NCBI GenBank assembly: GCA_949317995.1
Contig: OX439045.1
Coordinates: forward strand, 41,373,693 to 41,437,692
DNA from: Acholoe squamosa
Lineage: Eukaryota > Annelida > Polychaeta > Phyllodocida > Polynoidae
Direction of reading: 5' to 3'
DNA length: 64,000 nucleotides
The stretch's first letter is position 1; each line of letters starts with the position of its first letter. This document shows positions 1 through 64,000 of this stretch, piece by piece. The notes under the pieces are model-generated. The model was not told the origin of the DNA, did not search any database, and saw only the letters and a list, made by a program, of their open reading frames with translations. The position numbers and the translations under genes are program-made.

Positions 1-375
1 ATGGTCCTCCCCTGGAAAATGCAATAAATATGCAAATCGCCATTCTAGAAGGCCAGCTAGATTAGATTGTATCTAGAGGGAGAATTTGCAATTCCCAAGC
101 CTTGACGTTCAGAGAATTCAAGTGAAATTTACTTGAAGTCTCACACGACACTGCGATACTCTCAGAGGGATGGACTACTGATAAAATATATTCATCCGTT
201 ATTTATTAAATTTGTGATAACGTAGGACTGGTTGTTACCAAACTGGTGTCTGTTCAGCAAATGAAAAAAGAACAAAAAAAATAGAGCAATTTATATATGT
301 AGCATAGGTCCAGTAACCCCTTGTATACTATTAGTGCGTGCTTTTGCCCTTTAATATTATAGCATGTATAAATAC
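1..375. other. Unannotated AT-rich DNA
   Basis: No convincing coding region, RNA gene or repeat is visible here. The stretch runs up to the first inverted-repeat element. Confidence 0.5.
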
Positions 376-657
376 TACCGTAATCTCCCGCGTATAAGGC
401 GTGTCTTATACGCGGGGTTTTAGTTCTTCCTGATCAAGGGGGAGATCAAGACCTTCATTTTGATATATTACACTCCCATATAACCCAATCAAGAGCAAAT
501 TGGGTCCAGGGGGGTCCAAGGAGCACATAGCTTTTTGAATTTTGATAATCCATTCAGTAGAACAAAAGTTATGAATTTTTCATTTTTCTGACCAAATCTT
601 CAAACTCTAGGTGCGTCTTATATGTGAGGTGCGCCTTATACGCGGGAGATTACGGTA
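376..657. mobile_element. Family A miniature inverted-repeat element, copy 1
   Basis: The element starts with taccgtaatctcccgcg and ends with cgcgggagattacggta, its reverse complement. Next to each terminus lies a second inverted block around cgtcttatacgcg / gcgccttatacgcg. The AT-rich interior contains no ORF. Two similar copies, with the same interior, lie at 22,121 and 27,596. If the outermost TA is the duplicated target, it behaves like a Tc1/mariner-type non-autonomous element; that assignment is inference from the TA ends. Confidence 0.8.
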
Positions 658-690
658 ACATATATTCACTAATTACTGACGAATAGTGAG

Positions 691-858
691 TACCGTAAAT
701 TCTCTTGCATAAACCACATCCCTTGTATGAGCAGCACCCCTCGACTTTGGAGGGGGCTTTTAGGTAGATCTCATGCTTGAAAATTGTAGTTTTAGTACTG
801 TTGTATAGTGTCAAATACCCACCCATAAGCCGCACCCTTTCTTTGGCGCGATCCTATA
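691..858. mobile_element. Diverged family B inverted-repeat element
   Basis: It starts taccgtaaattctcttgc and keeps recognisable pieces of the family B interior in order: a tail like ttggcgcgatcctataag, a central gtagttttagtactgttgtat, and a degenerate version of the accordion of 'ataagacgcacccc' motifs. The right terminus is lost or strongly mutated. It is older than the copies at 3,876, 7,466 and 26,631. Confidence 0.5.
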
Positions 859-1074
859 AGCCTCACTTTCATTTGGAGAGTGAGGCCGTTTTTCTGTATT
901 TCAAATTAAAATTGTACCGTACTGTGTCCAGAACACACATGGATAATTAATATTAATCGGCCTATTAATCATGGGCAAAGTCTACAATCTGATATTCAAA
1001 AATAATCTAGGTTAATTACCTTATGACCTAAATAACAAATTATCGGAGAATTTAATGTCATAAAAAAAAAAATA

Positions 1075-1372
1075 TTTATCAACATCGGGGTTGGTGTATT
1101 TTTTGCGCAGCTGCGCGAAAATTTGTTATGTCCCCCTCGATGATGGTCAAAATTTTGTGCACCCCCCATGCCATAGGCGTGGAGAATTTCCACACCCCTT
1201 TTTGATCTTCAGTAGCATGCAGCCTTTTTTTGCTAAGAGGGTAAATTTTTTACGCCCCCCCATCAAGAGGGACCAAAATTTATGCCCCCCCTCAGGAGGG
1301 ATCTGAAAATTTTATGCCCCCCCTCAAACCCACCACCCCCCCACGTTGATAAATGATAACCACTCCCTAAAG
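1075..1372. mobile_element. Family C inverted-repeat element (diverged)
   Basis: The right end reads gttgataaatgataaccactccct, the family C terminus, and the interior has the hallmark alternation of poly-C (cgcccccc) and A/T-rich tracts (aaaatttt). The left end has decayed to 'atttatcaacatcggggttgg'-like sequence. Better copies sit at 32,573 and inside the large inverted repeat around 46.1-49.0 kb. Confidence 0.6.
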
Positions 1373-3875
1373 TAAAGGAATATGGCAATAGGCCCTATAA
1401 AAAATATAATCTGTTAATGTTTTAAACTTTTTGAATTACAGTAGGCCTATGCCTAATAAAAAAAAAAATCAGCTTGGAAGTGGATATATCAAAAAGAAAG
1501 TCGGGAAATGCCCATAAATGCCCTACGGGCATTGATGCATGTACCCTTAGAAGATTTAGGATGATTTACCCTCAGGTCAAAGGCCAACATAAGAAGTTGT
1601 ATCCAGACCAAAGGGTGCCGCCACCTGGTGAGTTGGAGATGATCTAGTCAGTGGTTGTCATGGTGATATTGCTATGGTGATGTTGTCAGGGGCTTGTTCC
1701 ATTTGCGTAGGAACACAGCATCAGTTTTTGACGAACATTCTTTGCAAATTTACATATTTCTCTCATTGAATACGGCTGGCAGCCACTCGTGGTATCTGCC
1801 CAAGTTATGCACACTCCATACAGTTTTTAGTTATTACTACGGGAGGGGAATGGGAGTAGATAGAGCTACGAAAGTGGCAAGTCTTCAGCTGGGGATCCAC
1901 TGGGCCTAACACGAATTTCTTGCGACTTGCACCCGTGCATGTGTTCTCGCAGAGCGCTCGCAAATATCAAATAATTTCTTTGATTTCTGCGAATACTGTC
2001 GCATGCCAGACAAAGAGTAAAACCCGGGACACAAAACCCCAGCCCAAAACCCGTCTCTTTGACGAGGACCTTGCCGCTTGCGAAACGCAATGCTCATTGC
2101 ATGTATTATCGCCCAAGCACTTTGTCAAAATACATTGATTTCCTCCAATTTCTCTATACCATGTGACAAACACAGACGACTTGTGGCAATAATCGATCTT
2201 TACTGCGACAATAGATGATCATTTCTCTCTAATTTGGGCGCTATGATGGTAAATACAACATTTTCATTTCACCATGTGTGCCGCTAACAACGTACAGCTG
2301 ACGTTGTGTCAACGCACACGGGACCGGCAACCTAGGTTATTATTCTCTTCTTTCAAAAAATCAGTAAAAATACTTTTCTTCATTTCTCAAAAGTATAAAA
2401 GCAGCACAGGAATATATATTTTGTATAGCATTTACCATATCAAAGATTAGACGATACATGAAAGGGAAATCAGCCAGAATGACCAATATCTGCTGTCTTC
2501 TCATTCAGTACATAACACTGACTTTCAATTGGGGCTATTACTTTTTACCAACTTTTTTTTTCCGCCAGCATCTTACTCCCAAATATTAACATGTAATGTA
2601 TAATATATGCACATGAAATCAAAGCTTATTTTCCATAGGACACAAGAGAACACACGTTTTTACTATTAGATGTCTATTATTATAACAAAATACAGCACAA
2701 ACACTGGCACTGCTACCAAATTCCTGGTCCAGACCCTGACTACCATAAGTGCTTAGCTTTTTTTACAGTGGTATAGAGTTATAACTCCAAAAGCACGCAC
2801 TAATAAAATGAGGAAAGATAAGACATTTGAATACAACCAGTCTTATATTCTCAAAAGTAAAACCGTGGGAAATTCCAGTCTATAGTTACCAATTAGATAG
2901 ATTGGATACCACGGTATTCCTCATTACTCAAGGATTCAATTACACCAGGAGTAGTAACCGGCAGGTGGAAAGATTCTCAGTGATTTAATAGCTTGGTTTG
3001 GAGAAAAGACCACAATCACATCCAAGAATTCTACCGTCGGAGCAGTAAACAAATTAAGGAATCCACAGATTTGGGGACAGGAGGGGGGAGGAGGACATTG
3101 AGTTTGGCTGCCATCGATTGTGGTCCTCTTTGTAGAGTTAAGGCTCTCCAAATCACAGGAGCCCTAACGGTGGGCTAGCAGATGACAGCCATTCAGAGAA
3201 GTGAGCATTACACCAGACCGATACTGAGCACTTCAACCTAGATGCTTAGTTAGCACTTCACACCAAACCCATGGTAAGAGCTTCACTGCAGATGTCACTA
3301 AAGTCTTCAGACCAGATACACTATCACATCGGTATTTAATGGAAGAGTAGTTATAAGACGCGATGCAATTGTCTACTTCAGAACACATGGAATTCAGGCT
3401 ACTCACTAGTTTTGATGTTAGTTAGGTCACACTGCACCTTGTCTCGCAGGACCTTCCCTTCATATTCTCCTTACTTATCCTCTACTCCTCCTATTACATC
3501 TTCTGAATAACCCATATGTTAGTATGAATGGGTGCCTAAAAATACTTGTCTCTGGAACCCGTACTCATTTTGTAGCATGCACGCATCGCTATAGTAACTT
3601 GAGTCACATTAGAGTGATTAATACCGGTTCCGCCATCGTTAGTGCCCAATAAGGGTTGCACGATAAAAAACCCGAGTGGACAGTGCAAATTGATTCATCT
3701 TTGTGTACTTGCTTCCCTCACTTCCACAGGAGCAGTATATCGCTCTACAAATTACAAATACGACTCTATTTCGGTAATACTCTGGTGACCAAGTGATCAT
3801 ACTAAAATATTCCATTGTTAGCTGCTTACTTCCTCCGTGACCCCTTATGGCCTACCGCAAGGTACTGATCAGTAA
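1373..3875. other. Unannotated stretch
   Basis: About 2.5 kb with only short ORFs of random character. There is no clear repeat structure apart from short A/T homopolymers. I see no supported gene. Confidence 0.5.
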
Positions 3876-4093
3876 TACCGTAATCTCTCGCGTAGAAGAC
3901 GCATCCCTAACTAGCCAATGGCTGTTTCACGTATAAGATGCACCTCTGAAGACTGAATTCTGTAAGATTAGTACTTTTCTATAGTAAAATAACCCCTGGT
4001 ATAAGCGTACCCCCAACTTGAGAGATTGCTATAAGACGCACCAGCCTTTTGTTTGGCGTAGAAGATGCATCTTATACGCGAGAGATTACAGTA
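3876..4093. mobile_element. Family B miniature inverted-repeat element, copy 1
   Basis: The ends are taccgtaatctctcgcg and cgcgagagattacagta. Inside are repeated 'cgtataagacgcacc' motifs in both orientations and a conserved central stretch around gtacttttctatagtaaaat. It shares its terminal 17 bp with family A but has a different interior. No ORF is present. Confidence 0.75.
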
Positions 4094-4630
4094 GTTTAAC
4101 TTCAGTAATGGGCATCACTGCTGCTGAAATATGGGCAAAGGGAACCTCAATTTACAGAGTAATTTCAGGTCATAACATCAGTGCAATTACTCATGCGCCC
4201 AGACGTTTGAGTAAACCCTTCACCATCTACGTGTTGGCTTCCTGTAGGTTTGTCTATCTAGAATCAAAAACTTTCCCAGCATGCTGGCTATCTATGATTA
4301 TCTATCCCACCATCTATCCAGGATAATGGTAGGAGATATCCTATAAAATAACAACCCTATGGCATGCCACCTTCATTAAGCTAACCATGTTAGGTCACAT
4401 AGATGAAACGTAACTCTATAATTAATCCAGGTTTTCTGTTTGTACTTCCTCTAGCACCGAGATTAAAAGGCCTCCATCTTTCTCTGCCACAACAGAGCCG
4501 GAGCCCATGTTGTCGCTGTTCCGTTCCATGAAGTTCCCTATTGCGTACCATAGAATGTCCCTGCTATCTGCCACAGAAAGTCTCTGCTATACGCTTGTTG
4601 TTTAAAATGTGTTGTACCTACTACCTGGAC
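4094..4630. other. Unannotated stretch
   Basis: No gene or repeat is recognised between the family B element and the 31-bp minisatellite. Confidence 0.45.
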
Positions 4631-5430
4631 ATTTCTGCTTCCCCTACTGCCTATAATGAAGGTCTCTGTTGCCTCTACTGGCTACAATGAAGGGGTCTGC
4701 TGCCCCCCCCCCCCCACTGCCAGCAATAAAGGGCTCTGCTGTCCCTATTGCCAGCAATAAAGGGCTATGCTGCCCTATTGCCAGCAATAAAAGGCTCTGC
4801 TGTCCCTACTGCCTATAATGAAGGGCTCTGCTGCCCCTACTGCCTACAATGAAGGGCTCTGCTGTCACCACTGCCTACAATGGAGGGCTCTGCTGTCCCT
4901 ACTGCCTACAATGAAGGGCTCTGCCGCCCCTACTGCCTACAATGAAGGCCTCTGCTGTCCCCACTGCCTACAATGGAGGGCTCTGCTATCCCTACTGCCT
5001 ACAATGAAGGGCTTTGCTGTCCCTACTGCCTACAATGAAGGCCTCTGCTGTCCCCACTGCCTACAATGGAGGGCTCTGCTATCCCTACTACCTACAATGA
5101 AGGGCTTTGCTGTCCCTACTGCCTACAATGAAGGGTTCTGCTGTCCCTACTGCCTACAATGAAGGGATCTGCTGTCCCCACTGCCTACAATGAAGGGCTC
5201 TGCTGTCCTTACTGCCTACAATGAAGGGCTCTGCTGTCCCTACTTCCTACAATGGAGGGCTCTGCTGCAACTACTGGCTACAGTGAGGGTGTCTGCTGCA
5301 CCTACTGCCTACAATGATGGTATCAGTTGCCCCTACTACCTTCAATGAAGGAATCTATTACTAACAAGGTAGGTCCTACTGCCCCTACTGCATACAATAA
5401 AGGTTTCTGCTACCCATGCTATGCAATGAG
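4631..5430 (+). repeat. 31-bp minisatellite
   Basis: About 25 imperfect copies of a 31-bp unit centred on ctgctgtccctactgcctac followed by aatgaaggg. The spacing is 31 bp in the regular core (for example 4,821 to 4,852). Copies decay at both ends; the first few carry 'ccagcaataaa' instead of 'cctacaatgaa', and one has a poly-C run at about 4,707. Because 31 is not a multiple of 3, a reading frame cycles through all phases and stays open for 114 codons; this is best read as a repeat artefact rather than a gene. Confidence 0.95.
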
Positions 5431-6455
5431 GGATGATCTTGCCAAAACAATGATAGTCTTGTTTCCATGTGTTTCAGGCAGAAATTCGCATGAGTTAAAT
5501 TAATGGCCTTCCTGTGGGATGGGAAAATCACTGATGTCCAATCAGTCACCAGGAGAACACGATTCATCACTTCACATTGACAGCCTCATGGAACCTTTAA
5601 GGGAAACCACTGAGAATGGGGTCAGTGGAGCAAACAGGAAAATCCATCGTAATTTCTGTCATGGTTGTAAGCTATGCCCCTAAAGAATCTACTCAAAGGC
5701 ATATCTACAATTGTCTCAATGCATTTATGACTTATTAAAGGCCTTAGATTGGATGGTCGGAGTTTGATGAATGAAACGCCCAAAGGCATAGCCTCAAGTT
5801 ACACCCGGGAAGTTACACAACATAAGTGTTGCCACATTATACTCGATAATAACCCTTGAATATATATGTTTGTATATAGGAACGTAACTATTGGTCTGAA
5901 GTTCTTTGATGCTTGGATATCCCTGAAATCGGGGTAAAAGATGGACAGTTTTGTTTCCGGTAACATGGTCCAAAAAGTTGAGGTAGGTAGGTCGGATTTT
6001 TTTTTTTTTTTTTTTTTTTTTGGGTCCAAGGTCTCATATACCAGTAATCATTCTTTCCTGAGTTTTCACTGGTGGATGTTAGAAAAGTTCATTTCCTGCA
6101 TGTGATATTAAAAAACCATTGGGAAATATGTCTCTAAATATCGAATAACAATTTTGGAAGAGAATGTTCGAAAATTTTGAAAAAAAAAATCTTCAAAAAT
6201 CGTCAGAAAATCTTTAAAAAAAATCAGTAAAAAATTGAAAAAATCTTCAAAAAATTCTGAGGTCGGCCCTATTTAGCTGAGGACGGTCGGGTGACCGGAA
6301 ACAAACTTTTTTTTTTTTGGCCTAAAGGGACCTTGGACCCTCTGAATTTGACAAATTGTTACCATTGTTTATGGCCTCGACACAGAGCAAATCGTACCAC
6401 GACAATTCGTGTCAACAAAACCTATCAGTAGGCAGCAATCCCCCCAGTGATTGAT
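5431..6455. other. Unannotated stretch with poly-T and A-rich tracts
   Basis: A run of more than 20 T occupies about 5,998-6,021 and an A-rich tract built on 'aaaatcttcaaaaaa' occupies 6,178-6,255. Short inverted matches (tttgtttccggt near 5,952 with accggaaacaaa near 6,295) hint at an old mobile element, but its ends cannot be set. Confidence 0.4.
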
Positions 6456-6462
6456 GAGGGAA

Positions 6463-6836
6463 CACAGTCTAATACACACCAAGGATAGAATGAATAATAA
6501 GACATGGACAATGCGCGCCATCAAGGGCCACCTCTACGTGTACAACATGAAGTGAACGCAGTCTAATACACACCAAGGATAGAATGAATAATAAGACATG
6601 GGCAATGCGCGCCATCAAGGGACACCTCTACGTGTACAACATGAAGTGAACGCAGTCTAATACACACCAAGGATAGAATGAATAATAAGACATGGGCAAT
6701 GCACGCCATCAAGGGACACCTGTATGTGTACAACATGAAGCGAACACAGTCTAATACACACCAAGGATAGAATGAATAATAAGACATGGGCAATGCGCGC
6801 CATCAAGGGACACCTCTACGTGTACAACATGAAGTG
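6463..6836. repeat. 94-bp tandem repeat, four copies
   Basis: The motif gtctaatacacaccaaggat recurs at 6,467, 6,561, 6,655 and 6,749, exactly 94 bp apart. The copies are nearly identical, so the array is young. A 76-codon minus-strand frame through it is an effect of the repetition. No known family is recognised. Confidence 0.95.
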
Positions 6837-7465
6837 ATATATTTTAATATTCTAATGTGCAATTTTGTCATCCCCAGAAATTTAGTTGTTGTATGCATGT
6901 GCTCTTACCTTGGAATTGCTACAAGCTGATATCTACCTGTTTCAGTATCAGAGAGCAACTCGATCCTCTCTCCTCCAACCTCTACTTGTATTCATTAGAG
7001 TGAATTACATTGGATCTGCTCCCAGCACCAAGCTGCAAAGCTAACAAATCACCCTAAGACCTTATTTATTTTCTCTTAGAAATGTCATAGTTAAGAGCTC
7101 GTTAGAGAGAGCGGTAGCTCTTTATATTAGATAATGGGTATTTGGAGCACTAATAGGTCGATAAAAGAGGTGTTTGATGTCTCTTAACCATACCCCTTTG
7201 CCTTAAATAGCTTATATTTCAATAGCTTATATTTCAAATCAAAGACTTGATTTGACATCCCTTTCATTGTTAGATCATATATTACTATGATAATATACTA
7301 TAGTAGTTGAGTTTGTTTAAAAGGGCATTTTTTCCAAGAAATAGGATACAGTTATGGCAAAAAATATCAACGAGTCCTTTCCCACACACATGTAAATGTA
7401 TGCATCAAGCTAGCAGTCCCTTAGTAGAAATTAGCCTACAGTAGGTCAGGGGCAATTTAGCATAG
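6837..7465. other. Unannotated stretch
   Basis: AT-rich DNA with no supported gene. A short direct repeat (atagcttatatttcaa) occurs twice near 7,205-7,240. Confidence 0.45.
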
Positions 7466-7703
7466 TACCGTAAACCCCCGCGTAGAAGACGCAGTGCGCA
7501 CAGAGGACGCCCCCCCTAACTTGTCAATGGTTATTTCGCGTATAAGACACACCTCTTAGGTACCAATTTTGTAAATTCAGTACATTTCTAGAGTAAAATT
7601 ACCCCTCTTATAAGACACACCCCCAATTTCAGTACATCCTATAAGATCCTCCAGCATTTTGTTTGGCGTAGAGGACGCGTCTTATACGCGGGAGATTATG
7701 GTA
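7466..7703. mobile_element. Family B miniature inverted-repeat element, copy 2
   Basis: The ends are taccgtaaacccccgcg and cgcgggagattatggta. The interior matches the copies at 3,876 and 26,631, including the stretch gtacatttctagagtaaaat and the right-hand motif ttggcgtagaggacgcg. Confidence 0.8.
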
Positions 7704-8829
7704 AATCGGATTCTTCTGTTCAATTACACATGAATATAAGATATCAAGAGAAGCAAAAAGCTGATCAGCACAGCATCTACATGAGTCTTGCCTTAAGGCA
7801 GGGCACTGGAGCAGCTTGAATGGGGCGAGGTAGGCTTGATTGCACCAGTTGAGGTAATGGGGCACACTGAGTGGAAGCCCTCACACGTCAGCCTTGGACT
7901 TCCATCAACCATCTCAGTGACATTTCTCATATCATGCCTTCCTGGCAGTCCTATTCATATTTCACTTATCTTTCCAATCTTTCTGCTTCTCACACCAGGC
8001 CTAACATAATCTCAGTTCGAACACTAGGCATTCCTGGCATCCGTACAATCAGCACATGTCTTCCTATCCTTATCTCAGATTTAATATCAGGCATTCCTGA
8101 AAGCTCTTCCTGCATCTATAGGTTCTCACGCCACAACTCTATGACAGACATCATCTCAGCTATCTCATACGTTGCCTACCTATAATCTCCTTACTCCTGT
8201 CTCCGTTTTTCATCAGGCCTGTATATTTATTACTTGCTTAATTTGTCAAGCAAACTGAGCATTTCAATTAAGTCAGCCCCTGCTCCCTCAGATGTGGAAA
8301 ATGCAAGGAAAAATGTCTCAGGAAGTAAATTATCTGAGGAGTTAAGTCCAAATATAATAGAAAACATAGAGGTAGTTCCAGATTTTCTGTCTGAGGGTCG
8401 AGGAAGTGAGGGTTGACTGTATTGCTATGTTCACTATAATAAAATGATGAATTGAAAAAGCGATTGAGGCCTTCCTGGAAGCCCTACCCACATCCAGCCT
8501 ACATTGCCTTCTGGCATCAGTGGTGCCTCCCTGGCGCCTAATATGTATACACTGTCAGAAAATTCTGTGCTTTTTGCATAGATTCAATGAAATCACTGGG
8601 AATCACTGTATTCAGTGGCGGCAAAGCAGTGCAGCATGCATCCCCTACACAAGTTTAGGTTGGACATGTAGATTAATAAGCAAGTGTTGAGCTCATGGGA
8701 ACATTTTCTCTTTGATTATTTGCCTGGTGAGGCATAAAGGACGAGTCAAGTCTGAAATCTCCAGTCTATGATATTTAGGACTAATTTCTGGCAAAAGAAG
8801 AATAGATCAGGTTCCCACCAATGTTCGAA
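7704..8829. other. Unannotated stretch
   Basis: A 104-codon forward frame at 7,871-8,185 lacks any recognisable motif and is rich in Ser, Ile and Thr, as expected from CT-rich DNA. I do not call a gene. Confidence 0.4.
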
Positions 8830-9510
8830 ATCTCCTACCCTCACTCCCTAAATGTGTAGTTTTTACTTGTGCTCTACAGGGATAGCAACTTAGATCGAGT
8901 TGTCTATAGGAGGCCCTGGGGTGAATGGCCCTCAACCCCAGAATTATAGAAAAAAAAACTGCCACTCATACTTTAAATCTGCAGTTCTCATTTGTGCTCT
9001 AGACAGGTTTGCAACCTAGATCTATAGAGCCTCTGGTAAAAATTACAAATTTTCTGGGGTGGGGCTCTGGGATGAATGGCCTCAACCCGAGAATTATAGG
9101 GGAAAATCTCCTGCCCCCACACCCTAAATCTTGAATTCTTATTTGCACACCTGCAAGGTTTGCAACCTTGATCTATAAAGCCTCTGGTAAAAATTACAAA
9201 TTTTCTGGGGGGGGGGGGCTCTGGGGTGAGTGGCCCCAACCACAGAATAATGGGGAAAAAATCTCCTGCTCCCACTCCCTAAATCTGTAGTTTTTATTTG
9301 TGCTCCTGTGAGATTTGCAACCTAGATCTATAAAGCCTCTGGTAAAAGTTGCAAATTTCCGGAGGGGGGGGGGCTCTCGGGTGAATGGCCCCAACCCCAA
9401 AGTTATACGGAAAAAATCTCCTGCCCCACACCCTAAATCTGTAGTTCTTATCTGTGCCCCATGTAAGGTTCACAACCTAGATCTATTATAAAGCCTCTGG
9501 TAAAAAATTC
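8830..9510. repeat. 154-bp tandem repeat, about 4.4 copies
   Basis: The block gatctataaagcctctggta recurs at about 9,014, 9,167, 9,321 and 9,476, a spacing of 153-155 bp, with a more diverged copy starting near 8,830. Each unit carries a G-rich run after aaattttctgg and the phrase 'gtgaatggcccc..aacccc'. Minus-strand frames through it are repeat artefacts. Confidence 0.9.
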
Positions 9511-10751
9511 CTACATGAGTAGTGGTGCCACCTTGTAGAAATGGGAGGAAATATGGGTGGTCATCTTGAAAACAGGAGCAATTTTTATGCAGTGCTCGCC
9601 ACTTTGCCTATGGCCTAAAAGGTACTTCTAGTAGAGATATAGAAAAAATAAAAACAGCAAAAAATGTTTTTTTCTCCTAGATACTATATTCTTATTAATT
9701 AGGAGAAACATGGAGAGACACAAGTTTGACAGACAATAACAGAGGGTGGACAAAATCCCAATTTAGACCTCTACCATTTTGGGACCTTTTTTTTCCCCAT
9801 GGAATAAAATGAAACAACTAAAGGTAGACTTATAATAAGCAATAGACCTGAAAAAGGAGTCATTGAAGAACAGTAACAGAATTTCATAGAAATATTTCAT
9901 TTCGTTCAGCTTCAGCAAGGTTAAAATCATTGAAAGAAGGTGCCTACAAAGACGGTTCAAGTCAAACCAATGAAGTACAATTAGTAGAATAAAGTGCATT
10001 TAATATCATTCTGACTTGACTAGTCAATAATCACTGTAGTGGAAATTGCCAGAATTTACACTGGCCTTCCCTGACCTATCTCGGCTACTTTGCCACTGCT
10101 AGGTTCATGGAGATTAGCTATAAACAGTCTGGTCATAGATATGGGAGGAACGACTGAGCCATGGCCAAGCAATCATGGCAGCCAACAAATCAGAAGTACT
10201 TAGGCCACACCAAAAAACTAAGTTGGTCTACGGATCGCCCTCTCCACATGCACATATCTGCCGCCAATCCATGGTATACCAGTAGTTGTACCTCGCACTT
10301 AAGGCACCTGCTCCTAGTAAATACCATACTTGACCTAATAGACTTGTAGTAAATACCAAACTCGACCTTTTAAGTGGGCCTGATAAGAGCATCCTCCGAT
10401 TTTTGCACATAACAACAGCATATACAAATCACATTTACATTAGTATCACAGGGGTACGTTTTAATGTGAAACTCCTAGATTCATGACAACATCTAACACA
10501 TCACTGCAGCGACCGAAACCAATTTGAATCAGAATAGTATCTTCTACTGGATAGTTCTTTCTAATGTTAACCGATTTCCCCCAGGCCTTCCAATGAAAGT
10601 TTTGACATGCCCATTATTACATAAATATAGAATAGCATTGTGCAATGCAGGTAACCTGAAAGGGCATCTAATCTCTTCTTTTATGTCCCCTCTAAAGATA
10701 AGGGCCTATACAACCAATACACAGGTTGATGCAGTCCAAATCAATCAGAAT
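9511..10751. other. Unannotated stretch
   Basis: No supported gene or repeat is seen here. Confidence 0.45.
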
Positions 10752-10790
10752 TACCGTAATCGCCCATGTATAGGGTGTGTCTTATATACA
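10752..10790. mobile_element. Terminal fragment of a family A/B inverted-repeat element
   Basis: The sequence taccgtaatcgcccatgtat followed by agggtgtgtcttata matches the left end of families A and B. No matching right end follows. Confidence 0.5.
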
Positions 10791-13700
10791 TATATGCAGC
10801 ATTATAAAAAAACTTCCTTGTATAGTATAGTGCTGTGGCCACCTGGTGTTGTGTCTTTAAATGATTCCTGGAATTTACACTAGGTGACACTACTAGTCGA
10901 TTTCTATATTTTTGGAATCTAGGTGAAATTAGATGACTCAAAAAATATATTCAAATTAAGTGTAGATGATGTTATGATTTATGTTCATTCCCTAACATGC
11001 CACAATATTGATGGAATGCTCAAATAGAGAACAAAAACTGATGATACAACATTAGGGTTAAGTTCTACTTTTCTTCACACCTTATTTGTGGCTTTCTAAA
11101 AGACATATGGACAGCATCCCACACAACCTATATTCATCAACTTTCATCAACTTTATGGACCACCTCTGCCCAAAAGTGTGGGAATGTTGATCCTATTTGC
11201 ACCTCCTATGGGGTTTAGTATTGGGCTGAAAACCGTCTTCACTTTTCCCACTGTTAGTAGTGTCTTAAAAACTGCATTTTCACCCCGGCTCTTATAACCC
11301 CTTTTGGGTTAATAATTAGATGTTTGCACGGTAGGACACATGCAGAGATATGATACAAAGGATACATTTCATAGAATATAAAAAGCGTTTATGGATTAAA
11401 CACCGGTGTTTAGAACTTAAACTCTCAGTTAAACACTTTATTATTCCATTTTTCTGAACACTTCTTTTGGGCTCAACGTGTTCAATTCAAAATGAGTTTC
11501 ATTATGAAAGTTATGATTCTTGTCAAAACTATATCACGGGCAAAAGAGAAAGAAATTGCTTTAGTAGCAGTACTACTTAGTTCCTGTATTTTTTTTTTAA
11601 TTTCCTGAAATTCCAATATGGGATACCTAAAATCTGCCAAAGCTTGGGTATTTACTCATAGGGAACATATCCTGTGATATCAATTCTAATAATTATCGGT
11701 TGATTGTAAAACAATGATTCCAAAATTGAGTTGATATAACACCACATTTTGCTCTCAGAAATCAATTCTGCATTTTCTTCTGAAATTAATTAACACTAAT
11801 GGCAATGTTGTGAGAGTTTAGAGTAAAGCATTTATACTTGCAGTGTCACTGATTGGCTTTCTAAACATAGGCATCGTACTGATATGTCTGACTATGCACC
11901 AACAAGTACAATGTACCGTACAATGTACATGTATAGGGTCAAAGGTTAGGGAGCATTGCTGTGTGTCCTTCTTGACCCTCAAAAATGTATTGTAAAAGAA
12001 CAAGAAGTAGTTTTCATGAATTACTTTTGCTCTTCTTCACCTTCTACATTTTCCACAGAGCAATGTGCCCCTTGTTTCACAGATAGATATAGACCTATAT
12101 GCCTATATCTATAGCTATAAGCCTATAGGCATTTGGTATAAAGAGGGAGGGTTGGCAGGTGGTGCTCTGGGATGGGATCATAATGGGGCTGCACACCCCT
12201 GCCTCTTACAACAGGAGCTACACAATAACAGGACCCTACGTAGGCGGGTAGACACTAGTACGCACACTAGAGTATCCAAATAGCGGCTGAAGACTGGTCA
12301 TTTAGCCCTGCCACTGCACGCCAAATTTGTATGGAGAATCTCCAGCCGTCATATGGCCCCATGTGGTAGGAGGGTCTGTAGTCCCCTTATTATTCCCCGT
12401 ATATGTACAGAACTATCAAATCACCCATCTGCCCATCACATACAAGTCTGAGGACATAATAGCTGTCTGCACTGCTTCCACCAGTAGAAGCACGGCCATG
12501 CACATGCAATTGTGACCTCCAACTATGGTCCCATGTGTTTCATTCAGTAGTACGTCCATGTAGCCTATACTTTTAGGACTTTCAGTAAGACAGATGTAGG
12601 ATCATCTTACCCCGGGGAAATGTATTGAAAACATCCCTTCTTTCGCTGCAATTATTGATGAGACCACTCAGAATGAAACACTCTGGAACCAACTACCTTA
12701 TAATATAGCCGGCAGAGACACATAAAGATGACGGTGAGTGTTGTGGGTCCCTTGGCGGCGGTTTGCTGAGATGGGACTGGTCTGCTGCCTGTCCTCTGGC
12801 AGAGTTTGCTGTCCACAAGATAAACAGCACCTGATGCCAGCGTCTGACCTCTGTAATGGGTCGACACCCGCTAAACCCCGCCATTGTCGTTTATATGCCA
12901 CTGTCAGGGCGCGGCAGGTGCAGCTCTCTGGCTGTGCAGGCAAATAAAGCTGGGGTTCCCTCTCTTTAAATAGCAATCTATAGGAGATGCACTTACATTG
13001 TTCATGATTCATGGTTGAGACTGGGTGGGGTGCCTGTATTTTACCAAGGCCATCAGAATATGTACATAAGTAACATGGTGCTAACATAATAAACATCCAA
13101 GACTACAGCAAACAACATCAAAACGTGGAACAGGAATCATTTGATCTGCTGCCAACGTCAAGTGTCATGTTAAAAGGCAAATGATAATACCTGGTACTAC
13201 TTAATTGGAACAAATCCCTCAGAAAGACAGAGGCATTTAACTGAAAATCAATTGTGAAGGGAATGAGGATGATTAGTGCAATTGCTTAATTACACAAGAT
13301 AATTTTGTTTGGCTGCAGTCATTTTACATTTCATGTGGATAAAGAGGAAAATAATATTATTTTTTTTTTTATTATTAGCACAACTGCAGAGGTTTCTTGG
13401 AGATGATGCCTTTGGAACCTATGTATGGGGGACCCCTGAAAGAGACATTTGTTAGCGACCTTCAGGTGCATTTGGAGGGGAATCGTGAATTCCCAAGTAA
13501 TTCATGGTCATGAATGTATTCTACTGTATTCTTTTCGCTATTAAGCGCCCTCCCCCAAATATGCACTCCCACCCCCTTTTTTGTGGGGGAAGGCAATTTT
13601 ACAGACGAGAGAAAAAAGGCAATTAAACGATGAAGTATCAATCTTTATATATGCGCCCTGGACGCTTATTAGAGTGAAGACGGTAAACAGAAATACACTA

Positions 13701-13830
13701 CAAAACCATGTACAGGCTAAGTGCAATGAAATCATACTCTGCAGAGTATTTTTATACGGGTTCGGTTTTGCATATTACTACACTGCTTGCATATGACCTA
13801 CAGCCTACATTATCACCCCCTGCATACTAC
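10791..13830. other. Unannotated stretch
   Basis: About 3 kb without a supported gene. Overlapping frames on both strands near 12,700-13,100 (up to 132 codons) sit in locally GC-richer DNA and could mark an old exon, but I can identify no domain. A short poly-T tract lies near 13,360. Confidence 0.4.
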
Positions 13831-16560
13831 AACACCACTCTCTGTATACTACTTACACCCTGTATGTGTATACAATACTACTCTCTGTGTACTACTTACA
13901 CCCTGTGTGTGTACATTACCACTCTCTGTGTACTACTTACACCCTGTGTGTGTACATTACCACTCTCTGTGTACTACTTACACCCTGTGTGTGTACATTA
14001 CCACTCTCTGTGTACTACTTACACCCTGTGTGTGTACATTACCACTCTCTGTATACTACTTACACCCTGTGTGTGTACATTACCACTCTCTGTATATTAC
14101 TTACACCCTGAGTGTGTACATTACCACTCTCTGTATACTACTTACACCCTGTATGTGTACAATACCACTCTCTGTGTACTACTTACACCCTGTATGTGTA
14201 CAATACCACTCTCTGTGTACTACTTACACCCTGTATGTGTACAATACCACTCTCTGTGTACTACTTACACCCTGTATGTGTATACAATACTACTCTCTGT
14301 GTACTACTTACACCCTGTGTGTGTACATTACCACTCTCTGTATACTACTTACACCCTGTGTGTGTACATTACCACTCTCTGTATATTACTTACACCCTGT
14401 GTGTGTACATTACCACTCTCTGTATACTACTTACACCCTGTGTGTACATTACCACTCTCTGTATACTACTTACACCCTGTGTGTGCAATACCACTCTCTG
14501 TGTACTACTTACACCCTGATTGTGTACAATACCACTCTCTGTATACTACTTACACCCTGTATGTGTACAATACCACTCTCTGTGTACTACTTACACCCTG
14601 TGTGTGTACAATACCACTCTCTGTATACTACTTACACCCTGTGTGTACAATACCACTCTCTGTGTACTACTTACACCCTGTGTGTGTACATTACCACTCT
14701 CTGTGTACTACTTACACCCTGTGTGTGTGTACATTACCAGTCCATGTACTACTTACACCCTGTGTGTGTACATTACCACGCTCTGTGTACTACTTACACC
14801 CTGTGTGTACATTACCACTCTCTGTATAGTACTTACACCCTGTGTGTACAATACCACTCTCTGTGTACTACTTACACCCTGTGTGTGTACATTACCACTC
14901 TCCGTGTACTACTTACACCCTGTGTGTGTACATTACCACTCTGTATACTACTTACACCCTGTGTGTGTACATTACCACTCTCTGTGTACTACTTACACCC
15001 TGTGTGTACAATACCACTCTCTGTATAGTACTTACACCCTGTGTGTGTACATTACCACTCTCTGTATATCACTTACACCCTGTGTGTGTACATTACCACG
15101 CTCTGTGTACTACTTACACCCTGTGTGTACAATACCACTCTCTGTATAGTACTTACACCCTGTGTGTGTACAATACCACTCTCTGTATATCACTTACACC
15201 CTGTGTGTGTACATTACCACGCTCTGTGTACTACTTACACCCTGTGTGTACATTACCACGCTCTGTGTACTACTTACACCCTGTATGTGTACATTACCAC
15301 TCTCTGTGTACTACTTACACCCTGTGTGTGTGTACATTACCACTCTCTGTATACTACTTACACCCTGTGTGTGTACAGTACCACTCTCTGTATACTACTT
15401 ACACCCTGTATGTGTACAATACCACTCTATGTGTACTACTTACACCCTGTGTGTGTACATTACCACTCTCTGTGTACTACTTACACCCTGTGTGTGTGTA
15501 CATTACCACGCTCTGTGTACTACTTACACCCTGTGTGTACATTTCCACGCTCTGTGTACTACTTACACCCTGTGTGTGTACATTACCACTCTCTGTGTAC
15601 TACTTACACCCTGTGTGTGTGTACATTACCACTCTCTGTATACTACTTACACCCTGTATGTGTACATTACCACTCTCTGTGTACTACTTACACCCTGTGT
15701 GTGTGTACATTACCACGCTCTGTATACTACTTACACCCTGTGTGTGTACAATACTACTCTCTGTGTACTACTTACACCCTGTATGTGTACATTACCACTT
15801 TCTGTGTACTACTTACACCCTGTGTGTGTACAATACCACTCTCTGTATACTACTTACACCCTGTATGTGTACAATACCACTCTCTGTGTACTACTTACAC
15901 CCTGTATGTGTACAATACCACTCTCTGTGTACTACTTACACCCTGTATGTGTACAATACCACTCTCTGTGTACTACTTACACCCTGTGTGCATACAATAC
16001 TACTCTCTGTATACTACTTACACCCTGTGTGTGTACAACACCACTCTCTGTGTACTACTTACACCCTGTATGTGTACATTACCACTCTCTGTGTACTACT
16101 TACACCCTGTCTGTACATTACTACTCTCTGTGTACTACTTACACCCTGTGTGTGTGTACATTACCACTCTCTGTATACTACTTACACCCTGTGTGTGTAC
16201 AATACCACTCTCTGTATACTACTTACACCCTGTATGTGTACAATACCACTCTCTGTGTACTACTTACACCCTGTGTGTGTGTGTACATTACCACTCTCTG
16301 TGTACTACTTACACCCTGTGTGTGTGTACATTACCACTCTCTGTATAGTACTTACACCCTGTGTGTGTACAATACCACTCTCTGTATACTACTTACACCC
16401 TGTGTGTGTACAATACCACTCTCTGTATACTACTTACACCCTGTGTGTGCAATACCACTCTCTGTATACTACTTACACCCTGTGTGTACAATACCACTCT
16501 CTGTATACTACTTACACCCTGTATGTGTACAATACCACTCTCTGTATACTACTTACACCC
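13831..16560 (+). repeat. 41-bp satellite, block 1 (about 66 copies)
   Basis: The unit is 41 bp and contains ctctctgtgtactacttaca followed by ccctgtgtgtgtacattacca; regular steps of 41 bp are seen at 13,921, 13,962 and 14,003. Variation is concentrated at a few positions: gtgtac versus gtatac, tgtgtg versus tgtatg, acatt versus acaat, and 2-bp changes in the GT run. No stop codon occurs in any forward frame of the unit, so frames of 370-580 codons run through the block in all three phases. The reverse strand is closed by TAA and TAG in each unit. I interpret it as non-coding satellite DNA. Confidence 0.97.
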
Positions 16561-16882
16561 TTTATTTTATGTGAATAACTTCGTCCCGTAGAATTAGCAT
16601 TGCGCGGCCGATCTGCACACCCCCAGTGGCGTAACATGTGCCGATCCACCACAGCGGCCGATCCACCACTGCAGCCTCGTTCTGGGTGCATGTAAACATT
16701 CAAAATGGCAGACCCGCGCTTTTACGGGGAACTACGGTACTGGATTTTGATAATTTTTCCTTACTTAAACCTCTAAAAACATAAAATAAATATAGAACTA
16801 AACTCCCCTGGTGTCCTCGGTGGCTGATCCACCCCTCGTGGTGGATCGGCCACCTCGTACACCACGGTTGTTTAGTTCTATC
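16561..16882. mobile_element. Non-satellite island within the 41-bp array, with a hairpin
   Basis: About 320 bp interrupts the satellite. Its right part, about 16,791-16,882, is an imperfect palindrome: atagaactaaac pairs with gtttagttctat, and ggctgatccacc with ggtggatcggcc. The rest includes gtgccgatccaccacagcgg, which repeats the hairpin's sequence, and ctacggta. An inserted inverted-repeat element is likely, though no target duplication could be fixed against the degenerate satellite. Confidence 0.5.
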
Positions 16883-17899
16883 TATGTATGTGTGCAATAC
16901 CACTCTCTGTATACTACTTACACCCTGTATGTGTACAATACTACTCTCTGTATACTACTTACACCCTGTGTGTACAATACCACTCTCTGTATACTACTTA
17001 CACCCTGTATGTGTACAATACCACTCTCTGTGTACTACTTACACCCTGTGTGTGTACATTAACACTCTCTGTATATCACTTACATGCTGTGTCTGTACAT
17101 TACCACTCTCTATATACTACTTACATCCCATGTGTGTACAATACCACTCTCTGTATACTACTTACACCCTGTGTGTACAATACCACTCTCTGTATACTAC
17201 TTACACCCTGTATGTGTACAATACCACTCTCTGTGTACTACTTACACCCTGTGTGTGTACATTACCACTCTCTATATACTACTTACATCCCATGTGTGTA
17301 CAATACCACTCTCTGTATACTACTTACACCCTGTGTGTGTACAATACCACTCTCTGTATAGTACTTACACCCTGTGTGTGTACAATACCACTCTCTGTGT
17401 ACTACTTACACCCTGTGTGTGTGCAATACCACTCTCTGTGTACTACTTACACCCTGTGTGTGTGTACATTACCAGTCTGTGTACTACTTACACCCTGTGT
17501 GTGTACAATACCACTCTCTGTATACTACTTACACCCTGTGTGTGTACAATACCACTCTCTGTATAGTACTTACACCCTGTCTGTGTACAATACCACTCTC
17601 TGTGTACTACTTACACCCTGTGTGTGTACAATACCACTCTCTGTATACTACTTACACCCTGTGTGTGTACAATACCACTCTCTGTATACTACTTACACCC
17701 TGTGTGTGTGTACAATACCACTCTCTGTGTACTACTTACACCCTGTGTGTGTGTACATTACCAATCCGTGTACTACTTACACCCTGTGTGTGTGTACATT
17801 ACCAGTCCGTGTACTACTTACACCCTGTGTGTGTGTACATTACCAGTCCATGTACTACTTACACCCTGTGTGTGTGTGCATTACCAGTCCGTGTACTAC
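16883..17899 (+). repeat. 41-bp satellite, block 2 (about 25 copies)
   Basis: The same 41-bp unit resumes after the island. Near its right end the units change to gtgtgtgtacattaccagtc and lose the 'ctctgtg' segment, a local sub-variant with a shorter period, before the array ends in unique sequence. Confidence 0.96.
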
Positions 17900-18282
17900 C
17901 CGGTAGGCTATAGGAAGGGAGGGTTTTAAGAGGGTGTTTTGAGATATTGGCATGTGCCGTAATTAATTTGCTATGTAAGAATCTCCACAGTAACTTAAGA
18001 AATAGATAATAACTCCAAGCGGTCCACTGTACTTTGACTAATTTACTACATCATATGGGGAATTCACTAGCATTAAGTGGTAAAGGCTATATCTAAGCCC
18101 CACAGTCCATTTGGGAGAGAAGATATATTGGGACACAACACAGCCATCTCCAAGGGAGTTATACATTTTTTTAATGATGGTACAAATAGGCATTACAATC
18201 TAGGTTCCAAATGAGCGGCACAAACCATGATTTACTCAACCTGTTAATTGGCATTAAAAGGAGTGAAGTGATACATACCACG
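17900..18282. other. Unannotated stretch
   Basis: No feature is recognised between the satellite and the long hairpin. Confidence 0.45.
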
Positions 18283-18407
18283 AATGTAATATATAATGAA
18301 TAGACTTGAACTCTTTGGCTTCAGGGGGTGATAGAAGCATGAGCGGGAGGCGAATGCTTCTATCAAACCCATGAAGCCAACTAGTTCAAGTCTATTCATT
18401 ACATATT
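18283..18407. repeat. Long hairpin, ~55-bp arms and 13-bp loop
   Basis: The left arm (18,283-18,340) ends ggggtgatagaagcat and the right arm (18,354-18,407) begins atgcttctatcaaaccc; outer parts aatgaatagacttgaac and gttcaagtctattcatt also pair exactly. The loop is gagcgggaggcga. Pairing is close to 90 percent over about 55 bp. It could be a small palindromic transposon or, if transcribed, a source of small RNAs; the stem is longer than a usual animal pre-miRNA. Confidence 0.85.
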
Positions 18408-19084
18408 GCATATATAACATGGTTTCCACCATTAATTCTAAGTATTTACCTTTAAAAATGATAGAATCCATTGTTTTCTTTTGCGAGTCGACAAGACGGC
18501 CCTCTGCTATCTTGGTTTCATGTTGATACGAGTTCAATCACTATACACCAGGCTGTGCCACTTTCACGGGCGTAAACTTACTCGCAGTGGGAACATACAG
18601 AAGGGATAGTAGTAGCATTGCTTTATACGGGTTCACTATGGTTCCTCTTCTATTAAGTTAATGCCCGTGGCTAGTTGATAGGCTATACACCAGATGGCAC
18701 GACAGGTCATGTTTACAAATGCAATGGCAAACATGCACAGCCAGTCGCTCGCTTCGAAAGTTTAATCTTTTTTTATATCAAATACAGCCATAATATCAAG
18801 GAATCTAGTCAACAGGGAGGTAGAATATGGTTTCAACTATGTTATGTCCAAAGCATTTCGTCAGATTTGGTACATAAGCCTAAAAAATGGAGGATTTACT
18901 TTCTTGTCAACTCGTTGTCAAGGTATGTCCGCTCCGCTGTGCGTCCGCTGTCAATTTTGGGTTCTTTTATCACCAGATATCAGAACTCATATTATCCATT
19001 TTAGGAACTGAATTCAGTGCCTAAACTCGATAACCATGTTATATTGGTTGATAATACCTACTCAGTTAGTGTGACACCTGCATG
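18408..19084. other. Unannotated stretch
   Basis: One 109-codon forward frame at 18,675-19,004 has no recognisable motif, so no gene is called. Confidence 0.4.

Positions 19085-19114
<30 letters not shown>
19085..19114. repeat. GT dinucleotide microsatellite
   Basis: About 15 uninterrupted GT dinucleotides. Confidence 0.95.
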
Positions 19115-19116
<2 letters not shown>

Positions 19117-19536
19117 TTGGTTCCCAGAATCCATAACTATTCAAAAAGATCTAGCGAGCAACCCCTTAATAGGTCAATGTCCAGTCAGTCACAGTAGTCC
19201 ATCCATCCCCCTTTAGTCCTGTCTTAGTCCTGTCCTGGTGAGCCCTCAGTGAATTCTGCTGCTCTGAGCCCTGGTCCCCTGCTACAGGCACTAGCTCTGC
19301 CCCCATTCCTGAGCCATTATCTCCTCACGTGACCACTGCTGCCTGACTAAAATACCACGCAGTTCCATGACACTCTCTCTCTGTCTCTCCCAGAAACTAC
19401 GCAGCCACTCACACCAAACAGAAAACAATGTCTTCATAACTTTCATTCCACAGGCTCACTGGCGCCTCCCTGACAGCATCCACTAATCTCCTTCCTCTCT
19501 CTCTCTCTGGCCCTACTGAAAACCTTAAGACCTTGC
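19115..19536. other. Unannotated CT-rich stretch
   Basis: Contains ctctct runs near 19,372 and 19,495 and a direct repeat of gtcttagtcctgtc. No gene is seen. Confidence 0.4.
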
Positions 19537-19690
19537 TTTCCCTTCTAATACCTGATACTTGAATCTAAACTGGTTTCCCTTATAATACCTAATACTTGAA
19601 TTCCCTTATAATACTTAATAATTGAATCTAAACTGCTTTCCTTTATAATACCTAATACTTGAATCTACACTGCTTTTCCTTATAATACTA
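19537..19690. repeat. Irregular tandem repeat, units of about 26-40 bp
   Basis: The phrase taatacctaatacttgaatc recurs four times with partial unit deletions, each followed by a variable 'taaactgctttccctta'. This short irregular array lies just before the third satellite block. Confidence 0.75.
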
Positions 19691-19763
19691 ACTCCATATA
19701 CTAATTCTCTCCGCTTCTATATTACATAACCGCTCCAAGCTGAATTTCCCCTTAACTCAACGG

Positions 19764-20135
19764 TACTTACACCCTGTGTGTGTACAATACCACTCTCTGT
19801 ATAATCCTTACACCCTGTATGTGTATACAATACTACTCTCTGTGATCTACTTACACCCTGTGTGTACATTACCACTCTGTATACTACTTACACCCTGTGT
19901 GTGTACATTACCACTCTCTGTATACTCCTTACACCCTGTGTGTGTACATTACCACTCTCTGTGAACTACTTACACCCTGTGTGTACATTACCACTCTCTG
20001 TGTACTACTTACACCCTGTGTGTACATTACCACTCTCTGTATACTACTTACACCCTGTGTGTACATTACCAATCTCTGTATACTACCGTACTTACATGCT
20101 GTGTGTGTATATTGCCACTCTCTGTCCACTACTTA
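19764..20135 (+). repeat. 41-bp satellite, block 3 (about 9 copies)
   Basis: The same unit as blocks 1 and 2, separated from block 2 by about 1.9 kb of unrelated sequence. Several units have lost a TG (gtgtgtacattacc) or carry private changes (ataatcctt, gatctactt), so this outlier block is more diverged. Confidence 0.95.
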
Positions 20136-20984
20136 ATCATAATATATTTTACCCAGAATCGCAGTATATGAGACACCTCATAACAAAATATTAAAGTATT
20201 GTTACCACGTCGCATCTGCCAATCCTACCATAGAGTGGCATCAACATGACATGCAGGTCCCCTACTAAATAGCTTCAGTCAGTAAAAGTCCTTGTTACTG
20301 AGGTTTCTTCCCTGTACCACAGATAAATCAGCTTCAGACATGTATACGTCGTGGACTAGATTTACCCCTCCTCTTCTTCACCACCTTTAACCCACTGACT
20401 CTCTGCATCCACTCCTCCAATGGAGGAAGAGGGTCTAAGGCAGAATGGATGTCGGCAGGGCCTCCAGGCTCAGTCAGCAGGGCCTCCAGGCTCAGATCAA
20501 TGCTTCTTAAACATCCCACCCCAGCCTGCCTCCTCCCAATGCCAGCATTGCGATAGAACGTCGATTTAACTTCCATGCACTGAGTGAGCAATTCACCCTA
20601 CATCAGTGGGAGGCGGCAAAAAGGATAAAGCAAGCACTACGTTTAATATCCTTACTTACACGGAAAAAACGATTTCAACAATTTCCAATGCAAAGAACTG
20701 CTGGGTGGACGGACTGCTGTCTGATGGCTGTAGTGGGTCTACCTGTTAATAGCCTTGTGTTATATTGTTCTAGGATATTGTAATAAGGCGATTTTGTTGA
20801 TATGAATTTAACAAAAAATAAAGGCTTCTCTGGTACTGTGGATCTTGGCACTCTTGGATCTATAAAAGATAATGAGAGCATAGCTCTTGTAAACTGCTGC
20901 CCATGATGTTCAATAAATTATACCATATTTACGATGCAGAAAGTGAGTTTCAGGTGCCTAACTGTGTGTGTTTGGTGCCAGTGA
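20136..20984. other. Unannotated stretch
   Basis: An 85-codon minus-strand frame at 20,591-20,334 has a plausible coding composition (a Leu/Pro/Glu-rich middle and a basic KKRRGKSSPRR tail), and contains an internal duplication of tgagcctggaggccctgc. With no domain or splice context I leave it as an open possibility only. Confidence 0.35.
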
Positions 20985-21297
20985 CGGGGTCAATGCGTCC
21001 ATGTGTCCGCCTAACTGTACTTTGGCGCCGATAAAATGCGGGTCACACCACCACAGCCAATCAAAGATGGAGACCGCGGGGTTTCAGCCAATCATGGCGA
21101 GGGGGAGGGAGGAAGCATTCTGCAGCATTCTAGGGCAGACCGGACGAAGGGGGAATAACCCTCCCATACTGTTATAGTCTAAATCCTAAATCACCGGTCA
21201 AAATGATCAGTCAGGACCCAGCTATAGCTGTCTGGGTGGGCAAGAAGGGTGGGAGGGGAGGAAGAAACCAGTCAGATTCTATACTTGATTTCCAGAT
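20985..21297. repeat. Dispersed repeat, copy 1
   Basis: From ggggtcaatgcgtccatgtg to about gtcagattctatacttgatt this matches 23,349-23,592 in order, with small indels. Shared landmarks include ggtcacaccaccacagccaa, tctagggcagaccggacgaa and gggcaagaagggtgggaggg. The family is unknown and no coding potential is evident. Confidence 0.85.
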
Positions 21298-21542
21298 ACC
21301 CCTATACAAATTCTTTATGGTTGCTGAGATAGAGTGCATCATGCCAATCAGGGCATTGCATAATTATGCAGAAAACCTCATATAGGAGTTATCCCATAGT
21401 GTTACCTATGACTTAAGGGTATCTCGAACTGGCGATCATCATGGTGACATTTATTTTCACCTGAGACAAATGTGTCCAAAGTTTTCAATAATTTTGGCCT
21501 GTACAGTGATGTTTTGAGGGTATTAATGAAAGAATGATACAG

Positions 21543-21970
21543 AGAATAGGGTAAATTGAACTTGCTGAACGAAATGAGATATACTATAAGTCTGAATTAT
21601 GAACCCCTGCCGAAAAAAAAAATTGTTTTGAATCTTGACATGATGCCTACTTTAAAGTCGACTTTAGCAGGTTCCTTTGATCGCATCAGTATGCACAAAA
21701 CCATGAAAATAGGGTAAATCGAATGTGCCGAACGCAATGAAACATACTACAAGTCCGAATTATGAACCCCCACCGAAAAAAAAAAATTTTCAAATCTTGA
21801 CATGATGCCTACTTTAAGGTTGACTTTAGCAGGTTCCTTTGATCGCATCGGGATGTACAAACTCTGAAAACGGGGTAAATCAAACGTGCTGACCATAATG
21901 AAACATACTACAAGTCCAAATTATGAACCCCTGCCAAACAAAAAATTGTTTTGAATCTTGACATGATGCC
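21543..21970. repeat. 161/162-bp tandem repeat, about 2.6 copies
   Basis: aatcttgacatgatgcc occurs at 21,631, 21,793 and 21,954, and gactttagcaggttcctttg twice between them. Each unit includes a short poly-A run after 'gaacccc..ccgaa'. No known family is recognised. Confidence 0.9.
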
Positions 21971-22120
21971 AGGCAAAGCATGATGAACCATATTGAGTAA
22001 GTACTGACATATATTGACTAATTGCTGACAAATAGTGAGTAGGCTTAAATAGGCCCTACTGAATAAAACAAAGAAAGGCGACGAAACACAAAACACCGCA
22101 CACACTCAGTCACCATGTAT

Positions 22121-22414
22121 TACCGTTATCTCCCGCGTATAAGGCGCGTCTTATACGGTTGGTTTCAGTTCTCATTGCATCCACAAGGGGGACTCCAAGA
22201 ACTTTCTTTTGAAAAGTTACATGCCCCCTTACCTATAATAGGATATATGGGGGCCCAGGGGGGTCCATGGGGCCCAAGTTACACATAGGTCTTTGAATTT
22301 TGAAAATTCATTCAGTAGAACCAAAGTTGAATTTTTCAATTTTTTTTGAGAATTTGCCAAAACTACAGGTGCGCCTTATACCAAGCTGCGCCTTATACGT
22401 GGGAGATTACTGTA
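22121..22414. mobile_element. Family A miniature inverted-repeat element, copy 2
   Basis: The ends are taccgttatctcccgcg and cgtgggagattactgta. The interior matches the copies at 376 and 27,596, including ttttgaaaattcattcagta and the phrase gggggcccaggggggtcc. Confidence 0.8.
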
Positions 22415-23176
22415 GTAGTTTCAATTTGTAAGCATATGAATTCTACAAAGGAGCAATATCACATATCTATGTAGGCCTATATTGAAAAGTACCAGGACAC
22501 TGCATAATTATGCTAATTATGCAAATAATATGCACGGATATGGAGTGTTCGGTATCAATCTGGGGTGTTTTGTCCCCTTAAAGAACATGCCCCCCAAAAA
22601 AATTGTTTCAAAAAAGAATACGCGAAATAATTTTTTAACTAGCAGCCTTTTTCATCATGGCCGGTCCATTTGTGCACTATCCAGGGTGTGGTAGCGCCCT
22701 ACCTCCAGCCAAAACCTATCTGTTGTAAGCGTTACCAGTGAAAAAGAGGCAGGTTTGATGAAGGAACAGATCGAAATCCCAGATCGAAATAAAGGTTTTT
22801 TGGGACCTGGGGGAACATGCCAGTCCAGGCACTGGCAGAGAGGTCCAAGAACTGGCAGTTTTACAAAATCCATCGTATTTCCCTTACTATTGGTCGCACA
22901 GGGACGTGCAGCACATCAATTTGTATCAGTTTTTTGAGAGGATTAACCCTAATGGATCAAACTTCACTTTTGACTGATAACAAAAATTCTAGACAATGAA
23001 AATTTCACAAAAAGAAAACAGGAAACGTTATCAGGACGGGTTTCCACCCTTTTAAAGCTAAATAACTATCAATACTAGTCATTAGCCAACAGTACATGTG
23101 TATTGTGAGTGTATTATTACTGCAAAAATAAAGGAAAAATGTTGGCACTGCTCATGAAAAACGAAAAACGTTCATG
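22415..23176. other. Unannotated stretch
   Basis: No supported gene. The words 'cagatcgaaat' and 'aactggcag' are duplicated locally around 22,770-22,860. Confidence 0.4.
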
Positions 23177-23250
23177 GTACAACCTAGGATCGATCCGGGG
23201 ACCTCCCACGTTCTCAGCCCAATCTCTCCCGACTGAGCTAGCGGGGCAGC
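23177..23250 (-). ncRNA. tRNA-derived sequence (SINE head or tRNA relic)
   Basis: Read on the minus strand it begins gctgccccgctagctcagtc, with an A-box-like tagctcagtcggg (23,240-23,228), and ends with a B-box-like ggtccccggatcgatcc (23,203-23,187). The A-to-B spacing suits an RNA polymerase III internal promoter. The anticodon-stem region does not pair well and the 3' acceptor strand is poor, so it is unlikely to be a working tRNA. A SINE head is the better reading, though the body of the SINE is not delimited. Confidence 0.55.
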
Positions 23251-23348
23251 TGTCTCTGGGGCGTGAGCTTAGCATACAAGAAGGACTTGGGACAGGTGGA
23301 CAGACATATGGACAGCCACTCCATCAGCCAATCAAAGAAAGGGATGCG

Positions 23349-23592
23349 GGGTCAATGCGTCCACCTAACTGTGCATTGGCGCCAGGTCACACCACCACAG
23401 CCAATCACGGGGAGGGGAAGCGTTCTGCAGCTTTCTAGGGCAGACCGGACGAAGGGGGTATAACCCTCCCATACATTTATAGTCTAAATCCCGGTCACCG
23501 GTCAAAATGAGCAGTCAGGACCCTAGCTGTCTGGGCAGGCAAGAAGGGTGGGAGGGGAGAGAGAGACCAGTCAGATTCTATACTCAATTTCT
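23349..23592. repeat. Dispersed repeat, copy 2
   Basis: This pairs with 20,985-21,297 in direct orientation, 2.4 kb away. It lacks a segment around 'aaagatggagaccgcgggg' that copy 1 has. Confidence 0.85.
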
Positions 23593-25009
23593 GACGATCC
23601 GGATTCTAGGTAAATGGCGCTTTCAGTATGGATACAAGACAGCAGTTTAATAACTACCAAGTCAGTAACTTTGCATCATATACTGGCCTGGAGGAAGCTA
23701 TTATTTATGTGAAGTGAATAACATTTGGAACTTCCTGTTTACTGACACCTTCCCACACATATTTCCTAATCCCATTCTTCTGATATGCGTAGGACAGGGA
23801 GAAAATTTTGCCCTAGAGCAGTAATCTATTCTATGATTCCCCTCTATCTATATCTTTGCATAACGACGTCCATGATATGAGTCATATCAACTAAAGTAGG
23901 AGGCTTATTAACATAACCAGAAGCAGCGAGACTGATATTCAGTCTGCCTTTGTCATAATTACTCAGACCTATGTAAGCTACTCTGCCCAGAGACTCGAAG
24001 CAATAAATCAGCTATACAGCCAGATATCCGAGCTGAAAGTCCATTTCTTTCTCCTAAATCTAATTAGTGCATATAAAAACTGTGTAAATAGGACATTATA
24101 TAGCTACCGGGCCCTCCTAATATGGTGGTGCATTAGTATGTTATGACATAAATTCCGCTTAAACCTAGTGCAGACACTGCACGAAAGTTATATGTGACAT
24201 AGGATAAGGAGTTTGGGCTCATTAGCTGTAAGGCCAACCACCTTAAGAAAAACAAGTATGCATTCTAAATGGACATTTGAGATAAATTGTGTCTCTCTGA
24301 ATGCTAACTAGATGATTACTACTCCTAAGTGAAGGAGATTGGTGGCGCATTCAAGGGAGCTGAAAGGGACACTATCAATAGGCAGTTGAGCCGCTCACAG
24401 ATTTTCCTAAAGGAGCCCATTACCTCACTTGAATGTGCTCAGGGTGGCAGGGTGGATGAGCAGCTCAGGGTGGACACAATTGCTGTGAGGAACTGGAGAG
24501 GAGCAGGATGGTCTGGCTGAGTTACTCACTAGCAGAGTGAGTATGCACCTAGCAGGAGATCGATATGCTCTACTGGGTCACCGAAGATATGGGGCGCTTG
24601 TTGCAAAATGTTCCCCCATTGATCAATATTTTTGTAACCTGTTGGACCGATGCTTTATTTCTAGGACATCAGAGGTTTGAATGCATTCATGGAATGTCTA
24701 TTCAGCTTTGATACACTTAAGTGTCAGACTTTTACCAGTGTCATAAATAAATAATTTCCATGGGAATCCATACATATAGTGCACATACAGGTAGATGTAC
24801 TTGGACGAACATTTGAAAACAGTTCCCATTACATTATTGTGATTATGCTATAGATCATGCAAAAATGTAATTATTTCCCCTTGGCCAGGACGGCACAAAC
24901 GCTGCAAGTATAATACTCAGAGATGAGCGTTGTCGAGTACTACCTCGTGTAATTTTTGTTGAACTGTGAAAGAATGGCAGAACAACCACAATTCACTGGC
25001 ACCAACCTG
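23593..25009. other. Unannotated stretch
   Basis: About 1.4 kb of AT-rich DNA with no supported gene before the truncated LINE. Confidence 0.45.
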
Positions 25010-26016
25010 GACAACCTGAAGATAAGAGATCCTAGAACTGTTCATGTTCAAGATTTGTATGTAACCACAAAGATGCTACCTGTAGACTTGAGACGTATTT
25101 ATCTGCAGCTAACCATGTGCCACAGATTGGTGTATAGTGGACAGGCTTTGGTTGTACCCACTGTTGGGATGCGGGGTACAGAAGCACCTAAAATTCTGCA
25201 GGCATGTCCCAAACTGACCACACTTGTTAAGGACCCGGTGTATCAAGCGCACTCCCAGTGGAATGCTATTGATCCCCAGATAAGGTGGATAGTGAACAAG
25301 GGTTGTTTTAAGTTGGCAATTAAGAAGAAGCTGGTAAAAATTCTTTTACACCGTCTGGAATCCTTACAACCTAAATCTTATATTGGATGGAAAAAGTGTG
25401 CTATGCAGGGTCTAGCATCTACCCGGGGTCAAACTGAAAGGCTGCCCCCTTGCCTCAGGGAGTTATCTAGTTAGTATGTCACTGGGATGCTGTGTGAGTT
25501 GTGTAGTAGTATAGAAACCTTCTTGTGTGACACCATGCTGTAGCCATCACCCAGTCATGTATATACCCTATGTAATTGTAGTCTTATCCAGTCATACATG
25601 TATAGGTATTGCACCGTAGTAGTAGTAGCAGTAGTAGTAACAGTAGCTTTATCCAGCGATATATGTACTGTGCTGTAGTAGAACTATCATGTTAAAGACA
25701 TAAACTAGTCTATATATCATGCTGTCGTAGTTATTCTCCTAGTCACATCTTTTCAAAGTATTGTGTTCCTACCTCACCTGACAAATACTATGGTAATAGT
25801 CTTGTGTTGATGCCTTGAATCTGTATTGCCTTAATTGAGTGACCTTGTAAGGTTTCTTTTATGCAAGAATATAAATGTATTTGTTTGCCATGGGTGCTGT
25901 GGGGTGAGACCTTACACTCATCCCCCAGGGTTGACATACGGGGAGATCACCAAGATGGTGACTCTGTTCTCATTCCTGGTAATAAAAACGTTTTGAAACT
26001 TGAAACTTGACTTGAA
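25010..26016 (+). mobile_element. 5'-truncated LINE copy (ORF2 C-terminus plus 3' UTR)
   Basis: The open segment to 25,474 encodes a region parallel to the C-terminus of the LINE ORF2 at 58,145-58,642. Shared blocks are DLRR(I/V)(Y/F)LQLTMCHRLV, SGQALV(V/L)P and HSQWNA. It extends past that protein with an unrelated tail, then a 3' UTR holding a GTA-rich microsatellite near 25,615. The 3' end carries aataaaa followed by short repeats of acttgaa, the same terminal pattern as the other copy at 59,461. It lacks the reverse transcriptase and endonuclease and is a typical dead-on-arrival insertion. Confidence 0.85.
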
Positions 26017-26630
26017 GGGTGAGTTCTGACCTCCCCCCCCTCAAGCCCCTATAGGATGCTTGTCGGGGGTAGAGTATGAGTATTCCGGCGGGGAGAGGGC
26101 TAAAACAATTAATACACCGAAGTGGCAAGGGGGCTTCCATAGAATATTAATACGTGGCTTCAGGGGGTGGGGGGGGCATTTATAGAGAAAATATGCGTAT
26201 GTACCTTATGGACGCCCCTGTGCGGCTGTGCCCTACCCTTGGTGCTAATTTGAAACCAGTGCTGATTTGAGACCCCAGCGCTTATATAGCTCGATCTTGC
26301 ACATCATGATTTTATTGGTCCCATTTTGGATGTTTTAGACACGGTAATAGTCTGACACAGAAAACCCCTTCACCTACTATCCTAGTAATGTGGCTAGCTA
26401 GCATCTAGACACATAAGATTGTGACCCCTAATTGAGTCCATTCTTCTATGTTAACAGGAAATAGAAAAGTACAACAAAATATTCATCTTTTACATCATAG
26501 TCCGTAAGACTCAGAATAAGGTTCCCGATGCACGTATTTACAAAACAACATGCTGTAATACAGTTTCTGTGAAATATATGTACAAAGTCCATGGTAATTT
26601 GATAAAGCAGGTAATGAAAAGTGGACATAC
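26017..26630. other. Unannotated stretch
   Basis: G-rich tracts appear near 26,090 and 26,165 and resemble fragments of family C. No gene is seen. Confidence 0.4.
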
Positions 26631-26867
26631 TACCATATTCTCCCGCGTAGAAGACGCACTGCGCGTATAAGACGCACCCCAAACTCAGCAAAGGCATTTT
26701 CGCGTATAAGACGCACCTCTTAGGGCTCAATTTTGTAAATCCAGTACTGTTCTATAGTAAAATTACCCCTCGTATAAGACGCACCCCCAACTTGAAAAAA
26801 TCCTATAAGACCCACCAGGCATTTGTTTGGCGTAGAGGACACGTCTTATACGCGGGAGATTACGGTA
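26631..26867. mobile_element. Family B miniature inverted-repeat element, copy 3
   Basis: The ends are taccatattctcccgcg and cgcgggagattacggta. This is the best-preserved family B copy: the motif cgcgtataagacgcacc occurs three times in one orientation, and the right end carries gcgtagaggacacgtctta. Confidence 0.85.
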
Positions 26868-27047
26868 CTACCGATAGTACCACCGGTGTTAAAGATTTTC
26901 TCTTTGCTATCTCAGTGGGAGTGAGTGAGTAATAGATGTTTAACGCCATTTCGACAGCTAAGGTCATATTCATGGCGAGAACTACATTACACAATTTTAC
27001 AGGAGAATGTGTCAGTGCCTGCACATATGTGCACCACACATATGTGC

Positions 27048-27084
27048 GGGCTTCCCTAGCCTTTTAAGTGGGCTAGGGAAGCCC
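27048..27084. repeat. Perfect 14-bp hairpin
   Basis: gggcttccctagcc (27,048-27,061) and ggctagggaagccc (27,071-27,084) pair perfectly around a 9-nt loop. Just upstream the word cacatatgtgc occurs twice. No T-run follows, so there is no reason to call a terminator. Confidence 0.85.
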
Positions 27085-27595
27085 GGCTATCTCAGTGGGG
27101 AATCCAACTGAAGCTGAATGTAGCATATGTGAGCTACCTATCTTGCTAGTTTCAGACAGCTCAATATCACGCTAATAGCCGAATACCATAAGTGATTCTT
27201 GGAAATGGGCCTTACGCTTACTTTAGCACCCTAATCAAATTACGGACGATACATCTAGTACATTAGACATTAAATTTGTTCTGAAAATGAAAATGCTGTT
27301 ACATAGGCAATGACTTAAGTTTTTATGGAAACATAATGGAAAAGTGACCGATGTAGGGAACCACAGTACATTGTACACTGTAACACGAGCACATAAATTG
27401 CTTAGGGTATTTTCTGAAAGTAACTGTTCCTGGGAGCTTACACTGCCAGCTTTGATGAAAATTGTTTCTCCGAAATCTGAGAATTGAGAATGCTAGTATA
27501 TTAGATTACTTATGAATTACATTATCTTCCTATTTTTATAGCTAGTCTCGATATGAGGTGAGCCACAATGAGAGCCACTGAAGTTCTAACGGCCC

Positions 27596-27891
27596 TACCG
27601 TAATCTCCCACGTATAAGACGCGTCTTATACGGGGGGTTTTAGTTCTCATTGGATTCACAAGGGGAACACCAAGACCTTTCTTTTGATATCTTACATGCC
27701 CCCTTGGTCATAATACGACATAAGGGGGCACAGGAGGGTCCGGGGTGGCCCAAGCTACCCTTAGATTTTTGAATTTTGAAAATTCATCAAGTAGAACCAA
27801 AGTTATGAATTTTTCATTTTTTTGAGAGTTTTCCAAAACTCTAGGTGCGCCTTATAAGTGGGCTGCGCCTTATACGCGGGAGATTACGGTA
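27596..27891. mobile_element. Family A miniature inverted-repeat element, copy 3
   Basis: The ends are taccgtaatctcccacg and cgcgggagattacggta. The interior matches the copies at 376 and 22,121, sharing ctcattggattcacaagggg-like and ttgaattttgaaaattcat segments. Confidence 0.85.
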
Positions 27892-30800
27892 AGTCTAAGT
27901 CATCGGCACAAAAAAGTACATGTAATAGAGAGGACGGTTCGAAAACAGACATTTAGACATAAATCTAATAGATGAATATGTATCCAGAGGGAGGTTTGAC
28001 CCTCTATAAAACAATCTATAAAGAGTGCGTTCTAAGATCTATACAAGAGTTGATCTTTTATGGGCTGTTGATGCATTAATGCTCGCTAGCACTTCATTGG
28101 AGCATCATGCCGACCCTCTGGGAGTTTGTGTATCCTGTAGGGTCGGTATAGCCGAGGCATTGGCGAGTTACTCGCCAGTGCTGCATTCAGGAATCATGAT
28201 GACCAGTGGGCTTAATGCATTAATACATCAGCGGCCCTTTATAAAGGGTTAAAGGGACAAGAAACCCTACTGGACCGGTAGGCCTTCTGTTTCGACACGC
28301 AAACACCTTGTCTTGAGCTTTAGTTGTGCATTATAGCCTCTCTTGGTATGCTACCTGGATTATATTGTTACTGAAAATCATGGCAATGAATGTGTTATGA
28401 GTAATAACAAAATAAAAAAAATACCCTATTGGCTGCATCTGACTTGGAAACGGGGCGGGATACGGGAGTATTGAGATGATGAATATTAAGTACTGAAATT
28501 GTGTCTTAAATATGCGTCAGTATAATCTGTAAGGATAGCGTGGTATTGGAAACTATATGGGCCGGGTGCTTTAAAAGGGTAGTGTGCTTCTTAAGTGGCA
28601 TAAGTTCCTGTTATATTCATAAAGTAATACTCCAGTAGCTCTGTGCCGCCAGGGCTGTCAAATGAAGGTATCTGTATGCAGAGCTTCAGTAATGCAGGCG
28701 TACAACACCATATATCCAGTTACCAGTGCTATACCATTCAGACGATGCAGACTGGTTGTAATACACTGAGTGTCCTATGGACTACCGGGTATGTGCAGTA
28801 TGATATGAGAGACAGCCACCTCTGAAAGGCAGGTCGCCCTAGACTCGCCCACCTACTTGTTTGCTGCCTAAGTCGACCACTGCAGGGCACCTCTTTCGCA
28901 TAGCACATTTTTATACATTAATCGATTTACTCCTTCCGTGTAATTATATGTACATAAGAAAGAACGTCCAAAAGCATAAGTCTATGTCCATTGAAATATA
29001 GCGGTCAACTTTGGGTACGGGTTCCCAAAAAGGTAAAGGGTAAGTGCAACCTACCCTAATAGTAAGGGACCAGCTATAAAGCAGTTGGCTGGCCTGACAG
29101 TACCATTCCTCCAGATAAACTACAACAACACTACTAACCCTAGATATGTACATGTATCTGTCCAATAAAGAGACATTACCCGTGATGTCACCCTATGGTA
29201 ACGTATAGCATCCACACAAGACTTACAACATACATTGATATATCAGATGCTATAAAGTCACTACAGACATAAGCCTCTTTTAGTATATTGATATGAAAGA
29301 CAACTCAGAAAGGGAATAAATTCAACAAAGAACAGTGTAAATGTCTGCAGAACGGATGTTACAAAATGATAGAAGGAATGTCACAGTTGGCTTCGGTTGC
29401 CTGGTTTTGGATACACAGATATATGGAAAGGCTTATATTAAGTCAGGGGCCTGTTACATAATAACGTTACCTCACAGTGTCCTAACATAGGCACCGCATA
29501 TTCACAACAGGGCCTGATAGATTCACATCTGAGACATTATTGATCTGGTAGCGAGTATGGAGGGGACGCGAGTCCTTGTAAGTTGTCGTGACCAACCTTT
29601 TGAATCCCCGTTTTTTTTAATCAAATACCACTAACTTGATGTGCACTATACATACATCAGACATTGAGTGGCCCAGGAAGCGAGTAATTTTCTTTTCTTT
29701 TTAATCCAACATAACGATCTATGTTGACAAGGATTGTGAGAGGGGAAACCTAATACTAATGCATGCATTTTGGAATTTGAATAGCCTACATGTCGCTGTA
29801 TCCCACAATATGGAATTTGCAAAGTCCATATGAACTGATACATACCATATGATGTGCAGTGGTCCTAACTCAAGATTCAATGCTTATTGAGCAGTGAAGA
29901 TGTGAGCATGTGGTATGGTTCCCACCGGGGTGTTTATAGCCAACATCTTACCTTAGGACCTGCTATGCGGGGTTTGTGCCAAGACATGAAAAGCTTTCCT
30001 ACTGTCTCCTACTCCAACGGTTGGGCAAAGGCACCGTCTAAATCTCATCAAATAACCACGTGGGATGAGAGGGCACCGTTCTTATTGTATTCCTACTGGA
30101 ACCCCACTGATAGGACTGGATGCTGTAATTCTGTAGGGTGCAGCCAACACGAGACACAATTACTCCATTTGAACAGTCTACCAGCTTTGAGTCTACCCCA
30201 ATCGTAATACGGTCTGGTTGACACGATCCAGAGACTACACTCCTTGACTTTGGTCGACAATAAGCATCAAGTCTTAGAATCTACGGTCACCTTTTTTTCG
30301 GATGATGACAAAATTGAATGCAGAAGTTGCTGGGTGAAGCAGAAAGCATCATTGGCATCTCTAGAAATCTGTAAAAGCGTGTGAAATTATGCAGTATGCA
30401 CCAAATGGCAATAGCACCGAGTTCAGCAAACTCCAGTATTCAGTCTACATTCTGTGTACAATGTATGTGCAGAAAGAGTGGCTTTACAAGGAGCTAATAC
30501 AGAGGTAAGTTGGCATACAGATGAGAGGGGTGCTGTAACAAAGGTATTTACACAATGGTCATTGGAAGATCGCCTTTTGCTGCCACAGTACTGACTGGTG
30601 TAGTTAGGTACAGGAGATCTGCGACACACGACGAGGGCCACCAGCAGGCCGCTCACGTTAAGACTGGTAGAAGGGCCAGGTCCTGGAGGATGCTACTAAC
30701 ACTGTATTAAGATACCTCCTGGGTGTTAAGTAGTCATGACGGACAGGGGTTTGCACGAAGGGGTGGGGATTATACCGAGTTGCGCTCCATGCAGTTGTTA

Positions 30801-31961
30801 ATTATCCCTGGTTCTTTGCCATGTAAGAGCTCGTTAGGGATAAAGAACTGACCAGAGAATTCTTCAATGCAATACCAATCAGAGGTAATATAATCTTATA
30901 AGACAGACACAACCTTGCATCTTTCCTGCTGTTGCTGAAGTCAGTGCCAAATACAACCACTCTGCGTCCACCACATAGGTGTGTGATATGCATGTGTTAA
31001 TGCCTAGTCCCAATACTAGACCAGCTCACTGCACCTTTAAAGTCTGTGGTAGGGTACAGGAGGCACAGTGCCACACATGCTGCATTCATTAGTACATGTT
31101 AATCCTCATGTATAACGTAGTGTCCCATACACAAACAGCACAGGTTGGTATACACGATACACAGTGCACGCAGCGCTCACATCAGCCGCACCCCTCCTCT
31201 TCTACATAAACCCTTTACTGCACAGTCAATATTTCCCACAGTCAGGCGCTCCAAGGCTGCCAACGTGTCACTGGCTTCTGTGAGGATCCAGTCCGACCCA
31301 ATCCAGCGCCTAGTGATCAGACTGGCCGTACTGCTGAGCTGCTCCCGCCCTCACCACAACACTGTGTGTGGCTGCACAGCCCAGTCACCTCCACGACGGT
31401 GGCGCCACTACCTGTCAGCGTTTCTCTAACGACTCATGCATGTCCAGTGCTGTCCTCAGTTGCCTAGAAAGGTTGTATTCTTAGAGGAGCACATTTAATG
31501 GAAAAATGATGACCCGATATGTTTTGGGCACATGTTTATATTGAAACCTCATTTCCTCCAAGAACGCAGGGTGATAGGGTGAGGGCACTGAAGCTGCCTT
31601 CTATTGAAAGCTTCCAAACGTATATATGTATATCCATGGATTATATTTTTGGAAAATAGATCTACTAAAGGTCTGTGAGGGGATCTCAGAGCGGGAGTAT
31701 CATCCAAAGCGCCACCACAAGCAGATGTTGGCTTTCATAGCTGAATAACACATAGACGTGACTTTTGTTAGCTTTGTCTAGAAGAGGCTCACGCCCATTC
31801 GTCTCCTGGGAGGTGAAAAGGAGACCTCAGAGTCCCCCATCAATCTACTCTCACGATAGGACTGTCACGTGACTACTCACCTAGTGACATCTCAAGGGAA
31901 TTTAGGCTGGGTTCTCAAAAGTTGTCTGGTCACGGATGTTGTCTGGAAGATGGCTGTTGGG
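27892..31961. other. Unannotated stretch, about 4 kb
   Basis: Only short frames of random character are seen. A weak inverted match (tgatgcattaatgc near 28,068 with gcattaatacatca near 28,217) may mark an old element. A GC-richer patch at 31,140-31,430 is open for 94 codons forward, without a recognised domain. Confidence 0.4.
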
Positions 31962-32452
31962 TAGGAGTGTCATTGACATCCAATATATATTGATGATGAA
32001 TATCATCATTTTGGTCTTGATATTTCAAATATATCGATTATTGCTAAATAGAGCAAAATGGCCATGATATGAGCTTTTAACAGGGAAAGAATTTCTTCAT
32101 ATACTCTTATTACTAGGCAAATTAGAGTAATTATATTGCCCTGTAAACAAGATTTACAGAACTATTTGATCTATTGGCAAAATGCAATGACAAACTCAAA
32201 TGAATGATGCATTAATTATAATTTAAAATTTTTGGGCTTGGGTAATTCAAAATATATTTGAATCACAATACATTTTTTATCATAACTTTGGTTCTAAAAG
32301 GAATTTCTGGAAAATTCTCTCAAATTTGGAAAGCCCAAATCCTGTGCATCTATGAGACAAATGACTATTGATATAATGATTTTATCGATGCGATAACCAC
32401 GATTTCGTAAAATCGCGATGTATCGATTTGGTAGGTATCGATGACACTCCTA
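31962..32452. mobile_element. hAT-type non-autonomous element with 8-bp target duplication
   Basis: The element starts taggagtgtcattg and ends tgacactccta, giving matching terminal inverted repeats. It is flanked on both sides by the identical 8-mer ctgttggg (31,954-31,961 and 32,453-32,460). An 8-bp duplication with a TAG..GTG-like end is the signature of the hAT superfamily. The 491-bp interior is AT-rich with runs of tcgat / atcga and has no transposase ORF, so it depends on a transposase encoded elsewhere. Confidence 0.88.
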
Positions 32453-32572
32453 CTGTTGGGTAATAGGAGATTGGTTGGGTACAGTCAATAATAGAATAGT
32501 CTTAGAATAGGATGACGTAGGAATGAGGGTACGTGGTGAGCATGGTGGACTGCTATCCTATTTGCCCCGTAC

Positions 32573-32805
32573 CTAGGGGGTGGTCATTTTTTAACAACAG
32601 GGGAGGGGTGGTGGATTATCATGCTTTTAGGCCCTCCCCCATGGAGGGGTCTGAGACTTCACCCCCACCCCATTTCATTCTATTGTAATGTGCGGTTTGT
32701 TGTTTGTTTTTTCTTTCACTAAGAAGTGGTGAAAAATTGACCCCCCCCCCCCTAAATCCACGACCCACTCCCCTATTTTTAACAAGTGACCACTCCCCTA
32801 TAAAT
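32573..32805. mobile_element. Family C inverted-repeat element
   Basis: The left end is agggggtggtcattttttaa and the right end is ttaacaagtgaccactcccct. The interior has the family's alternating G- or C-rich and A/T tracts, including a run of C near 32,742. Confidence 0.7.
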
Positions 32806-32954
32806 CTGTAATTGAAGATTGGGACAATGATTTTTTTTCTCTTTTGCCTGTGGCGTTACTCTAAGCCAAGGTTGATTTGAGGTTTAAATGTCTGCAATAA
32901 ACCCTATTCCACGTTTTCTTCACAAGCTTTCGATAGGTAGCTAATGAGCATTAA

Positions 32955-33172
32955 GAATATATATATCTGAACTACATACTAGTAGCAACCCCAGTTGGGT
33001 TCGAACTACATGCTAGTAGCAACCCCAGTTGGTCAGCCAACTGGACGCCGGCTGGGTTTGCCGACTGGGGCCCATCGAAATAGGGCACTTGGCATTTGTC
33101 TGGGCCCAGTTGGGCTAGTCCAGACTGGGCCCCAACTGGGCCCCTGTTGGGCCCCATCAGGATTATGAATAT
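32955..33172. repeat. GC-rich segment built on caactggg / cccagttg
   Basis: The phrase catactagtagcaaccccag occurs twice in tandem (about 32,977 and 33,011), followed by many forward and reverse copies of cccagttggg and gggcccca. The style is like the palindromic element at 48,991 (ccaacgttgggcc), but it is not the same sequence. It is probably an inverted-repeat element; its ends are not fixed. Confidence 0.5.
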
Positions 33173-33770
33173 TTTCTAGGCAGCTAAACACAGCACAATG
33201 ATGCTGCTAGGCAACTATTTGTCTTAGCAATGGGGCAATAACACTTTTATTATCTCTGGAGAGTCAATTTAGCGGGGCTAAGTGACATCAGTATTAACAC
33301 AGAATACATTATAAGCTTGTATGTGTACCTATATGCTGGTCAGGGGATGTTGCTAGGCAATATGGCTGTTGCTAGGACAGAAAAGGTCCTAGCAACAAAC
33401 TAACGTGACCATCAAATTCTGAATGTCTGATTTAGTGGGGGTAGGTAACATCAGAGTTATCCTAGAGCACAGTATAATGCTGTAGCATATCATTTCGTGT
33501 GTTGCTAGGCAGTTAAGTATGTAGAATTGATGTTGCTAAGCAACTATTTGTCTAGCAATGGGGCAATGACACTTAAAATATCTATGCAGAGTCAATCTGG
33601 CAGAGTTATATTACATCAGTATTAACATGGAGTGCATTATAGGCTTGTAGTTGTACCTATATGCAGATCAGAGTATGTTGCTATGCAAAATGGCTATTGC
33701 TAGGCAACCACTGGTCCTAGCAATAAACCAAGGTGTCCAACAAATTTCCCAGGTCTGATTTATATATTTA
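33173..33770. repeat. 329-bp tandem repeat, about 1.8 copies
   Basis: gcaactatttgtc begins at 33,211 and again at 33,540. Long parallel segments follow, such as acatcagtattaaca and gtacctatatgc. Within each unit the short motif ttgctaggca recurs several times, in both orientations. Confidence 0.85.
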
Positions 33771-34327
33771 GGCAGCCATTCGGATTTTGTGTGATTACAC
33801 CCCTGGAGGTGAATTGAAAAAATGGCAACATCAAAATTCTTAAACAGCACCTTTTTTTAGGTCAGGTTTAGGTGGGTCAATAAGAATCTACCCCCTGAAA
33901 AAAACTGCACTTACATAAGCCTGTATACTATTATCCAGGCCCTTATAAAAGACAGGTGGTTATTCAAGGTCTATATTTAATGCTTTAAGAGTAATGTCCA
34001 CAACCCTTTATGCTCTTACACCCCCATGCTTATTTAAGACTAGTGCTTATTCAAAACCTTGCACCTAAGTGCATCAATACTATTGTAGTACCAAAGTTCC
34101 GGTATGGCTTCAATCTCGCAACAAGACAAATTCTAGGGAATGGCTCTCTTGCATTTAAGTATTATAGGTCACCATTTTGTGGGGAATACTACGGTACTAT
34201 GCACAGTACCTGCCTACATATTACTACTACAGCAACCAGCAGGCAGAACTAATTTATCCCAAAATCCCTGTGAGCGAGCGACAACTCACAGAAGTGGTTC
34301 AGGTGGGGCCAGTTTGGCATGACGTAT
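33771..34327. other. Unannotated stretch
   Basis: No supported gene. The fragment ctacggtactatgcacagta near 34,190 recalls the ends of families A and B. Confidence 0.4.
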
Positions 34328-34470
34328 TAAGGCGCACCCTGCGCAAACCTGGAGTTTTGATTTGGTCAAAAAGAAATTAAAAATGTCATAATTTTTGTTC
34401 TAAATGAATTTTCAAAATTCAAAAAGCTATATGTAGCTTGGCCCTAGGCCCCTGGACCTCTGATACCGGC
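34328..34470 (-). mobile_element. Family A fragment, reverse orientation
   Basis: Read on the minus strand it matches the right half of family A in reversed order: ggtccaggggcctagggcca, a ctttttgaattttgaaaatt-like stretch, then ggtgcgcctta-like sequence near 34,332. Both termini are missing. Confidence 0.6.
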
Positions 34471-34876
34471 TCTGGCCCTAAGACTATGACTGTCTATGTC
34501 CTATCATGATTAAAGGCAATGGCGTATCCAGGATTGTCTCGAAGGGAGGGGGGGCAAGACTTGGTGAAAGCTGATGAAGTACTGTACAATGTATTGGCCA
34601 AAGCACCGCTAGCCCCCTGTTTGGGGCCCCCTCTACACTCTCCCTTTCCCTCTTTTTTTTCCCCCTCTTTCTCCATTTTTCCCTCTCCTCTTTTTTTTTT
34701 TTTTTGGGTATGACCATTTAATGCATCTCGGCTACCATCTGGAGTATTCCCCCTGGTTACATCTTCTGTCCCCGCTACTGGCCATCTTGTGTTGTGCAAT
34801 CACGTGCCACGGTCACCTGCGCGTGACGAGACTGGCACAGCTAGTCACCATGCACATTGCGCTGAAGACACCAACC
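34471..34876. other. Upstream region of the candidate two-exon gene
   Basis: It contains 'aatggcgtatccaggattgt' with a following G-run, the look of a worn DNA-transposon end, then a long pyrimidine tract (34,630-34,706). Downstream of the tract the frame of the next gene is already open from 34,721; those 52 codons are hydrophobic and could be 5' UTR or an alternative N-terminus. Confidence 0.4.
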
Positions 34877-35672
34877 ATGGCGGACGCGGCAAAGTTCGAC
34901 ACCTTGAGAAAACTAGTGCTGAACATCAGCAGCTTGTGGCCTCCTCAGGCAACAACATCGCCACAGGTAGAAAGCAACATTGAAGCATACCAATCTCCAT
35001 ACCAGGCCGGCAGGTATGATACCATGTGGGCCTGGATTTTGGTTTTCCTGGCGTTGTACCTGGCCCGCGCCTTGGCCGGGAGATGCTGGCGGCACTGGCC
35101 CTACCTGGCCAGGGTAGATGATATCACCGAGATGCCGAAGTTTGTCCTCCAAGTCCACTCGGAGGGCAGGACCTATGACTTTGTTGTCGGCAGGATGATA
35201 TTCGGCAGGAACCTGTGGCCTTTCTCCACTATGGCACCCAAGGTGGCTAAGCCCCGGCTGACCAGCCCCTTCGGCCGCCACCTGGAGGTGGAGTGGAAGG
35301 GGGAGGTGACCTTTGTAATTGCGGGGAGAATCAAGCAAGTTAAATTGGAGCGCTACCCGAGATGCCCTCTGTTCTGGAGGCCCCGACTCTACAAGGCTTT
35401 AACATCCAGCCCCCATGTTTTGACCCTGGTGATCAAGGAAAAGGGACAGCCGGATTTCCAGCTTTCACCATCAGACACTGTTCCAATGCCCCAGCTATCA
35501 CCACCCACGAAATATAGATCCCCCTTATGCCCCAAAATGGAAGTCCCCTCTACCTCTAGGAGTTTAGTGGAACTCACTAAGTTCACCAACCTGGAGCTAC
35601 AACCGGAGTCAGATAAATATTTATTTGACCCCACTACATCGGAGGAAAGGCCTAAAAAGTCATCCCCCAGCG
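34877..35672 (+). CDS. Exon 1 of an unrecognised putative membrane protein gene
   Basis: This open segment has a good initiation context (ccaaccATGg at 34,877) and ends at a strong splice donor, cagcG|GTAAGT, at 35,672/35,673, only ten codons before an in-frame stop. The protein starts MADAAKFDTLRKLVLNISSL. It has one hydrophobic, probably membrane-spanning segment (WAWILVFLALYLARALAG, about 30 residues after residue 20). A well-mixed soluble region follows, with the motifs YDFVVGRMIFGRN and VEWKGEVTFVIAGRI, and then a Ser/Pro-rich linker. I do not recognise the family. The frame is also open upstream to an ATG at 34,721, which would add 52 residues. Codon composition and splice signals make it look like a real gene, either of the host or of an unrecognised mobile element. 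The neighbouring LINE begins 260 bp after exon 2. Confidence 0.55.
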
Positions 35673-36650
35673 GTAAGTTTATTTATTTCTAATTTGGAAA
35701 CCCACAACAAGCCACATGTGGGGATCATCAATTGGAAAACAGGCGGCAATTAGGCCACCTTGCACCCCGTTAAAAACGTATAAACAGACCCCAACCCCTC
35801 TCCATGGACGACCCACCGGATAGCCCCACCCCTGAGGATATCACCTTTATGTGGGGATAGGCCTATAAATAACTCAGCCCGGCTACGCCGAGCCCAATGT
35901 TTACACTATCTTCCCACGGCCCCCGACCCCCTCAAAACCCCAATCCAAGTCTTATCTGCCGGAACTAACACCTCCCGCGCCCCCCTCAGGTGAGATACAT
36001 GAACACTGACCTAATTTAGATCACTTGTAAGCGATGCCAACGCTATAAAATGGATCCGCCATGTTTGGTCTTGACGCTGCGTCTCCTCCAATTTTTCCTC
36101 AGCGACTACCGGCCACCCCCACAATCATATAACTTAGGACCGTCCCGAGGTTATACCCAAATGTCAGTAGCATTTGGAAGATACCACCACACTTATGTGG
36201 GGATGGCAGGTAGCCCTTACACATACGCCGCAAAGACGCTTATGTGGGGATCGCCCCCCCCCATCTAGCCTACCCTTCACCCCCCTCCCCCCCCGCCCCA
36301 CACTGAACCCCCCAGCCTCCAAAAGACGCCCAAAACACACCCACACACAGCCATCATCAACCACACTGAGCTAAACATCATAGCCACAGCTAAGCCTAAC
36401 TAACACAATAGATCGGCCTACACTAATGTTCATCAGTATTGGCACCGGCTGCAGCGTCTGGTCCGACAACTTTCGCGCCATACGCGGCAGCCCGGCGCCA
36501 TCTTGGTTTCGTTTTAGTTACCGAAACTGACAGACGTCACGGCCGTCACCATGACAACCATCGGTCATGTGACACCCGCACGTGGCATCTCTTCCACAAC
36601 AACAACATTAGCACATGTTCAGACTTTAACTTGCTCAGATCGAACTTACC

Positions 36651-36892
36651 TCAATAGCCATTAGGCATTCCGCCGGGCGGAACAATCACCCACTGGATCT
36701 GTGTTATGCTGAAATACAATCAAAGAAGCGGATTAGACCAAAATGCCCCACGTCTCGGCCCTCAAAATTATCAAAAATTCAAGTATCACCCCTTTGTGAA
36801 TCAAAATATACTTACAATCCGCCTGTCATGGTGATCACTACGTGTAGGATCGTGCCGTTAGGCAGAACGATGTCTACCTCGTAGACCTCCAT
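36651..36892 (-). CDS. Two-exon microgene, 44 codons, unrecognised
   Basis: On the minus strand a TATAAAA box (36,933-36,927) is followed about 35-40 nt later by an ATG at 36,892. The frame runs 25 codons and 2 nt (MEVYEVDIVLPNGTILHVVI, then TMTGG) to a consensus donor, GTAAGTAT, at 36,815. A 107-nt intron ends in ttgtatttcAG at 36,709. The second exon continues in frame (ITQIQWVIVPPGGMPNGY) and stops with TGA at 36,653-36,651, immediately before another donor-like GTAAGT at 36,649. A phase-correct splice joining two segments of similar hydrophobic composition, with a core promoter at the right distance, is unlikely by chance but not proven. I know no family for the peptide. A donor directly after the stop suggests a further 3' exon. 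Confidence 0.4.
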
Positions 36893-36926
36893 GATTATGT
36901 AACATTATGACATCGCGTACCCCCCC

Positions 36927-36933
36927 TTTTATA
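36927..36933 (-). promoter_or_regulatory. TATA box of the microgene
   Basis: TATAAAA on the minus strand within tgctataaaaggggggg. It lies 35-41 nt upstream of the ATG at 36,892, so transcription would start roughly 5-15 nt before the start codon. Confidence 0.4.
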
Positions 36934-37566
36934 GCAGCCCGGATCAAAATTTTGGCGACACAGGACAAAATTTTTTTTTTTTTCCCTTTTTTCGCCCCCC
37001 CCCCCATTTCGGCCCAAAAACAAATTTTCCTTCAATCAACTCAAACACAATTCCTTTCAAGACAATCGAGACAGGTGGGAGTCGACCTGAGCAGGTCATA
37101 CCTGTATTTATTCCCCATAACTTATCTGATTTCTCGCCATTACGGTGCAGCGCCAGCTCGCTACTACCACCTAGTGGAACTTAGATAAACTAACCATAGC
37201 GTCCCTGGATACAGGACCCGCGCTAAGCCAAATGAATCAATTGAGCTCTGTACTTAGGTTTTGTACGTTGACAAAATGATATTGATCTCACGTCCTTTCT
37301 CTGTATTGACCATGGCCTGTCTGCAACCCATAACAGACAAACTATAGGTCGATGAACTAATTTCGCTTCCCTAGTTACAGCTCCCGCCCCACAGCCATAC
37401 AATACCAATGCTACTGTATTTTGTTTCATGGTCGACACACAGATAAATTAACCTTTTTGGTCAAATTTCGGTATTTTTGTGGACCACCTTGTGAACCATA
37501 CAACGTTTTTAACCTGTTTCTAACGTCAGACACCCCTCTGTTTTGTCTCTATCTAAAGGACCACAG

Positions 37567-38210
37567 AGGAAGAAGGGCAACCAAGACAAACGCAGCCTAG
37601 AAACAGATTTGCCACCATCCACAGATCCAGGCCAAGCCCCTACAGGAGGTGGTGCCACAGCAGCTGGACCAACTGGACCAGCAAAAGACCAGCAGGCAAC
37701 ACCAGCACAACCCACCAAGAAGACATCTACAACCCAGCCGGCCCAATAGACCCAAGGCCCCCAGGCAGCACCACCAACCACCCAATAAGCTGTACCGTCA
37801 GGTCCTATAGGCAAATAAGACTTGCAACCAACAGGCCTGGAACTCCAATTCCCCCAGGCTATGCAGCTTGGAAGGACAGTTATTTCTCCCCCAAGCCTGT
37901 ACACCCAACCAGGCCAGCCACCTTAAATCTGTGTACCTTATGTATGGACAGTCCAGGAACCTTTGCATGCCCCTGTGCTTATTATCAAAGCCAGGAGCAA
38001 GCCACATCACACAGTTCACCTTCTTTCACCACCTTCAGGCCCATCGACAGAAAATCAAAAAGACATTCATTTAAGCCAACACCACCACCAAGAAGCAACA
38101 TGGCATTAGACTCACCCCTTGATGACAGCAGCTCATCCTCCTCCTCCCCAACTTCCCCTGAGGTTGGAGACATGGCTTTTATGGAAGCCTCATTCTCAAA
38201 ATTAGAATAG
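37567..38210 (+). CDS. Exon 2 (3' exon) of the unrecognised membrane protein gene
   Basis: From the acceptor ccacag| at 37,566 a single frame is open for 214 codons to TAG at 38,208-38,210, with no ATG in its first half, which is what an internal or terminal exon looks like. It joins exon 1 in phase 1. The encoded region is Pro/Thr/Arg-rich, then has a cysteine cluster (LCTLCMDSPGTFACPCAYY), and ends in a Ser-rich acidic tail. If the upstream acceptor (ctaaag| at 37,558) is used instead, the frame changes and ends after 63 codons at 37,749 with a Gly/Ala/Pro/Thr/Gln-rich tail. The longer frame is the better-supported product. No domain is recognised. Confidence 0.5.
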
Positions 38211-38471
38211 ACTCCTTTGATGACGACTACAGCATGGAAGCCAAACAGAGGAGAAAATCAGTTTTTCTGTAAGGATGACACGTCCTGAGTGATCGGGTCA
38301 GTTTAATCTAAGTCCATCCTACATTCTATGTTGCTAAGGCATCCATAAAAAGTTGACAACGGATCAAGGATATTACCAAGATTACGCAGGAAGCTTTATT
38401 TCCTTGGATAAAAACTGTACGGAGTAGTCATTACAATTTCTGCCACAACGATCACGGAACTAGGAAGCAAG
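38211..38471. other. Region before LINE ORF1 (possible LINE 5' UTR)
   Basis: No coding feature is seen. The 5' boundary of the LINE cannot be set from one copy; the other copy in the window is 5'-truncated. Confidence 0.4.
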
Positions 38472-40020
38472 ATGGCGCCCACCCCAGCAACACGCGCAGC
38501 TACAGAGAAAGCGTCGGAGCAGAAACTAGATGAAATTCTTCAGCAGCTCGGTACACTGAAAACAATGCAGAAGGACATCACTGCTCTAAAGGAAAGTCTA
38601 TCTGATATAGGGGAACTCAAAAAACTTATTAGTTCTTTCAAAGAAACACAAAAAAACGTAGAAAAACTAGACGAGGAGGGGAAGGTGGTCCAGGGCCGGA
38701 TAACCGTTCTCGAGGGCTCAGAAACCAAGATAAAGTCCAGACTGGATGAATTAGAAAGCTCGAGTTTGCACTATAGTAATGAAATAGAGGGGTTACATTT
38801 AGAAGTGATAGAAAAAGATGCTACAATTGGAATGTTACAGGATAGAGTCACCGAGCTAGAGCGGAAAGTCCAGGAAGTGCAAGGTGACCAAAACAGCATC
38901 GAGGTTCAGATCAAAAGTGCAGTAGAAGAGAGGGTTGCGGAGAAACTTGACAGGGAGGTTAGGAAAAATAACCTACGGTTTGATAACATTCCAGAGCATA
39001 CTAATCAAAACCTTTTAATGGAAGTCAAGCATATCCTCCAGGAACTCAATCTATCGGTTTCTATTAGAGCTAAGTTATGCTAGGCGGGTGGGAGGTAGGC
39101 GGGGAGACGAGAATAGGCCTGTAGTTGTCTCATTTGTCCAGCGCGCACTGAGAGACATAGTCTTGCACAGACATAATATGCTGCGCACCTCTCAATTCTA
39201 CAAAGGGGTATTTATCAACCCAGACCTCACAGAAGAATTACAAGAACATCACATGATATTGAGAGCAGTAGCAGACCGAGCCTCAGAACTAGGCCATGCA
39301 GTCTCAATTGTGGGAGAAGATATCATAGTAAACAACGTAAAATATGGCAGAGCTGAGTTGGATAACTTGCCTGATGATTATTGTGTACAAAACGCATTCA
39401 CCGTCGATACCCCAAAAGGGGTGATTTTCATGAGCAGGTTCTCTCCCCTATCTAATTGGTACCCAATAAAATTTGAGCTTGATGAAGCAGAATGGGACAG
39501 TACAGAACAGTATTACATGTACAGGAAGGCAGTTGCTCACAAAAAAGATGAGGTTGCCCGAAAAATACTTAAAGAGACTAAGCCTAAAAATATTAAGAAA
39601 ATGGGAGACTCTTTCCAAGCGGAGAAAAGTTGGGACTTAAAAAAGTAGATTGAAGTGTTGGAAATGGCAAATTATGCTAAATATACACAAAATGACAGTC
39701 TTGAGGACTTCCTACTCCAAACAGGAAATAAGCCATTGTTAGAGGCCACGCGGGATAAACGAATGGCTGTAGGGCAGACGATTTTCTCAAAGAAACTTAG
39801 GAAGGGAGAGGGAGTTATCGCAGGAAAAAATGAAATGGGCAAGTTACTAATGCGTCTTAGGGATAGAATAAGATCTGAGCAGGAAACACACCAAAAGCAA
39901 TTGGCAGAGGAAATAAAGGTGGCTACAAAAAATAGTGAAAAAGACTTGGGCACGTCTACACTGGAAGAGACACCTAAAAGGATCTCGGGTGATACGCCTC
40001 AGAGCGCGCCTAAAGCGTAG
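38472..40020 (+). pseudogene. LINE ORF1: coiled coil, L1-ORF1p-like RNA-binding region and NADAR domain
   Basis: The start (gcaagATGgcg) is followed by a long heptad-rich coiled coil (residues about 15-150, LKTMQKDITALKESLSDIGE and onward). Next comes RKNNLRFDNIPE and, after a frameshift near 39,075, RPVVVSFVQRALRDIVLHRH..GVFINPDLTEEL..DIIVNNVKYGR, the layout of L1 ORF1p RNA-binding regions. The C-terminal half is a NADAR (YbiA-like) domain: FSPLSNWYPIKF, STEQYYMYRKA, SWDLKK, ANYAKYTQNDSLEDFLLQTG, and GKNEMGKLLMRLRDRI. NADAR proteins act as N-glycosidases on riboflavin intermediates or as hydrolases of ADP-ribose linked to guanine. A stop (TAG, 39,646-39,648) interrupts the NADAR part, so this copy is broken in at least two places. 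The Glu of TEQY and Trp of SWD match family positions; the usual D-x-x-W-G segment reads DKRMA here. Confidence 0.8.
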
Positions 40021-41300
40021 GCCCAGGCAACAGGGAAATTACATAGGGGCCCTATGCAGGCAATTGTAAATCATGCGACCCCCCTAGGCCGTATTGGTAC
40101 ATCACTATTTATCAGCCAATCACTGCGCAGCATTTAACCAAACATGTGCGTTGAGGCGGCAAACCACAGAACGGAGGTCAATTATTGAATGAAGAACTTT
40201 GCTCATGTTAGATATCAAATTATATCATACTACATTATCATGGAAGTTAGAGCCCGTACAGGTCGTCGAGGGAAAAACTTGGAGTGGAGGTAAACACAGC
40301 TACAGACCCTTCTGACCAGCAGTTTGATTGTAAATTCCAGCGAGATGCGAGAGTGACGGTGAGTGACTTGACAATGAGAGCGATTGATGAATGTTTTGAT
40401 AAGCTATGCCACACCAAAGTTTCTCTGTATGGGTCGTATGACTTCTGCGGGAAACAGTTAACAACTGATGGAGTACCTATGCTAGGTAGCAACAAGCGGA
40501 AGAACCGGTGAAGTAATTAATAGCAGGCTGCAGGACTTCCAATGCTGCAGAGCGTAACTGTGTTGATCAATAAGTGTGGATTATACGGTGCTGGGCTAAG
40601 ATCAGTGCAGAGAAGGAGGTATAATGATCCCACGTTGATGAACTAGGAGGATTACGGAACAGAAAGCAGCAATTCCCGTATAAAGGAGAATACATCTGCA
40701 GAACTATGAATATGAAACCCAATATCTCAAGCATTGAGATATAGGAGGTAGGACACTGATTAGCCTGCATGAACAGCTTATTCTAGACAGTAGATTAAAA
40801 GCATGCCATTGTCACCTACACCCTAAGAGTTTAAATAGTTTAAGAACAGTGCATGATTTCACACTACTTAAGATTTGGCATTATTTTGCCTTCAACCTTA
40901 ACACACTCCTTAAGTGTTCTGTACCTGTATTGATTGCTTGCATAGTATGTTAACCAAGGAATTTTGGAATAGGACATCTCATATCCAAAATGGTTTATTG
41001 ATTATGGCTATAAGAATAAGGGTAATACTTTATTACTGACTGCTAACGGTTATCTGGTAGGACCAAAGTAATCAGGGGTTAGATTATACATTTAAAATAT
41101 TTTACACGTTGGAAAGCTGTAGCGATGGACTACAGGTTTGCAGGTTCACTTTTTAAATTTCTCAGCAGGAAGTCGGAATAATTGATGTTTGTTGACATGT
41201 GTGATTGTATATGTGTCTTGTTCTCTGTGTCTGTTAGGGTGGTGCCAGTAAGTGAAAAGGAAATTACCATGATAAGATGGGTATCAGGGATAAGGGATTT
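40021..41300 (+). other. Region between LINE ORF1 and ORF2
   Basis: A segment at 40,284-40,511 is open for 75 codons (VNTATDPSDQQFDCKFQRDA, then RVTVSDLTMRAIDECFDKLC) and has a coding look. It may be a short LINE-encoded piece or captured sequence. The rest, 40,512-41,300, is AT-rich and unassigned. Confidence 0.4.
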
Positions 41301-43608
41301 CTCTTAATCTCCTAGAATATCCACAGTTTACCTGGTAAAAAGGAAACTACTAAATTTTTTTGTTATGATAGGACTCCTGACATATTGGCACTCTCTGAGA
41401 CGTGGCTTAAAGAAAAAGACCCTAGTGTTCATTTTGAAGCGGCAGGGTATTCTTTGCATAGATGGGACCGCCCCACTACCAAAGCTGGGGGGCTCGCCAT
41501 GTTTGTTAGAGATACTGTGCCACACATAAGACTGACAGACCCAGAGTTCAATATAATGAATGGAGATTGTGAATTGATGGGAATAAAACATATAAGGAAA
41601 GGGTGCAGACCAGAGTTTGTCATGAACATTTATAGGCCTACAGATGGGAACGAAAATGAATTTACTGAAATACTCACTACAGCTATAAATAAGGCAAAGA
41701 GTATGCACAAGAAGTGTACAATATCCATAGTAGGAGATTTTAATATCAATCTCTCTTCTGCTGAACTCAGTAAAACAGTCATGGACCCGCTCTGCAAGAA
41801 TTATCTCTTAGATGCATATATAGACGGGCCAACTAGACCTTTATACCATCCAATAAATGTGTTAGATCAAGTCTTTACTGACAGCGAGATAGTGGCGGAC
41901 TCAGGTCGTATCTGGGTGAATATATCAGACCATGTACCCGTATATGTGAGGTTTAAGAAGCCCAGAAATCCAAATTTAATGGAGAAAATATCAGGGAGAT
42001 CATATAGGAATTATAATTTCGATGAAATTAGGAGAACTCTGAGAGAGGTGGACTGGAGCTATGTAAGGGAGGTGGGGGAGGTCAATGGAGCATGGAATTT
42101 TATGGAGAGTGAAATAATCAAAATGGCTGATAAATTGTACCCGGTAAAAACATTTAAAGTCAGGCAAAACAGGCCAGCTTGGCTCTCAGATGAATTGCTC
42201 GGCATGTTCAAAGAAAGAGATGCAGCTTCTCGGTCTGGGGAACAGAAGGACAGAGAAATAGCTAGGAATCTCAAGAACCAGTGTAATTATGCAGTTAGAA
42301 GAGCAAAGGGTGTGTAAATTAGAGAGCAGTTGTAGAGATACAGGAGTGACCCGAGGAAATTCTGGGAAGTAATCAATGAGATATTGCCGAAAAGAACCAC
42401 AAAAAGACTCATAAGCCTACTTGATCCTCAAGGGGAGCCTATGAGTAATGAGCAAATGGCTGAAACTATCAATAAGTTTTTCTCCAGTGTGGGCCAAAGA
42501 CTGGCTGAAAATATTGGCACAATTGATTATGCAGTGGAGGAGGATAGAGTTATGCCAGAGGACACCTTTTACCTTACTCTTATACCCATAGACAGTGTAG
42601 AGAAAGAGGTCAGGAAAATTGATACGCACAAATCTTCGGGCATAGGTGGTATCTCTGCAAAGCTCTTACGTGATTCCCTGTTGATATTGATAGATGAGTA
42701 TACGAGTATACTAAATGATTCGATAATGCAAGGAGTATTTCCAGAAGGGTGGAAAAGGGCTACTCTGACACCAGTGCCTAAGGTAGCAAACCCCATAGAT
42801 ACAACAGAGTTCAGGCCTATATAATTGTTGCCTGTCCCAGGCAAAATATTAGAAAAGTTTGTGTATAAACAACTATATTCGTATCTTGAACATAATAATC
42901 TGCTGGATAGTAAGCAGTCAGGGTTTAGAAGTGGTAGATGTACAATTGATACGGTATTCCAGGTTCTTCACACTAGTCACTTGCACCAAGTAAACAAAAA
43001 AAAAGATAGGGATAGTGTTTTTTGACCTAGCAAAAGCCTTCGACTCATTAGACCAGGAATATCAGCGCAGGCTCAAAAGTGGCTCAAGAGTTATCTGGAA
43101 AATCGTATACAGCGTACCCTATGTAACAAAGAGTTGTCTGGTTACGACGAGGTGTCATATGGTATTGCTCAAGGATCTAGTATAGGTCCATTGCTGTTTT
43201 TAATTTATGTCAACAGCATGGCTAGGTTGAACACTCGAGCTGAACTTAGGTTGTATGCAGATGATACTTTGCTTGTGGCAGCTCATTGTTAGATTTACAA
43301 AACTCATTGCAGAAAGATGTGAATATGGTCGTTGACTGATGTGATAGAAATAGTTTAACAATTAATATTGCAAAGTCTAAACATATGGTAATATCTAAAG
43401 AGGATGAAGAAATGCAGCTTACTATAAAAGGATTAAATTTCGACCCTACCAGCATGTACAAGTACCTAGGCATTGATATTGATCACAATCTATCCTTTGA
43501 GGGTCAGGTCAGGTCTATGTTAAAGTCAGCCAGGCATAAGATATGGATGTTACTTCAGGCCAGACACATGATAGACGAACATACTGCTGTTACCATAATG
43601 CGTAGTAT
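41301..43608 (+). pseudogene. LINE ORF2, 5' part: APE-like endonuclease and reverse transcriptase
   Basis: The endonuclease shows the family landmarks in order: LALSETWL, AGGLAMFVRD, NIYRPTD, IVGDFNINLS, LDQVFTD and SDHVPVYV. An RT N-terminal extension follows (NKFFSSVGQRLAENI, SSGIGGISAKLL, PEGWKRATLTPVPK), then SGFRSGRCTIDTV, FFDLAKAFDSL, GSSIGPLLFLIYVNSM and the catalytic YADD (43,253-43,264), then YLGIDIDHNLSFEGQV. Stops near 41,315, at 42,315 and 42,333, and at 42,822, a frameshift at an A-run near 43,004, and a deletion of roughly 50 residues between LDQEYQR and the LKSYLENR block disable it. The motif set points to the CR1/L2/Rex1/Jockey side of the non-LTR tree. The gypsy element interrupts the thumb region at 43,609; the frame resumes at 58,143. 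Confidence 0.9.
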
Positions 43609-44024
43609 TGTAGTAAACACAAAAGGACCAGACGCAGCCAATAAAGTTGTATAACAGTAGAAGGTGTTTGGTTTATTTCTTTCAGGCCTTAGCGCTAACA
43701 GTTCTCATTAATTGACATCAATTATCCTTGCTTGTATTGAGATGCACCACCCTTACAGGTCTCCACCGATCACAACCACCGAACCCGGAGTCACCGACCA
43801 CACTTCTGCCACCTGCAAGTCTCTTATCGCATCTCCCCCCCCGCGACCACCGGACCGCCTTTTTATGGCGTCACTAAATGTGACGTCACGAGCGTGACGT
43901 CACCGGTCGCTACCATGTCGCCCCCAGGTGGGACGGACCCTAACTAGCGCTCCCGCGCCGGTGGCTACCACCGGACCAATCGCCCCAGCATTACAATTAT
44001 TATACAAGTGATATAATCACTACA
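43609..44024 (-). repeat. 3' LTR of the gypsy element (416 bp)
   Basis: It matches the 5' LTR at 57,739-58,142 almost base for base, and on the minus strand starts TGTAGTGATTATATC and ends TTTACTACA. It has two TGACGTCA (CRE/ATF-like) palindromes at 43,881 and 43,895, a CATAAAAAGG TATA-like site at 43,859-43,867 just downstream of them in the minus sense, and AATAAA on the minus strand at 43,672-43,677. The 5' LTR has only one CRE because of a short deletion between the repeats. Confidence 0.93.
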
Positions 44025-44036
44025 CTCTCCCCTTAT
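44025..44036 (-). promoter_or_regulatory. Polypurine tract
   Basis: On the minus strand aaggggagag abuts the 3' LTR start (TGTAGTG). This is the position and composition expected for the second-strand primer. Confidence 0.75.
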
Positions 44037-44285
44037 CATTTCAAACTTAGGTTGTAGAAAATATATCCGTGAATCTTTGCCATAGTGGTCAAAGGTGTTA
44101 CAACATTTACGCCGGTCATATAACCGATACATTTTAACATTTATTCATTTAACTTGGGACTCCTACAATGGGCCCCCTCTTATTACTATAAACTCTTATA
44201 TGTGAACTTGGGTAAAGTCTGTATCAATAGTCCAGAACATATAATACAACATCCGGTCTAGATGGGCGCTGTTATACGAAGCTAA

Positions 44286-45681
44286 CTGGTGGACGTCCCC
44301 TGTCCGGCCTCATCCGACTGTCTCCCTTGTTCCGGCCCTCTGGTCGGTGTCTGCTTATGCCGCCTCCGCTCCACTCTGGCTGGGACGGGACCGAGGCGTC
44401 TCGGTGACCCACGAGGGGGGGGGGTTTCCCGGCAGGTACTCAATCCCCCACCAGTACTCCCCTACCCCGCAGGCCCCCGACTACCCCTCCCTTCTCCCCC
44501 TTCCTTGCTTATGACCCAGTCAGGTGGTCTCTCCTCCTCCCCCTTGCATGCCCTAGCTGGACAACAAGTGGAGGCCCGTCGGCTCTTCCACACCCAACCA
44601 CCGATGCCTCTCTTACTCCGGACCCCCTCAGCCTCTTAAAGGTGTCGCCCGGTTGCTCCGTGAACTGCCCCCACCTCCCCTGTTCTCAACCGTCCCGGTG
44701 CGGTTTGGACTGGGGCGGGCGGGACGTCTCCTCACGTATCATGCGGCGTATCCGCTCCTCCAGGTCCCCTCCGAGGTGGGCTGGACTGTGACCCGGAAAC
44801 CTGGCTGCCGCGTGAGCTGGGCCGGGGCCTGGAAGTCTTGCTGCTGCGGGCGCTAGCCCTGGTGCTCCGGACGCCCGGAGAGTTGAGCTGAAGGCTGGTG
44901 CGGGATATCCTGCAGGTGTCACCCCGGCCGCGCCCCCTGCTGGCCGTGCTGATGGAGGAGGAGGCGGTGGAGGTGCCATATCCTGGTTCCCCCTTGGAGC
45001 GTATTTCTGGACGGTCGTGGCATAATAATGGGTTTGTACTGTCGACGGCCCATTAACTCCACCCAGCCGTGCGCTCTTCCCCCTACAGGCGTATACTCCT
45101 CCCCTAAGTCCGGCGATGGGGCCAGGCCTGATGCCCATTTCTGGAGGCGATCCGGTTGTTCCACCCGCTTCCAGGGTATACGTTCAGGGTGATCGCCATA
45201 CCAAACAGGGCGACCCCCCAAGAGGGTCCATCCCCTCCACGCGGGGGAACCCCGGCTCCCGGGGCCCTTCAGGGAAGTACTCCCCCCATTCATCGGCCCA
45301 TTCGTCCCTCCTCTCGCGACATCGCCGTGAACCCCCCCAATCTCTGCTCCGGCTTCCTCTCCGTGCTTCCTGCTCATACTCGTTTTGGTCTCGTCGTCGA
45401 TCATATTCCTCGTACTCTCGCTGTCTCCCAAAGTCCACCTCTTCCTGCCTCCTGTGTCCCCGCCTCTCGCCATCTCTTTCACGCCTAAGATCTTGGTCCT
45501 CCTGACCCCTATATCTTCCCTCTCTCCTGCTTTCCTTCGCTCCTTCTCCCGATTGCTCCCTCTCTGTCTCTCCCCTCTGTCTCTCCTCCCTTTCCCTCCT
45601 TTCTCGCACCTCCGCTTGTTTCTCCTCTCTCTCTCTCTTCGGTCCCTATCGTCCCTCTCCTTCTTCTCTTTCACATAGGAA
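44286..45681 (-). pseudogene. Third ORF of the gypsy element, distal part
   Basis: Between the inverted repeat and the polypurine tract two adjoining minus-strand segments have coding character in different frames. One (45,609-45,184) is highly charged and then aromatic/acidic (RREYEEYDRRRDQNEYEQE-like, then EWADEWGEYFPEGP). The next (45,138-44,686) runs through a Pro stretch (APPPPPPPSARPAGG) to an amphipathic segment (DLEERIRRMIREETSRP). They are most simply the continuation of the charged tail at 49,7xx-50,5xx, split by the inverted-repeat insertion and by indels. No domain is recognised. About 400 bp nearest the LTR have no clear frame. Confidence 0.5.
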
Positions 45682-46174
45682 GGCGAAGTCACGCGAGACG
45701 CGAGACGCCTGGGGTTATTCCATTTTCGCCCAGCGCTATTTGCAATGTTGAGTGAATGGCGGTGCTGCGCACCATCAACAAAATAGCTCTTTTCTCAGAA
45801 ACTAAGGGGTGTCGGACCTTCATATTTTATCCACACTTCAAGTAGCAGTTATATATCATCTGGCTTAGGTGCTTTGTCGGCCAAGCATCTAGTTTCAATG
45901 TCGTTGATGAGGGTCCCTCTCCCCAATAGAACCAAAGTTATGAAGTGATGTCACCCTGCCTCACCCACAGTCCCACCATTCCACCACCCTCAGTCTCACC
46001 CACAGTCCCACCTTTCCATATTTTGACAGTGGAATTAGTACCCACGTACCGCGGCCCTGCCATTTCCTACTATCCAGGTACGGCCTATTACGGGTAGTAT
46101 AGTAATAGTGCTAGCCCCTATAAACTTGGCCTCAGGGCATGTTTTTTTTTTTTACAACAGGGGGTGGGGTGGTA

Positions 46175-46493
46175 AGGGAGTGATCATTTTTTAACAACAG
46201 GGGGGGGGCTGGTGGGTTTGAGGGGGTGTCAGAATTTTTTCAACCCCTTGACCAGGGGCAGTCAGAATTTTTTCAATACCTCTGATGGGGGGGGTCAAAA
46301 TAATTTCACCTGTTTTCAGTGTAAAAAACCCCGCGCGTTACTATAGGCTAAAAGGGGACGTTCGAGCGTGATTTTTGTCCCTTATGGGGGGGGTGAAAAA
46401 ATTTTACCCCCTCGAGAGGGGGGTCGAATTTTTTTTCGCGCCCGCGCGCAGACCCACCAGCCCCCCCCTGTTCTTAAAAAATGATCACTCCCT
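46175..46493. mobile_element. Family C element in the left arm, with an empty site in the right arm
   Basis: The ends agggagtgatcattttttaa and ttaaaaaatgatcactccct are inverted. TA flanks both sides (46,173 and 46,494). In the right arm the matching place (about 49,376-49,386) lacks the element, so it arrived after the arms formed. Confidence 0.8.
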
Positions 46494-46539
46494 TAGCTAC
46501 TTTTGTATTTCTACTCTACTCCCGTTCCCCTCCCATACT

Positions 46540-47212
46540 AAGGGAGTGGTCATTTATTATCAACAGGGAGGGGGGGTGGTGGGTTTGAAGGGGGGGCGTA
46601 AAAAATTCCATCCCCTCTCGAGGGGGGGGCTAAAAAAAATTTGACCCATCTTCAGGGGAGGATAAAAAATTGACCCTCTTTTTAGCAAAAAAGCCCGCGC
46701 GCTACTATAGATCAAAGAGGGGGCGCGAAAACTCTCCGTGCCTAAGTTGGGGATGGGGGGGTCCCTCTCCCCGAATTCACTCGATCCTCCCTGGCCCCAA
46801 CCAATTTTAGGGAGTGATCATTATTTTTCATCAGGGGGGGTGGTAGGTTTGAGGGGGGCATAAAACAGTTTTGACCCCTCCTGGGCTAGGGGGGGGATCT
46901 TTTTGAAAGAAACCTGCAAAAGTAAAAGGGCACATTCCCACACAATTTTCGGCCCTTCAAAGGGGGGGCAAAAAAATTTAAATTTAAATTTCCTTGCGTG
47001 TGCCTAATCCTAGGTCTACACTAATGTACACGGGCAATTGCCTACTGCATCTTGTCACTGCTGGCGACCTTTCTAATATGAGTTGGGCGGCGATCAACTA
47101 ATTTCGGAACTAAGGGAGTGATCATTTTTTAACAGTGGGGGGGGGGCAGTGGGTTTGAGGGGGGGCAGAATTTTTTCAATCCCTTAGATGGGGGGGTCAA
47201 AATAATTTCACC
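46540..47212. repeat. Family C-derived G-rich cluster in the left arm
   Basis: Family C starts occur at about 46,540, 46,811 and 47,111 (agggagtg(a/g)tcat), each followed by a G-run, gggtttgaggggggg and A/T-rich tracts. The copy from 46,540 has lost its second half compared with the right arm (48,665-48,988). Confidence 0.7.
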
Positions 47213-47266
47213 TGTTTTTGTTGGAAAACCCAGCACATTACTATTCCGAGGTAGCAGGTTGTCCCA

Positions 47267-47554
47267 CAGGCTCGTCCTCTCCAGCCCGTCACACTACGGG
47301 CTGGCTTCAGACCTTATCCTGAGTAGTTCGCCGCCGCAGTGACGAAGCTCCACTCTTCAAGCAGATAAAGCATTTGTGCAGTGACCCAACCTCTGGTTGG
47401 AGAGTGAATACACATCCCACACCTATCAGATTCTTATCTAGATCAAAGGGGGCAATAAAACAATAAACTGGAATACACATCCAGTTGAATATAGAGATGC
47501 TCCCAGGCTATTGAACTGAGTATCAATAGAAGCTGGCCGAGGCTGGTTGTCCCA
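47267..47554. mobile_element. 288-bp left-arm insertion flanked by ggttgtccca
   Basis: ggttgtccca occurs at 47,257-47,266 and again at 47,545-47,554. The right arm has only one copy at the matching place, so about 288 bp were added between. Terminal repeats are not obvious. Confidence 0.6.
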
Positions 47555-48664
47555 TGGGTGCGGCCATTTCTGGAGCTTGTTACCAGCGAGTTCTACTGAT
47601 AAGACCTATCAGATGGGTGCCAGTTGGCTCCCGAAGGACTGCAGTGAATAGATTGGGGTTCTCTCATTGGCTAATAAATAAACCTGTTTAAGTCCGTATA
47701 GGTTAAAAAGGCACATTCCTGCGCCTAACCTGGTAAACCATATTTTTTACTCTATTGACTTATTTCTAGGCCTATTTAAAAGGTAGGCCTACCCTAGGCC
47801 CTTTCGGAGAGGGCCAAGGGTTTAAATTTGGTCAACATGTTCTACTGCAGTTAGGGAGTGATCATTTTTTAACAACACGTGGGGAGGGGGGGCTTATGGG
47901 TTTGCACATGGACGTGTGGAAAAAAAATCGACCCCGCTCTTAAGGATGGAAAATTTTTTGGACCCCCCCATAAGGGGTGAAAATCGCGCAGGAATGTGCC
48001 TTTTTAACCTATACAGACTTAACAGGTTTATTTATTAGCCAATGAGAGAGTCTTATCAGTAGAACTCGCTGGTAACAAGCTCCAGCAATGGCCGCGCCCA
48101 TGGGACAACCTGCTACCTCGGAATAGTAATGTGCTGGGTTTTCCAACGAAAACAGGTGAAATTATTTTGACGCCCCCATCTGAGGGATTGAAAAAATTCT
48201 GCCCCCTCCTCAAACCCACTGCCCCCCCCCCACTGTTAAAAAATGATCACTCTTACTCCTTAGTTCCGGAGTTAGTTGATCGCCGCCCAACTCATATTAG
48301 AAAGGTCGCCAGCAGTGACAAGTTGCAGTATAAATTGCCCGTGTACATTTATAGTGTAGACCTAGGATTAGGCACACGCAAGGAAATTTAAATTTAAATT
48401 TTTTTGCCCCCCCTTGAAGGGCCGAAAATTGTGTGGGAATGTGCCCTTTTACTTTTGCAGGTTTCTTTGAAAAAGATCCCCCCCTAGCCCAGGAGGGGTC
48501 AAAACTGTTTTAGCCCCCCTCCTCTCTGAGGGGTCTGAAATTTTTACGCCCCCCCCTTAAACCTACCATCCCCCCTGATGAAAAATAATGATCACTCCCT
48601 AAAATTGGTTGGGGCCAGGGAGGATCGAGTGAATTTGGGGAGAGGGACCCCCCATCCCCTACCT

Positions 48665-48988
48665 TAGGGAGTGGGCATTATTTATCAACAGGGGGGGGGG
48701 CTGGTGGGTTTTCTTGCAGATGCGCGGAAATTTTTTACGCCCCCCTTCGACGGCCGTAAAAAAATTTTGCGCCCCCCCCCGCGCTCTGGCGCGGAGAATT
48801 TTCGTGCCCCCTCTTTGATCTATAGTAGCGTGCGGGCTTTTTTGCTAAAAAGAGGGTCAATTTTTTTAGCCCCCCCTCAAGAGGGGTCAAAACTTTTTTA
48901 GCCCCCCCTCGAGAGGGGTCAGAATTTTTTACGCCCCCCCTTCAAACCCACCCCCCCCCCCGTTGATAATAAATGACCACTCCCTTAG
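48665..48988. mobile_element. Family C element, full length, right arm
   Basis: The ends agggagtgggcattatttat and ataataaatgaccactccct are inverted, and the interior has the usual G/C-rich and A/T-rich alternation with gctctggcgcggagaatttt. Confidence 0.75.
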
Positions 48989-48990
48989 TA

Positions 48991-49329
48991 CCCAGGTAGC
49001 ACAGAGACATCGGCATAACGTTGGGCCGACGTTGGCCCAACCAGCGGCTTTACATAGGCTGCCCATCCTGCCTACGTAGGCCCGACGGTGCCAACCAAAT
49101 GCCAACATAGGCCCAACGTTGGCTTTTGGTCAGCAAACATCAACATTGGCAAATGGTCGGCCAGGGGCTGACCATTTGCCGATGTCCTGCCAACGTTGGG
49201 CCAATGTTCGCATTTGGTTGGCAAATGCCACTGGTCGGGCCTACGTAGGCCCGATGGGCAGCCAATGTTGGCCCAACTTTGGCCCGATGCATCGGGCCAA
49301 CGTCGGCATTTTTTTGTGTGCTACCTGGG
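48991..49329. mobile_element. Palindromic element with cccaggtagcac ends, TA-flanked
   Basis: The ends are cccaggtagcac and gtgctacctggg, flanked by TA on both sides (48,989 and 49,330). The interior is filled with ccaacgttgg, gccaacgt and cctacgtagg palindromes. The left arm at about 46,530-46,540 shows the empty site. Confidence 0.85.
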
Positions 49330-49736
49330 TACGGGAGGGGAATGGGAGTAGAGTAGAAATACAAAAGTAGTTAACCACCCCCACCCCCTGTTGTAAAAAA
49401 AAACATGCCCTGAGGCCAAGTTTATAGGGGCTAGCACTATTACTATACTACCCGTAATAGGCCGTACCTGGATAGTAGGAAATGGCAGGGCCGCGGTACG
49501 TGGGTACTAATTCCACTGTCAATATGGAAAGGTGGGACTGTGGGTGAGACTGAGGGTGGTGGAATGGTGGGACTGTGGGTGAGGCAGGGTGACATCACTT
49601 CATAACTTTGGTTCTATTGGGAATAGATTGTAAAATTGTGTTATTCTGAGTGACAACAATGCCCCTGATTCACTCAGCGCTGACGGACGCCACTGAGCGA
49701 TAATGGAATAACCCCAGCGCACCGATCCTTCGCAAG

Positions 49737-50582
49737 TCACGTGACGTGACTTCGCCGCCCTATTAAGTTCCTCCCAGTCCTTCTTTTCTTTCTCACTCCT
49801 CTCCTTCCGCCTTTCTTTGTCCTCTTTCTCCTCTCTCGTTCCTCCTTCTCCCTCCTTTTCCTTTCTCTTTCCTCCTCTCTCTCCTTCCTATCTCGGTCCT
49901 CCTTCTCTTTACGTTTCTCCCTCTCTTCCTCCTCTCTCTTGTCCCTGTCCTCCTTCTCTTTCTCTTTCACTCTCTCCTCCCTCTCTCTCCTGTCCTTATC
50001 CTCTTTCTCCTTACATTTTTCTCTATCTTCCCTCTCTCGTCTCTCCTTGTCCTCCTTCTCCTTGCGTTTCTCCCTCTCTTCCCTCTCTCTTCTGTCCTTA
50101 TCCGCCTTCTCCTTCCGTTTCTCCCTCTCTTCCCTCTCTCTCTTATCTTTATCCTCCTTCTTGCGTGTCTCCCTCTCCTCCCTCTCTCTTTTGTCCTTAT
50201 CCTCCTTTTCCTTGTGTTTCTCTCCCCTCCCTTTCTCGCCTTTCTTTATCCTCTCTCTCCTTGTGTTTCTCCTCCCTCTCTCGCTTCTCTCTCCCCTCCT
50301 TTTCTTTGTGCCCTTCTTTCTCTCTCTCCCTCTTGTCTCGGCGCTCCCTATCCTCTTTCCCTTCTCTCTCTTTGTCGCGCCGCCGGTCTCTGTCTTCTCT
50401 CTCCTTCCTTTGGCTTTTATCCTCCCCCTCCGTTCTCCTAGCAAGAGGCGCGGTCTCTTCCTCCGCACCCGACTCGTGCGGCGACTACCCCTTAGCCCCA
50501 TCTGTCTCCCCCGTCGGAGATGTGTCAGCCCCTGGGATCTTCTCGGGAACGTGGTCCCCCCTGCACACGACTCTCCTGACAT
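49737..50582 (-). pseudogene. Third ORF of the gypsy element, charged repeat tail
   Basis: This frame overlaps the end of the zinc-finger ORF (50,485) in another phase and is probably its frameshifted continuation. From about residue 95 it is built of 17-residue units of the type KRKEKEDKDRREREERE, at least seven in tandem (51-bp DNA repeat). Almost all residues are Lys, Arg, Glu or Asp, the composition of a single alpha-helix or coiled coil. The same units continue in other frames back to about 50,420, showing indels within the repeat. The frame ends where the large inverted repeat begins. Opposite-strand Ser/Leu/Pro frames of several hundred codons are shadows. Confidence 0.6.
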
Positions 50583-52755
50583 CGCCTTTATCAGGCGAAG
50601 AGCCTCCCTCCTCCGACTCGGCGTCTAAGGCGACGGCCTTGTATGAGACTTGGTTGGGTGGGAGCATCAACGGGTCTTCCTCCTCCTCCTCCCAGTCCAG
50701 CTCCTCCGGCTCCTCCCCCAAGTCCACTCGGGAAGCCATCAAGCGCTCCAACCGCCCTCCCACCACGGGTGTATTGTTATCTGACGTGTGGGTTGGGACC
50801 GTCGGCGGTGACGACGTCAATATCTGGCGCACCTGCTCTGCGTCCCTGAGGGTCGCCGGCCCCTCCGTCTCCGGTGCCGCTGCCTCGAAGAGTGGGGACG
50901 ACGCTATCCGGACCTCGTGGCCGGCAGGGGACAGCCACGCCTTTTTCCGCAGTGCTTCTGCAATCAGGTGTTTCTGAAACTGCTTCTTAGCAGCCTCTGC
51001 CATCTCCTCTGCCCTCTGGTTCGTCTCCTTCAGGAGCTCCTCTCCCACCTCAGCAGGAACCAGGGCCCCGTCGCTGTCGATCATCAGGGACTGCAACAAT
51101 ATGGGGTTCCCGTCTCCACTGGACGCCGGGCCGCTCACCACCTGCTCCAGCACCTGGCTCGCCTCCTCTGCCAGGTTCTCCGGCTCCCCCTGTCCCAACT
51201 GTTGTGCTAATATCCGCGCGGCCTCGAAGTCCTCAGTGGACCTGGTGCTCAGTAGATCCTCCTCCGTAGCTGCTGACGTGGAGGCCACCAGTTCCAGTGT
51301 GGTTTTCAGCATCTTAGGCGGGGGGCTGCACTCCTCCTCCTGGCCCCCTTCTGTCGCCGCCGAGGTGGGAGCCACCGGGTCGGATGCCATCTTAGGGACC
51401 TTGGAGGGTGGACTTCCCTCGCCGCCTGGTGCCTCCTCCGGGGTCTGCTCCCCTAGCACGATCGCCGGTGGGTCTGCATCCCAGGGGGCCTCCTCTCCAC
51501 CCATTTTCGGTGCCCCTTTCCTCTTCCGGCTGACCTCTCCACCGATGTTGGAGGTCGGTGCAGCTGGCTGGCCTACCGGTGAGCGGCTGCGCTGCTGGGA
51601 CGCTCCGGAGATGACCCTCCCCACCACGCTACGAGGCTTGGGCCGTCGGAGTGAACGCCTCGGCGTCTCCTCCTTCCCCTCCGGCGTAGGAGTCCGGGCC
51701 TTCTCCTCCCCCGTTCCTGTGCTCTCCAGCAGGCGTTCCGTGGCCAAGTGCGCGGCCCTCCTGCTGCTCCTACGTCGCACGGTTGGAGAGGTAGGAGATC
51801 CTTGCGACGAGTCAAGGCTCTCCTGACCTTCTCCTTCCTCGCCTCCCCGCCCTGTCTCCACCTCCCCGGCTGGCGACCCCTCGGTGGCCGGTGAGGCAGC
51901 GGTGGCCGGTGACGCCGCGGTGGCCGGCGACCCTGCGGTGGAGGTGGCTTCCCTCGTGTGATACTGGATCACAGCCTTCGGTGGTCGCTGGCTTCGGGGG
52001 AGCTTTATCCAGCTATGGCCGGCGTGCAGTGCCACCAGATGATTGACGAGATCGTCCCACCTTTCTCCTTTGACCTGAACCTTGCATCCTTCGACCAGAC
52101 AGTTCCACCCCGGTCCGCAGGACTTGTGCAGCGCGGAGATACGTCGATTCAGGACATCCCTGCGCCAAAAAGTGCGGCCACACTCCGGACAATTCAGTGG
52201 AGTCTCCGACTTCCTCATTGTGTTGTTGTCGAGTTCTGCGGCCCGCCCGGTGGCCCAGCTACCGCCTCGTTCTCGTGCCGCGTGCTCGGTGGCAGAAACT
52301 AGGTCACGGTGCAGTTCCCGGCCCCTTCGCCAGGTGGCCTCTTCCTCCCGGTGGTCCTCTTCGGTGGCCCACATTTCGCTTGCCCGCCTCTGCTCCTCCC
52401 ACCTTTTATTTTTAGCTTTGAAAACCGCTTTTACTGCCCGACTCATCTCCCCGTCTTTTGATCCCCTCTTTCCAACTAATCTCTCTCCCTTTTCTTTTGC
52501 AGGAGAGCCATGCCCCGCCGCCGCCCTGGGGGCTACCTCCACCGAGCCCACCGGCCGCCCTCCTCCAGCCACCTGCAGGTAAGTTTCCCTTTTTACCCCG
52601 CCGGGGGGGCCCCCCTCAGGTAGGTTTACTATGAAAGAAGGTAAAAGGCGCCTTCCCCTTCCTTTCCACGCCTTTTCCTGCCCTTTTTCTTGCTCTAGTG
52701 GAGCCATAGGTTGGTCCTCCCTCTTCCTTTCTCCCACCGCGGCGGCAGTTGCCAT
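50485..52755 (-). CDS. Third ORF of the gypsy element: zinc-finger protein, 756 codons
   Basis: The ATG at 52,755 has an ideal context (ttaccATGG) and overlaps the end of pol in another frame. Residues about 100-180 are basic and charged. Two finger-like motifs follow: C189-x2-C192-x17-H210-x2-C213 (CPECGRTFWRR..) and C219-x4-C224-x14-H239-x4-H244 (CLVEGCKVQ..HLVALH). Residues 250-720 are low-complexity Ala/Pro/Ser/Glu sequence with short repeats (SPATAASPATAASPAT) and acidic runs (ELDWEEEEEDP). There is no signal peptide or membrane segment, so it is not an envelope protein. A nucleic-acid-binding accessory role is a guess. It is intact apart from the shift at its 3' end, unlike gag and pol. 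Confidence 0.65.
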   Translation of the reverse strand: MATAAAVGERKREDQPMAPLEQEKGQEKAWKGRGRRLLPSFIVNLPEGGPPGGVKRETYLQVAGGGRPVGSVEVAPRAAAGHGSPAKEKGERLVGKRGSKDGEMSRAVKAVFKAKNKRWEEQRRASEMWATEEDHREEEATWRRGRELHRDLVSATEHAARERGGSWATGRAAELDNNTMRKSETPLNCPECGRTFWRRDVLNRRISALHKSCGPGWNCLVEGCKVQVKGERWDDLVNHLVALHAGHSWIKLPRSQRPPKAVIQYHTREATSTAGSPATAASPATAASPATEGSPAGEVETGRGGEEGEGQESLDSSQGSPTSPTVRRRSSRRAAHLATERLLESTGTGEEKARTPTPEGKEETPRRSLRRPKPRSVVGRVISGASQQRSRSPVGQPAAPTSNIGGEVSRKRKGAPKMGGEEAPWDADPPAIVLGEQTPEEAPGGEGSPPSKVPKMASDPVAPTSAATEGGQEEECSPPPKMLKTTLELVASTSAATEEDLLSTRSTEDFEAARILAQQLGQGEPENLAEEASQVLEQVVSGPASSGDGNPILLQSLMIDSDGALVPAEVGEELLKETNQRAEEMAEAAKKQFQKHLIAEALRKKAWLSPAGHEVRIASSPLFEAAAPETEGPATLRDAEQVRQILTSSPPTVPTHTSDNNTPVVGGRLERLMASRVDLGEEPEELDWEEEEEDPLMLPPNQVSYKAVALDAESEEGGSSPDKGDVRRVVCRGDHVPEKIPGADTSPTGETDGAKG

Positions 52756-55700
52756 GGTAACACCGCCGGGGCCCGGATGTGGCGGTACCGCACTCCTCCT
52801 CTAGGTGGCGCGCCGGTGGCCCCCCCACCGCGGTGGCAACAGGTGGCGCCACCGGAGAGCTGAGCCACCGCTCGGGGGCCCAGACCGCCCGGGCCTCCCC
52901 AGTACCCTCCTCCCGAGGCTTCTCCACTTTCTTCAGTAGGTCATAATGCACTATCCTCCTCTTCTGCCCCATCTGGATCTCCCATACAGGACCTCCTAGG
53001 CTCCTGAGAATTTTCCAAGGCCCTGACCAGGGGCACATGAACTTGGGGCACTTGCCTACTTCTTTCCGGGGGACCATATAGTAGACTGTGTCCCCTACCT
53101 CTAGCGGCTCCCCCCGTACCCGGGTGGAGTAATTCCTTTCCTGACGACGGACCGCCCCCCCCATCTGCCGGAGGGCATAAGCATGCCCTCTGGCCATCCT
53201 TCCTTGTAATTCCGCGGCGTAGTCGACGTAGTCGTCGGGTTTCCCTCCCACGATTTCTGGTTGCGGGTTCAACAGGTTACCAGGCAAAAGAGTTTCTCTT
53301 CCCAGCATCAGAAAGTTGGGGGTTTGGTTAGTGGAGGCTTGCACTGAAGATCTATACGCAGCCATTAGGTATGGCAGTTGCAGATCCCAGTCCGTCTGGT
53401 CCTCAGCCACCGACATGGCCAGCATCGACTCCACAGTACGATTGCAACGCTCCACTAACCCATCAGATTTAGGATTATAGGGGCAAGTGCGCGTCTGCGC
53501 CACTCCCAGCAACCGGTGCACCTCCTGGAACATCCGAGCCTGAAAGTTTCGACCTTGATCCGTGTGGATCGTGCCCGGGGGCCCCAGCCAGCACACCACC
53601 TCCGTTACGAAGGCCCGAGCCACCGTCTCGCTTCTTGGTCCGGTAGGGAGACCGCCTCTGCCCATCGCGTAAAATAATCCATGACGATAAGGATGTGCTT
53701 GTTCTTACGCGGGGTGCGCGGGAGAGGACCCATAAGGTCCATAGCCATGCGCTCCAAAGGGAACGCTACCGGTACATGCCGCATCATGGCTCGAGGGGGA
53801 TGGGGCGCCGCCTTACGGCTCAGACACTGGGGGCAAGAGGCCAGCCACTGCACCACATCTCTCTTATAGTCGGGCCAATAGTAGGCCTGCTGGAATCGCC
53901 TCAGGCTCCGGGCCCGACCAAAATGGCAGCTCAACGGGGCCCCATGCACCCCGGCCAAAACCTCTCCTTCTTACTATCCGGCACCACTACTTGCAGGAAG
54001 GTGCGGCCGCCCGGCTCCCACCATACCCTACAGAGTACACCGCCCTCCACCCGCAGCCGCGGGACCTGTGCTGCTAAGGCGCGCACGTCATAGGCCTCCC
54101 CCGAGAGGGCATCCCTCGAGGGGACCTCGCCTTCCTCAATCCATTTCCGAACCCTGGTGAGTAAGGGATCGCCCTCCTGGGCCTGTCTCCAGACCTCCTT
54201 TTGGTCCATAAAGATCCCGTCCGTCTCCTCGGCCGTCACTTCCAGGCCTACCCTCTCCTCTGCTCCCCTATCGGTGGCGGCTTCGCTACGAGTCACCGCA
54301 CGACACTTGGCCAGGGCATCGATTGCCCCCTCGCCTGAGAAGTCCTCGAACAAAGGAGACCCGGAGGGCTCCCCCATGCCGCATTGATTACACGGCCTCC
54401 GGGACAGCCCATCCGCGTTACCGTGATCCTTCCCTGTGCGACTGGCGTAAGCTAAGGGCCGCTCCCGACCATCCTGCACTTGAGTCAGAACAGCCCCCAG
54501 CCCCAGGTTGCTGGCGTCGGTGTCCACCAGGAGCCGTCCCTCTGCCATCGGGTAGGCTAGGATAGGGGCACTCACTAACTTATCCTTGAGCACCTGGAAA
54601 GCTTCTGCACAGTCTCGGTTCCAGGAAAATTTCTTGTCCTTCTCGGTTAGTTCCGAGAGCGGCCTGGCTATTGAAGCAAACCCCGGAACAAAGCTACGGT
54701 AGTAGCCACACAGGCCTAAAAAGGAGCGTACTTCCGTCACTGAGGTAGGCACCGGCCACTCCGACACGGCAGCTATCTTCTCAGGGTCCGTGCCGATCCC
54801 GTTCCTGTCAATTCTGTGCCCCAGGAAGTTCACCTGTTCCCGTACCAGCTGGCATTTGGTGGCCTTTATCTTCAACCCGGCCTCCTGGAGGCGTCCCAGG
54901 ACCAACTCCAGTCGCTCCGCATGCCCCTCCAAGGTCTCGGAGAATACAATGATGTCATCCAAGTACACCAAACACACTGTCCATTGGAGACCCCTCATGA
55001 CAATTTCCATTAGCCTTTCGAACGTCCCGGGAGCGTTACACAGCCCGAAGGGCATTACGCGGAATTGAAACAAACCACGGTGGGTCACGAAAGCTGTCTT
55101 GGGCTTAGCATCCTCCTCCATAGAGACCTGCCAATACCCTGACGCCAAGTCGATGGTGCTAAACCAACAGGCCCCGGACATTGAGTCTAACGAGTCGTCT
55201 ATCCTGGGGAGAGGATAGGCGTCTTTCACTGTGACCGAGTTCAATCGTCGGTAGTCGACACAAAATCTGACACGGCCATCCTTCTTCTTCACGAGGACCA
55301 CTGGACTCGCCCATGGGCCTGAAGCTGGCTCAATCACTCCCTGTTGGAGCATCTTGTCCACCTCCTGATCGACAACCGCCCGGCTGTGCGGGGCTAGCCT
55401 GCGGGGCGCCATCTTTATGGGGGCCGCCTCCCCAGTGTTGATCGAGTGTGTCACCACGTCTGTATGGCCCATGTCCTCATCCCCCTCTTGGAATACCGCC
55501 CTGTTGCGCTCTAACAGCCGTACCCATACAGGATCCTTCTCGACTTTAGTTCCCCCTAGTAAGACGGTTATGAGGTCGTCACCCGTAATGTCCCGACTGG
55601 CCCCGGAGCCCCCTGAGTAATCTTCCGTTACCAGCCGGCACACGGGCTTGCCTACTAACTCCACCTGACCAAGGTGCATACCCTGGTAGACTGTGACAGG

Positions 55701-56354
55701 GTTAGGCCCCGGATTACAGACCAACATGGGCACCTTGCCCCCTTTCGGCATGGACAATGTGAGGCCCAACCGGATTCCCCTTGCGCCCTCCACTCGAGGT
55801 AAGCCTTCCACCATCACTTCTTCCCCTTCAAACTCTGGTGGGACACGGCCCAGAATCACCCGCTCAGTTGCGCCTCCCACCACCTCCGTAGCAACGCTCA
55901 CTATCCTGCAACTGCCACCCACGACCTCCCTTGGCCATAACAACTTGCCTTCTGCTAGGTTTATGGTGGCCCGCGTTTCCCGCAGAAAATCGGCGCCCAG
56001 GAGCCCTGACGCCGCAATGTCAGCGATAATAAATGAAGTGCGTTCTTTCCTTGACCCGCATTGCAGGACCGTAGAAACCTTGCCCTCCACCTGGAGTGGT
56101 TTTCCATCGGCGGTGTGAAATGCCGAAGTGACCGGAGCCACCTGTCCTGGGGATCCCGCCCCCTTCCACCATGCCGTGGACAACAAGTTGTTAGTTGCCC
56201 CGGTGTCCACCACGAGATGGATGGATTGTCCCCATAGCACCCCCTCCACCTCTAGGCCGTTTCCTCTCTTTTCTTTCCGTCCCAGCCATTCTCTCTGCCT
56301 TTCGACCCCCTGGGCCTCCCCCCGGCTGACGGGGGAGACCCCGTCTAGTTTCCC
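52616..56354 (-). pseudogene. Gypsy pol: protease, reverse transcriptase, RNase H, integrase
   Basis: The frame opens at the slippery site (56,354) and runs to 53,931. It then continues in two further frames (53,958-53,605 and 53,665-52,616) after single-base shifts near 53,950 and 53,635. Protease: LVVDTGATNNLL. Reverse transcriptase: RFCVDYRRLNSVTVKDAYPL, FSTIDLASGYWQV, FQFRVMPFGLCNAP, YLDD (54,965-54,954). RNase H begins LLVDTDASNLGLGAVL but jumps from LAYASRTG straight to KDHGNADGLSRRP near 54,434, deleting about 75 residues. Integrase: a zinc-binding H..H..C-x2-C (SCPQCLSRK), a core with MAMDLMGPL, HTDQGRNF and SDGLVERCN, and a GPY/F-type C-terminus. The deletion and frameshifts make the copy non-functional. 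The end overlaps the start of the zinc-finger ORF by 140 bp. Confidence 0.92.
56328..56354 (-). promoter_or_regulatory. Putative -1 ribosomal frameshift site between gag and pol
   Basis: On the minus strand GGGAAAC (56,354-56,348) is a classic X-XXY-YYZ heptamer in the gag phase and directly precedes the gag TAG (56,347-56,345). The pol frame is -1 relative to gag and is open through it. A perfect hairpin, GACGGGG-TCTC-CCCCGTC (56,345-56,328), starts 2 nt after the heptamer, an unusually short spacer. Confidence 0.7.
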
Positions 56355-57715
56355 GACGGCTTGACCTCAGCATCCCTTTTCTTTGCCGCTTCCACTCGCT
56401 TCTTCCAGGCCGGGCAGTTACGTTTAAAGTGGTCTTCAGCCCCACACTCAAAGCATGACCTCCGCGGCCCCATCGGTGAGGTCCCAGTCTTGGTTACCTG
56501 GCCCCCCCCTAATTTCGGTAGTTAGACCCGCCAGCCTTTCCTTGATCTCCGACATCTCCTCAGCCATGGACAGTGACGCGGCGCGGACCTGCTTGCTTTT
56601 CTCCCGCTCCTGTTTTAGATATGCCTCCGCTTGTACCCCCCTCTCCACAGCCTGAAGCAAATTCTTTGTTTCTCCCTGATATATCCAGTTACGGAGTTCC
56701 CCATCATCTAAGCATTCCACGAACCTGTCCTTGGCCATCACGTCCACCGTTGTCGCGTCTGCGTTAGGGTATGACAGACGGACCAATCGGGATATCTCTT
56801 CGGATAACGTCTGGAGCTCCTCCCCCGGCTTCCTCACTCGGGTGCGGAGCAGGGCCTTGTACGACTCTACCTGGCTTTGAGGTTGGAACCGGTTAATCAG
56901 CGCCTCCCTCAACAGTTTGTACCCATTCTCTGATGCTGGTTTTACGGCTGCGAGCAAACGTCTCGCCACCCCCGACAAACTGATCCCTAGGAAGGTCCCT
57001 GCTTCCTTTTCTGACCATCGGTTGGCTAGGACACAGAGGTCAAAATGCGAGAGGAACTCCTCTAGGTCACCTGACCCGTCATACTTTCCCGGCATCACGA
57101 TGGGCTTGCGGGCGGGGCTGTCACCCCCGGCCCCTGGGGCCTCCTCCCCAGGAGTAGGGAGATCCCCCACCCCCACTGGTGGTGTACCCTCTCCCCTGTA
57201 CTCGAATGAGGGGGTGTTCCTCCGATCCCTAGGTAGCTCTGGCCCTCTCCTCTCCTCCCACTGATCACCAGCTCCCGAGTTACCGCCTTCTGTTGTTCTC
57301 CCCGTTCCCTCTTGTTTCTGATAAGTATCCCCTCCAGTGGGACCACCGGCTCCGCCGCTTGCACCACCGGGTGTACCACCGGACGCCCCACAGAACGGAT
57401 TATAACCTCTCCTGGCGAAACTCCCACCAGCCCCAACTTGTGATTTAGCCGCTCCGTCCAAGAGCTCCCCCAACTCCTTCTCCCCCGACTTATCTTCCTC
57501 TCTTTTCCATTCCTGCCAACTTGTAGCATCTTTCCGCACCCCATACCACCTTTTGCTGCCACCGGCCGAGTCGGCGGAACCACCGGACGCCACCGGACCG
57601 CCGTTTTGCATCTGTCTCCGAAATAATATCTCCTCGTCCACTATTTCCACTAGAGATCCTTTCTTCCCTGACCTAGACCTCCTTCCTCCCCACCACTATA
57701 GTCACTATCAGCCAT
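56345..57715 (-). pseudogene. Gypsy gag with zinc knuckle
   Basis: The likely start is the ATG at 57,715 (ggaaATGgc), 24 nt inside the 5' LTR boundary; its frame meets a shift before 57,650, from where the main frame runs 400 codons to 56,448. An N-terminal Gly/Arg/Glu-rich region is followed by the capsid-like gag core (FLSHFDLCVLANRWSEKEAG, LINRFQPQSQVESYKALLR, GELRNWIYQGETKNLLQAVE). After a single-base change in a run of eight G (plus-strand C run 56,502-56,509) the nucleocapsid CCHC knuckle appears in the next frame: CFECGAEDHFKRNC, C-x2-C-x4-H-x4-C, at 56,455-56,414. It ends at TAG 56,347-56,345. The shifts mark a dead copy, though the G-run could also be a sequencing error. Confidence 0.88.
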
Positions 57716-57719
57716 TTCC

Positions 57720-57738
57720 ATCCCACCGCTGTCACCAA
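57720..57738 (-). promoter_or_regulatory. Primer binding site, tRNA-Leu type
   Basis: Directly after the 5' LTR (…TTTACTACA) the minus strand reads ttggtgacagcggtgggat. The part from tgg is complementary to a tRNA 3' end of the form tcccaccgctgtcacca, which resembles metazoan tRNA-Leu acceptor/T-arm sequence; tRNA-Leu as the primer is inference. Confidence 0.7.
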
Positions 57739-58142
57739 TGTAGTAAACACAAAAGGACCAGACGCAGCCAATAAAGTTCTATAACAGAAGAAGGTGTTTG
57801 GTTTATTTCTTTCAGGCCTTAGCGCTAACAGTTCTCATTAATTGACATCAATTATCCTTGCTTGTATTGAGATGCACCACCCTTACAGGTCTCCACCGAT
57901 CACAACCACCGAACCCGGAGTCACCGACCACACTTCTGCCACCTGCAAGTCTCTTATCGCATCTCCCCCCCCCCGCGACCACCGGACCGCCTTTTTATGG
58001 CGTCACTAAATGTGACGTCACCGTTCGCTACCGTGTCGCCCCCAGGTGGGACGGACCCTAACTAGCGCTCCCGCGCCGGTGGCTACCACCGGACCGATCG
58101 CCCCAGCATTACAATTATTATACAAGTGATATAATCACTACA
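57739..58142 (-). repeat. 5' LTR of the gypsy element (404 bp)
   Basis: The partner of 43,609-44,024. On the minus strand it starts TGTAGTG and ends CTACA, with one TGACGTCA at 58,013-58,020 upstream of the TATA-like CATAAAAAGG. It differs from the 3' LTR by a few substitutions, a change in a C-run and a roughly 13-bp deletion that removed one of two tandem gtgacgtca motifs, so insertion was recent relative to the other damage in the LINE. Confidence 0.93.
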
Positions 58143-58642
58143 CTATGGTGATGCCTTACCTAGATTATGGAATGGTTTTCACAACAGGACTGTCCGGAGA
58201 GTATCTAAGAAAGCTGCATGTTGTATGTAATACAGGTTTAAGGGTCTGCTTCAAAATTAATGATCCTAGAGATATGCATGTAAAGGACTTGTATGCCAGA
58301 GCTAAGATGTTGCCACTCGATCTTAGAAGGGTTTTTCTGCAGTTAACAATGTGTCATAGGTTGGTGTTTAGCGGCCAAGCCCTGGTATTGCCATCTATAG
58401 GGACGAGGGGGTCACAGGGCCCTAGGATATTGCAAGCATGTCCTAAAAAGGAACACCTCATTAAAGACTCGGTATATCAGGGACATTCCCAATGGAATGC
58501 TCTAGAATCTGATATAAGGTGGTTGGTGGGAAAAGAAAGTTTCAAAAAGCGAATAAGAGCTAGGATAGTCTCCTATTTTTACAAGGAGTGGGATTCTGAT
58601 AGATTATATCTGCACTTTGATGGACGTAGTATACTTGCATGA
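58143..58642 (+). pseudogene. LINE ORF2, 3' part (C-terminus)
   Basis: The frame resumes directly after the right LTR (VMPYLDYGMVFTTGLSGEYL) and runs to a stop at 58,640-58,642. It carries the conserved LINE C-terminal region: KLHVVCNTGLRVCFKI, DLRRVFLQLTMCHRLVFSGQ, HSQWNALESDIRWLVG, ESFKKRIRAR. The homologous segment at 25,010 confirms that this is LINE sequence. Confidence 0.9.
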
Positions 58643-59495
58643 TCCTAGGAGCTGTGAAAGCAAATTCGGAGCCAGACATCTTATTCTTTATGTAGTCATA
58701 TAGTTTATTCCTGTGAACCCCTTGAGTAGTTGGATTTAGACATCAACAAATATCTAAATTATGTATCCTAGTACTTTATCATTGTGCAACGGAAAGAAAT
58801 AACTGATTCGCTTCCTAGACTTAGCCCCAACATTGTAAAGACATACATGTCTAAGTCAAATAGAAAGAACTTTCGTTTGTTAACAAGCATGTACTTCAAA
58901 TTGACATTAACTGCTCAAGGATTTGTTCTGTATGGCATGTACTGTGTGTAAGTTAAAATCTAAGGGTAAATGAAGTACTCTATCAAGTCAGTGCTGATTT
59001 TCTTCATAGACATAACAATAGACATAATGCCTTTGTATGGTAACAGTTTTGTAGCTGGAGTAACGGAACTTCAGAGAGTTCCAAATACAACTGTGAATGT
59101 GTGTAGAATTATATACTAGATATAAATCTCTAGGCATCCCCTAGTTCCCAGTCCACTGAAGTAAATGTGTCACCGGTGCAAACAAGTATCACTGCCAAAA
59201 CCAGGTAACAGAGTAATTTAGCTGAGGTTATAACCACCACCCTACCTAGTTAAGTTGTTAGTCCTGTGAAATCGACTTGTTTCCACTGTTAAGGTTTAAT
59301 TCAAATATTATAACTTAACAATTATAACGCTATATGAGGATAATGCAAATTGTCATATTCTCTTGAGCCGAGGTATATGTGAGATTTATCCCTCATAGAA
59401 ATCTCCCAAGCGTGCGATGCAGGGAGATCTCCGCAATGGCGAACCTGTAAACATTCTTGGAATAAAAGATTTTTGAAACTTGAACTTGAACTTGG
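58643..59495 (+). mobile_element. LINE 3' UTR and tail
   Basis: Non-coding DNA ending in aataaaagatttttgaaact followed by (acttga)n. The truncated copy at 25,981-26,016 has the same end, so this is the 3' terminus of the LINE. A short repeat tail rather than a poly-A tract fits the CR1/L2-type end. Confidence 0.85.
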
Positions 59496-62400
59496 AAAAC
59501 ACTTCTGTAGATCCCCTATGGAACACTACAATTTACCACCAAGCAGCATTGGCACAAAATTAAGAAAATTTAAATACTAGGACTGTATACAAACACATGA
59601 AAATTATGAACTTTATATCTTCTTCAAGTGACATTTATTCTGAAACATAGGCTACCCATGCGGCTATGCCTTTAGTAAGAGACATTTATTCCAAAAGATA
59701 GCCTACCCAAGCGGCTATCCCTTTATTTAAGAATTCTCATAACTCTTCTAAATTGGCAGCCTACCTGAGCAGCTGACCCTTCATTATTAAGTCACTATTT
59801 AACTGTTCACTTTAAGCACTCAATCATTTATCCATTCACAACATCAAGTCATATCTGTACATTTTTATCACACAATTTATATAATTAAGAGTTGAACTGT
59901 ATTTGAATTGTTGTCATCTGTTCCTGCTAGTGTTAATACCATCCAGTGGTCCGAACCCTCTAACTTAAGTCACGAATCACATTTAGAAACCAACGAAAAC
60001 ACGAGAAGTGCCGCCACAATACATTAGCTTTAACAACACACATACATTCACAAGGTTTTATGCATGTATTCCATGCTTAGATCCAAATCGGGCACAGCCA
60101 CTTCTCTTACGTTTACATAAGTGTAGATCTTGACCGAAAGCATGAATCACTTACTATTAAAACTATTAGAAGCTCAGTCAAAGGGCCTCTGTTAAAGACT
60201 GTTTCAGTGTTTGTCACCTCAAAAACCGGGCTGACTTTTACAAAGTCTAAGAATAACCAATAAAAAAAAGAACCAATGCGATAGTAGAATCCCAATCCGG
60301 CCCACAATCCTTCAACATTGTATTAGAGTATATAATTACTCTAGATCTCCTTTATCCCTACCATCCAAAGATTTAGTTTTTTCTGCGTTTTCTAAAAATA
60401 GCCTGAACACTCTACACTGTCTGAGTTGGAGGCTGAGCCTGGCCGGCGCCGCAGAAAGTGCCAAGTGTCCCGCCCGGGCCAGTGTACAGTCGTCTACGTT
60501 GACACACTTTTTAGATTAAATACACGAGTACCTATGTTTAGTTGAGATAAAATATGGTTGTACGTACCTTATGTTAGTCCTGGTGGAGAGTGCTGGTCCT
60601 GTTATTCTGCAGAGTATCGATAAAAGGCTTTATCAAGCGGTAGGTAAACAAAACACGTGGTTATCTTCGACTGTCAAAATGGGGTCAACAACAAAAGACT
60701 CAGACTGGGTCAAAGCCCCATACGATATATATAAATAATAAGCACAGTCACACTGGAAAATCTCCAATTCATACTATTCCAATAGTATGATTGAAAATAT
60801 ATGTAAGCTAACCCAACGAGAAATCCGCCATCTAAGTGTCAAAATCGAAAAATATACTTCTTATTATTAATATTTGTAGGGGTCTTCTGCAGCAGCTGGT
60901 GCCCGCGAAGTAAGAGGGCTACACAGAGAACAAGCAAATTATAGGAAACCACCCACTTCCGCTAAACTCTCAGAGAACAAAACAAGTATTTTTAGAATTA
61001 CGTGAAGATTATAGGTGAGTCGCCATTATTTAGTCTTTGGAGAGCAGTCGTTGTTGTCTTTATAAGTATAGAGCTGTAATTTACAGTGTAAACGCCCACT
61101 CCACCTCAGGCTCAGCCTCAGGCTCACCGTAGTAGGTATGTGAATGAAAAATTAAAAGTCATTATTACATATTTGGCTTTACCCTAGCTGTATTAAGGGG
61201 CATGTGAGAAATATAAGTCTTTTGGAATTTTTGAAATCAAGTAATATTTGAGGCTGTGAGGGGACCTTTCATGAGACAAGGTTGGGCAGATTTTTGTCAT
61301 AATTTTAAACTTTACAAAGAGAGATGGTCTGTGATCACATCCATGTATTTTACTCAAATTTTAACACGTTTCTATTACCCTAAACTATATATTTTCTGAA
61401 AGCTCTTAATCTTGCGGACATTTTGCAACTTTTTCTGTGTCTCTATGATGTATACAACAGAAATTATGAATTTTTGAAGAAAAAAAGTGTGAAAAAACCT
61501 TAGAAATTAATCAATGAGAAAATCTGAGGAGCTTAGATAGGTATGTGCTCACTGTTCAATCTTCTTCAAACTTGACATACATCATCTTAAGTGTTTAATT
61601 TAACTCCTTATGATATTTTGAATGCTCCTCTTACTTGCCATGAGGTAAAGGTTATCAGTAGAAGTTGATGTTCATCTTAATTAAGCTGTAATTAATTAAC
61701 TACCAATACCTCCTTGAAATTAAGGTAATGACAGCACAGAGAATCTTATGTACATAATATTAGAATTTTAAAGTGAATTGATGCATCAACTTAAACCATA
61801 TTTATAGCATAATAACTGAGAGCTACATGTGTACACCCCCTAAAAAGCGTCACAGAATGTAGTGACACACGTCCATGCTCATAGTGGTGCCGACGTTCAC
61901 ATACCTAACCGTAGGGATGGGCGCCCAAAAAATTTCCTCATAAATCCCAGTTTAACTTTAAGGACACTTTATGCAAACATTTGATGTTTTTACGAATATA
62001 ATGCTTTTTGAATGAATTGGATCAAGGGATTATAACCAGATATGCAGGTTTTAACAATTAAGGATTGTGATATTTTTCTGTCATGGCTTTTCCATAGAGT
62101 GAGCAGAATCTAGGCCAATCCACTCACCACACACTGCACTGTGGCAGCAGGCAATTTTTGACTTTGTCTCACAATTTTATTGATAATTTATCTCCAGATA
62201 ATGATACCAAAGAACAAATCATATCACATCAAAGAAGACACCCTGGCGCTTCTAATCATATAAGTTCCATAATATGGAAGTACAGGATCACCTTTAGAAT
62301 TCATGGGAAAGTTAGAATCAGTCATTCTGGAGTAAAATCCACAGGTCAGAAATTTTCTACATTTTTACTCAATTTGCTGTTACTCTTTTGCCTCTAGCAC

Positions 62401-62970
62401 AAAGGCGCTTACATATAGATTAAAATAAACTTCAGATTCTTAATCAGGACCTTTTTCTGGTCATTTTGATGGGGGTTTAAAAAGGTGAGTGAAATTTTCA
62501 AATATTCAAAAAATACTAAAAATAATGGAAAAATCTAGATTTTTAGGAATTTAAAAGATTTTTTTGCTAAATTCTTCTTGATAATAAGCGTCTATATTTT
62601 TAGCTTCATATTGTAACAAGAAATTTTGAATTTGGTGAAGAAATGTTCAAATTACAACTATTTTAGCAAATGGAGTCAGGGCCAGAATTACTATGGACAC
62701 AGTAAACATCATCAAAGTCACACTGTATTATCAAAAAAACTATTTGTCTCACAAAAAAATGACTATGATATTCGTAATCTATGGGTCTTTTTACATAAAG
62801 TATTTCAATATTATCATTTTCAATGGATGTAAAGGGGCAATATTGAGGCCTTGAACCCACTCACTTTACTATAGTGACAGATATACAGGTGCTGACCAGA
62901 CCCTCCCGGCGCCCGTCCCTACTCACCGCTCAGTGAGTGCTCATTTTTTAACAACTGGCCCGGGGGTAGC
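59496..62970. other. Unannotated stretch, about 3.5 kb
   Basis: AT-rich with no supported gene. The phrase 'acccatgcggctatgcctttagtaagagacatttattc' is roughly repeated at 59,640-59,730. A weak inverted match (taggtatgtgaa at 61,132 with ttcacataccta at 61,896) may bound an old element of about 780 bp. GC-richer patches lie near 60,430 and 61,100. Confidence 0.45.
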
Positions 62971-63237
62971 AGGGCTCAACAAATCAGTTTGGAGACTGTG
63001 TGCCCACTGGGCACAAGGGCAAAAAAAAGTTGTGCCCAATAGGCAAGGTCGGTGCCCAACACCTTTGCTTTCTATACTAAAAATTACATATTTAGATAAA
63101 TGGAACACATATAGTTTTAAGATGGCTTTAGTAGCTTTTGGACAGCTCTGCCCATTGGGCACAGTCTGAAAATTTTGTTGTGCCCAGTGTTTTTTTATTG
63201 AGTCACGGGCATTGGGCACAGGGATTTGTCGAGCCCT
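62971..63237. mobile_element. Inverted-repeat element with agggctc..gagccct ends
   Basis: The ends agggctcaacaaatc and gatttgtcgagccct are inverted with one mismatch, and gggtagc flanks both sides (62,964-62,970 and 63,238-63,244). The interior is full of gtgccca / tgggcac. The end sequence and a 7-8 bp duplication suggest hAT. Just upstream, tgctcattttttaacaactg resembles a family C end. Confidence 0.75.
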
Positions 63238-63244
63238 GGGTAGC

Positions 63245-64000
63245 GAAGTCAGTCAAAAAGCTTTGATATAAAGGAATCTCGCAAGTCATACACCAAATGA
63301 TAGGTCTAGCAAAATGGAATCCATAGCTTTTTAAATCAAGTTGATACTCCTATTAAAAGTGCTTTTATGACAATTTAAAATTATGGAATGTAAATATCTT
63401 TCTGTCACTGCCCACCCTATAATTTGTGTAAAATACTGATAAGAGACCGCTGATTAAACATGCTGTGCACGCTGGAGATTTGGACATGATTGTACTTAAT
63501 GGGTGATAAATTTTGACTGGATAGGCCGATCCACTAACCAATTACACCACTTTAAAGCAGAATATTAGCAGAGAAACTTATCCAAAGGACATTGCTATGC
63601 TTAAGGTACAAATATTTTGAATTTTAGATTGAAATCGGAAGTATAGATAATTTACTGTTGAAAACTTTGGTATGATGCATCCAGTAGATTAAAAATCGCA
63701 GAAAATCGCAGCCCTACAGCTGTAAAATCTAGTCAAATTCCAATAAACAAGATGTCATAGAATGACCCTGTATGTTCTGATAGGTTCTGTACTAAATATT
63801 TATTTTTGAAAATCTGCCCAAAGTTGGATAACTTTGCCAGACCGCTCTGGTCTTAATAACCAGTCAATATTTCACAAAATCCCCTTAAAATCTAGGTCTA
63901 CATGTTGGTGACAGATGTGTAATGTTATATTTCATCTAACTTTTAGTAGAAAGGGGAATATCCATGTGTTTCTGTAATAAGTGCAAGGCCGCTCAGGTGA
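63245..64000. other. Unannotated stretch
   Basis: AT-rich DNA with no supported gene or repeat. Confidence 0.45.

What the first reader, a model, noticed from the sequence alone, without database searches (positions are those of the whole stretch)
39385..40020. NADAR domain fused to the ORF1 of a non-LTR retrotransposon
The sequence shows, in one colinear unit, a coiled coil, an L1-ORF1p-like RNA-binding region and a NADAR/YbiA-type domain (FSPLSNWYPIKF, TEQYYMYRKA, QNDSLEDFLLQTG, GKNEMGKLLMRLR), 1.3 kb ahead of an APE endonuclease and reverse transcriptase. NADAR enzymes are known to cleave N-glycosidic bonds of riboflavin precursors and to remove ADP-ribose from guanine. A retroelement carrying one could reverse host ADP-ribosylation of its RNA or cDNA, or shield target-primed integration from PARP-type responses. 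I know of no description of this fusion, but I cannot search.
Basis: partly seen in the sequence, partly recalled or inferred. Interest (0 to 1): 0.88.

Follow-up and report, generated by a model that had tools for sequence, protein, structure and literature searches.

The report
LINE retrotransposon carrying a NADAR enzyme
A jumping gene in this genome carries, fused to its RNA-coating protein, a domain of a family that strips ADP-ribose from nucleic-acid bases, and it keeps the ribose-gripping catalytic residues, so the element may be defending its own RNA or DNA.

The parts
38275..43249 (+). stretch shared (97.5% identity, 5022 alignment columns) with a second dispersed copy L029 (C15:19286500-19295000, minus); core of the LINE
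38472..40020 (+). ORF1 of the LINE (decayed: small frameshift near 39065, one TAG at 39646)
38514..38963 (+). coiled coil (approximate limits, from the L030 model residues 18-174)
38964..39391 (+). L1-ORF1p-type RRM and C-terminal domain (approximate limits, from the L030 model residues 175-318)
39436..39873 (+). NADAR (YbiA) domain, PF08719 profile 9-163
39505..39507 (+). codon of the glutamate equivalent to E43 of P. nicotianae NADAR
39526..39528 (+). codon of the lysine equivalent to K50
39742..39744 (+). codon of the glutamate equivalent to E125
40275..40478 (+). remnant of the middle ORF (SGNH-fold protein in relatives); no indel separates the two copies here, so its decay is shared
   Evidence: fold from the intact relative
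41295..42317 (+). ORF2, APE-type endonuclease part (decayed)
42318..43654 (+). ORF2, reverse transcriptase part (decayed; YADD at 43254; cut off at its 3' end)

Best explanation
It is a three-ORF LINE whose ORF1 protein is an L1-type ORF1p (coiled coil, RRM, C-terminal domain) with a NADAR domain added behind it. ORF1p coats the element's RNA (inferred from human L1 ORF1p), which would place one NADAR per protomer on the ribonucleoprotein. The NADAR most likely works as an N-glycosidase: its two glutamates hold the ribose and it hydrolyses the bond between that ribose and a base. The likeliest targets are ADP-ribosyl or related ribosyl adducts on guanines of the element's own RNA or single-stranded cDNA, placed by host guanine ADP-ribosyltransferases. 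Shown here: the fusion, its multiplicity, the folds (by prediction), retention of the glutamates, purifying selection. Inferred: RNP tethering, catalysis, substrate, and benefit. My estimates: domain selected for function 0.95; catalytically active in most intact families 0.7; base-linked ADP-ribose as main substrate 0.35.
Against: R79, which contacts the pyrophosphate, is kept in only 3 of 55 rows and 4 of 26, though in 12 of 13 non-ORF1 NADARs listed and in both stand-alone genes of this genome; R93 and W133 also drift. In 11 of 53 own-genome rows K50 is M, A or V; all nine rows behind the dN/dS values have M there, and one of them (L055) also lost E43, so for these families K50-dependent hydrolysis of ADP-ribosyl-guanine is unlikely. 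In C7 NADAR the residue structurally equivalent to E125 is an aspartate, and the glutamate aligned to it by sequence was not needed for guanine-ADP-ribose hydrolysis, so conservation of E125 alone does not prove that activity. No activity was measured.
Confidence: 0.5

Rival explanations
1. The NADAR domain is a binding or structural module: it recognises a ribosylated ligand, an NAD-capped or modified RNA end, or the 3' end of the transcript, without turnover. The glutamates would be kept for ribose binding.
For: R79 and R93 lost in most rows, K50 replaced in 11 of 53 own-genome rows, W133 variable, with purifying selection also in families without K50. The SGNH-fold third ORF of such elements has, by my alignment reading, likewise lost its usual nucleophile serine, so these elements do keep altered enzyme folds.
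Against: E43 and E125 are 2 of only 5 invariant columns out of 148 across 27 family representatives; the public set keeps E, K/R, E in 26 of 26 and W133 in 23 of 26.
Confidence: 0.28
2. It acts on small molecules (cyclic ADP-ribose variants, ADP-ribose phosphates) that signal host antiviral or anti-transposon defence, as proposed for phage NADARs.
For: Proposed for viral NADARs in PMC9503650 (passages).
Against: A soluble signal needs no fusion to an RNA-binding protein; loss of R79 should weaken pyrophosphate binding; the same paper argues that NADARs of eukaryotic RNA viruses mainly target macromolecules.
Confidence: 0.12
3. It shields target-primed integration from PARP responses by removing protein ADP-ribosylation.
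Against: PARP1/2 are reported there to promote L1 retrotransposition; protein de-PARylation by a NADAR was not reported in the passages I read.
Confidence: 0.04
4. No function: an assembly or annotation chance, or a NADAR gene that happens to lie next to LINE debris.
For: The window copy itself is dead.
Against: A second dispersed copy, 150 of 150 scored genome matches above the Pfam cut-off, intact ORFs, purifying selection, fusions in public proteins.
Confidence: 0.01

Closest known systems
Tx1-clade LINEs of Crassostrea gigas with NADAR-like ORF1 (PMC12477816, passages read)
   Same: LINE ORF1 carrying a YbiA-family NADAR domain; that paper also suggests RNA processing.
   Different: In the passages I read it is a short remark with a supplementary figure (not seen): no copy counts, fold model, active-site tally, selection test or third ORF there. 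Clade of the present element not testable here.
[quoted passage not shown]
   Same: Retroelement carrying a YbiA-family NADAR.
   Different: LTR element, NADAR in Pol, not in an RNA-binding ORF1p.
ZfL2-1 / CR1 / RTE LINEs with an SGNH esterase in ORF1 (PMC3905857, abstract and section 12 read)
   Same: Enzyme domain added to a LINE ORF1p with its active site conserved.
   Different: Different enzyme. In relatives of the window element the SGNH fold is a separate ORF without the usual serine; in family A (L009-L014) an SGNH-like stretch follows NADAR inside ORF1.
DarT1-associated NADAR antitoxin and P. nicotianae NADAR (8bau; PMC11543638, passages and section 12)
   Different: Fused to an RNA-binding retrotransposon protein; R79 and often R93 replaced.
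Human L1 ORF1p (2yko, 2ykp, 2ykq)
   Different: The matched part of the human chain ends (residue 316-320) where NADAR begins here.

Membership tests
NADAR / YbiA superfamily (PF08719) | Pfam curated score | tested here: met
   46.1 and 49.3 bits for the two halves, cut-off 35.1
NADAR / YbiA superfamily (PF08719) | NADAR fold | tested here: met
NADAR / YbiA superfamily (PF08719) | E43, E125 and K50 (numbering of P. nicotianae NADAR) | tested here: met
   All three present in the window, read by motif against aligned relatives (second copy L029); tallies
NADAR / YbiA superfamily (PF08719) | pyrophosphate-contacting R79 | tested here: not met
   D in the window (motif KKMGDSF, against aligned relatives) and in 27 of 55 rows; R in 3 of 55. 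A ligand contact in one structure; it does not define the family.
NADAR ADP-ribosyl-guanine hydrolase | hydrolysis of ADP-ribosyl-guanine in RNA or DNA | not testable with these tools
   needs a bench assay
L1-type ORF1p | coiled coil, RRM and C-terminal domain in order | tested here: met
Non-LTR retrotransposon (LINE), APE type | endonuclease and reverse transcriptase in ORF2 | tested here: met
   Relatives L011, L019, L025, L030 pass RVT_1 and Exo_endo_phos cut-offs; window ORF2 57.6% identical to L030 over 682 aa. The window's own endonuclease piece is below the Pfam cut-offs.
Non-LTR retrotransposon (LINE), APE type | target-site duplications and 3' tail of target-primed reverse transcription | not tested
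   3' end of the window copy is cut off
Tx1 clade | reverse-transcriptase phylogeny with named clades | not testable with these tools
   no Repbase set; L019 ORF2 is closest to human L1 ORF2p among solved structures (355.6 bits)
SGNH hydrolase (middle ORF of relatives) | SGNH fold | tested here: met
SGNH hydrolase (middle ORF of relatives) | nucleophile serine of the GDS block | tested here: not met
   read by eye: D-R/K/G in 6 of 7 sequences, the seventh (L021) not clear; also D-R in L030; G-x-N-D block kept in 5 of 7

The most novel reading that the evidence does not exclude
LINEs captured a base-directed ADP-ribosyl N-glycosidase into their RNA-coating protein as a counter-defence: hosts such as clams, which have guanine-N2 ADP-ribosylating activity, would modify retroelement RNA or cDNA, and ORF1p-NADAR would erase the marks. 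Change of the pyrophosphate contacts in most LINE lineages, with the ribose grip intact, would record a shift to polynucleotide-bound substrates. This would be an ADP-ribosylation arms race between hosts and their own transposons.
Probability: 0.25. Interest if true: 0.88.

Novelty: new variant of a known kind. Interest (0 to 1): 0.62.

Why it matters
It gives a concrete, testable case of ADP-ribosylation of nucleic acids in a transposon-host conflict. If the ORF1p-tethered NADAR is an active glycosidase, something must be ribosylating LINE RNA or cDNA, a layer of transposon control that, as far as I recall (no search made for this), has not been shown in animals. It also shows that enzyme capture by LINE ORF1 is not limited to SGNH esterases, and that NADAR and SGNH-like folds come together in these elements in two arrangements (separate ORF; same ORF).

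Tried and rejected
Chance neighbour or assembly artefact: rejected (second dispersed copy, 150 of 150 scored genome matches above cut-off, intact ORFs).

From I took the top 43 of 150 rows, dropped one second piece of the same locus, and found a NADAR match directly behind in 40 of 42; the other two have open frames of 226 and 128 aa. The other 107 rows (more distant ORF1s) were not checked. From I took 57 of 130 rows by hand, leaving out many (not all) partial matches and all rows at 31% identity or less: 35 of 57 have a listed NADAR within 12 kb upstream on the same strand, 21 of 28 with intact ORF2 (at least 900 aa, no stop). Of the 7 intact ones without, I could look at 2: both have the middle ORF but no ORF1 match in the 1.1-1.2 kb before it, except a stub like the ORF1 tail in one, so they look 5'-truncated or decayed. 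The other 5 were not seen; the genome search scores only its best 150 candidates, so absence from its list is not proof.

Origin of the LINE NADARs: a 71-row tree does not settle it; one clade for all ORF1-NADARs is not rejected (p-AU 0.214) and is not shown. Of 33 pairs, 17 near saturation were not used.

A profile search with the full ORF1 alignment gave two proteins, one with an ORF1-like RRM part and no NADAR (P0003) and one coiled-coil protein, probably because coiled-coil words filled the candidate list. A search with the RRM-NADAR part of P0002 gave 36 proteins including the query, of which 24 (P0005-P0028, alignment covering 83-99% of the query part) were added to P0001 and P0002 as the public ORF1-NADAR set. 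P0009 found no relative in viral contigs. No Rfam family in the window at gathering scores. One middle ORF (L021) matched NarE below its cut-off (19.7 of 27 bits, E 0.0011); taken as chance, not followed up.

What is in print: searches. All hits were listed (7; 0; 2; 3); some searches listed only 20 of 1548, 15 of 120 and 10 of 446. Apart from PMC12477816 no title or abstract start listed there pointed to a LINE NADAR; PMC11203168 (gastropod non-LTR elements) has no occurrence of NADAR in its main text. Subscription journals and preprints are not held.

Full report
WHAT IS THERE. Window 38472-40020 (+) is the ORF1 of a LINE. Its N part (38472-39080) is coiled coil (only matches below curated cut-offs); its C part lies one frame away and holds an L1-ORF1p-like region and then NADAR (39436-39873). 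Pfam NADAR scores 46.1 bits (39070-39645) and 49.3 bits (39649-40017), each above the curated 35.1; one in-frame TAG (39646) lies between. Read through by the genome search tool, the stretch scores 107.2 bits, E 9.4e-28. An APE-type endonuclease and a reverse transcriptase follow (41295-43654), also decayed; the endonuclease piece alone is below the Pfam cut-offs but is 57.6% identical, with the RT, to the ORF2 of L030.

IT MOVED AS A UNIT. A second copy (L029, contig C15) matches window 38275-43249 at 97.5% over 5022 columns. The ORF1 frameshift and TAG of the window are absent from L029, which has an insertion of its own inside NADAR. Four ORF2 stop codons of the window listed are absent from L029; a fifth listed TGA is shared but lies in a short stretch where the window's frame is shifted, and was not counted. 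So the common parent most likely had ORF1-NADAR in one frame. No indel separates the copies in the first kilobase of the gap between ORF1 and ORF2, so the decay of the middle ORF there is shared and older: the parent seems to have moved without an intact middle ORF of its own (inference).

THE GENOME IS FULL OF THEM. The window lies in an unnamed 1.48 Gb genome of 63 contigs, which I take for an animal, perhaps a mollusc (inference from size, chromosome-like contigs and the oyster precedent; not tested). NADAR: 3224 candidates, 150 scored, 150 above the cut-off, 143 of 150 without a stop inside the match; two of these (L001, L002) are stand-alone NADAR ORFs. The window's C-terminal-domain-plus-NADAR piece finds 150 scored matches of 2589 candidates, many in open frames of about 490-530 aa. 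Of 20 ten-kb loci chosen, 20 have an ORF flagged by EN or RT motifs beside the NADAR ORF; L011 has a 757-aa ORF1 frame and an 1167-aa ORF2 frame, L019 530 and 1050, L025 571 and 949, Pfam-checked. The nearest intact relative of ORF1, L030, has ORF1 488 aa, a middle ORF 265 aa, and an ORF2 in pieces of 724 and 248 aa.

NO INTACT CLOSE RELATIVE WITHOUT NADAR WAS FOUND. With the RRM-CTD part of L030 as query, 40 of 42 loci of the window's clade have a NADAR match directly behind it; the two others are short fragments. From the ORF2 side 35 of 57 endonuclease matches that I took (of 130 rows), and 21 of 28 with intact ORF2, have a listed NADAR upstream. Of the seven intact ones without, two were inspected and have a middle ORF but no ORF1, one keeping a stub like the ORF1 tail. 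Five were not inspected.

ACTIVE SITE. Residues were numbered on P. nicotianae NADAR (chain 8bau minus 2, worked out against PMC11543638). There E43 and E125 hold the distal ribose; K50, R79, W89, R93, W133 and (through water) D130 contact the pyrophosphate. In E. coli C7 NADAR, changes at E88 (E43), K95 (K50) and D171 (structural place of E125) stop rescue from the paired toxin; [quoted passage not shown] So E125 matters by structure in YbiA-type NADARs, but its conservation alone does not prove guanine-ADP-ribose hydrolysis. Of 63 NADAR matches (two solved references included; L003 and L005 left out as duplicates), 59 were full enough to align (dropped: two broken pieces each of the window and L036). 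Among 55 LINE rows (53 of this genome, plus P0001 and P0002): E43 54, E125 55, W89 53, K50 K in 35 and R in 9 (M 9, A 1, V 1), R79 R in only 3. Grouped at 70% identity there are 27 families (25 of this genome); only 5 of 148 columns are invariant across representatives, E43 and E125 among them. Codons for both glutamates are split between GAA and GAG, so it is the protein that is held, not the DNA. The window keeps E43, K50, K75, W89, E125 and D130, has D at R79, and its second copy has M at W133. The rows were picked by NADAR score, which favours conserved residues in general; it does not explain why arginines go and glutamates stay.

INDEPENDENT SET. A search with the RRM-NADAR part of P0002 brought 36 public proteins, the query included, of which P0005-P0028, like P0001 and P0002, carry ORF1-like N parts; some are named 'ribA/ribD-fused uncharacterized protein'. 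In these 26: E43 26, E125 26, K50 K 24 and R 2, W89 25, W133 23, D130 22, but R79 R in 4. Non-ORF1 NADARs in the same table keep R79 in 12 of 13, and both stand-alone genes of this genome do. I do not know the organisms, and I did not see the contigs, so ORF2 beside these proteins is unproven.

SELECTION. In 16 unsaturated pairs (two families, L044-L046/L048/L055 and L050/L053/L054/L057) NADAR dN/dS is 0.048-0.113. On the window's side of the family, 11 pairs have pS 0.77-0.93 (saturated) and pN 0.07-0.27. Of the three other pairs run there, one is saturated (pN 0.32) and two are too close to judge. All nine rows behind the values have M at K50, and one lacks E43, so strong constraint is not by itself proof of ADP-ribosyl-guanine hydrolysis.

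MECHANISM. The anatomy puts a ribose-gripping glycosidase fold on the protein that coats the element's RNA. NADARs are reported as the only hydrolases that reverse guanosine RNA ADP-ribosylation (PMC11833690, passages), and edible clams have guanine-N2 DNA ADP-ribosylating activity (CARP-1; PMC11209040, passages). Hence the best guess: removal of ribosyl adducts from guanines of LINE RNA or cDNA. Loss of R79 and, in some families, K50 warns that the true substrate may differ or that some families only bind. PARP shielding is unlikely, since PARP1/2 are reported to help L1 (PMC8535693, passages).

PRIOR ART AND NOVELTY. PMC12477816 (passages) already notes NADAR-like ORF1s in oyster Tx1 LINEs and NADAR in an Ectocarpus Gypsy lineage, and suggests RNA processing. 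What is added: scale and diversity in one genome, co-mobility, no intact close relative without it among those examined, the composite fold, the residue signature in two sets, selection, and the SGNH-fold partner. I call it a new variant of a known kind.

Noticed in passing
L009-L014 (for example L011:3767-9541): Family A elements: ORF1 (NADAR plus SGNH-like C part) and ORF2 lie in one reading frame separated by a single TAG in nearly identical context in the four loci printed (L009, L010, L011, L012); stop read-through or reinitiation is worth a test.
   Followed up: partly
L001:1486-2151 and L002:1336-2076 (minus): Two stand-alone NADAR ORFs with canonical active sites (183 and 168 bits) that group in the tree with public ORF1-NADARs P0020, P0008 and P0013 (starred branches): capture or domestication between host gene and LINE, direction unknown.
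   Followed up: partly
L028:2618-4004 (minus): Two neighbouring, diverged copies of the SGNH-type middle ORF in one element (30% identical).
   Followed up: partly
L044-L055: ORF1 families under strong purifying selection in which K50 is mostly M and K75 is M: possibly a changed substrate.
   Followed up: partly
window 52619-56366 (minus): LTR-type retroelement: aspartyl protease, RVT_1 (130 bits), RNase H and integrase-core (just below cut-off) matches.
   Followed up: no
window 13834-17899: Tandem array of a 41-base unit, about 99.5 copies; long open frames there are likely spurious.
   Followed up: no
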